Assembly (NCBI GenBank): GCA_903820035.1
Contig: CAIJFT010000133.1
Coordinates: forward strand, 1-39,569
DNA from: an uncultured Opitutia bacterium
Lineage (GTDB): Bacteria; Verrucomicrobiota; Verrucomicrobiia; Opitutales; Opitutaceae
Length of the DNA: 39,569 bases
Direction: 5' to 3'
A model generated the notes under the pieces. It saw only the letters and a list, made by a program, of their open reading frames with translations, ran no database searches and was not told the DNA's origin. Every line of letters begins with the position of its first letter. The stretch's first letter is position 1. The translations under genes were made by a program, and so were the position numbers. Positions 1 through 39,569 of this stretch are shown in pieces.

Positions 1-82
1 CCCATGTAGGTGCGGCGGGCGCCGCGGGACGAGGAGATGAATCCCGATTCTTCCCCGCGTAAAGCCCGCTCACCTTTTTCCC

Positions 83-1291
83 ATGCTTTCCCCTCCCGAG
101 GCCGAGAAGCTTATCCTTGAAAATACCGCGCGCTGCCATCGCGAGGATTGTGCCTTGGCCGCGGCCGGCGGGCGGGTGCTGCGGTCCGATATCCGCGCGG
201 ATCGTGACCTGCCGCCGTTCAATCGGGTGACGATGGATGGCTACGCCTTGCGTAGCGCGGAGGTGGTGGCGGGCCGGCGGGCATTTCGCGTCGAAGGTGT
301 GCAGGCGGCGGGCATGCGGGCCTTCAAGCTTGGCCCCGCGCCGGACGCCTGCCTCGAGGTGATGACCGGTGCCGTCGCCCCGGATGGCGCGGATTTCGTG
401 GTGCCTTACGAACAGACGAAGCGCGAAGGGGTGAACGTCACCTTAGCCGGCGAGGGCGTCCGAGCCGAGCCCGGCGCCTGCATCCATGCGCGTGGTAGTG
501 ACCATCGTACCGGGGAGGTAATTATTCGGGCCGGGGCGCGCCTGACGGGGCGGGAGATCGCGGTCGCCGCCGCGTGTGGCTACGGCACGTTGTCGGTTTC
601 GCAGCAGCCTAAAATTGCGGTCGTGGCCACCGGCGACGAGCTGGTCGAGGTGGATCATCCCGTGGCTCCGCACCAAATCCGGCGCAGCAACGATTACGCG
701 ATGCGCGCGGCCCTGGCTTCCGCCGGCTATCCGCACGTGGCCCGGTTTCACCTGCGGGACGTCCGCCACGAGATCGAGCACCTCCTTTGGCACATTATCG
801 CCGAATACGATGTCGTCGTGATTTCCGGTGGTGTTTCCAAGGGTAAGTTCGACTTCCTGCCCGGCGAGCTCGACCGGCAGGGTGTACGCCGGATTTTTCA
901 GGGGGTGGCGCAGCGGCCGGGCAAGCCGTTCTGGTTCGGGATCAGTGCCCGGCAGACGCCGGTTTTCGCGCTGCCAGGCAATCCGGTTTCCGCCTACACG
1001 TGTCTGCATCGGTTCGTGCTGCCGGCCCTCGCGCACGCGAGTGGCCTCTCACCTGCTCCGTTGGCGCAGGTGGCGCTGGCGGCCAAGGTCGTGTTTCCGG
1101 CTCCGCTTGCGTACCTGCTGCCGGTCAAGCTCTCCACCGGGCCGCGCGTGGAATCGCTGGCGACGCCGAAGCCGAGCAACACGTCCGGCGATTTTGCGGG
1201 GCTGCTTGGTACGGACGGATTTGTCGAGCTGCCGGCGGATCAAGCGGAATTCGCCGCCGGTACCATCGTGCCGTTCCGGCCCTGGCTCTGA
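83..1291 (+). CDS. moeA: Molybdopterin molybdenumtransferase MoeA
   Basis: MoeA inserts molybdate into adenylylated molybdopterin, the last step of molybdenum cofactor synthesis, in the cytoplasm. The 402-residue length is normal for MoeA. Visible family motifs are PPFNRVTMDGYA at about residues 44-55, MTGAVAP at about 94-100, a GDEL loop near 188, the MPT-binding SGGVSKGKFD stretch near 250-259, and ALPGNPVSA near 298-306. Domain order fits: domain I, a domain II insert, the molybdopterin-binding domain III, then a C-terminal beta domain. It is first in a moeA-moaC-moaD-moaE cluster on one strand, so the genes are probably co-transcribed. The start is the ATG at 83, where family similarity begins. 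No moaA or mogA/moaB is visible in the window. Identity is well supported. Confidence 0.96.
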   Translation: MLSPPEAEKLILENTARCHREDCALAAAGGRVLRSDIRADRDLPPFNRVTMDGYALRSAEVVAGRRAFRVEGVQAAGMRAFKLGPAPDACLEVMTGAVAPDGADFVVPYEQTKREGVNVTLAGEGVRAEPGACIHARGSDHRTGEVIIRAGARLTGREIAVAAACGYGTLSVSQQPKIAVVATGDELVEVDHPVAPHQIRRSNDYAMRAALASAGYPHVARFHLRDVRHEIEHLLWHIIAEYDVVVISGGVSKGKFDFLPGELDRQGVRRIFQGVAQRPGKPFWFGISARQTPVFALPGNPVSAYTCLHRFVLPALAHASGLSPAPLAQVALAAKVVFPAPLAYLLPVKLSTGPRVESLATPKPSNTSGDFAGLLGTDGFVELPADQAEFAAGTIVPFRPWL

Positions 1292-1344
1292 GTCTGCCAA
1301 GTTGAAGGTTGAGCACGGTCCTTCGACCGCCGAAGCTGCCCACG

Positions 1345-1818
1345 ATGTTTTCGCATCTCGATCCGCAGAACCGCCCCGCCATGGTGAACGTCGGCGAAAA
1401 GGCCGTGACCAAGCGCACGGCCCACGCGGTGGCGGTGGTCAGCCTGCCGGGCGAATTGGCGGCTTTGTTGCGCGACGGTGAGATTTCCACGAAGAAGGGG
1501 CCTATTTTTCAAACCGCCATTCTGGCCGGCGTAATGGGGGCGAAGCGCACGAGTGATTTGATTCCACTGTGCCATCCGCTCGCGGTGGAGGATTGCCAGA
1601 TCGAGGTCCGACCCGACGCAGCCCGCGCGGAGGTTGCGATCCATTGCCGCGTGGTCACCCACGGGAAGACGGGCGTCGAGATGGAGGCATTGACCGGCGC
1701 GAGCGTGGCCGCCCTCACCTTGTACGATATGGCAAAAGCGGTGACGCACGGCATCGTGATCAAAGAGATTCGTCTCCTGGAAAAGACCGGGGGCAAGCGC
1801 GACTACCACGCGGCTTAA
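1345..1818 (+). CDS. moaC: Cyclic pyranopterin monophosphate synthase MoaC
   Basis: MoaC converts the MoaA product (3',8-cyclo-7,8-dihydro-GTP) to cyclic pyranopterin monophosphate in Moco synthesis. Motifs include the early MVNVGEKAVTKR segment, the LIPLCHPL signature, GKTGVEMEAL and YDMAKA, all typical of MoaC. I place the start at ATG 1345, giving 157 residues, because E. coli MoaC is about 161 residues and begins at the same point. The open frame continues upstream to a TTG at 1309, but those 12 extra residues do not resemble the family and no clear Shine-Dalgarno helps either choice. It lies 53 bases after moeA and 11 bases before moaD, consistent with one transcript. Confidence 0.95.
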   Translation: MFSHLDPQNRPAMVNVGEKAVTKRTAHAVAVVSLPGELAALLRDGEISTKKGPIFQTAILAGVMGAKRTSDLIPLCHPLAVEDCQIEVRPDAARAEVAIHCRVVTHGKTGVEMEALTGASVAALTLYDMAKAVTHGIVIKEIRLLEKTGGKRDYHAA

Positions 1819-1829
1819 GGTCAGCGGTC

Positions 1830-2072
1830 ATGATCTCCGTCCACGTCCAGTACTTTGCCATTTTGCGCGAGCAACGGGGCCTCACCACCGAGACCTTGGT
1901 CACTCCCGCGACCACGCCAGCTGCGCTTTACGAGGAGTTGCGCGCGCGGCATGGCTTCACCCTGCCCGCGGACCGCGTTCGGGCGGCGGTCAACGACGCT
2001 TTTGTCACCGCCGGGGCCACGTTGCGCGACGGCGACCGCGTGGTGTTCATTCCGCCGGTGGCGGGCGGCTGA
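1830..2072 (+). CDS. moaD: Molybdopterin synthase small subunit MoaD
   Basis: MoaD is the ubiquitin-like sulfur carrier of molybdopterin synthase. It carries a C-terminal thiocarboxylate made with MoeB/sulfurtransferase help and donates sulfur to cPMP in complex with MoaE. The predicted protein is 80 residues, the normal length, and ends in the diagnostic Gly-Gly (VAGG). The segments VQYFAILRE near residues 6-14, RAAVNDAFV near 51-59 and DGDRVVFIPPVAGG at 67-80 are characteristic. The frame is open further upstream (from about 1569) inside moaC, but the ATG at 1830 is the start that gives a normal MoaD. It sits between moaC (11 bases) and moaE (5 bases). Confidence 0.95.
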   Translation: MISVHVQYFAILREQRGLTTETLVTPATTPAALYEELRARHGFTLPADRVRAAVNDAFVTAGATLRDGDRVVFIPPVAGG

Positions 2073-2077
2073 GGCTC

Positions 2078-2536
2078 ATGTTCACGATTTCCCCCGCGCC
2101 GCTCGATCCCGGCCGACTCCAACGGCAACTTGGAGATGAGCGGGCCGGTGCGTGCGTGACGTTCGAGGGTTGGGTGCGGAACCGGAACGAGGGCCAGCCC
2201 GTGCTTTCCCTCGAGTACGAGGCGTACGCCCTGCTGGCCGGAACCGAGGGTGAACGTATTCTCGCCGAGGCCCGCGCGAAATTCGACCTCGTGGGCGCCG
2301 CCGGGGTGCATCGCGTCGGCCACCTGCAGCTTGGAGACTTGGCGATCTGGGTGGGCGTCACCGCGGAGCATCGCGGGGCTGCGTTCGATGCGTGCCGCTA
2401 CATCATCGACGAAGCCAAGGCGCGGCTGCCCGTGTGGAAGAAGGAGCATTACGCCGGCGGGGCCACGGCGTGGATCAATTGCGCGACGCGGGGGGACCAC
2501 GGCGGTCCGGCCGCGACCCTGCCGCCGGCCTCCTGA
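2078..2536 (+). CDS. moaE: Molybdopterin synthase catalytic subunit MoaE
   Basis: MoaE is the large subunit of molybdopterin synthase; two MoaE and two MoaD convert cPMP to molybdopterin. The 152-residue protein shows the expected FEGWVRNRNEG segment near residues 29-39, the HRVG motif near 83, AEHRG near 102, and the active-site PVWKKEHY stretch near 119-126 with the catalytic lysine. It begins 5 bases after the moaD stop, so translational coupling is likely. The last roughly 20 residues are Ala/Pro-rich and probably variable. It is the last recognisable gene of the Moco cluster. Confidence 0.95.
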   Translation: MFTISPAPLDPGRLQRQLGDERAGACVTFEGWVRNRNEGQPVLSLEYEAYALLAGTEGERILAEARAKFDLVGAAGVHRVGHLQLGDLAIWVGVTAEHRGAAFDACRYIIDEAKARLPVWKKEHYAGGATAWINCATRGDHGGPAATLPPAS

Positions 2537-2612
2537 GTAGATTGCCGGCCGGCGTTTGTCGGGTTGCCACGCCCGCGCGAACTTCGTTCGAATCCCGGCG
2601 CTTTCGCCCCTG

Positions 2613-2921
2613 ATGAACCTTCCCGCCTTCTTCGCCGCCAACACCACGGCCCTCGATAAATTGAAGGAAGTGCCGCCGGAGATTTGGACGAACCTCGCGT
2701 TGGGGGTACTTGGCCTGCTGCTGGTGGTGTTTATCCTCCGCAAGCTCGCCAACGTAAATAAGGCGGTCCTCACGATCGTGATCGTCGTCGGGCTCTCCTT
2801 TTTGGGCTTCAACTGGGTCTATAACCGAGGCGAACCCGAATGGGCGACCCCGGTCGTTGAGCCCCTGTCGCATTTCTTCCCGACCAAGGGAACGATTAGG
2901 CAGAAGGACCCGACCAAGTAG
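2613..2921 (+). CDS. Small membrane protein of unknown function
   Basis: A 102-residue protein I do not recognise. It has a short amphipathic N-terminus with a DKLKEVPPEIW segment, then two hydrophobic segments at about residues 28-43 and 50-67 separated by a short basic turn (RKLANVNK), and a soluble, basic C-terminal tail. This suggests a two-pass or hairpin inner-membrane protein. I chose the ATG at 2613; an open frame extends upstream to about 2556 but that part looks non-coding. It lies 76 bases after moaE and 93 bases before gnd, so it could be read with either. Nothing in the sequence assigns a role. Confidence 0.7.
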   Translation: MNLPAFFAANTTALDKLKEVPPEIWTNLALGVLGLLLVVFILRKLANVNKAVLTIVIVVGLSFLGFNWVYNRGEPEWATPVVEPLSHFFPTKGTIRQKDPTK

Positions 2922-3014
2922 GCGCCCGGCTGGTTGGCGTATTTTGTCCCGGTTCCCAGAATGGGGTTGGTTTTCAGGCCTGTTGCGCTAGACGTGGGAA
3001 CTCTCGTTCTCGCC

Positions 3015-4520
3015 ATGTCAAAATCGCATTCCGACATCGGACTCATTGGCCTCGCGGTCATGGGTCAAAACCTCGCGCTGAATATCGCCGACCACGGCTT
3101 CCAAATCTCGGTCTACAACCGCACGGTTGAGAAGACGGAGAAATTTGTGGCCGAAAACCCGAACACCCCGGGTGGCTTAATCGGGGCGAAAACCCTCCAG
3201 GAATTCGTCAAGTCCCTCGCGAAGCCCCGCAAGATGATCATCCTTGTCCAAGCCGGCAAGGCGACCGACGCGGTGATCGACAGCCTCGTGCCGCTGCTCG
3301 ATCCAAACGACATCGTCATCGACGGCGGCAACGCCCTCTGGACCGACACCATCCGCCGCGAAAAGGCGCTGAAGGAAAAAGGCCTCCGCTTCATCGGCTC
3401 CGGTGTTTCCGGCGGTGAAGAAGGGGCGCGTTTCGGCCCGGCCCTCATGCCGGGTGGCGATCCCGCCGCCTACAAGGAACTCGAGCCGATCTGGAATGCC
3501 GTCGCCGCCAAGGTCGATGCCAAGACGGGCGCGCAGCTCGGTGGCGCCGCCCCGGGCAAGCCGATCGTCGGGGGCGTGCCGTGCGCCGCCTACATCGGCG
3601 AAAATGGCGCCGGTCACTACGTGAAGATGTGCCACAATGGCATCGAGTATGGCGACATGCAGATGATCTGTGAGGCCTACGCGCTGATGCAGGGCCTCCT
3701 GAAGATGAAGGCCCCCGAGATGGGCGCCATCTTCTCCGAATGGAATCAGGGCATGCTCGGCAGCTTCCTCATCGAAATCACCGCCGACATCCTCAAACAG
3801 AAGGATCCGATGACGAAAAAGCCCATCGTCGATGTCATCCTCGACACCGCCGGCCAAAAGGGCACCGGCAAGTGGACGTCGGTCAACGCCCTCGACATGG
3901 GCGTCCCGGCTCCGACCATCGCCGAGTCTGTCTTTGCCCGCTGCCTTAGCGCCGTGAAGGAAGAGCGCGTCGCCGCGTCGAAGATCCTCAAGGGTCCCTC
4001 GAAGAAGTACAAGGGCTCCAAGAAGGCGCTCATCGCCGCCATCCACGACGCCCTCTACTGCTCCAAGATCTGCTCGTACGCCCAGGGCTTCCAACTGATG
4101 CGCGAGGCGCAAAAGGAATATAAGTGGAAACTCAACTTCGGTGAGATCGCCCAGATCTGGCGCGGCGGCTGTATCATCCGCGCGGTGTTCCTCCAGAAGA
4201 TCACCGAAGCCTACCAGCGCGACCCAAACCTCGCGAATCTCCTCCTCGATCCGTACTTCACCAAGACGGTCAAAAAGGCGCAGGAAAACTGGCGCAAGGT
4301 CGTCGCCCTCGCCGCGGAATGCGGCGTGGCCGCGCCCACGTTCGGTTCGGCGCTCGCCTACTACGACAGCTACCGTTCGGCCCGCCTCCCGGCGAATCTG
4401 CTCCAGGGTCAACGTGACTTCTTTGGCGCGCACACCTACGAGCGTACCGACAAGCCGCGCGGCCAGTTCTACCACATCGACTGGCCGGAGCCGTCCCGCC
4501 CGCAGCTGGAGATCAAGTAA
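3015..4520 (+). CDS. gnd: 6-phosphogluconate dehydrogenase, decarboxylating
   Basis: This enzyme oxidatively decarboxylates 6-phosphogluconate to ribulose-5-phosphate with NADP+ in the oxidative pentose phosphate pathway. The N-terminal Rossmann motif [18 protein letters not shown] starts near residue 12. It is followed by the substrate-binding [20 protein letters not shown] region, the catalytic [13 protein letters not shown] (Lys/His/Asn) and the [21 protein letters not shown] region typical of the all-helical domain. The protein is 501 residues from ATG 3015; usual members are about 470-480. Part of the excess is an insertion of roughly 15 residues ([15 protein letters not shown]) just before the [16 protein letters not shown] segment. 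An upstream TTG at 2934 keeps the frame open but precedes the family start. A strong terminator follows directly. Confidence 0.97.
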
Positions 4521-4527
4521 GTTTCCT

Positions 4528-4553
4528 AGGCCCGCTTCGGCGGGCCTTTTTTT
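4528..4553 (+). terminator. Rho-independent terminator of gnd
   Basis: Perfect 8-bp stem AGGCCCGC / GCGGGCCT (4528-4535 with 4540-4547) closed by a TTCG tetraloop and followed by seven T residues at 4547-4553. It starts 7 bases after the gnd stop codon, in the correct orientation to end the plus-strand transcript. Confidence 0.95.
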
Positions 4554-4577
4554 CGCCCGGAATTTCTCCACGGTACG

Positions 4578-4635
4578 CCCGGCCGTTGGCCGGGTCTAAC
4601 CGCGTCGGATTACACGAACCCGGCCAGCGGCCGGG
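4578..4635. repeat. Pair of near-identical GC palindromes
   Basis: Two palindromes with the same 7-bp arms lie in the convergent gap between gnd and the amidase gene: CCCGGCC-GTT-GGCCGGG at 4578-4594 and CCCGGCC-AGC-GGCCGGG at 4619-4635, with 24 bases between them. Neither has a T-run, so they are not simple terminators. A related CCGGGC-TATG-GCCCGG palindrome sits at 7183-7198 in another convergent gap. They may be intergenic REP-like units or RNA-processing hairpins; the window alone cannot decide. Confidence 0.6.
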
Positions 4636-4650
4636 CCTCCAGCAAACCCC

Positions 4651-5727
4651 TCACGGCGCGGCCGGGACCGCCGTCACGGGGGGCACCGGCTTGGCGTCCT
4701 GCGCGCCGGGCTTCAACTCGGGCAGGCCGAGCATCCGCCGCGCGCCGCCGATCACGCGGTCCCAGTCAAACGCCGGACCCGGATCGATCTTGTTCGTCTG
4801 CACGTGGAAGTGCCCGAGCACGCCGCCGTAGGCCTTCAGCGTTTCATCGGGCAGCTTCTTCATCACGAGCCTGCCGTCCGCCTCACGGGGATAGTCGCAG
4901 TTCATTTTGGGAAACACTTTGCAGAGGGCGGCGGTGAGCTTGGTGACCGCCGTGTATTGTTCCGGGGTCAGGTCATATTGTAGCAGGTGCGTGCCCTGAA
5001 CCTCGCCCGCAATCAGTTCGGGCCGCGCGGGGCGGCCGGTGAAGTTCTTCGTATAGATCATCGGATCACCGTAACGTTCCGGGACCCGGATGACCGGCTT
5101 GCCGTCCTGGTCTTTGGGATACCACTCGTCGAGCGTCTTGTGCGCGCCGGGCGGATAGGCGCCCATGTTGGCGATCTCGATGCCGATCGAACGCGTGTTC
5201 GAGGTGGTGGCGTGCCAGGTGCGCTCCTTGAGGTCGACCGTCTGATAAATCGTCCCGTCGATATCCAACATGAAGTGTACGCTCAGGCCGCGGAGGTCGT
5301 GGAGAATTTTGAAGCACTGCTTGCTGACGCCCGCGACGTCGTAGTGGATCACGAACTGATCCACGCTCCGCTGCAGGAGCGGCAGGTCCCAACCGCCGCC
5401 GCGCACGCGCTCGAATTCCTCGGGCGTCAGGCCGTCGGACCGCGGTCCGTAGCGGTTCGGCGAGCGGATATCCTTCACCGCCTCGCGGGTTTTTTCCCAA
5501 TTGCTGTCCGCCCACGGACTGAAACGGCGCTCGACGCGGTAGCCGTCGTAGCCACCGGCGTCCAGCCAGGTGACGACGCGCGTTCCCGTGTGAAACAACT
5601 GACCGGCGATGATGATCTCGTCTCCCTGCCGCGGTAAAAACGTGCGCGGCCGATGCAGGCAACCGGCGACCAGGCCGATAGTGGCGACGAGCAATACCGA
5701 CAGAGACCAGCGGGGGTGGATTTTCAT
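4651..5727 (-). CDS. Lipoprotein N-acetylmuramoyl-L-alanine amidase (Amidase_2 family)
   Basis: Predicted zinc amidase that cuts the bond between MurNAc and L-Ala in peptidoglycan or muropeptides. From ATG 5727 the 358-residue protein starts with a basic n-region, a hydrophobic stretch and a lipobox LVAGC (Cys23), so it should be a membrane-anchored lipoprotein. The Amidase_2/AmpD-like fold is visible. VIHYD gives the first zinc ligand His128, WHATTSNTRSIGIEIAN carries the conserved Glu184, and GHFHVQTNKIDPGPAFDW supplies His306 and Asp315, matching the AmpD GH...KxDPGPxFDW signature. The frame extends to a start at 5766, but the lipobox spacing favours 5727. It is divergent from the NamZ-like gene and convergent with gnd. 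An envelope location means it acts on intact wall or extracytoplasmic fragments rather than as a cytoplasmic AmpD. Confidence 0.88.
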   Translation of the reverse strand: MKIHPRWSLSVLLVATIGLVAGCLHRPRTFLPRQGDEIIIAGQLFHTGTRVVTWLDAGGYDGYRVERRFSPWADSNWEKTREAVKDIRSPNRYGPRSDGLTPEEFERVRGGGWDLPLLQRSVDQFVIHYDVAGVSKQCFKILHDLRGLSVHFMLDIDGTIYQTVDLKERTWHATTSNTRSIGIEIANMGAYPPGAHKTLDEWYPKDQDGKPVIRVPERYGDPMIYTKNFTGRPARPELIAGEVQGTHLLQYDLTPEQYTAVTKLTAALCKVFPKMNCDYPREADGRLVMKKLPDETLKAYGGVLGHFHVQTNKIDPGPAFDWDRVIGGARRMLGLPELKPGAQDAKPVPPVTAVPAAP

Positions 5728-5870
5728 GCAGGGTAAGGTCGGCTGATTCGAGTGCAGTCTCCGCATCGGCTCAACCGCGAACCGAGCGGCGTCTTTCCAG
5801 CCCGCCGCCCGCCATCGCGAAACCTCGAAACAGCTGGCTCCGCGGTTTTGCCGGCTTAATTTTTCAGTCC

Positions 5871-7103
5871 ATGAAGATCGCGTTTTTTGCGGTGTTGCTC
5901 GGTTTACTTTTTTCCGGGTGCGGTGCCGAACCGGTGGTGAAGTTGGGCAACGAGGTGCTCGCCGCCGGCGGTTTCAAGGAACTCGTGGGCAGGCGCGTTG
6001 GGCTCATCACCAATCCCTCCGGGGTGAACCGACGTCTGGAAACGACCATCGAAGTACTGCGCCGCGCCCCGGGCGTCACCTTGGTGGCCTTGTTCGGACC
6101 GGAGCACGGCATCTATGGCGATGTGCCGGCCGGTGACAAAGTCGAGAGCCGCGTGGATGTCCGCACCGGCCTGCCGGTACACTCGCTCTACGGCGCGACG
6201 CGCAAGCCGACGCCGAAGATGCTGCAGGGGCTCGACGCCGTCGTGTACGATTTGCAGGACACCGGCTGCCGCTCGTATACGTTTGTCAGCACGATGGGCA
6301 TGGCGATGGAAGCCTGCGCCGAGGCTGGCGTGGAGTTCGTCGTGCTTGACCGGCCTAACCCGCTCGGCGGGCTGCGCGTCGAGGGCCCTGGCGTGCAGCA
6401 GGACAAGTTTCGCTCCTTTGTAAGTCAGTGGGACGTGCCCTACGTCTACGGGCTGACCTGCGGCGAATTGGCGCGGATGATCAACGACCGCGGCTGGATC
6501 AAGAAACCCTGCAAACTTACCGTGGTGCCATTGCAGGGCTGGAAGCGGGTGATGGTGTGGGGCGACACCGGCCTGCCGTGGGTGCCGGCTTCTCCGCACA
6601 TTCCGCACGGAGATTCGCCATTGTTTCAGGCGGCAACCGGTATGCTGGGCGAGATCGGCGGCGTCAGTATCGGGGTTGGCTATACACTGCCGTTTCAGAC
6701 CATCGCCGCACCGAAAGTGGATCCGTATGCGTTGGCGGCGAGGTTGAACGGCTACGCGTTGCCCGGCGTTTTCTTCCGGCCGCTGACCTACAAGCCGTAT
6801 TATGCGACGTTCAAGGACGAGGTCATCGGCGGCGTGCAGGTCCACTTCACGGATTCCGCGGGCGCGCCGCTGACCGCGATCAACTACTACGCGCTGGAGG
6901 CGCTGCGGCAGGTGGCGGGCATCGACGTTTTTGCCGAAGCGGTGAAGGCGAACAAGAAGTTCGACATGTTCGACAAGGTGAATGGCACGGACGCTACGCG
7001 CCGCGCGCTTCAAGCTGGTCATCCGGCCGCCGCGATTGTCGGTGCTTGGCAAGCGGGTGAAGAAAAGTTCCGCCGCGAGCGGGCGAAGTACCTGCTGTAT
7101 TGA
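5871..7103 (+). CDS. namZ: NamZ-type exo-beta-N-acetylmuramidase, DUF1343/GH171 lipoprotein
   Basis: Member of the DUF1343 family, whose characterised representatives (NamZ of Bacillus subtilis and Tannerella) release non-reducing terminal MurNAc from peptidoglycan chains. The 410-residue protein has a short signal with lipobox LFSGC (Cys17), so it is a predicted lipoprotein. Conserved features are GLITNPSGVNRR near residues 44-55, LFGPEHGIYGD with Glu78 (GPEHG is the family hallmark and the proposed catalytic region), VVYDLQDTGCRSYTF, VLDRPNPLGG and GLTCGELARM. The NamZ call is by family; exact specificity is inferred. The start is the ATG at 5871, which gives the signal directly. It is divergent from the amidase lipoprotein gene, with 143 bases between them that could hold a shared promoter region. 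Confidence 0.88.
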   Translation: MKIAFFAVLLGLLFSGCGAEPVVKLGNEVLAAGGFKELVGRRVGLITNPSGVNRRLETTIEVLRRAPGVTLVALFGPEHGIYGDVPAGDKVESRVDVRTGLPVHSLYGATRKPTPKMLQGLDAVVYDLQDTGCRSYTFVSTMGMAMEACAEAGVEFVVLDRPNPLGGLRVEGPGVQQDKFRSFVSQWDVPYVYGLTCGELARMINDRGWIKKPCKLTVVPLQGWKRVMVWGDTGLPWVPASPHIPHGDSPLFQAATGMLGEIGGVSIGVGYTLPFQTIAAPKVDPYALAARLNGYALPGVFFRPLTYKPYYATFKDEVIGGVQVHFTDSAGAPLTAINYYALEALRQVAGIDVFAEAVKANKKFDMFDKVNGTDATRRALQAGHPAAAIVGAWQAGEEKFRRERAKYLLY

Positions 7104-7182
7104 GACGGCAGGACGAAAAGCCCGTGGCCTAGCGCGTGGGCGCCGAGACCAAGGCCCTCTGTAAATTCCCTGCGCTTACGCG

Positions 7183-7198
7183 CCGGGCTATGGCCCGG
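7183..7198. repeat. Palindrome in the convergent gap
   Basis: CCGGGC-TATG-GCCCGG, a perfect 6-bp stem with a 4-base loop, overlapping the stop codon (7188-7190) of the minus-strand gene. It lies between two convergent genes and resembles the two palindromes at 4578-4635. There is no T-run on either side, so a classical intrinsic terminator is not supported. Confidence 0.45.
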
Positions 7199-9056
7199 TT
7201 CCCCGGGAAAACGCGCCGAGGATTTCGCGGCCCAGGTCGCGATCATTGACGCCCAGCAGCGCATCCGGTTCGCCACCCTGAAGTAGCCGGCGCTCACCCT
7301 TCTCGACATCCGCTTCGATGCGCAGCGGGCCGGAAAGACCAGAGGCGCGGGCCTCGACGATATTACCGTGCATACGTACGGTGGCGCGGGCGGCGGAGAA
7401 TTTCTTCCGCCACGCGGAGAACGCGGTGTCTTCGAGGTTGTCCGTGGCCTGGACCCAAACCACGACCGTACCGCGTCCCGTGGGCTCCGAGGTGGAGTGC
7501 GAAATCGTGAGTCGATGGGCGACCGCCTTTCGGCCGTCGGCGATGTAGTGAATCGGGGCCGGGTCTCCGCTCGTCGTCGTTGCCAGCAGCACTCGCACGC
7601 CGAGTGCACCTGCGCCGAGACGAATAAAGAAAGGTTTTTCGCCGGGGATGACGGTTGGATTTTCGGCTGTGCCGGGCTTCGCGCGCTCATCTCCGAGCCA
7701 GACCTCGGTGTTCGCGGGCAGCGTGAGATGGGTCAGGAAACACGCGAGTTCCCCCGCGTTGTAGCGCGTCTTGGGTCCGAGGGGTTCAAGCGAGAGGACT
7801 TGGAGGACGTCCGGCCCGCGTTGCACGGTGGCGAGGAATGGAGTCAGATGCAGCGCCTTTGCTTGGTTGGCGGCATTGGCGATTTTATTCGTGCCGAACG
7901 GATCACCGCGACCGTCCATAAACAGAGTGAGTTGGGGTACGTCCGGTGAGTTGCCGAGATTGGCGACCAGAGTGCGCTCATCCGTTCCTCGTGAGCTGCC
8001 GGACGAGGCGATACTGACGTGACGGCCGATCCAGTTGACGGCCCGGTGCTCCGGCTCTCGGCCCCAGCGTTGGACGACGGTCCGGGGAATTTGGGTTCTA
8101 ATCGGCTCGGTCCATTCCGCCGGCGGTGGCATCGTTACGAGGTCGCGCAGCACGGTCTGGTTGTCGTGTGCGCCGCCGAGCCAGCCGGCGCCTTCTAACT
8201 CTGGTCGCGCCCGCAACCAGCCCGCGGTCCAGGTATGCGCCTCGAGATAGCCGCGGCCGTACAGGTAATCGTAGCTCCGGGCGTTGGCGCCACTGAGGCG
8301 GTCGCCCGGGGCCCACCAATTGGCCGCGATGTCGGCCCAGAGGTAGTGCATGGCGGTGGCGGCCTGCGCCCGGACTTCGGGCCGGCCGGCAAATCTTGCG
8401 AGCAACGCGAGAGAATCGAGGTCGACGCCATAGTAGGTGACCGCACCGTACTCGCCGATGCCGTGGCGCGCGGTGAATTCAAGCCAGCTTTGCCAGCGCG
8501 CGTAACCGTCGGATGCCACGTCCGGTTGCCCGAGCGCCTCACCGGTGGCGATCAGGCCCCATGCCTTCATCACAAAGATATTCGTGTACTCGACCTTCAC
8601 CTCGTGGCCCCGGAGCCCGGCGACGGCGTCGGTCAGCAGCGCCTCGAGCGTGGTGCGGGCGCTTGGCGTCAGCGTATCGGAGAATCGAAGACGCAAGAGT
8701 GCGGCCAACTGCACGGCGAATTCCACGCCGTTGCGGTCGAGTACAGACGGGTGGTCGCTGCGCCATTTGAAATTACCCCGGTTCAGGCTGCCGGGATCGA
8801 GATCCTGCATGGCGCGGGCGCGGGCGATCGCGGTTTCGACACGTTCGGGGTGCCAGCGCAGGCCCGAGGCCTCGAGGGCGAAGCGGAGTGTGCCGCGGAT
8901 GCCGAGGACTTGTTTGGCGTCAGCGATCGCAGGCCACTGGCGCTCGAGTTCGGCCGCGGCGCGGGCCGGGTCGCCGGTCCAAATGGGCGGCGCCGACCGC
9001 GCAGGACTCCCTAGGATGGACAGCAACGTAATGAAACCGATGAACGTACAGCGCAT
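7188..9056 (-). CDS. Secreted (alpha/alpha)-toroid-like protein, possible polysaccharide lyase or hydrolase
   Basis: A 622-residue protein with a clear Sec signal (MRCTFIGFITLLSILG followed by SPARSA) from ATG 9056. An upstream TTG-type extension to 9206 has no signal character. The N-terminal half is alpha-helical with repeated conserved aromatic/polar segments (EYTNIFVMKAWGLIATGE, GEYGAVTYYGVDLDSLALL, DRLSGANARSYDYLYGRG). I associate this pattern with uncharacterised toroid-fold proteins related in architecture to polysaccharide lyases. The C-terminal half looks beta-rich (about residues 330-600), as in lyase beta-sandwich domains. I cannot name a catalytic residue or substrate. Its place next to peptidoglycan-salvage genes suggests an amino-sugar glycan or cell-wall polymer, but this is inference. 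Termination is near the 7183-7198 palindrome. Confidence 0.6.
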   Translation of the reverse strand: MRCTFIGFITLLSILGSPARSAPPIWTGDPARAAAELERQWPAIADAKQVLGIRGTLRFALEASGLRWHPERVETAIARARAMQDLDPGSLNRGNFKWRSDHPSVLDRNGVEFAVQLAALLRLRFSDTLTPSARTTLEALLTDAVAGLRGHEVKVEYTNIFVMKAWGLIATGEALGQPDVASDGYARWQSWLEFTARHGIGEYGAVTYYGVDLDSLALLARFAGRPEVRAQAATAMHYLWADIAANWWAPGDRLSGANARSYDYLYGRGYLEAHTWTAGWLRARPELEGAGWLGGAHDNQTVLRDLVTMPPPAEWTEPIRTQIPRTVVQRWGREPEHRAVNWIGRHVSIASSGSSRGTDERTLVANLGNSPDVPQLTLFMDGRGDPFGTNKIANAANQAKALHLTPFLATVQRGPDVLQVLSLEPLGPKTRYNAGELACFLTHLTLPANTEVWLGDERAKPGTAENPTVIPGEKPFFIRLGAGALGVRVLLATTTSGDPAPIHYIADGRKAVAHRLTISHSTSEPTGRGTVVVWVQATDNLEDTAFSAWRKKFSAARATVRMHGNIVEARASGLSGPLRIEADVEKGERRLLQGGEPDALLGVNDRDLGREILGAFSRGTGP

Positions 9057-9253
9057 GGTCGTGGTTGGAGTCTCCCGCGGACCCACTCCGTGCGCAAGGG
9101 CCCGTGACGGATCCTGACAATCCCATAAAAAATATTTTGGCGCCGCGTTTGAGCCGGAAGGGAAAACGTCGGTGCGGCGGAGGAGCACGTTGGCGCTACG
9201 TTCCAACGCGGTTACGACTTAAGTTGAAACGGCTGAACAGGCGTTTGCCGGGA

Positions 9254-10540
9254 CTAATTGGCCGGAAGTTTCTTGCCGAATGCAGGATCGATCTTGAGGC
9301 GGCCGATGACGATAAAGGACGGAATTGTGCAGGCCAGCACCCAGGAGAAGAACTTCACGTAGCCGATGTGATCTTCAATCCAGCCGGCGGCCATACCTGG
9401 CAGCATCATCCCGAGGGCCATGAACCCGGTGCAGATAGCGTAGTGCGCGGTTTTGTGCGGACCATCGGCCACCATCATCATGTAGAGCATGTAGGCGGTG
9501 AAGCCGAAGCCGTAACCGAATTGTTCCACCGCCAGCGCCGAGCCGATGACCCAGAGGTTGCCTGGCTGGAAGATGGCGAGGAGAAGAAACGCTACAATCG
9601 GCGCGTGCATCGCGAAGATCATCGGCCAAACCAGCCGCCGCAGGCCATGGCGTGAAATGACCAAGCCGCCGGTGAGCCCGCCAATCGTGAGCGCGGCAAC
9701 GCCGACCGTGCCGTAAACGATACCCACCTGTTGGGTTGTGAGTCCGAGGCCGCCGGCCTCGCGCTTGTCGAGGAGGAAGGGGGAAAGCAGTTTCAGGGCC
9801 TGCGACTCGGCGAGCCGGTAGAGCAGGAGCATGGCGAGGACGGTGAAGATGTCGGGCTTGCGCAGAAAAGCAGCGAACACCGCAAAAAACTCGCGGGTGA
9901 GCTCCTGACCACCGGCCGTCGGTCGGTCTGACTCCGGCTTCGGCAACGCGAAGAAGTGATATGCGGCTACGGCGATAAACACCACGGCGAGAAGCCCGAA
10001 CACCAGCGACCATGCTTGGACAATGCTGCCGGTGGTCTCCTGCCAGCGCCCGGCAAGGTAAACCAGTCCGCCCTGGGCCGATAGACTGGCCAGGCGGTAG
10101 AACGTGCTACGGACGCCGACAAAGGCCGCCTGCTCGCCGTGTTTCATGGCGAGCAGATAAAAGCCGTCGGCTGCGATGTCGTGCGTGGCGGAGCTGAAGG
10201 CCATGAGCCAGAACACCGCGAGCGAGAGTTTGAAAACTCCCGGTCCCGGCAGCGTAAATGCCACGAGCGCGAACGCCAAGCCGATCACAAATTGTAACGT
10301 TACGATCCAGAGCCGCTTGGTGCTAAACAGATCGACCAGCGGCGACCAAAGCGGCTTGATGACCCAGGGCAGGTAGAGCCAGCTCGTGTAGAGCGCGATG
10401 TCGGTGTTGGAGATGCCAAGGTTTTTGTAGAGTACCGTCGAGAGCGTCATCACGACGACGTACGGGATGCCCTGGGCGAAATACAGCGAGGGGATCCACG
10501 CCCAGGGACTGCGGGTGCCGGCGCCGGGCGGGGGATTCAT
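9254..10540 (-). CDS. ampG: AmpG-like muropeptide MFS permease
   Basis: Predicted 12-TM major facilitator permease of 428 residues, the length of compact AmpG homologues. AmpG imports anhydromuropeptides or related disaccharide-peptides across the inner membrane. Family-like features are the N-terminal IPSLYFAQGIPYVVVMTLSTVL helix, the loop YLPWVIKPLWSPLVDLFSTKRLW (AmpG has FLWSPLMDR at this place), and ATHDIAADGFYL in helix 4-5 (AmpG: ASQDIVFDA) followed by a conserved Tyr-Arg-Leu segment (FYRLASLSAQGG). The ATG at 10540 lies one base after the nagZ stop, so the two are almost certainly translationally coupled. That coupling to NagZ is strong context for a muropeptide role rather than a generic sugar transporter. 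MurNAc or GlcNAc-MurNAc as substrate remains possible. Confidence 0.85.
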   Translation of the reverse strand: MNPPPGAGTRSPWAWIPSLYFAQGIPYVVVMTLSTVLYKNLGISNTDIALYTSWLYLPWVIKPLWSPLVDLFSTKRLWIVTLQFVIGLAFALVAFTLPGPGVFKLSLAVFWLMAFSSATHDIAADGFYLLAMKHGEQAAFVGVRSTFYRLASLSAQGGLVYLAGRWQETTGSIVQAWSLVFGLLAVVFIAVAAYHFFALPKPESDRPTAGGQELTREFFAVFAAFLRKPDIFTVLAMLLLYRLAESQALKLLSPFLLDKREAGGLGLTTQQVGIVYGTVGVAALTIGGLTGGLVISRHGLRRLVWPMIFAMHAPIVAFLLLAIFQPGNLWVIGSALAVEQFGYGFGFTAYMLYMMMVADGPHKTAHYAICTGFMALGMMLPGMAAGWIEDHIGYVKFFSWVLACTIPSFIVIGRLKIDPAFGKKLPAN

Positions 10541-10541
10541 A

Positions 10542-11600
10542 TTACGGAATCAGACCAGCTTGGCGTTTCAGGGCGAGCACGCGCCGGCAGGACTGATCGA
10601 TGCGTTCCTCCGAGATACGGCCCGACTCCACGGCGCGCACGAGAATGTCGCTCGCCTTCCGCGCGATGCCCGGATCGTAGCTGAGGTTGTTGCCAAAGCA
10701 GAGCACATCGAGGCCCGCCTCGATCGCGGCGGGTACGGATTTTTCCAGGCCGTAGCAGCTCGAGATCGCCTTCATCTCCATGTCGTCGCTGGAGATCACG
10801 CCGTCGAAGCCGAGCCGCTCCCGCAGGATGCCGGTGATCACGGCCCGCGAAAGTGTCGCGGGATGCGCCGGGTCGAGCTTTGCGTTGAAGACGTGCGCCG
10901 TCATGATCGCGTCGCAGTTGCCGGCGGCGATCAGGCGCTGAAAGGGAATCAGCTCCCGCTCGCTCCACGTCGACGTCACGTCGACGAGGCCAAGGTGAGT
11001 GTCGCCGGTGGCTGAGCCGTGTCCGGGAAAATGTTTCGCGCAGGTCAGAATGCGGTGGGCCCGGTGGGCGCGGACGAATTCCGCCGCGTGCCGCGCGACG
11101 GCTTCGGGGTCGGCGGAGAAGGACCGGCCTTTGCCCTTTATGATCGGATTGTCGGGGTGGGCGTCAAGGTCGACGACCGGCGCCAGATTGAGGTTGATCC
11201 CAAGTCCGGCGAGGGTCTGGGCGGTGGCGGCGGCGTGACGATAGGTGGCCGCGGGATCGTTGAGCCGGCCGAGTTCCTCGTGGGAAATGCTCTCGGGAAA
11301 GCCATAGACCGGTTTGAGCCGGTTCACCCGCCCACCCTCCTGATCGATCGATACGAGCAGCGGCACCGTCGCCTGTTGCTGTAGAAACGAAATCAAAGTC
11401 CTGACCTGCGCCGGCGACTCGATGTTGCGCCGATGGGTCGTCGCATCCGCCATCTCTTGGTCGAAGAGGATGACGCCCCCGAGATGCAGGTCGCGGAGGT
11501 CACGGGCGATCCGTGCGGATTCGGCGGGCGTACACCCGCGGAATCCAACATTGAGTAGCTGACCGATCTTTTCGCGCAGGGTTGAAGGCGCGGCGGGCAT
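10542..11600 (-). CDS. nagZ: Beta-N-acetylglucosaminidase NagZ (GH3)
   Basis: NagZ removes GlcNAc from GlcNAc-(anhydro)MurNAc muropeptides in the cytoplasm. The 352-residue single-domain GH3 protein has no signal peptide, as in Gram-negative NagZ. Visible motifs are VSIDQEGGRVNRL at about 83-95, the NagZ-specific KHFPGHGSATGDTH at 189-202 with the Asp200/His202 acid-base pair, and ISSDDMEMKAIS with the nucleophile Asp272. The start ATG (11598-11600) shares its A with the TGA stop of the upstream TonB-dependent receptor (TGATG), and the stop is one base before the ampG-like start. NagZ is therefore locked in translation order between an outer-membrane receptor and an inner-membrane permease. 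Confidence 0.94.
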   Translation of the reverse strand: MPAAPSTLREKIGQLLNVGFRGCTPAESARIARDLRDLHLGGVILFDQEMADATTHRRNIESPAQVRTLISFLQQQATVPLLVSIDQEGGRVNRLKPVYGFPESISHEELGRLNDPAATYRHAAATAQTLAGLGINLNLAPVVDLDAHPDNPIIKGKGRSFSADPEAVARHAAEFVRAHRAHRILTCAKHFPGHGSATGDTHLGLVDVTSTWSERELIPFQRLIAAGNCDAIMTAHVFNAKLDPAHPATLSRAVITGILRERLGFDGVISSDDMEMKAISSCYGLEKSVPAAIEAGLDVLCFGNNLSYDPGIARKASDILVRAVESGRISEERIDQSCRRVLALKRQAGLIP

Positions 11601-14600
11601 CAGAATTCAAATGAGTTGGTGATCGTCCACTTGTTTGGCTGCGGTATCCGGGCGCTGGCGACGGATCCGTTGGGTTGCGACGTGACGGCGATCAGATCTT
11701 TGCCCCCGAAGATATCGCGGACGTTGAGCTGGATTCGCCAGGTAATCCGGTCGTTCATCATTTTGCGCCCGTAGCGCAGCCAGCCGTCATAGTTGATTTC
11801 GTCGCTGCCGTAGTACGGCTTGGTGACATCGTACACCCAGGAGCCGGCGTCGTTCTTCTTCACCGGGAAACCGGTGGCGACGCGGTCTTGCCACCGCACC
11901 GCACCGCCGATGCTCCAGCCCTTGAGGCGGTCCGAGCGGAAATCATAATGGGTGACGGCGTTGAAGCGCCAGCGGCGCAGTTCCTGCACGGGCGAGCCGT
12001 CGGCGGCGAGGGCGTTCAAGTAGGGCACGTACATATTGATGATCGCCAGATTGCCGAGTTGGGAGGTGCCGAAGGCGCCGAAGTAGGTGATGTCCTCCAA
12101 GCCCTCCATTTCACGGATATTGGTCGCGAGCTTGCCGTTGCCGTCGGTCCACAGCGGTAGGTTGCGCTTGATAAATTCAGCGAAGTCCGCGCCGACGTTG
12201 GACTTCTTTGCTTCTTGGCGGGCCGCGTTGAAGGTGATGCGCCAGTTGCGCGTCGGGTTGTAGGTACCCTCGAACTCCCATCCTTCTGAAACGGTGTCGG
12301 CGATGTTGCCGACGTTTGGTGGACGGGTTGCGCTCCAGGTGCCGCCGTTGGCGGCTTGGGCGAAGTTCCAACTGCTGGCGAGCAGCGGATCGACCGGGCG
12401 CAGCCATTCTTCGCGGGTGCGTTGGGTGAACCACGCATTGCGGAAGGTGGTTTCGGCGGCGGTGAGGGCCGGGTTGAGGACGGCGGCCTGGGCGGGATTG
12501 GTCAGGCTCGCCCGCAGCGGGAGGTAGCGCGGATCATTCGGGCTGAAGCCGAACCACTTGTTGATGACGACTTCGTTGACGTTGGCCTGGCGCATGCCGT
12601 TCATGGCCCGGGTGACGTCATTGCCGGGCCAAAAAGTGTTGTAGAACGTCGCGTTGTCGTTCGCCTGCGTCGTGCGGTAGCGGTTCACGCGCAGAGTGAA
12701 TTTCTGGTCGAGGGCGGAGATCGTGAAACCGAGATCCTTGGTTTTGCCGGCGGGCGGGCTGAACGGCCGGCCGTAGACGTCGGCGATGGTGGACGACGGG
12801 CGGAAGTTCTTCGCTTGATTATACGAGAAGCTGAGATCGGTGCCGCGCGGGAGCAGGCGCTTCGCCCAATCCGGGGCGTGCAACACTCCGCTCCAGCTGA
12901 TGGTCGAGTCCTTGGCGTAAATGGTCGGGGTCGAGGGGAGCGTCCAGACGGGGTTGTAAGGATCGGTTTCGCCCGTGACCGAGGCCAGCCGTGCCGGGCC
13001 GGCGTCGCGGAGATCGAATTCGTCTTCGCGCCAACCGACCAGGCCGACGAGTTTATCGGAGAGGAGATAGCCCTGCCACACTGCGGACTTGCTCTTGGTG
13101 CGGTTGGAGTTTTTCGAGGCGCCCGAGTATAGCTTGCTGATGTCGCGTTCGCTCGCGGAGATGGTTGTGACGGGCACGCGGACCATTTGGTTGATGCGGG
13201 CGTCGAAGACGAGGGCGGTACCGGTTGCCTGCGGCGTATGGACAGCCGTGATACCCTGGATGTTGGCCCCGGCCGGTGAGCTCAGGTTCGCGAGGGAGGG
13301 CCCGAGGTAATGAATCGCGGCGTAGGCGGGATAGGTCGTGGCGGTCGGGTTGTTGGCGTAGGCGTTCAGGTCGAGTCCGTACGAGTAGCCGTTGATGCTG
13401 CGGTAGAAATTGTCGTTGCCCTGATCGGTGTAGGTGCCGGTGAAGACGTGCTTGCCGAGGTGGCGCAGCCAGCCCGCGTGGTTTTTCAGATCGAGGGTGG
13501 CGTAGGCGGTGGCCCGCTTGGCGTCCCGCTTGGTATCCACATAATTGTTGCCGATAGAGTCCGAGGCAACGTACGGGCGGCCGAAGTTGGGATTCGGCGC
13601 ACCGTCGACGAGCTTGCTGTTGACGTCGACGAAGATCGTGTAGGCGTCGTAGCCGAACATGCCGAAGTTGTCGCGGTTGTGGGTCTCCTGGTTGTAGGCC
13701 AATTCGAACCCGACGAGATCGCGGAAAAACGTCTGGCGGAAAGTTGCGCTCAAGGCGCGGAAGTCCGAGCGCTCTTGTTTATTGGGTCCGTCGAGAAGCG
13801 TGTTGTAGAAGTCGAAGACAGAGGGGTCGCGGAGTTCCTGATAGCGCCAGAGTCCGGTGTAGGATTGTCCGGCGGGGGCGAACTGTTGGTTCAGAAAGAA
13901 GCTCGGGCTGTTGCCTTGGGCGGTGTAGGCGCCAATGGCATACCATTGGGTGTAAGGTACGCCGCCGCGGCTGATCATGAATGGCGGGACGCCGTTGCCG
14001 CCTTGGACCGACGAAGCGGGGTCGGTGAAAACCGCGCCGACTTGGCCGAACCAGCGGCCGGTGGAGCCGAGATGGGCGAAGAGAAACGGGTTGCTTGTGA
14101 CCGCCGTGGGGTTGGTCGGATCAACGGAAATCTTGTTGAGCACGTTGTACCAGGCGGAAAGTCCGTCCTGCGGCGGCGTGGGACGCGGGCGGTTCGACTT
14201 GGTTTTGCCGTTTTCGAAACTGACTTGAAACTGGGTAAGGCCGTCTGTGATGAGCCGAGGTTCCCACTTGAGCGTGGTAAAGAGGCGCTGGTCATCCTCG
14301 AACGCCGGCTTTTGTTGGTATTTGTCCGCTTTGTTCAGAGCGACCACGCGGAGCGCCAACCGGCCTTTGGCGATCGCCTGGTTGACATCAACCATTTCGC
14401 GGTGGGAGTCGAACCGGCCGAAGGCTTGCTGATACGAGTAGGTATTCTTGGTTAGGTTTGCCGCCTTCAGTTGGTTGTTGATGATGCCGGCGGGGCTGCC
14501 GAGGCCGAAGAGGATGGCGTTCGCCCCGCGCGAGATGTCGACGCGCTCGGTGTTGTACGAATCCATCGGGATGTTCGTCAGAAAAAAATCCCTGGTAAGG

Positions 14601-15040
14601 TCCGCGCCGGCGAGGCCGCGTACCCGGGTGGAATTTTGCGGACTCTGGAGCGTAGACTCCGCGCTGGAGAATTTATTGCCCGTGTCGACGCCCGAGAAGT
14701 TGCCCTCGAAGCCGCCCGCCTCGGTGTTGGTGGTGTAGATGAGGATGTCACGCACGTTGGTCGATGCGGTGTCCGCCATGAACTGCGAGGTTACGACCGA
14801 GATGGCGGCGCCGACATCACGCAGGTCGGTCCGGAGGCGGGTGCCGGCGAGGGTCGAGGTGGCGGCGTATCCACGATCTTCTGACTCTTCGACCACAAAC
14901 GGAGTGAGCTTGACCGGTTCGTCGGCTGCGCGGTCGGGCAGGCCGGTGGATCGGCTAGGTGCGATTTGAGCGGTGACCGACGTTGCCAGCAGGGCGAGAA
15001 TGAGCAGCGAAACTTTGCGGAGCGAACAGGGGATTTGCAT
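11600..15040 (-). CDS. TonB-dependent outer-membrane receptor
   Basis: A 1146-residue TonB-dependent receptor starting at ATG 15040 with a Sec signal (MQIPCSLRKVSLLILALLA, cut near SVTA-Q). A frame extension to 15217 lacks signal features. The plug begins with KLTPFVVEES and STLAGTRLRTDLRD, then ISVVTSQFMADT, the RGLAGADLTRDFFLTN segment and the ERVDISRGANAILFGLGSPAGIIN plug motif. A long beta-barrel follows and the chain ends in NSFEF, with the terminal Phe expected for BAM-dependent insertion. The style matches the large receptor families of Opitutaceae. No SusD partner is visible. The ligand is not shown by the sequence, but overlap with nagZ and near-contact with ampG suggest peptidoglycan fragments or amino sugars. 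Confidence 0.93.
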   Translation of the reverse strand: MQIPCSLRKVSLLILALLATSVTAQIAPSRSTGLPDRAADEPVKLTPFVVEESEDRGYAATSTLAGTRLRTDLRDVGAAISVVTSQFMADTASTNVRDILIYTTNTEAGGFEGNFSGVDTGNKFSSAESTLQSPQNSTRVRGLAGADLTRDFFLTNIPMDSYNTERVDISRGANAILFGLGSPAGIINNQLKAANLTKNTYSYQQAFGRFDSHREMVDVNQAIAKGRLALRVVALNKADKYQQKPAFEDDQRLFTTLKWEPRLITDGLTQFQVSFENGKTKSNRPRPTPPQDGLSAWYNVLNKISVDPTNPTAVTSNPFLFAHLGSTGRWFGQVGAVFTDPASSVQGGNGVPPFMISRGGVPYTQWYAIGAYTAQGNSPSFFLNQQFAPAGQSYTGLWRYQELRDPSVFDFYNTLLDGPNKQERSDFRALSATFRQTFFRDLVGFELAYNQETHNRDNFGMFGYDAYTIFVDVNSKLVDGAPNPNFGRPYVASDSIGNNYVDTKRDAKRATAYATLDLKNHAGWLRHLGKHVFTGTYTDQGNDNFYRSINGYSYGLDLNAYANNPTATTYPAYAAIHYLGPSLANLSSPAGANIQGITAVHTPQATGTALVFDARINQMVRVPVTTISASERDISKLYSGASKNSNRTKSKSAVWQGYLLSDKLVGLVGWREDEFDLRDAGPARLASVTGETDPYNPVWTLPSTPTIYAKDSTISWSGVLHAPDWAKRLLPRGTDLSFSYNQAKNFRPSSTIADVYGRPFSPPAGKTKDLGFTISALDQKFTLRVNRYRTTQANDNATFYNTFWPGNDVTRAMNGMRQANVNEVVINKWFGFSPNDPRYLPLRASLTNPAQAAVLNPALTAAETTFRNAWFTQRTREEWLRPVDPLLASSWNFAQAANGGTWSATRPPNVGNIADTVSEGWEFEGTYNPTRNWRITFNAARQEAKKSNVGADFAEFIKRNLPLWTDGNGKLATNIREMEGLEDITYFGAFGTSQLGNLAIINMYVPYLNALAADGSPVQELRRWRFNAVTHYDFRSDRLKGWSIGGAVRWQDRVATGFPVKKNDAGSWVYDVTKPYYGSDEINYDGWLRYGRKMMNDRITWRIQLNVRDIFGGKDLIAVTSQPNGSVASARIPQPNKWTITNSFEF

Positions 15041-15158
15041 GGTAATACGGCGGTGGCTCGGTCCCCTGCTTGAGTGACCGTGGTCAGAATTTGCTAAGTG
15101 TGGCCGGCGGGTTTGGGTTTCGCTGCGATGAGGAACTCCAGCCACGGCTTGGGTGCGC

Positions 15159-15944
15159 TCAGGTGTGGCGCTGCCAGTCGAACTTGTGGCGATCGATCCA
15201 CCGGTAGTGGTCGGCATAGTGCAGACCGGCGGCGGAATTTTCGTCGAGGATCACGGTGGCGCGCGGATGCAGTTGCAGTGCGGATCCGGGGCAAATGGCA
15301 GCGAGCGGGCCTTCGACCATGTGTTCGACCGCGCGCACCTTGGCCGGACCGAAGGCGAGGAGCAGGCAACGGCGTGCCTCCAGGATGGTGCCGACGCCCA
15401 TCGTGATCGCGTGTTTGGGCATGGCGTCGAGTGAGCCGAAGACCTCGCTGTTATCTTTCAAGGTTTGTTCCGACAAGATCTTGATCCAGGTGCGGGAGCG
15501 AAGTGACCCGGTGGGTTCATTGAAACCGATATGGCCGTTGCGGCCGAGCCCGAGCAATTGGATGTCGATGCCACCGGCATCTGCGATTCGGGTCTCGTAC
15601 GATCGACATTCCGCATGGAGATCGGGGGCGATCCCATTGGGTACGTGGGTGCGGGAGAGGTCGATGTTGACGTGCTGGAAAAGGCTTTCCTGCATGAAAA
15701 GCCGGTACGACTGCGTGTGCGTCGGCGCCAACCCCACATATTCGTCGAGGTTGAAGGTCGTGATCCGGCTGAAATCGAGGCCCTCGTTCCGATGCATCCG
15801 AATCAGTTCTTGGTAGAGCCGGAGCGGGGTGCGGCCGGTCGCGAGTCCGAGGACGGCGTTCGGCTTTTCGCGGATGACGTTGGCGATTATCTTGGCGCCG
15901 AGAATGCAACCGATCTCGGCCGTATCACGAATGAGAACTTCCAT
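15159..15944 (-). CDS. nagB: Glucosamine-6-phosphate deaminase NagB
   Basis: NagB converts glucosamine-6-phosphate to fructose-6-phosphate and ammonia, sending amino sugars into glycolysis. The 261-residue length is standard. Motifs are LGLATGRTPLRLY (about 33-45), FNLDEYVGL with the catalytic Asp/Glu pair near 64-72, and LGLGRNGHIGFNEP near 131-144 with the catalytic Asn-His. TMGVGTIL follows near 181-188. It lies 118 bases upstream of the TonB-dependent receptor gene on the same strand and probably belongs to the same functional group, possibly the same transcript. No nagA is visible in the window. Confidence 0.96.
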   Translation of the reverse strand: MEVLIRDTAEIGCILGAKIIANVIREKPNAVLGLATGRTPLRLYQELIRMHRNEGLDFSRITTFNLDEYVGLAPTHTQSYRLFMQESLFQHVNIDLSRTHVPNGIAPDLHAECRSYETRIADAGGIDIQLLGLGRNGHIGFNEPTGSLRSRTWIKILSEQTLKDNSEVFGSLDAMPKHAITMGVGTILEARRCLLLAFGPAKVRAVEHMVEGPLAAICPGSALQLHPRATVILDENSAAGLHYADHYRWIDRHKFDWQRHT

Positions 15945-15962
15945 GGGGATAGATCAGGCTGG

Positions 15963-16115
15963 TTATTCGCCCGGGCGTTTCAATTCCCGAGTCGGACACG
16001 CACAGTTCCCGCCGCAGCCGTGACTACGGCGGCTGGCCATCGCGTGCCGAGTCAGCCCTAAAGCCGCCAATGCGACGATGATGAGGGCGGCGATGGTTTG
16101 GAATGCGGGAGACAA
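15963..16115 (-). CDS. FeoB-associated Cys-rich membrane protein (small)
   Basis: A 50-residue protein short enough to be missed by ordinary ORF cut-offs. It reads an N-terminal transmembrane helix (FQTIAALIIVALAALGL at about 6-22), a short basic stretch with SRRSH, and a Cys cluster CGGNCAC at residues 34-40. It ends at TAA 15963-15965. This one-helix plus Cys-rich tail layout, directly 3' of feoB, is that of the FeoB-associated Cys-rich membrane protein family, thought to assist ferrous iron transport. The only usable start in the frame is TTG at 16115; the same frame is closed upstream by the feoB stop 42 bases away. There is no good Shine-Dalgarno, so translation may depend on coupling to feoB. 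Confidence 0.72.
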   Translation of the reverse strand: MSPAFQTIAALIIVALAALGLTRHAMASRRSHGCGGNCACPTRELKRPGE

Positions 16116-16157
16116 GGGGGGAAACTTCGGCGAGCGTTGAGTGTTGGCCGGATCAGA

Positions 16158-18281
16158 TTAGCCGAAGCCCAGCGCTCGGCCAGTCTGGTAAACGAGGATG
16201 CAAACGAGCCACGCGGTTCCCGTAAGATACCCGATCTGAAAAAGAGGCCAACGCCACGAATTGGTTTCACGCCGCACCACAACGATTGTGCTGACGCACT
16301 GCATCGCAAATACGTAGAAGATCATGAGGGTGAAGCAGACCAACGGGGTAAATAGTTTCCTGCCATCCGGCCACTTCGCGGCCAATAAGGCCTGTCGGAG
16401 CGGAGTGGTGTTGTCCTTCGCCGACTCCACGTTGAATACGACGCCCATGGTTGAAACAAACACCTCGCGGGCGGCGAATGAGGTTATTAGTCCGATCCCA
16501 ATCTGCCAGTCGAAGCCCAAGGGTTTGATGGCGGGTTCCAAGGCGTGACCGGCGCGTCCGGCGAAGCTCTGCGCGAGTTGTTGTTGCTCGTTGGATCCGG
16601 CGGGTGCCTTGGGATAGGCGGTTAAGAACCAGAGGATGATGCTGATGCCTAGAATTACCGTTCCTGCGCGGCGCAGAAAAATCCAGGCTCGTTCAAACAT
16701 CTGTAGGGCGACATCCCGCAAGCCCGGCAAGCGGTACGGAGGCAGTTCCATGATCATCAGCGGCGGAGCGCCCTTGAGAAGCGTACGCTTGAAAAGCCAC
16801 GCAAAGGCGAATGCGCCGACGGTGCCCAAGGTATACATGAGCAACATCAGCCCGACTTTGCTCCATATCGGCACACTGTCGCCCGGCAGCAGCGCGGCGA
16901 TCATGAGCAAATAGACCGGTAGTCGAGCCGAGCAGCTCATCAGCGGGGCGACCATAATGGTTACGAGTCGGTCCTTGTGATCCTCGATGGTGCGGGTTGC
17001 CATGATCCCGGGAATTGCGCACGCGTAGGAGCTGAGCAGGGGAATGAAGCTCTTTCCGTTGAGGCCGACCCGGCTCATCAAGCGGTCCATAATAAAGGCT
17101 GCGCGTGCCATGTAGCCGGTACTTTCCAGCAGGCCGATGAAGAAAAACAGGATGAGGATTTGCGGCAGAAAAACCAGAACGCCGCCGACGCCGGCAATGG
17201 CGCCGTCGGTGATAAGGTCGCGTAGATCGCCCGGACTCATGGCGGCTTTCACCTGGTCGGACAGGGCGGCGATGTGGCCGTCGATGAAATTCATGGGGAA
17301 TTCCGCCAACGTGAAAATGCTCAGGAATAGAGCCGCCATTACGCCGCCGAGGGTCAGCCAACCCCACAGTGGATGAGTCACGATATCATCGATACGATCG
17401 GATGTGGACGGTCCCGGGGTATGACCGGCGGTTACCACCTCGGCCGCGATGGCACCGATCGCCTCATAGCGCGAGTTAACCAAGATACCGGCCCAGTCGG
17501 TCCCCTCCCCTTCCCAGCGGCGTTGCCAGATCGCCAGCGTTTCCGCCGTGCGTGCGCTCAGTGGTTTGGAGCCTGCGACGCGTAGGGAGTCTCGATCGGT
17601 CAGAAGCAAAAGGGCTTCTGCGCGGGCGATGAGAGGGGACTTGCCGTCGTTGGCGGTAAGGGACGCCTGCAACTCGGCGACGGCGGGAGCGATGGCCGCT
17701 GGAACGTCCCAAGCGTGCCGCGAAAGAGGCAGATCGGCGCGGCTCATGGCGAGCTTGAGGTCGATTACACCCCGACCGTTGACTGCTTCACAGGCGATTA
17801 CCGGGATGCCGAGTTCGGCTTCCAGCTTATCCAGCTTGATCTCGGCGCCGGCGGCAGCGGCGAGATCCATCATATTTAGGACTAGGATTACGGGCCGGCC
17901 GAGGTCGAGGATTTGGTGAACGAGATACAGGTTTCGTTCGAGATTGGTCGCATCGACCACACAGAGAATCCGGTCGGGCTGCGGCGTGTCCGCGCGACGC
18001 CCGAGGAGGACGTCGCGGGTGACCGCCTCGTCCGGAGAGCGTGCGGCCAGAGAATAAGAGCCTGGAAGATCCACCACGGTGATCGGTGTACCGTGTTGGG
18101 AATAAGCGGTGCCGATCTTTTTTTCGACGGTGACGCCGGGATAATTCCCGACCTTTTGCTTCAGACCAGTGAGTGCATTGAACAACGTGCTCTTACCGCA
18201 ATTGGGATTTCCGACGAGCGCGTAAACCGGGTTGCGGGTGGCGGAAGTCGAGTTGCTGGTGATATGCGGGGGCAGCAGCAT
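16158..18281 (-). CDS. feoB: Ferrous iron transporter FeoB
   Basis: FeoB is the inner-membrane Fe2+ uptake protein with a cytosolic GTPase domain. From ATG 18281 it has 707 residues. The G domain shows G1 GNPNCGKST at 24-32, the switch region VGNYPGVTVEKK, G3 DLPGSYSL and G4 NMMD, followed by the helical GDI domain. The C-terminal part has two Gate (nucleoside-recognition-like) repeats with many membrane helices, including the SYACAIPGIMATRTI segment, whose Cys is conserved in FeoB. The open frame extends to TTG 18302, but ATG 18281 is one base after the feoA stop (TGA-A-ATG) and gives coupled translation. It is downstream of two feoA genes and upstream of the Cys-rich small protein. Confidence 0.97.
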   Translation of the reverse strand: MLLPPHITSNSTSATRNPVYALVGNPNCGKSTLFNALTGLKQKVGNYPGVTVEKKIGTAYSQHGTPITVVDLPGSYSLAARSPDEAVTRDVLLGRRADTPQPDRILCVVDATNLERNLYLVHQILDLGRPVILVLNMMDLAAAAGAEIKLDKLEAELGIPVIACEAVNGRGVIDLKLAMSRADLPLSRHAWDVPAAIAPAVAELQASLTANDGKSPLIARAEALLLLTDRDSLRVAGSKPLSARTAETLAIWQRRWEGEGTDWAGILVNSRYEAIGAIAAEVVTAGHTPGPSTSDRIDDIVTHPLWGWLTLGGVMAALFLSIFTLAEFPMNFIDGHIAALSDQVKAAMSPGDLRDLITDGAIAGVGGVLVFLPQILILFFFIGLLESTGYMARAAFIMDRLMSRVGLNGKSFIPLLSSYACAIPGIMATRTIEDHKDRLVTIMVAPLMSCSARLPVYLLMIAALLPGDSVPIWSKVGLMLLMYTLGTVGAFAFAWLFKRTLLKGAPPLMIMELPPYRLPGLRDVALQMFERAWIFLRRAGTVILGISIILWFLTAYPKAPAGSNEQQQLAQSFAGRAGHALEPAIKPLGFDWQIGIGLITSFAAREVFVSTMGVVFNVESAKDNTTPLRQALLAAKWPDGRKLFTPLVCFTLMIFYVFAMQCVSTIVVVRRETNSWRWPLFQIGYLTGTAWLVCILVYQTGRALGFG

Positions 18282-18282
18282 T

Positions 18283-18510
18283 TCAGGGTACCGGATCAAC
18301 AAGGATGTGGTCTGCTTCCGTTTTGCGGATAGTCAGGTGGTAGCCGCGGAGCTTGATTTCGATTGGGTCGCCGAGTGGCGCGACGCGGATGAGGGAAAGC
18401 TTGGTTCCGGCCAATAACCCCATTTCTCGTAGGCGGATGTTGGCTGGGTCCGGGTTTGGTAACTCGCGGACGATGGCGTTAGTGCCGACCGGAAGTTCGG
18501 AGAGCTTCAT
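18283..18510 (-). CDS. feoA: FeoA domain protein (proximal to feoB)
   Basis: A 75-residue FeoA, an SH3-like beta-barrel that supports FeoB activity. The opening MKLSELPVGTNAIVREL, the central RLREMGLLAGTKLSLIRVAPLGDPIEIKLRGYHLTIRK and the end ADHILV are typical FeoA sequence. Its TGA is one base from the feoB ATG. It follows the other feoA gene by 21 bases on the same strand. Confidence 0.93.
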   Translation of the reverse strand: MKLSELPVGTNAIVRELPNPDPANIRLREMGLLAGTKLSLIRVAPLGDPIEIKLRGYHLTIRKTEADHILVDPVP

Positions 18511-18531
18511 CGGGTCGAAGGTGCCGACAGC

Positions 18532-18783
18532 TCAGTGCGGTCCGATTTTCTCGACTAAAATGCACATCGCCGCGTCATGGCTTAAGGCGATGCGTAGTCC
18601 GTTGACCTGACAAACGAAGGGCCCTCGGCCGCCGACTTTGGTGACAGAGGTGGATTCTCCTATGCCCATTTCGCGCACGCGTTGGCAAAAATCGGTGTTG
18701 CCGGTGAGCTCCCGTACTCGGCCCATGGAGCCGGCGGGTAGCTGGCACAAGGGAACCAGTGCGTTGATGGGCGTCGGAATCAT
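18532..18783 (-). CDS. feoA: FeoA domain protein (promoter-proximal copy)
   Basis: An 83-residue second FeoA-type protein and the first gene of the feo operon. It has the FeoA pattern (LCQLPAGSMGRVREL, then RVREMGIGESTSVTKVGGRGPFVCQVNGLRIALSHDAA, ending in ILVEKIG). It carries three Cys residues that the other copy lacks. The two copies are clearly diverged rather than a recent duplication. I looked for a Fur-type operator in the 213 bases between this gene and atpC and did not find a convincing one. Confidence 0.9.
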   Translation of the reverse strand: MIPTPINALVPLCQLPAGSMGRVRELTGNTDFCQRVREMGIGESTSVTKVGGRGPFVCQVNGLRIALSHDAAMCILVEKIGPH

Positions 18784-18944
18784 ACAATGTCAGCGAAGGC
18801 GGTATTGAGACTCGGTTTCAGCGCCGGGCAAGTAAAAGGCCTTTGGCGAGGCGTTTATTTTCCGGAATTCTAGAGATTCGCGGTTAGTTTGGCGCTGCGT
18901 GTCTTGCGTTCGTTAGCGCGTGGTTTGGGTTTATACGCACGCAC

Positions 18945-18970
18945 AAAAAAGCCCGATGTTTCCATCGGGC
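18945..18970 (-). terminator. Rho-independent terminator of the atp operon
   Basis: On the minus strand an 8-bp stem (plus-strand coordinates 18951-18958 and 18963-18970, GCCCGATG / CATCGGGC, loop 18959-18962) is followed by six T residues (A-run 18945-18950 on the plus strand). It lies 26 bases beyond the atpC stop, oriented to end the ATP synthase transcript before the feo operon. Confidence 0.93.
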
Positions 18971-18996
18971 GCATAAAGTTCGGTATCAAGAGGCGT

Positions 18997-19404
18997 TTAA
19001 CGCCGGCGGCGCTTTACCGCCAATTGCACCCCCGAGTAGCGCACTAGATTCTGGAGGTGCTCGTACGCCTGCGGATCCAGATTCTTAGCCTCATCGAGTT
19101 CCTTCTCTGCACGTTTCATGGCCTCTTCGACGGCCTTTTCGTCGATCTTTTCTTCGGTGATCGCATGTTCAGCCAAGACGCAGATGCGGTCACCTTCGAC
19201 TTCGGCAAAGCCTCCGCCGACGGCTAAGAACAGCGTTTCGGTTCCCTTGGTGACCCGAAGCTCGCCGTGTTCGACTTGGGTAATCAGCGGGATGTGACCC
19301 GGCAAAATACCGACTTCACCCTCTGCGGTCGGGATGACCACGGTGTCGATTGTGTCAGAATATACCCGGGCGTCGGGTGTGACGATTTCGAGGGTGAGAG
19401 CCAT
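18997..19404 (-). CDS. atpC: ATP synthase F1 subunit epsilon
   Basis: Subunit epsilon is part of the rotating central stalk and can inhibit ATP hydrolysis. The 135-residue protein begins with the usual LEIVTPDARVYSDTIDTVVIPTAEGEVGILPGHIPLIT beta-sandwich, seen as its segments VVIPTAEGEVGILPGH near 23-38 and FLAVGGGFAEVEGDRICVLAEHA near 59-81. A C-terminal helical hairpin rich in Glu/Lys follows and it ends in KRRR. It starts 8 bases after atpD and is the last gene of the operon, followed by a terminator. Confidence 0.96.
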   Translation of the reverse strand: MALTLEIVTPDARVYSDTIDTVVIPTAEGEVGILPGHIPLITQVEHGELRVTKGTETLFLAVGGGFAEVEGDRICVLAEHAITEEKIDEKAVEEAMKRAEKELDEAKNLDPQAYEHLQNLVRYSGVQLAVKRRRR

Positions 19405-19412
19405 GTTGGTGA

Positions 19413-20831
<1,419 letters not shown>

Positions 20832-20869
20832 TTATCTTAAAGGGAGGAACGTGGAATTGGGTAAGCCGA

Positions 20870-21751
20870 TCAGGCTGTGAATTGGGCGGCGGCGATTTCC
20901 AGAATCTCCTGGGTGATCGCGGCCTGACGCGCCTTGTTATACTCCAGGGTAAGATCCCCGAGCAGCTTGGTGGCGTTGTCCTTGGCCGTCTTCATTGCCA
21001 CCATGCGGGCGCTGTGTTCGGACGCGCGCGCATCGAGCACCTGCTGGTGGACTTCGCGGTTGACGTAGAGCGGTAGTAGGGCCGCGAGTACAGTTTCCGG
21101 GTTGGGTTCAAACAGCATCTGCTGTTCGACCGGGTTGGATTTCGTTGGCGCGGCTTGGCCAGCGTCGGCGCGAAGATCGGCGATGACATCCGTGACGCTG
21201 GAGAGAGGGAGCAGCGTCAGCAGCGTGGGAACTTGAATCAGCGTGTTGCGGAAGCGTGGCCAAAGGATTTCAACGGTATCCACGACGCCGTCCAGGTATT
21301 GCTTAACCATGAATTCGGCTACGACTTTTACCTCGGCAAACGCGACGCGGTCGGAAACCGTGAAATCGGCGAGCAGATCGCGGTGGGTTCGGGCGATGAA
21401 CTGGGTGCCCTTGCGTCCAATCACAGCGTATTTCGCCGGAGTTTGGATTTCAGTGACGAGCTTAAAGAGATTGGAGTTCAGCGGTCCGGCGAGTCCCTTG
21501 TCGGACGTCACCAAGATGATGCCACGTGTCTTGACCTCGCGCTTCACCAAGAAGGGGTGTTGGGCCTCCTCAACGCGATCGGCGAGGGCCGCGAGCATGC
21601 GGGCCATTAATTCGGCGTAGGGGCGGCCGGCAAGTGCCGCCTGCTGCGCCTTCTTCATCTTCGAAGCGGCGACGAGCTCCATCGCCTTGGTGATTTGGCG
21701 GGTGTTCTTGACCGACTTGATGCGCCGGCGGATGTCGCGGGGTGAAGCCAT
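20870..21751 (-). CDS. atpG: ATP synthase F1 subunit gamma
   Basis: Central rotor shaft of F1. The 293-residue protein has the conserved N-terminal helix (RRIKSVKNTRQITKAMELVAASKMKKAQ, read in parts near residues 6-33) and the C-terminal helix segment MKTAKDNATKLLGDLTLEYNKARQAAITQEILEI. The ITSDKGLAG-equivalent VTSDKGLAGPLN occurs near 81-92. The start is ATG 21751, 41 bases after the atpA stop. Normal length and content. Confidence 0.97.
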   Translation of the reverse strand: MASPRDIRRRIKSVKNTRQITKAMELVAASKMKKAQQAALAGRPYAELMARMLAALADRVEEAQHPFLVKREVKTRGIILVTSDKGLAGPLNSNLFKLVTEIQTPAKYAVIGRKGTQFIARTHRDLLADFTVSDRVAFAEVKVVAEFMVKQYLDGVVDTVEILWPRFRNTLIQVPTLLTLLPLSSVTDVIADLRADAGQAAPTKSNPVEQQMLFEPNPETVLAALLPLYVNREVHQQVLDARASEHSARMVAMKTAKDNATKLLGDLTLEYNKARQAAITQEILEIAAAQFTA

Positions 21752-21792
21752 TAGGAGGCGTGGGACGTAGGGCTGGAGGCGTTACTAACGGT

Positions 21793-23319
<1,527 letters not shown>

Positions 23320-23355
23320 CGGAAAGTGGGTTTGAAAAGGAAAACTGAGATTGGT

Positions 23356-23751
23356 TTAGACTGCGGCCGAGAGGGCGGCCAGTTGACCGGCGACCGACGA
23401 TTCGAAAACATCGTCGCCGACGCGGACGCGCAGACCGGCGATCAAGGAGTCATTGCGGCGGGCGATCCCGCCGATCTTGCGGCCGTAGCGTTTTGTCATG
23501 GCTGCGCTGATACCTGTTAGGGTCGCGTCGGAAACGGCCCCGGCGTGCTCAACCACCGCTTGTCCGCGTGCGACCTCGGTGACGATGAGCCGCTGGTAGG
23601 CACGTAGCACTGCGACGGTTTGGGCGGGGCGGTGCTTCTCGATGTATTGCAGCACCGCGGCGACGCGTTCTGCCGACAAGGTGCCGTCAACGACGCTCAG
23701 TTTGAGAAACTGGCGGGCGAGTTGGAGGACTTGTTTTTTGCCGGTGGCCAT
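23356..23751 (-). CDS. atpH: ATP synthase F1 subunit delta, short form
   Basis: Subunit delta joins the peripheral stalk to the top of F1. Identity rests on operon position between atpF and atpA and on the C-terminal half, where RNDSLIAGLRVRVGDDVFESSVAGQLAAL matches the family end (in parts near residues 98-127). At 131 residues it is clearly shorter than the usual 175-185. The loss is in the N-terminal helical-bundle domain, which seems reduced to about 65 residues (typical near 105). The start ATG 23751 is well placed 53 bases after atpF. The frame stays open upstream into atpF, but I found no ATG, GTG or TTG there in usable range, so a mis-called start is not an obvious explanation. Confidence 0.85.
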   Translation of the reverse strand: MATGKKQVLQLARQFLKLSVVDGTLSAERVAAVLQYIEKHRPAQTVAVLRAYQRLIVTEVARGQAVVEHAGAVSDATLTGISAAMTKRYGRKIGGIARRNDSLIAGLRVRVGDDVFESSVAGQLAALSAAV

Positions 23752-23804
23752 GCGCGGGCGGAGATTACTTGAGCTTAAATTGGGAGCGTGCTTGCGGAAC
23801 GCGT

Positions 23805-24353
23805 TCAGGCGTTCGTCAGTTCGCGCGCCGCAGTTTCATTATATGCGGTACGATCGGCCTCGCTCAGCTTCTTCGCGAGTACCCGTTCGGTGGTGGCAAC
23901 CACGAGCCGGGCAATTTCACCACGTGCATCGGCGAGCATTTTTTTGTGCTCGAGTTCGATCGCCTGCTGGGCTTTTGCGAGGAGTTCGCTCGCCTTTAAG
24001 GTGGCTTCCTGCGTTTGGCGGTCGAGGAAGTCCTTGGCGGTTTTGCGCGCTTCATCGACGATGCGGGTGGCGTCGACGTTGGCCTTTTTGACGATGACCG
24101 CGCTCTCTTGTTGGGCGGCTGCTAGTTTCGCATGCATCGCCTCGGCATCCTTGATGCCGGCTTCGATCTTTTGCGTGCGCTCTTCCATCGTGGCCGTGAC
24201 CGGCTTGATGCCGAACTTGTACAGCACAAAGAGGACGACCAGGAAGCTGATCACCTGCATGACGATGTACTTCGGCTCGAGTCCGAAGCGTTCCGAGATG
24301 CTGGCGTCGGCGGTGGTGTGTGCGGCGGCGGCGAAGATGAGAGGCAGCGTCAT
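23805..24353 (-). CDS. atpF: ATP synthase Fo subunit b
   Basis: Peripheral stalk subunit. From ATG 24353 it has 182 residues: a short N-terminal segment, one membrane helix (about 30-48, [17 protein letters not shown]), then a long charged coiled coil rich in Ala, Glu, Lys and Arg. A GTG at 24389 would add 12 residues without family similarity. It lies 57 bases after atpE and 53 before atpH. Only one b-type gene is present (no b'). Confidence 0.94.
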
Positions 24354-24410
24354 GGCGGGAAAGGGAATGGCAGCGCACGCGGGGTGCACTGCCGGTGGAA
24401 ATCAAACGGC

Positions 24411-24620
24411 TTACTTGGCGAGGAACAGCGCGAGAATGCCGAGGCCTTCAGCGAGGGCCATACCGATGATGGCCTGGACGAGGACCTTGCCGGATGCGCC
24501 CGGGTTGCGACCGACGGCTTCAGCGGCCTTGAGCCCGATGAGACCGACGCCGATGGCGGCGCCGAGGAGACCGAAGGCGCTGGTGATGTTGCCAGCGATT
24601 TCTGCGATGGGGAGGTTCAT
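24411..24620 (-). CDS. atpE: ATP synthase Fo subunit c
   Basis: The 69-residue rotor-ring proteolipid has two helices around a polar RNP loop (Arg38-Asn39-Pro40). The ion-binding carboxylate is Glu58 in the context MALAEGLGI. The position in helix 1 where Na+-type rings carry Gln (GxGQGxAxG) is GVGLIGLKA here, and Glu58 is followed by Gly-Leu rather than Ser/Thr, so a proton-coupled ring is expected. The start is ATG 24620 (MNLPIAEIAG); the open frame upstream to 24770 overlaps atpB and is not coding. It lies 70 bases after atpB. Confidence 0.95.
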   Translation of the reverse strand: MNLPIAEIAGNITSAFGLLGAAIGVGLIGLKAAEAVGRNPGASGKVLVQAIIGMALAEGLGILALFLAK

Positions 24621-24690
24621 GTGATGTGCTTTTGTTGCTTTTGTTGGATTCCGCCGTGCGCGCACTGGGCACGCTCCCGGCGGTAAAGGC

Positions 24691-25575
24691 TTAGTGATGT
24701 GATTCGGTGGCGTGCCCGGACTTCTCGTCGTGCCCGTGGTCCCCACCCTCGTGATTACAGAGGAGGCCAATGTAAACGGAGGTCAGTAATGTGAAGACCA
24801 AGGCCTGAATCACGCCGACCAGCAGCTCCATGAAGTAGAAGATGAAAATGAAACCGGTGCCGTGCAGGAGGTTTTCACCGCCGAATACGTTGCCGAACAA
24901 GCGAACGGAAAGTGTGAAAGGCCGAATGGCGATCGAGAAGACCTCGATCAGGCCGACGGCCAAAAACACAAGCGAGAGCACCGGATAGAGCCAGCCGGGG
25001 GTTTCGTTCTTATCGGCTTTATTCCCGAAAAGGTCGATCATGATGACTTTTGGTCCGGCAAACTTCAGAACAATGATTAACCAAGCACCGAACGAAATAG
25101 CAGCTAAGGCGATAGTCCCGTTGAAATCAGAGTTGTGAGGCCGGATCAGAGGGCGGGTGATGTGGAAGTGGCCGTCAACGTCGTGCCCCCACCCCATGGT
25201 TCCCACCCCGGGGATGAGCCCCATCCAGTTGTGGAATAGAATAAAGACGAAGAAGGTGACGAGAATCGGGAAAGCGGTGGGGAACGCTTTTTTGCCGATG
25301 ATCGGTTCGAAGATGTCCCGTAATGCTTCAAGGAGGGACTCGAATACGGCTTGGCCCTTGGAGGGGACGACGGAGGGTTTCCCGACCAGCCACATGATCA
25401 GCGCGACCAACGCGAACGAGATCACCCAACCGGTGACCATGCTATTGGTGATGGCCCAGCCGTGGCCGAAATCGACCAACTTGGCGGCGCTGGGATCCAC
25501 GCCCTCTGCTGCCAGCGGGCTTAAGCCGCAGACGAAGGTGAGGAGGAAGAGGGCTAGTTTATGGACCCGGGACAT
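24691..25575 (-). CDS. atpB: ATP synthase Fo subunit a
   Basis: Stator channel subunit. From ATG 25575 it has 294 residues. It starts with a signal-like hydrophobic segment (KLALFLLTFVCGLSPLAAEG), as in several bacterial a subunits. The essential Arg225 lies in IRPFTLSVRLFGNVFGGE. A His/Asp/Gly-rich loop (GWGHDVDGHFH, about 128-138) and a C-terminal tail with six His (from NHEGGDH to the final SHH, about 274-294) are unusual. ATG 25626 is an alternative start, 17 residues longer. It is first in the operon; no atpI precedes it. Confidence 0.94.
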   Translation of the reverse strand: MSRVHKLALFLLTFVCGLSPLAAEGVDPSAAKLVDFGHGWAITNSMVTGWVISFALVALIMWLVGKPSVVPSKGQAVFESLLEALRDIFEPIIGKKAFPTAFPILVTFFVFILFHNWMGLIPGVGTMGWGHDVDGHFHITRPLIRPHNSDFNGTIALAAISFGAWLIIVLKFAGPKVIMIDLFGNKADKNETPGWLYPVLSLVFLAVGLIEVFSIAIRPFTLSVRLFGNVFGGENLLHGTGFIFIFYFMELLVGVIQALVFTLLTSVYIGLLCNHEGGDHGHDEKSGHATESHH

Positions 25576-25722
25576 GCGCGCGCGATACGGTTGGAGCGTG
25601 AAGAAAGGGAGAGCAAAGGCGGTCATCCCAGCGGCCGTCAACCTTCGAAATTTCGGTCCTGAAATGACCCAGGCGTAAACAAGGCGGGGTTATTCTAGGC
25701 GGTGGTGCACTTCAAGAGCCGC

Positions 25723-26352
25723 TTATTTGGAACGGCGGGTGGCGGTGAAAGAGTGGTGCGCGGCGGCGCGATTTTGGAAAACCGTCGCGTGCTCGAATGG
25801 CCACTCGAATTCGGGGGATGGGATTTGCCACTCCCGTGATTCCGCGATGGTGGCAGAGGCGTCGGTGAAATACGGCTTGAAGTCTGTGCGGAAGTGCAAC
25901 TGGCAGGGAGGAGTGGCTAGTGCGGCCACGGACTGCAGGAAATCCGGCCGGAGGATACGATGTTTGTGATGCCGTGATTTAGGCCATGGGTCCGGGAACA
26001 GCACGAATACCCGGCATAATCGTGCGCTGGGAGGGAGGGAGCGGAGAAACAGCATGGCTTCCGCGCGAATAAAGTGGAGGTTGGTCAGCTTGGCGCGGTC
26101 GCGCTTCCGCTCAGCCCGTTCGATGCGGTCGCTCGCGATGTCGACTCCGATGCAAATTTGATCCGGGTTGGCGCCGGCATAGGCGGTCAGGAAGTGGCCG
26201 TGGCCGCATCCGACTTCCCAAACGAAGGTCGATTCCGGTGCAAGGATCGGAAATATCCGCTGCTGGAGTTCAAGGCGGCGCTCGCCGATTAAAGCGGTGT
26301 AGGTTTTCCGTGGGGTGCTGAGGTCAAGGGCGGCAGCTGTGGGTTTATCCAT
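25723..26352 (-). CDS. trmB: tRNA (guanine-N7-)-methyltransferase TrmB
   Basis: TrmB makes m7G46 in the tRNA variable loop using SAM. The 209-residue protein has a class I methyltransferase motif [12 protein letters not shown] near residues 44-55, an acidic [12 protein letters not shown] strand near 68-79, and the family signature [18 protein letters not shown] near 116-133. ATG 26350-26352 overlaps the end of mnmG by 8 bases, so it is probably translated with it. It occupies the place where rsmG (gidB) often follows mnmG. Confidence 0.95.
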
Positions 26353-28249
26353 GGGCGTCGGATTGATTTTTGGGCGGTTGTTCCTTTGCCCTGCTTACTT
26401 GGAGCCAGACCATGAGGACGCTAATGTCGGCTGGGCTTACCCCGCTGATGCGGCTCGCTTGGCCAAGGGTTAATGGGCGAATCTCGGCAAGCTTGAGGGT
26501 GGCCTCTTTCCTTAGTCCCCGAAGGGAGGTGTAGTCGGTTTCCTGCGGGATCCGGATCTTTTCCACTTCGGCTAGTTTTTCCACTTGGCGCCCTTCCCGT
26601 TTCAGATAACCTTGATAAGCAACCTTATAGATAATCTCATTGCGGATTTCAGCACCGAGTATTCGGAAATTAGTCGGAAGGTGGTCGGTTTTACGGTCGC
26701 GGCGGATGCCATCAGCCCAGGTTCCAGAGCCGTCCGGATTGCGTTCGTGCTCCAAGCGTGAGATCCAAGTTTCGATTTGAAAACGCTTTGACTCAATGCG
26801 GGCGTGCCTTGCCGAGGAGACCAGCTCCTGCTCCTTGGCGTGGGCGGCTAGTCGTAATTCGGCGCTACCGTGGTTGAATAAGAGCCGGTGCTCGGCTCGG
26901 CTGGTGAACATTCGATAGGGTTCATTGGTGCCTTTGGTCACTAAGTCATCGATTAAAACTCCGATGTAGCTTTCATGGCGCCCGATTAATAAGGGTTTCC
27001 CCCCCTGTGCCTTGTTGGCCGCGTTGGCTCCGGCGATCAGACCTTGGGCGGCGGCTTCCTCGTAACCCGAAGTTCCGTTGATTTGCCCAGCGAAGAAAAG
27101 ACCCTCCACTTTCTTGGATTCCAGCGTGGGGAATAGTTGGGTTGGGGGAGCAAAATCATATTCAACCGCGTATGCTGGTCGTAGCAGTTGGGCGTTTTCT
27201 AGACCGGGAATACTATGGACCATCTCAAGTTGGACTTCGAAGGGGAGGCTGGTCGACAGGCCGTTCACATAAAATTCGTTCGTCCCCTTCCCCTCTGGCT
27301 CAAGGAAAAGCAGATGCCGCGGTTTGTCCGCAAAGCGGACAAATTTATCCTCAATACTTGGGCAATACCTTGGCCCTACGCCCTCGATCTCACCGCTGTA
27401 CATCGCTGATTTATGGAGGTTACGGCGGACGATGTCGGCGGTGTTCGCCGTGGTGTAGGTCATCCAACACGAAACTTGTTCACTGCCCGGAACCCACCCA
27501 GGGCGTCGCTCGCCGGTTTGTTCCACGTGGAACAAATCCTCTTTGTCTCGCGTGTCGTGGAAGGCGAAGAAGGTGGGGTGGGTGTCGCCTTTCTGCTCCT
27601 CCATCACACTTAAGTTTAAACTGCGGCCCAGCAGCCTTGGTGGGGTCCCGGTTTTTAGCCGGCGGAGCTCAATTCCGACCTCTAGTAAACTGGCGGAGAG
27701 TGTTTTGGCGCTAAAGTCCCCTAGCCTGCCGCCCTCGTTCTTATTTTGCCCAATGTGCATTAGGCCGCGCAAAAATGTGCCCGTCGTAACAATCAAGGTG
27801 CGCCCGCGGAATTCGAGGTCGAGATTGGTTTGGCAGCCGGTTACTCTGCCTCCGGCGAAACAAAGTCCGGTAACGGTGGCTTGGAAGATCTCGAGGTTGG
27901 TTTGTAGCTCAAGGGTGTGTTTTAGGCGGAGTTGATAGGTTTTCTTGTCGCATTGGGCCCGGGGAGACTGCACGGCCGGGCCTTTGGATTCGTTAAGCAG
28001 TCTGAACTGGATCCCGGAAACGTCGGTGTTGATGCCCATTTCGCCCCCCAGGGCGTCTATTTCGCGCACCATCTGGCCCTTGGCTTGGCCTCCGATGGCG
28101 GGATTGCAGCTCATCTGCGCAACGGTATCAATATTACCGGTGAGCAGTAGGGTGGTAGCGCCTTTGCGTGACGCGGCCAAGGCTGCCTCGACGCCCGCAT
28201 GGCCGGCGCCGCAGACAATCACATCGTAGATCTTTCCGTCGTTGAACAT
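26345..28249 (-). CDS. mnmG: tRNA uridine 5-carboxymethylaminomethyl modification enzyme MnmG (GidA)
   Basis: MnmG is the FAD-dependent partner of MnmE in forming cmnm5U34 or nm5U34 in tRNA. The 634-residue protein has the dinucleotide-binding motif [17 protein letters not shown] at 10-26, the [20 protein letters not shown] signature near 53-72, the GTPPRL motif near 201-206 and the [10 protein letters not shown] motif near 374-383. Compared with E. coli-type MnmG there seems to be an extra stretch of roughly 15-20 residues between FFAF (227-230) and SCW. That stretch contains LFHVEQ (239-244), whose codons form a perfect parS-like palindrome (see the separate entry). It lies 57 bases after mnmE and overlaps trmB by 8 bases. 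Confidence 0.97.
27519..27534. promoter_or_regulatory. parS-like ParB-binding site inside mnmG
   Basis: The 16-bp sequence TGTTCCACGTGGAACA is a perfect palindrome and fits the broadly conserved chromosomal parS pattern TGTTNCACGTGNAACA. It encodes LFHVEQ of MnmG, much as parS sites in other bacteria lie in coding sequence as FHVxx peptides. mnmG lies near oriC and parAB in many bacteria, which agrees with a centromere role. No second copy and no parA/parB were seen in the window. The match is exact; function is inferred. Confidence 0.8.
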
Positions 28250-28306
28250 GGTTTACCCTCGCAGGGCGCCACCATCTCGCCGACCCGGCGCGTCGGCGCA
28301 AGCGCT

Positions 28307-29662
28307 CTATTTACCGATGCAAAAGGTCGAAAATAAGGCATCGAGCATTCGCTCGTTGTCGATCCGGCCGGTGATTTCCCCGAATGCCGCCATCACACCG
28401 CGTAGGTCGCTCGCCACCAGTTCGATTGGGCCGCCGTCCCCAAGCCTCCGAATCGCGCTGTTTAAGCATTCGGAAGCTTGGCGTAGGGCTTCGGCATGCC
28501 GCGCACTGATGGCGATGAGGTTGGTCGGGTCGTGTCGAAACGTTTCTGCCGTGTCTGCGATGGTCGCTTTTAGTCTTTCGACCCCCTCACCGGTCAACGC
28601 GGAAACCACCACGACCGGTGTGTCGGTGGAGGGGAGGGGAGGCGGAGGCTGCGGGCAGAGATCCGACTTATTCATGACCACTATGGCCTTCTTTTGCCGG
28701 ATCATCGCCTGGAGGCTCTCAGGCAGGGCAGGGGAGCGCTCGGCCGTGGCATCGACCACGACTAGAAACAGGTCCGCTTCTTCCGCCCTTTCCAAGGTCT
28801 TTGCGATCCCGAGTCGCTCTAGTGTACCAGGGCAATTATTAAGCCCCGCCGTGTCGATTAGCCGCAGGCAGTGAGGACCCACAAGAATCCGCTCTTCGAG
28901 GAAATCGCGGGTCGTGCCCGGCTCTGCACTCACCAATGCGCGCTCGTGCCCCACCAAACGATTCAACAGGCTGCTCTTGCCGGCGTTAGGTAGGCCAACG
29001 ATCACCGTTTTCAGGCCGTCGCGGAGAATCGCCCCATAATGTGATGTGGCAATTAACTCATTGGCATTCAATATAATGCGACTTAACCTAGCCAAGGCAT
29101 CGAATTTATCCTCCGCCGGCAGATCCTCATCCGGGAAGTCAATATAAGCCTCGATGCGGGCCAATATGGCCAATAGGGCGTCAACCAGCTCCTGCATTCG
29201 GAGCCCCAGCGATCCCCTCAGTTGTTGGTTGGCGGCCGCGAGGGCCTGCTCACCCCGGGCATGAATCAAGTCCATCACTGCCTCGGCCTGACTCAGGTCC
29301 ATGCACCCGTTAAGAAAGGCCCGCTGGGTAAACTCCCCGGGCCCGGCCGGCCGGCAACCACGCCGGAGCAGATCCTCGAGAATCCGTTGGGCGATATACG
29401 GGTTCCCGTGGCACGAGATTTCCAATACCTCTTCCCCGGTGTACGATTTCGGACCCGCGAAATAAGTTATCAGGACATCGTCCAGCACCATGCCGTCGAC
29501 GTCGCGGTAGTCGAGGCGACGCACCCGCCGCGCGATGGGCGTCCGTCCGATCAGCGCCCGCGCCAAACCTAATGTATCCGCTCCACTCACACGGAGAACG
29601 GCCAGCGCGGCGGTGCCCGCGGGTGTTGCGAGCGCAGCGATCATTTCGGACGGAAGGGACAT
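28307..29662 (-). CDS. mnmE: tRNA modification GTPase MnmE (TrmE)
   Basis: MnmE works with MnmG in wobble-uridine modification. The 451-residue protein has the N-terminal formyl-THF-binding domain (AALATPAGTAALAVLRVSG near 9-27, then SYTGEEVLEISCHGNP near 73-88), a helical domain, and an inserted G domain with P-loop GLPNAGKSS at 223-231, DTAG and NKSD motifs. It ends in the diagnostic CIGK at 448-451, whose Cys is needed for activity. It is first in the mnmE-mnmG-trmB run on the minus strand. Confidence 0.97.
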   Translation of the reverse strand: MSLPSEMIAALATPAGTAALAVLRVSGADTLGLARALIGRTPIARRVRRLDYRDVDGMVLDDVLITYFAGPKSYTGEEVLEISCHGNPYIAQRILEDLLRRGCRPAGPGEFTQRAFLNGCMDLSQAEAVMDLIHARGEQALAAANQQLRGSLGLRMQELVDALLAILARIEAYIDFPDEDLPAEDKFDALARLSRIILNANELIATSHYGAILRDGLKTVIVGLPNAGKSSLLNRLVGHERALVSAEPGTTRDFLEERILVGPHCLRLIDTAGLNNCPGTLERLGIAKTLERAEEADLFLVVVDATAERSPALPESLQAMIRQKKAIVVMNKSDLCPQPPPPLPSTDTPVVVVSALTGEGVERLKATIADTAETFRHDPTNLIAISARHAEALRQASECLNSAIRRLGDGGPIELVASDLRGVMAAFGEITGRIDNERMLDALFSTFCIGK

Positions 29663-29833
29663 GATCCTTCACGCTTCGCGGCCATGTGCCCCAAGTCAAA
29701 TACGGTGCCGCCCCACTTACCGCGGCATCCGAAATATCGTAGTCGCGTTGGCGCGGGGCGACCGCGTGGTCCACCGGCCCGGACGCCATTCAGGCCTCGG
29801 CTCAAACGTTAAGATGAAACTACTTGTTCCGCA

Positions 29834-31084
29834 CTAGCGGGTGCCGACCGTCAGCGGGCTGACCGCGGTACCGTCCGCGACCTTGTCACCCGGATAGACC
29901 ACCACCTGTTCGCCCTCTTGCAAACCGCCGGTGATTTCGGTCGCCACGCCGTTGCTGCGGCCGACCTGCACCACGCGGCTCTCCGCGCGCCCGCCCCGGA
30001 CCACGAACACTCTCCATTGACCGGCGTTTTGAAACAGGGCACCTGCCGGTGCGCGGAGGGCACCGGCGTTTTCCCACGTTACGATGCGCGCTTCCACGCG
30101 GTAGTTGTCGCCCAGGGTCGGGCGTTTCTCGAGCGGATCGGTGAAGTCCGCGATGACAAAAACCCGTTGCTCCTCGACCCCAAGCGCCGAGACCTTGGTG
30201 AATCCGGAAGGCTCCACCAAGCGCACCCGCGCGGCGAGGGGTTCGCTGCCACCCCATCGTTCCAGCAGCATTTTTGCCCCCGGTCGGATGGCGACCGCAT
30301 CGCGGGAAAGGACCTCGATCCGGGCTTCGAGGTCGGTTGCATCCCCGATCTCCAACAACGGAAATCCCGCCACCACGGTGCGAGCGCTTTCCTGTATCAC
30401 GCGCAGGATGCGGCCGCTGACTGGCGACGTGATGATCAGCGGCTCAACCCCGTTCGCGCCGGTTTGTCCGCGGGAGAGGATGGCGCGCGCCTGTTGCACT
30501 TCAAACTCGGCGACCCTGAGACTGAACTCGGCCGCCCGCGCCTCCTGTTCGGATGTTTCCGATTTCATCTGGGAAGCCTCAAATTCCTGCACGGAGAGGA
30601 CCTTTTGATCCCGCAGTACGCGCGACCGGCCGAACTCCGCCGCAAACAACCGGGCCGCGGCTCCGGCCCTTTCCCGTTGGGCGCGGGCGGCGTCGCGGGC
30701 GGCCTCCGCTGCCCGTAACCGCGCCTCGGCCTGCGCCTGATTGCGCGTATCCAGAAAATCGGCACCCGCCGGCTCCAACACGGCCAGGGCAGTGCGCCCG
30801 GCCTCGACCGGGGCGCCGGGTTTCCAGTCGATGCGCCGGAGGTGTCCCCCGACCGGGGCGGCCACGATGTAACGTTGGCGCACGCGGGTCATTCCTTCCT
30901 CGTCCACGGTCACCACCAGCGGTCCACGGGAAACCGGTGCCATTTCGACGGATACCGCCTGGGGCCACAGGCCGGCGACGATGAGCGCACCGAGCGCCGC
31001 GGCGCCGAACCAGGGCAGCCGGCGTCGCCAGGCAGGTGGACCCTTCCTTTTGCCGGCGGTAGGAGGAGGAGTGGGGGAGGTCAT
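29834..31084 (-). CDS. HlyD/MacA-type periplasmic adaptor of an ABC exporter
   Basis: A 416-residue membrane-fusion protein. A basic N-terminus and one membrane anchor (about 24-41, PWFGAAALGALIVAGLW) are followed by a split lipoyl domain (YIVAAPVGGHLRRIDWKPGAPVEAG, and later IITSPVSGRILRV). Between the lipoyl halves is a helical hairpin (about 105-205) rich in Ala, Glu, Arg and Gln. Beta-barrel and membrane-proximal domains end with GLQEGEQVVVYPGDKVADG. It is third in an ATPase-permease-adaptor series, 17 bases after the permease. An outer-membrane partner such as TolC is not in the window. The substrate is unknown. Confidence 0.88.
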   Translation of the reverse strand: MTSPTPPPTAGKRKGPPAWRRRLPWFGAAALGALIVAGLWPQAVSVEMAPVSRGPLVVTVDEEGMTRVRQRYIVAAPVGGHLRRIDWKPGAPVEAGRTALAVLEPAGADFLDTRNQAQAEARLRAAEAARDAARAQRERAGAAARLFAAEFGRSRVLRDQKVLSVQEFEASQMKSETSEQEARAAEFSLRVAEFEVQQARAILSRGQTGANGVEPLIITSPVSGRILRVIQESARTVVAGFPLLEIGDATDLEARIEVLSRDAVAIRPGAKMLLERWGGSEPLAARVRLVEPSGFTKVSALGVEEQRVFVIADFTDPLEKRPTLGDNYRVEARIVTWENAGALRAPAGALFQNAGQWRVFVVRGGRAESRVVQVGRSNGVATEITGGLQEGEQVVVYPGDKVADGTAVSPLTVGTR

Positions 31085-31101
31085 GGAAATTTTCGGGTGG
31101 A

Positions 31102-33468
31102 TCAGTCGAGTGCCTTCAGCGCACTGACAAGATCGATATCCGCAAGTTTCCGCGCGGCAAACACCGCCGATACCGCCGAGGCCGAGGCGACGACCAGAAC
31201 GGCGAAGGCATAGTTCTCCGCGGTTAGTACCAGCGGCAACCGGACGGTTTCGGTGTTGACGGCCGTCAAGATACCCTTGGCGAAAGCGGAACCGATGATC
31301 AGACCGGCGGGGAGGGCGACCAGCGTCAACACGACGAGCTCTCCGACCAGAACCGCGCCGACTTCGCCCCGGCTGAAGCCAAGGACACGCAACGTGGCGA
31401 GCTCCCGCGCGCGTTCGGAAAGAGAAATGCGCGCACTATTGTAGATGATGCCGAACGCCACGATGGTCGCAAAGAGCATGTAGATCTTTTGCAGCAGACC
31501 GATGCTTTCGGCGGTGGTTTTGCGGAAACCCTCGCGTAGGGAGTCTTTGATGATGCATCCGGCAATGCGCGGCGTCTCCTTTACCCCGGCAAGAAATTGC
31601 GGCCACCGCGCCTTGTCGACGACGACATGTGCGCCGCTGATGCAATCCCCCTCGAGCAGCAGTCGGTTCAACGCATGAATTTCCATGTAGCAGGCGATCC
31701 CGGCAAAGTCTTCGGCGAGGCCGACGATCGGAATGGTTATTTCCCGTTCGCGGCCTTCAAGGACCCTCGCGTTTACCGAGTCACCGGTGCTGAGTTGGAG
31801 GACGGATGCGAGTTTCGCCGACATGATGATGCCGCGGGGCGGCAGCGTGAATTGTTGCGGGTAAGCGTCGATCACACGGCTCAGGGTGCCGCGCTCCGGG
31901 AGTCCTTGGAGCAACAACCGCCGCGTGATTGGCCCAGCCTTGAGTTCAATCGGGACAAAGCGGAACGGCTCGGCCCAGACGACTCCCGGCATATGGCGGA
32001 AGTCCGCGATGGCCCGAGCTGGTCCCGGTTCGACCAGCGAAAGGGTTACCGTTTGCCGCTGCACGATGTCCCACTGGAAATCGATCACGTAGGTGATGCC
32101 GTCGCGGAAAGAGTTCGGCACAATCAAAATTGCAGTTGCGAGGGCCAAGGCGAGGCAGGTTAGCCCGCTGCGTACCGGTCGGCGTTGGATGTTGCGCAGG
32201 GCCATCCGAAACGACGGGCTGAACCAGCGGCTGATCCCGAGCCGTTCCACCAGTGCCGGCTGATACCGGGCGGGTGCTTCGGGGCGCATGGCCTCGGCGG
32301 GCGGTAACCGGACGGCGCGATGCACGGCGCCCGCAACGCCGGTGAACGCCGCCAAGGCACTCACCGAGGCGGCGGTGAGGAGGACCCGGCCGTCCAGAAT
32401 GAAATCCAACTGGGGAAAGCGGAAAAAGAGATGATACATCTCGACGAGCCGGTACCCAAGGATGACGCCGCCGACGGCGCCCAACGCCACGCCGCCAACC
32501 ACAATCGCAAGCGAGAACTTGAAGTAGTGCAGTCCAATCTGGCGGTTGCCGAATCCGCAGGCCTTGAGCATCGCAATCTGCTCCCGCTGCAGTGCGATCT
32601 GCCGGCTCATTACCGAATTGGTCATGAATGCGGCCACTCCCAGAAAAACAAGGGGGAATGCCACCGACAGCCCCTGCAGCACGCGGATCTCATCATCGAC
32701 GCGGCGGTGCGAAGGATGGTCCACGCGTCCATAGGCGCCGCGGCCGCCGTAAGGCGCCAGAATGCGGTTGATGGCGGCGATCACCGCGCCCTCCGAGGCG
32801 CCGGGATCAAGGGTGATGGCAACGGAGTTGAACGCCCCGTAGAGCTGAAATGCGGTCGCGAGCTCCTTGTAGGGCATCCAGAAGACCCCGTAAGTCTTGT
32901 TGTCGGGCAGGGCGGCGCCGGGCGGGGCCTCAAAGACGAACTCCGGGGACAGCACAACGCCGGTGACGCGAAACGGTTGCTTCGTTCCGTTGAGTACCGC
33001 GGACAGCGTTGCGCCGGGCTTTAATTGATGGGCGGCGGCGAAGGCTTCGCCGACCGCCAGTTCGCCGACGGCGGTGCGCCCCGCGGGTAAGCGGCCTGCC
33101 CGCACGTGAAGGCGGTTGAGCACCGGCTCGCCGCGTTCCGGCAGCGAATTGATCAGGCCAACCGCGGGCTCCATCAGGCCGGGGACGTCGAGTGTAACCT
33201 GAATCGCGATACTAATTTGCACCCGGGCGACTCCGGGGATCGCCGCCAGCTCCTCGCGCACCGAATTGGGGGCGCGTTTCAACCGGGCGAAAACCTCGGC
33301 GAAACGAAAGCGCTCGTAGTAACTGTCGCGCGTGGTGGCGAGCGAGAGGATGAGCGAACGCGTCATGATCATCATCGCGAGGCCGCACGCCATGACGAGA
33401 GCGACGGCGATGGCCTGCGACTTGAGGGCTTTGAGATCCCGGAAGAGCTTGCGGTCGAGTAGGCTCAT
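31102..33468 (-). CDS. FtsX-type ABC transporter permease (two FtsX domains)
   Basis: A 788-residue permease. One membrane helix lies near the N-terminus (about 18-42), followed by a large extracytoplasmic domain (about 50-260). A first FtsX unit with several helices occupies about 265-390, a further helix lies near 440 (GLTCLALALATAILIVP), then comes a second extracytoplasmic region and a C-terminal FtsX unit (about 660-780). This long ten-helix layout resembles LolCE/YbbP-like or MacB-like permeases with duplicated units, not the single-unit MacB. Its partner ATPase lies 16 bases upstream and the HlyD-type adaptor 17 bases downstream, so the three form one exporter. The substrate cannot be read from the sequence. 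Confidence 0.87.
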   Translation of the reverse strand: MSLLDRKLFRDLKALKSQAIAVALVMACGLAMMIMTRSLILSLATTRDSYYERFRFAEVFARLKRAPNSVREELAAIPGVARVQISIAIQVTLDVPGLMEPAVGLINSLPERGEPVLNRLHVRAGRLPAGRTAVGELAVGEAFAAAHQLKPGATLSAVLNGTKQPFRVTGVVLSPEFVFEAPPGAALPDNKTYGVFWMPYKELATAFQLYGAFNSVAITLDPGASEGAVIAAINRILAPYGGRGAYGRVDHPSHRRVDDEIRVLQGLSVAFPLVFLGVAAFMTNSVMSRQIALQREQIAMLKACGFGNRQIGLHYFKFSLAIVVGGVALGAVGGVILGYRLVEMYHLFFRFPQLDFILDGRVLLTAASVSALAAFTGVAGAVHRAVRLPPAEAMRPEAPARYQPALVERLGISRWFSPSFRMALRNIQRRPVRSGLTCLALALATAILIVPNSFRDGITYVIDFQWDIVQRQTVTLSLVEPGPARAIADFRHMPGVVWAEPFRFVPIELKAGPITRRLLLQGLPERGTLSRVIDAYPQQFTLPPRGIIMSAKLASVLQLSTGDSVNARVLEGREREITIPIVGLAEDFAGIACYMEIHALNRLLLEGDCISGAHVVVDKARWPQFLAGVKETPRIAGCIIKDSLREGFRKTTAESIGLLQKIYMLFATIVAFGIIYNSARISLSERARELATLRVLGFSRGEVGAVLVGELVVLTLVALPAGLIIGSAFAKGILTAVNTETVRLPLVLTAENYAFAVLVVASASAVSAVFAARKLADIDLVSALKALD

Positions 33469-33484
33469 AACGAGCGGCGCGGGA

Positions 33485-34243
33485 TCACCAAGCCAACGAC
33501 GAAACCGGCGCGCGCAGCTGGTTTTCGCGGATATTTACGATGCGTCCGTCCGAGAGGGTGAAGACCCGATCCGCCATATCGGCGAGAATGGCGTTGTGCG
33601 TAATGATCACGGCGAGTGTGCCGAGGTCGCGGTTGATGCGTTCGATCGCCTCGAGCACCGTGATGCCGGTGCGGACGTCGAGGGCCCCGGTGGGTTCGTC
33701 GCAGAGTAGAACTTGTGGACGCTTGGCGATGGCGCGGGCAATCGCAACGCGTTGCTGCTCGCCGCCGGAAAGCTGGGCGGGGAAGTGATCCATTCGTTCC
33801 GAGAGGCCTACGAGAGCCAGAGCGTCCTCGGGGGCCATGGGGGCGGGGCAGATTTCCGTGATGAGGGCGACGTTTTCGCGCGCGGTCAGGCTTGGTATCA
33901 GGTTGTAAGCCTGAAAAACAAAACCGACGGCATCACGGCGGAATGAGGTCAGGGCCTTTTCGTCGAAATCAGCCAGATTTTCGCCACGGTACAGCAGCGT
34001 GCCGTGGGTCGGAGAGTCGAGACCGCCGAGCTGATTGAGCAGCGTGGATTTTCCGCTACCGGAGGCGCCGAGCAGCACAATCAGTTCGCCGGCGAATAGG
34101 TCCAGATCAACACCGGCCAGTGCAGTCACCGCGGCGGTATCCTCGCCATAGATCCGCGCGAGCCCGCGGACATGAAACACGGGCTCATCTTTGCCCCGGG
34201 TAGAGCGAACTGAGGAGGGTGAACCATGGGAGTCGGAGGGCAT
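33485..34243 (-). CDS. ABC transporter ATP-binding protein (MacB/LolD class)
   Basis: From ATG 34243 the 252-residue ATPase has Walker [10 protein letters not shown] at 59-67, the Q-loop in [20 protein letters not shown], signature LSGGEQQR at 158-165, Walker B VLLCDEP at 178-184 and the H-loop VIITHN near 214-219. The LGGLDSPT and FQxYNLxPxLTxxENV sequence places it in the MacB/LolD/FtsE group that pairs with FtsX-type permeases. The frame extends upstream to ATGs at 34270 and 34354, adding 9 or 37 residues with no family similarity. Neither start has a clear Shine-Dalgarno. It is the first gene of the exporter operon. Confidence 0.9.
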
Positions 34244-34323
34244 GATGTCTGGGGCGGGGACGAAACCCATTTTCCGGTGTGGTCGCAACCGGCAATACGC
34301 GCTCAGCGTAGGACTATTGTCCG

Positions 34324-34355
34324 CATGCCAATGGGCTAATAAGCCCTGCGGCATG
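34324..34355 (-). promoter_or_regulatory. Hairpin in the leader of the ABC exporter operon
   Basis: Outer stem CATGCC / GGCATG (34324-34329 with 34350-34355) and inner stem GGGCT / AGCCC (34333-34337 with 34342-34346), separated by three-base internal loops, with a four-base apical loop. No T-run follows, so it is not an intrinsic terminator. It starts two bases after the stop of the short ORF and ends about 80 bases before the ATPase ATG 34243. An adjacent 5-5-5 inverted repeat GTTTA-GAAAG-TAAAC lies at 34355-34369. Confidence 0.4.
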
Positions 34356-34356
34356 T

Positions 34357-34482
34357 TTAGAAAGTAAACCCGGCGCGTTGGAAAAGGGGCATCGGGTGAC
34401 TGGGCCTAAAGTGAGTCCTGATGACGGGGTTGACGCCGATGCGGATAATGCGCGCAGCCATGACGGAAAAGCGGATTTTCAC
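34357..34482 (-). CDS. Possible 41-residue leader ORF upstream of the exporter operon
   Basis: Starting at GTG 34482, this ORF reads a short basic, Ile/Val/Phe-containing peptide (opening [16 protein letters not shown], ending RAGFTF) to TAA 34357-34359. A perfect anti-SD complement AGGAGGTGA overlaps the GTG itself, which is too close for initiation there. The in-frame ATG at 34461 is about 21 bases from AGGAGG, which is too far. I recognise no family. It is listed because a strong ribosome-binding site is unlikely by chance and the ORF stops right at a hairpin before the exporter genes. It may well be spurious. Confidence 0.2.
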
Positions 34483-34708
34483 CTCCTAGCGCTCGTCGCG
34501 AGCCCTGGACCTGGCAATGTACCGTCCGAAAAACTAGGCGGCGGCCGATTCGAAATTCAGCGGAACTGATCCTTGGTTTCAGGATTAGTTGGAATCAGGG
34601 TTGATCCAGAAATGTCGCAGCTCCGCGTTGCGCTGTTGGGTCGCCCCTCGTGCATCAAAGCCGCGCTGACGGAGCGGTGCCTCCGGGGATCGGCATACCG
34701 CCCTATTT

Positions 34709-35248
34709 TCAATTACCCGGCGCGTTGGGCAAGGTGAGGCGCTCGGGTGCGCCGAGGAATCGGACCTCGCGGACCCGCCATCCCTTTTCGGTTCGGATCC
34801 AGGAGTGCTGCTCGCGATAGCGGAGCCATAACCGTACGGGGCTACCGCCGGCGGGGGGCTGTTCCTGGCGGACCATCGTTTGCGTGATTTCGACGATGGC
34901 ACGATCTCCGGTCAGAGTGATGCGGTCGACGGCGGTATCGAGTGACTCGATGGCAATAACCCGGGCAAACAATGCTTCGGTACGGATTACAAACGCGGTG
35001 CGGTCCACGGCCACACCATCGGGACCGACCAAGGCATAATCAGCGGTGCTATCGCGGACGATCCCGGCGGCTGATTTTATGAGGATAGCCTCGCGAATGG
35101 CCGCGATCCGCGAGCGGATTTCCGCGGTGTCACGGCTGGCGGTTGAAACGGTGGCGCCGGCGGGTCCGGTGCAGGCGGTCAGCAACGCTAATCCCGTCCA
35201 AGCGGCGACCTGAAGCAGGTAATGGCGTCGCTTGGATAAGCGCTTCAC
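34709..35248 (-). CDS. NTF2-like (SnoaL/DUF4440-type) lipoprotein
   Basis: A 179-residue protein with a basic n-region (MKRLSKRRHYLL), a hydrophobic stretch and lipobox LLTAC (Cys26), so a predicted lipoprotein. The mature part has an N-terminal helix (AEIRSRIAAIREAILIKSAAGIV), then a YALVGPDGVAVDRTAF segment, and alternating strands such as DRITLTGDRAIVEITQTM and RYREQHSWIRTEKGWRVREV. That is the cone-shaped NTF2/SnoaL-like pattern. The start is GTG 35248. It follows recA by only 6 bases, so it is probably co-transcribed with it and may share its SOS control. The biochemical role is unknown. It occupies the place where recX often follows recA, but it is unrelated. Confidence 0.75.
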   Translation of the reverse strand: MKRLSKRRHYLLQVAAWTGLALLTACTGPAGATVSTASRDTAEIRSRIAAIREAILIKSAAGIVRDSTADYALVGPDGVAVDRTAFVIRTEALFARVIAIESLDTAVDRITLTGDRAIVEITQTMVRQEQPPAGGSPVRLWLRYREQHSWIRTEKGWRVREVRFLGAPERLTLPNAPGN

Positions 35249-35254
35249 GAGTGG

Positions 35255-36352
35255 TTATTCTGCGCTATCACCGGTGACGTTGGCGCCGCCGACGATGGTG
35301 ACCTTCTCAATGATAGCCTTGTGGATCTTCTCGGCGAGTTCGGGCTTTTCCTTTAGGGTCTGCTTGGCGGCATCGCGGCCCTGGCCGACGAGATTGCCCT
35401 CGAAGGCGATCCACGCGCCCTTCTTTTCGAGGATCTTGTGCTCGATGCCGAGATCGAGGAGCGAGCCCATCTTGGAGATGCCCTCGTCGTACATGATATC
35501 GAATTCCACCTCGGTGAACGGAGGGGCGACCTTGTTTTTCACGACCTTGATCTTGGTGCGATTGCCGATGACCTTACCTTCGGGGGTCTTGATTTGGTCT
35601 TTCCGTCGAATATCGATGCGGATGCTCGAGAAGAATTTGAGCGCGCGGCCGCCGGAGGTGGTTTCAGGGCTGCCGAACATCACGCCGATTTTTTCGCGGA
35701 TCTGGTTGGTGAAGATACACACGCACTGTGTCTTACTGACGACGGCGGTGAGTCGGCGCATGGCCTGCGACATGAGGCGGGCTTGGGCGCCGACGGTGGC
35801 ATCGCCCATCTGGCCGTCGAGTTCTGCACGGGTGGTGAGCGCGGCAACGGAGTCGAGCACGATGACATCGATCGAATTGGAGCGGATGAGCGTCTCCATG
35901 ATATTCAAGGCGTCTTCGCCGCTGTCTGGCTGGGATACGAGGAGGTCGTCGAGACTTACGCCGACGATGCGGGCATACTTTGGGTCGAGGGCGTGTTCGA
36001 CATCGATGAAGGCGGCGAGGCCGCCGCGCTTTTGCGACTCAGCGATGACGCTCAAGCAGAAAGTGGTCTTACCGGAGGATTCCGGCCCGTAGATCTCAAT
36101 GATGCGGCCCTTCGGAAGACCCCCGACGCCGAGCGCGAGATCAACCGCCAGCGAGCCGGTCGTGAGCGTTTCGACCTTCATCTTGGAGTTGCTGCCCAAG
36201 CGCATGATCGAGCCTTCGCCGAACTGCTTCGTGATGGAAGAGAGGGCGAGCTCGATGTTCTTGTCGCGGGCGGCGGAGGTCGCGGCGAGGGCCGCGGAGG
36301 CGGCGGTAGCGGGTTTGGCGTCGGACTTGGCGGCTGGGGCGGTTTTCGACAT
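35255..36352 (-). CDS. recA: Recombinase RecA
   Basis: RecA carries out strand exchange and stimulates LexA self-cleavage. The 365-residue protein has an Ala/Lys-rich N-terminal extension (about 30 residues) before the core [23 protein letters not shown]. The Walker [10 protein letters not shown] is at 89-97. MAW-equivalent segments, the loop L1 and L2 regions ([20 protein letters not shown] and [22 protein letters not shown], read in parts) and a C-terminal acidic end (GDSAE) are present. The start is ATG 36352. Upstream lies a perfect LexA-type palindrome (36465-36486). Confidence 0.98.
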
Positions 36353-36464
36353 GGCGGCGTTGTTGCGATGAGGGAGATGAAGACGTGACCTTGCGGGGGC
36401 GAGGGATCAAGCCGACGCTGACCCAAATTCAAAGGGCAACACCGCTTGGATGGGGCGGAAGGTG

Positions 36465-36486
36465 GACGTGTTCAGATGAACACGTC
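36465..36486 (-). promoter_or_regulatory. LexA operator (SOS box) upstream of recA
   Basis: A perfect inverted repeat with 9-base arms GACGTGTTC and GAACACGTC around AGAT. Its core TGTTC-N4-GAACA (36469-36482) is the LexA motif I recall as reported for Verrucomicrobia. It lies 113 bases upstream of the recA ATG and just beyond the stop of the preceding gene. On the minus strand a -35-like TTGACG (plus coordinates 36483-36488) overlaps the operator, which would let LexA block RNA polymerase. No clear -10 was identified. Confidence 0.88.
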
Positions 36487-36518
36487 AAGCCCGACTTAGG
36501 CTTTTTTCAAGAGGCCAC

Positions 36519-36881
36519 TCAGGGGCTCGCCGGCGAGCCCGGCTTCACTAAGACAGCGAAATAGACTGCACCCAGCAGGAGGGCGAAGCTTACAGCGTAA
36601 TTCCACGTCAATTTCTCCCCGAGTACAATCCAGGCAAAAGCGACGAACACCCCGAGTGTGATGACCTCCTGCATGATTTTGAGCTGATAACCGGTCATGC
36701 CGCCGGCATAGCCGAGGCGGTTGGCGGGCACCATTAGGCAGTACTCGAAGAAGGCGATGCCCCAAGATATCAGGATGACAACCCACAGCGCCTTGCCTTC
36801 GAAGAATTTCAGTTTGAGCTGACCATACCATGCAACAGTCATGAAAACGTTGGAGGCCAGGAGCAGGAGAAAGGTTTTCAA
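36519..36881 (-). CDS. DUF486 family membrane protein
   Basis: A 120-residue integral membrane protein with four predicted helices (starting MKTFLLLLASNVFMTVAWYGQLK, then ISWGIAFFEYCLMVPANRLGY, LKIMQEVITLGVFVAFAWIVLGEK and WNYAVSFALLLGAVYFAVLV). The AFFEYCLMVPANRxGY segment and the overall size mark DUF486, a small DMT-superfamily-like group with no established function. It is 37 bases upstream of the recA operator and 72 bases downstream of the epimerase gene, on the same strand. Confidence 0.88.
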   Translation of the reverse strand: MKTFLLLLASNVFMTVAWYGQLKLKFFEGKALWVVILISWGIAFFEYCLMVPANRLGYAGGMTGYQLKIMQEVITLGVFVAFAWIVLGEKLTWNYAVSFALLLGAVYFAVLVKPGSPASP

Positions 36882-36953
36882 AGCGGGAGAAATCGGAGCC
36901 GAACGCGGAAAAGGGTTAACGAGGAGCGTGCCGTCGCCCAGTGCCAGAAGACT

Positions 36954-37994
36954 CTAAACTCGGTAATAGTCGCGAAACCAAGTGGCGAACCGCTGCAGGC
37001 CCTCTTCGAGGGTGACCCTGGGGGTGAACTGAATTGCCGCTTGGATTCTGGTGAGGTCGGCGCAGGTCTCGAACATATCGCCCGGTTGCGGCGGGAGCAA
37101 CTCGACCAACGCCTTTTTACCCAGCAGTGCCTCCAGCATCTGCACAAAGAGGAGGGTTTCCACTGGGCGGTGGTGGCCCAGGTTGAAAATGCGCAGGGAA
37201 GGAGCCGCACCGATACTTGAACCGCTGATGAGACCGGCGGCCCTAGTCGCTGCGGTCGCGACCTGAGGTTGCACGCGTTCGGCCGGCGGGTAGAGGAGCA
37301 CCTTTACGACCCCATCCACGATGTCTTCTATATAAGTGAAGTCGCGGAGGTTTTTCCCGGAATTGAACAATTTTAGCGTTTGGCCGGCGCAAATTGCCTT
37401 CGCGAAGAGTGTGGGCGCCATGTCCGGGCGCCCCCACGGGCCGTAGACGGTAAAAAAGCGCAGACCGGTCACATTGAGCTGATGGTTGAGGGCATAGCTG
37501 TGCGCCATGAGCTCATTGGCCTTCTTGGTCGCCCCGTAATAGGAGATCGGCTGGTCGGTGTTATCGTCCTCGCGAAACGGCGGACGCGCGCCGGCCCCGT
37601 ACACGCTACTGCTGGAGGCGAAGACCAGATGCCGCGGCGGGTGTTGCCGGCAGGCCTCGAGGACATTGGCGAAGCCCTCCAGATTGTTGCGCGTGTAGGC
37701 GGCGGGGCGCTCCATGCTGAAGCGAACCCCCGGCTGCGCCCCGAGGTGCACGACGTAGTCGGGTTTGAAGTGGGCGACGAGCGCCGGGAATTTTTCCGCG
37801 TCGGCGAAATCCGCCTGCAGAAACCGGAATTTCTCCAAGGGTTCGAGTTGTTCGAGGCGGGCGCGTTTCAGCGCGACGTCGTAGTAGTCGCTCAGTGAGT
37901 CCACGCCGAGCACCTCGCAACGTTTTGTCTCCGCCAAACGCCGCGCGACGTGGTATCCGATGAAACCGGCGGCGCCGGTTACGAGGACTTTCAT
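36954..37994 (-). CDS. NAD-dependent nucleotide-sugar epimerase, UDP-glucuronate 4-epimerase-like
   Basis: A 346-residue extended short-chain dehydrogenase. NAD-binding GAAGFIG is at 7-13, followed by DSLSDYYDVALKRARL, a segment typical of UDP-GlcA 4-epimerases (NDYYD type). The catalytic Tyr/Lys pair lies in ISYYGATKKANELMAH, and the FFTVYGPWGRPDMAP motif is also typical of that subfamily. The likely reaction is UDP-glucuronate to UDP-galacturonate for surface polysaccharide. A relaxed Ala/Gly-rich insertion (about 240-265, near AATRAAGLISGSS) is not usual. Exact substrate is inferred. It starts at ATG 37994 and is divergent from the glutaredoxin gene. Confidence 0.88.
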   Translation of the reverse strand: MKVLVTGAAGFIGYHVARRLAETKRCEVLGVDSLSDYYDVALKRARLEQLEPLEKFRFLQADFADAEKFPALVAHFKPDYVVHLGAQPGVRFSMERPAAYTRNNLEGFANVLEACRQHPPRHLVFASSSSVYGAGARPPFREDDNTDQPISYYGATKKANELMAHSYALNHQLNVTGLRFFTVYGPWGRPDMAPTLFAKAICAGQTLKLFNSGKNLRDFTYIEDIVDGVVKVLLYPPAERVQPQVATAATRAAGLISGSSIGAAPSLRIFNLGHHRPVETLLFVQMLEALLGKKALVELLPPQPGDMFETCADLTRIQAAIQFTPRVTLEEGLQRFATWFRDYYRV

Positions 37995-38145
37995 CCGGAG
38001 GGTGATAGGGAAACCCGCGACGCGCAGCTAGCGGAAAGTGGGGTCGGACGCGTTTAGAGGTGCGCTAGGTCCCGCACTCTCCCCATCCCGCCCCATGCGG
38101 CGTGCGCGGGTGGAATGAAAAACCGCAGATTTTTGAAAACGACGC

Positions 38146-38174
38146 TTGATTGGCGAAAAGCCCGCCCTTTACCT
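38146..38174 (+). promoter_or_regulatory. Possible sigma-70-type promoter for the glutaredoxin gene
   Basis: TTGATT at 38146-38151, a 17-base spacer, and TACCTT at 38169-38174, about 34 bases before the ATG at 38208. The -35 is a fair match and the -10 is weak, so this is only a candidate. Confidence 0.3.
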
Positions 38175-38207
38175 TGTGCCGTTTTTGTCCTCGCACACGT
38201 TCAACGC

Positions 38208-38543
38208 ATGAAGATCAAAGCCTATCTGAAGCCGCATTGTGGTTGGTCCAATGGCGTCCGTGCGATTTTTCGTAAGCACAGCTTGGCGTTTGAGGATATC
38301 GATATCATCAATAATCGCTCCAATTACGCGGAAATGGTCCAAAAGTCCGGCCAGCCCCTCTCTCCGTGCGTCGAGATCGACGGTGTGATGCTCGCCGACA
38401 TTTCCGGCGAGGAGGTTGAGAACTACATGCTCAGCAACGATCTCGTGAAACCGACCGAAGTCCGGCCGGACGTCGCAACGAATGCGGGTTGCTCCGATGA
38501 AGAGCACGCCAAAATGGCCACGAAAACGATTCGCTTCTTCTAA
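38208..38543 (+). CDS. Monothiol glutaredoxin-like protein
   Basis: From ATG 38208 the 111-residue protein has a thioredoxin/glutaredoxin fold reading: strand MKIKAYLK, active site CGWS (Cys11-Ser14), helix NGVRAIFRKHSLAFEDIDI, the cis-Pro region LSPCVEIDG and the ISGEEVENYM helix. The CxxS site has one active Cys, although it is not the CGFS of the iron-sulfur monothiol group. A second Cys follows the cis-Pro and another lies at NAGCS near the C-terminus. The C-terminal 30 residues extend beyond a basic glutaredoxin. An upstream start at 38115 looks like leader sequence. It is followed by a good terminator. Confidence 0.85.
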   Translation: MKIKAYLKPHCGWSNGVRAIFRKHSLAFEDIDIINNRSNYAEMVQKSGQPLSPCVEIDGVMLADISGEEVENYMLSNDLVKPTEVRPDVATNAGCSDEEHAKMATKTIRFF

Positions 38544-38580
38544 TCATTCGCTGAGAGCACTCCGCAAATAATACTTTCAC

Positions 38581-38618
38581 GGGCCGCTCTCGCCAAAAAC
38601 GAGAACGGCCCTTTTTTT
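38581..38618 (+). terminator. Rho-independent terminator after the glutaredoxin gene
   Basis: Stem GGGCCG / CGGCCC plus TCTCG / CGAGA with one internal mismatch (38581-38592 with 38600-38611), a seven-base loop CCAAAAA and seven T residues at 38612-38618. It lies 38 bases after the stop codon and before gltB, on the plus strand. Confidence 0.92.
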
Positions 38619-38658
38619 GCTCTAAGCGACCTGCCCACGCGCCACCTTTTCCGAAGAC

Positions 38659-39569
38659 ATGAACCAAAGCACCCGTAGTGTCAGTCCTGAGTCCGCTGTC
38701 GCCAGTCATCGCGCCGCCACGCCGCGCCGTTCGCCCGGTCAACCGGTGAAGCAGGGCATGTACGATCCGTTCTTCGAGCACGACGCCTGCGGCGTGGGCT
38801 TCGTGGTGGATATCCATGGCCGCAAGTCGCACAAGATCGTCGCCGACGCACTGCAGGTGCTCCGGAACCTTGATCACCGCGGCGCCAGCGGCGCGGAAAT
38901 CAACACCGGCGACGGCGCGGGCATTCTCATCCAGATGCCGCACAAGTTTCTGACGGAGGCCTGCAAGACCGCGCGCATCTCCCTGCCCGAGGCGGGCCAG
39001 TACGGTTGCGGCTTATTCTTCTTGCCGCGGAATCCCGCGATGCGCCGCAAGATCGAGGAGCGCTTCGAGCAGGTGGTGCAGTCCGAGGGGCTCGTTTTCC
39101 TCGGCTGGCGCACCGTTAAGACCAACAATACCATGCTCGGCGACACCGCAAAGTCGGTTGAGCCCTTCATGCGCCAGGCCTTTATCGGCCGGGGCGCCGG
39201 TATGGTCGATGACATGGCCTTCGAGCGTAAGCTCTATGTCGTGCGCAAGCGGGGCTACGCCGAAATCCGTACTTCGACGCTCCCAGGCGCGGAGTATTGG
39301 TACGTCGCCAGTCTCTCCCAAAAGACGCTCGTGTACAAGGGCATGCTCACCACCGAGCAGGTCGACCAGTATTTCCCCGATCTCAAGCACCCTGCGATGG
39401 AGTCGGCGCTCGCGCTGGTCCATTCCCGTTTCTCGACCAACACCTTCCCGAGTTGGGAGCGCGCGCACCCGTACCGGTATCTCGCCCATAACGGCGAAAT
39501 CAACACGCTGCGCGGTAACATGAACTGGATGCACGCCCGCCAGGCGCTGTTTGCCAGCGAGGCCTTCGG
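38659..39569 (+). CDS. gltB: Glutamate synthase large subunit GltB (partial, N-terminus)
   Basis: The first 303 codons of a gene cut by the window end. GltB makes two glutamates from glutamine and 2-oxoglutarate. The N-terminal class II glutaminase domain is visible: [10 protein letters not shown], where Cys44 should become the N-terminal nucleophile after removal of a 43-residue propeptide, then [19 protein letters not shown], and further [19 protein letters not shown] with [16 protein letters not shown]. The propeptide is Ser/Ala/Arg-rich and somewhat long. The start is ATG 38659, the only good one, 41 bases after a terminator. A full protein of about 1500 residues is expected beyond the window, with gltD perhaps next. 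Confidence 0.95.

Follow-up and report, generated by a model that had tools for sequence, protein, structure and literature searches.

A predicted peptidoglycan-salvage cassette adjoining a TonB-dependent receptor in a genus of Opitutaceae

Peptidoglycan recycling of the E. coli type uses AmpG, NagZ, AmpD/AmiD, AnmK, MurQ, NagA and NagB, and the Pseudomonas type uses AmgK/MurU. In Tannerella forsythia, which has MurT, MurK and MurQ and is auxotrophic for MurNAc, two reports describe ampG-ybbC-murTKQ as a muropeptide and MurNAc scavenging operon, the AmpG of which enables an E. coli mutant to take up products of peptidoglycan recycling again (PMC5388701, PMC7670621). The word "TonB" is absent from the texts of these two reports on the operon. 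In Caulobacter crescentus, the GlcNAc clusters comprise the TonB receptor CCNA_00455, NagA2, a NagB homologue and a PTS permease (PMC13046382).

We analysed a window of 39,569 nucleotides, the whole stretch of DNA under study, from an uncultured Opitutia bacterium of the Opitutaceae. Its genome (G000, a 98% complete draft) shares with the E. coli type an AmpG-like permease, NagZ, an AmiD-like lipoprotein amidase, NagB and a NagA-like protein, whereas AnmK and MurQ were not found in it, and NamZ and a TonB-dependent receptor are extra. As in the Pseudomonas type, MurQ is missing from the genes found in this genome and a putative sugar-1-kinase occurs with a nucleotidyltransferase, with two relatives carrying a kinase-nucleotidyltransferase fusion that adjoins nagZ; the kinases found, of NahK or GHMP type, may differ from Pseudomonas AmgK. 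The T. forsythia operon, as described in these reports, resembles the window in that an AmpG permease gene adjoins ybbC, which we take to be namZ, whereas the window locus includes NagZ, the amidase and the receptor. Like the locus studied here, the Caulobacter cluster encodes an amino-sugar TonB receptor with nag genes and a beta-N-acetylhexosaminidase, but its permease belongs to the PTS, and AmpG and NamZ are not named for that cluster in the accessible text (PMC13046382).

Gene content and layout of the locus

Pfam and NCBIfam scores bear out the gene set named by the sequence-only reading, namely a lipoprotein amidase, NamZ, an AmpG-like permease, NagZ, a TonB receptor and NagB, to which we add a secreted orphan protein that had been left out (Table 1).

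Table 1. Features of the locus and its flanks, with positions in the window
Feature	Position	Strand	Evidence
6-phosphogluconate dehydrogenase (flank)	2994..4520	+	PRK09287 725 bits
Lipoprotein N-acetylmuramoyl-L-alanine amidase, AmpDh2/AmiD-like	4651..5727	-	Amidase_2 4.9e-20; AmpDh2 structure 4.2e-06 (weak); lipobox VAGC
NamZ exo-beta-N-acetylmuramidase	5871..7103	+	NamZ_N 4.2e-81; NamZ_C 1.5e-35; lipobox FSGC
P0003, secreted orphan protein, 622 aa	7188..9056	-	no Pfam, NCBIfam or PDB match
AmpG-like muropeptide permease	9254..10540	-	TIGR00901 5.9e-52 (below cut-off); PDB AmpG structures 5.8e-24
NagZ, GH3 beta-N-acetylglucosaminidase	10542..11600	-	Glyco_hydro_3 1.1e-72; PDB GH3 NAGase 1.2e-61; motifs
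TonB-dependent receptor, 1146 aa, plug and large barrel	11600..15040	-	Plug 1.1e-06; orthologues
NagB glucosamine-6-phosphate deaminase	15159..15944	-	TIGR00502 288.9 bits (cut-off 236.9)
FeoB (flank)	16158..18281	-	TIGR00437 1.9e-155

The amidase, whose start is probably at 5727 by codon score, combines an Amidase_2 domain (72.6 bits, Pfam) with a lipobox, as do the outer-membrane amidases AmiD and AmpDh2; it is a predicted lipoprotein, and the lipobox recurs in 40 of the 42 relatives with a readable N-terminus. NamZ (NamZ_N 271.6 bits and NamZ_C 123.7 bits, Pfam), of family GH171, carries GPEHG at residue 76 and matches PDB 4k05 at 2e-127 over residues 23-410, near its full length. Only two of nine genus sequences (those of the window and G022) have the NamZ lipobox, so that the claim of two lipoprotein hydrolases stands for the window, where both lipoboxes are read directly, but does not extend to NamZ as a conserved trait. 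The permease reaches 176.7 bits against TIGR00901, below the cut-off of 350, and is related to AmpG by its matches to four solved AmpG/muropeptide-transporter sequences, the best of which is given in Table 1. NagZ scores 245.6 bits as GH3 and 187.7 against the NagZ model PRK05337, below the cut-off of 207; it contains KHFPGHG, DTH and SDDM, and its N-terminus, judged by eye, has no signal peptide. We take KHFPGHG..D(S/T)H and SDD to be the NagZ signature within GH3.

The receptor stop and the nagZ start have one base in common (TGATG), and one base lies between the nagZ stop and the ampG start (TAATATG). Since namZ and the amidase gene are on opposite strands, they cannot both be on one transcript with receptor-nagZ-ampG. 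A scan for promoters and terminators was uninformative, yielding 4 and 9, respectively, where shuffled sequence gave 2.1 and 11.6. Orthologues of the orphan protein (55-60% identity) lie outside the cassette in G008 and G023, and it is not a cassette member in relatives. Searches of Pfam, NCBIfam and PDB, a PDB search with a five-sequence profile and a Pfam scan of ten close or distant relatives returned no match for it, none of the 132 pattern matches on viral contigs was a relative, and its single-sequence AlphaFold2 model (mean pLDDT 35.1) was left unused.

The cassette across the family and the fate of MurNAc

NagZ orthologues were found in 59 of 252 family genomes, 12 in the window's genus and 47 in other genera (at least 72% identity among the 57 relatives). 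Outside the genus the usual locus is dgcA-nagZ-amidase/ampG-GHL10-murQ; at a threshold of at least 45% identity, the 47 NagZ loci, many on contigs that end early, have an amidase in 34 cases, a DgcA-type epimerase in 33, AmpG in 29, GHL10 in 23 and MurQ in 20. The nagZ, amidase and ampG genes of this locus are orthologous to those of the window (AmpG orthologues being matches of at least 52% identity; nothing at 41% or below was counted, nor was a 42% fragment). It differs in that, among the loci of the 11 other NagZ-bearing genus genomes, MurQ, DgcA or GHL10 appears only in G022, and in that the genus loci mostly carry namZ and, in some, the receptor. Neighbourhoods were drawn by tblastn and a codon-score caller, a heuristic that missed the MurQ of G022, found only by family search; a greedy longest-ORF map was discarded for local errors, among them antisense ORFs called where the DNA is GC-rich and, again, the missed MurQ.

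Among 80 AmpG loci retained after bacterial and archaeal genomes were scanned, the window's AmpG type has a MurQ relative within 10 kb in 42 and a NamZ relative in 15; nine loci show 58-60% identity to the AmpG of the window and 51-54% to its NamZ, and there a MurQ relative follows 2.1-2.8 kb on. The peptidoglycan-salvage function proposed from the letters alone is upheld by this neighbourhood and by the recurrence in the family of nagZ with amidase, ampG, dgcA or murQ. By its predicted functions, nagZ-ampG with the amidase belongs to a known kind of cassette for salvaging peptidoglycan fragments. We infer its substrates, direction of flow and localisation as follows: the lipoprotein amidase would strip stem peptides off MurNAc in the envelope, NamZ would remove MurNAc from non-reducing ends, AmpG would supply the cytoplasm with GlcNAc-(anhydro)MurNAc fragments from outside, and NagZ would free GlcNAc. 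The latter could then pass through a kinase, a NagA-like deacetylase and NagB to fructose-6-phosphate, or be re-activated via a sugar-1-kinase.

MurQ, AnmK and NagA are absent from the window, as had been noted, with the suggestion to look for them elsewhere in the genome. A NagA-like gene is present there, scoring 203.6 bits against a cut-off of 225.65; in the 98% complete draft we found no match to AnmK, and the best TIGR00274 match to MurQ reaches 19.7 bits in a 213-aa frame (cut-off 302), so that the AnmK-MurQ pair of E. coli-type MurNAc recycling was not recovered. MurNAc in this genome apparently takes a route other than MurQ. The genome encodes a NahK-type kinase (PDB 9.7e-77), the strong one of two APH-family matches, which appears to share an operon with a nucleotidyltransferase, and also a BadF-type kinase. 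The fusion found directly before nagZ in two relatives joins a GlmU-like nucleotidyltransferase to a GHMP kinase and is a candidate amino-sugar activation enzyme. Evidence against a fixed salvage role for it is that four of the seven genomes with the fusion (G009, G013, G018, G025) are without a NagZ orthologue and that in G023 it lies away from nagZ. A two-sequence model of the fusion reached a mean pLDDT of 32.6 and was left unused.

The receptor and its association with the cassette

The receptor matches the TonB plug (29.6 bits, Pfam). In its 1205-aa frame, most orthologue matches reaching the N-terminal end begin at residues 48-83 (the exceptions being one at 39 and one at 5) and the codon score also selects 15040, which was therefore set as the most likely start. 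The absence of SusD stated earlier agrees with our Pfam scan, in which none of the nine proteins at 2934-18302 matches a SusD family and the receptor matches by its plug alone; the SusC-SusD pair of a Bacteroidota-type polysaccharide utilization locus was thus not found in this interval. Among named sequences, the receptor is matched best by siderophore receptors, through the plug domain. A protein search of plasmids with the receptor gave 97 records, the best ten of which are only partial matches below 28% identity. A profile of nine Opitutaceae receptors (13 seeds named, four without a readable frame, including the window's own; no test for SusC-type receptors) recovered only the one known receptor across the 80 AmpG loci.

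We consider it most probable (about 0.52) that a salvage cassette is headed by a receptor specific to the lineage, the receptor being a genus-level transporter with its own ligand. Such a receptor, whose ligand is most likely an oligosaccharide to judge from its size and a few neighbours, would have come to sit next to the cassette; its cargo may include peptidoglycan fragments, but these would be unnecessary for its retention. Orthologues (at least 64% identity over a long stretch, other listed matches being at most 49%) are 64-84% identical in 20 of 56 other relatives and occur in 19 of 27 genus genomes. These genomes are drafts of 70-100% completeness, so some absences may be gaps, and receptors in pieces at contig ends (G009, G013, G020, G026) were scored present. 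Nine of the 27 have the receptor but neither a NagZ nor an AmpG orthologue, and on this ground an obligate tie to peptidoglycan was rejected.

Unlikely, in our estimate, is the sequence-only reading of a dedicated, SusD-less TonB-driven utilization locus whose receptor would bring in muropeptides or glycan pieces, foreign or shed, for nutrition; fragment import by the receptor is a putative role. The receptor-nagZ-ampG-namZ-amidase block is kept in G000 (with the orphan gene added), G006, G008, G017 and G020, and in G015 the receptor is linked with other genes in between, giving 6 of 12 NagZ-bearing genus genomes, five of them direct (6 of 27 in the genus). This conservation, which includes an intact second place away from feoB in G006 and G008, favours a dedicated role, as does the shared stop/start base; that overlap is confined to the window, the four other direct pairs being gapped. 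The order proposed for checking across relatives is therefore kept within part of the genus, whereas a window-type receptor (at least 55% identity) occurs at none of the 47 NagZ loci of other genera. Presence of the receptor in 10 of 12 NagZ-bearing genomes would fit a dedicated locus, but against 9 of 15 in the others the co-occurrence is not significant (p-value = 0.24). On the receptor tree the linkage label changes 3 times, where shuffling gives 5.4 on average and 10 of 500 shuffles are as low, yet cassette-linked receptors do not form one clade (0% of 200 bootstrap trees). A GHL10 protein about 1.3 kb behind the receptor in G014, which is without NagZ and AmpG, is a possible peptidoglycan link without the cassette, at one of 15 unlinked-receptor loci. 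The nine genomes mentioned above, the lack of a single clade and the variable NamZ lipobox further weigh against dedication, and the claim of a receptor dedicated to peptidoglycan is not supported.

We also regard as unlikely a functionally meaningless adjacency, in which the receptor, as a passenger, would serve an unrelated ligand and gene order beside feoB is inherited. Flanking feoB, nagB and gnd are likewise syntenic among relatives, and feoB lies near nagZ in four genomes of genus g44. Elsewhere, the neighbours of receptor orthologues include, in five genomes, a helicase with a GSDH-type dehydrogenase, and otherwise a sulfatase, an ECF sigma factor with ABC genes, or a LacI regulator with altronate dehydratase (families scanned on one representative each), and with 126 receptor-like candidates in the window's genome at first look, 12 of them scored, a receptor as neighbour is not rare. 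The block's second genomic place and the overlapping codons argue against mere inheritance of order. Improbable is the bolder proposal that one genus has added a SusD-less TonB receptor for peptidoglycan fragments to AmpG-NagZ-NamZ-amidase together with MurNAc re-use by anomeric phosphorylation and UTP-dependent activation without MurQ or AnmK, through a NahK-type kinase and separate nucleotidyltransferase or, in two relatives, the fusion.

Were peptidoglycan fragments among the cargo of the receptor, they would have an active outer-membrane route outside the SusCD type, and shed cell wall would be a shared nutrient traceable by one gene. Receptor aside, the Opitutaceae form a natural series, comprising a murQ type, a murQ-less type and a fusion-before-nagZ type, that lets the fate of MurNAc be tested.

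Gene content and lipoprotein features of the locus

Using Pfam and NCBIfam together with matches to solved structures for family assignment, we confirmed the gene set that the sequence-only reading had proposed as a TonB-dependent peptidoglycan-salvage locus, the AmpG and NagZ scores being below the curated NCBIfam cut-offs. The window is the entire contig C133 of a 6.05 Mb draft genome (G000), rated 98% complete. Here the receptor stop and the nagZ start have one base in common, and one base separates the nagZ stop from the ampG start.

Features of the locus (4651-15944 of the window) and of loci (L) fetched from G000 and its relatives
Feature	Position	Strand	Match or remark
nagB	15159-15944	-	
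TonB-dependent receptor (TBDR)	11600-15040	-	structure match via plug region alone, to siderophore receptors, 1.7e-09
nagZ	10542-11600	-	solved GH3 N-acetylglucosaminidase structures, 1.2e-61
ampG-like gene	9254-10540	-	solved AmpG structures, 5.8e-24
secreted orphan P0003	7188-9056	-	without Pfam, NCBIfam or PDB match
namZ	5871-7103	+	structure 4k05 over residues 23-410, 2e-127
lipoprotein amidase	4651-5727	-	weak match to solved AmpDh2, 4.2e-06
GlmU-like nucleotidyltransferase + GHMP kinase fusion, ~985 aa	L110:12060-15011	+	nagZ overlap 4 nt
GlmU-like nucleotidyltransferase + GHMP kinase fusion, ~985 aa	L086:2519-5482	-	nagZ overlap 4 nt
nucleotidyltransferase, NahK-like kinase, deacetylase run (G000)	L225:7111-9952	+	ends overlapping
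GHL10 protein (G014)	L105:8710-11088	+	
AmpG with mid-protein insert	L109:13320-15194	+	insert ~190 residues
lactate-type MFS transporter gene	L109:7303-8574	-	below NCBIfam cut-off

Two of the hydrolases had been read as lipoproteins. This holds for the amidase, whose lipobox pattern recurs in 40 of the 42 relatives with a readable N-terminus, and for NamZ of the window, but within the genus a NamZ lipobox is found in the window and G022 alone (2 of 9 sequences; that of G026 is a fragment) and not in G006, G008, G012, G015, G017, G020 and G023, nor in two genomes of the genus g47, so that a lipoprotein NamZ is not a fixed feature. The insert in AmpG is not strongly hydrophobic and occurs in G003, G006, G017 and G020. 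Orthologues of P0003 lie at other places in G008 and G023, with more distant relatives (32%) in G025 and G054.

Linkage and role of the receptor

The comparison set held 57 relatives, 27 of them in the same genus, with the window's own genome counted in. Receptor orthologues (at least 64% identity; remaining listed matches at most 49%) were found in 21 genomes, 19 of these in the genus, and AmpG orthologues (at least 52%) in 16, of which 13 in the genus. NagZ orthologues (at least 72%, so that G045 with its 48% match is excluded) are confined to 12 genus members, each of which has AmpG too. The receptor-nagZ-ampG order is conserved in part: the receptor lies inside the cassette of nagZ, ampG, namZ and amidase in 6 of the 12 NagZ-bearing genomes, at two sites, being immediately before nagZ in G000, G006, G008, G017 and G020 and with other genes intervening in G015, whereas it lies elsewhere in four (G003, G012, G023, G026) and no orthologue was found in two (G001, G022). 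In G000, G015, G017 and G020 the cassette is flanked by feoB-nagB on one side and gnd on the other (read in G020 across a contig break within the receptor, and at the far end of G015 from the copy L135), so synteny by itself could account for the linkage there. A TBDR-nagZ-ampG-namZ-amidase block occupies a different site in G006 and G008, adjoining ECF sigma factor and ABC transporter genes; their receptors are near each other on the receptor tree, and this second site counts as a single event, with the block appearing as a unit. The receptor of G025 stands by the same sigma and ABC genes, without the cassette.

On the tree of 21 receptors the cassette-linked state needs three changes, a number as low in only 10 of 500 shuffles, but the linked receptors come out as a single group in 0% of the 200 bootstrap trees. 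The tree does not fit a cassette-specific receptor type; it fits old linkage with losses and also repeated linkage. A first look with the receptor at G000 gave 126 receptor-like candidate stretches, and up to 370 in one relative, 12 being scored in each, which points to a very large receptor family.

Neighbours of unlinked receptors were grouped into gene clusters, with families scanned on one representative each. We observed a DEAD-box helicase and a GSDH-type dehydrogenase in G007, G009, G014, G019 and G021 (with a PRK-type kinase also near the receptor in three of these), a sulfatase in G003, an ADP-ribosylglycohydrolase in G023, a peptidase M20 in G024, an AraC-type regulator with a sugar-binding domain in G029, and a LacI regulator with altronate dehydratase in G032; such mixed neighbours do not point to a single ligand. 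Counting for the other side, that of a peptidoglycan role, is a GHL10 protein (the glycan hydrolase DigH has the GHL10 domain) that follows the unlinked receptor of G014, a genome without NagZ or AmpG orthologues, at a distance of about 1.3 kb; it is 41-45% identical to the GHL10 protein of G022 and is the single case among 15 unlinked-receptor loci, four of which are on short contigs or contig ends. Among the matches listed, titles and abstract openings of the open-licence literature gave no description of a TonB receptor for peptidoglycan fragments in Verrucomicrobiota. The proposal of a receptor dedicated to peptidoglycan uptake did not hold up well: nine genomes of the genus (G007, G009, G013, G014, G016, G019, G021, G024, G025; drafts of 70-97% completeness) keep the receptor without a NagZ or AmpG orthologue, the AmpG-like matches of G025 (32-34% identity) being below the orthologue threshold, and the receptor occurs in 10 of 12 genomes with NagZ versus 9 of 15 without (Fisher p=0.24). 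We therefore consider a dedicated peptidoglycan importer unlikely.

Fate of the sugars and the kinase fusion

A search of the window's genome for the murQ, anmK and nagA missing from the window recovered a NagA-like protein, but MurQ (best match 19.7 bits) and AnmK were not found in this 98%-complete draft. A BadF-type kinase adjoins a SIS-domain protein, and the same contig carries an NahK-like N-acetylhexosamine 1-kinase (PDB match 9.7e-77) between a nucleotidyltransferase and a PIG-L-type deacetylase. Shortly downstream of this run is a receptor-like gene, judged by eye.

In G015 and G001, a nucleotidyltransferase-GHMP kinase fusion of 983-987 aa has a four-base overlap with nagZ; GlmU is the nearest match for its first part (NCBIfam 4.8e-31, PDB 8.1e-22), and the middle holds a GHMP kinase domain (1.8e-11). 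We found full-length relatives in 7 of the 57 genomes, all in the genus (7 of 27), and two further genomes give weak matches to the kinase part alone. The fusion lies away from nagZ in G023, four other carriers (G009, G013, G018 and G025) lack a NagZ orthologue, and in G013 it shares a contig with the C-terminal half of the receptor. In the same literature, to the same extent, no such fusion is described for peptidoglycan salvage. The protein is a candidate for an anomeric amino-sugar kinase/uridylyltransferase, with MurNAc as just one possible substrate.

In G001, G015, G017 and G020, none of which shows MurQ, the lactate-type MFS gene separates nagB from the receptor or fusion gene; the window has no such gene at this spot. 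Lactate is a product of MurNAc etherase chemistry.

The cassette in the family and beyond

An AmpG-alignment scan of bacterial and archaeal genomes gave at least 570 relatives, the best 80 of which were analysed within the fetched flanks. Near AmpG in these 80 we find MurQ in 42, GHL10 in 38, NamZ in 15, NagZ in 10 (four at 76-79%, six at 31-33%) and the receptor in one, the G015 record. Nine loci among them, named as Bacteroidota, read AmpG-NamZ-(2.1-2.8 kb)-MurQ. This agrees with the order reported for Tannerella forsythia, whose AmpG gives an E. coli mutant back its uptake of peptidoglycan recycling products (PMC5388701, PMC7670621).

Within the family, NagZ orthologues (E 1e-60 or better) are present in 59 of 252 genomes, 47 of them outside the genus. 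Across all 47 of these loci (identity at least 45%, receptor at least 55%) we observe the amidase in 34, a DgcA-type epimerase in 33, AmpG in 29, GHL10 in 23, MurQ in 20 (19 of the 27 loci that extend 6.5 kb or more downstream) and NamZ in 2, while the receptor was found within none of the 47 loci, including the 38 that reach 4 kb or more upstream. These tallies give dgcA-nagZ-amidase and ampG-GHL10-murQ as the usual family form. G022 (locus L087) has AnmK, MurQ, GHL10, AmpG, amidase, NamZ, DgcA-type epimerase and NagZ all together and is alone among the 11 other NagZ-bearing genomes of the genus in having MurQ, DgcA or GHL10 at the locus; a strong MurQ match occurs in two of the 57 relatives (G022, alone in the genus, and G051), and AnmK within the genus in G011 and G022. 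In genus g47 the nagZ-ampG pair, seen in 7 of 9 genomes (the contigs of the remaining two end), lacks the receptor, and a 447-aa oxidoreductase-like gene (named from its first residues only) lies directly upstream in 7 of 9. FeoB is near dgcA-nagZ in four genomes of the genus g44 as well, a sign that the cassette may long have had a place on the feoB side. Overall, the recurrence of nagZ with amidase, AmpG, DgcA or MurQ in the family supports well the role first proposed for the locus as far as the cassette is concerned, which is very probably (about 0.9) peptidoglycan salvage.
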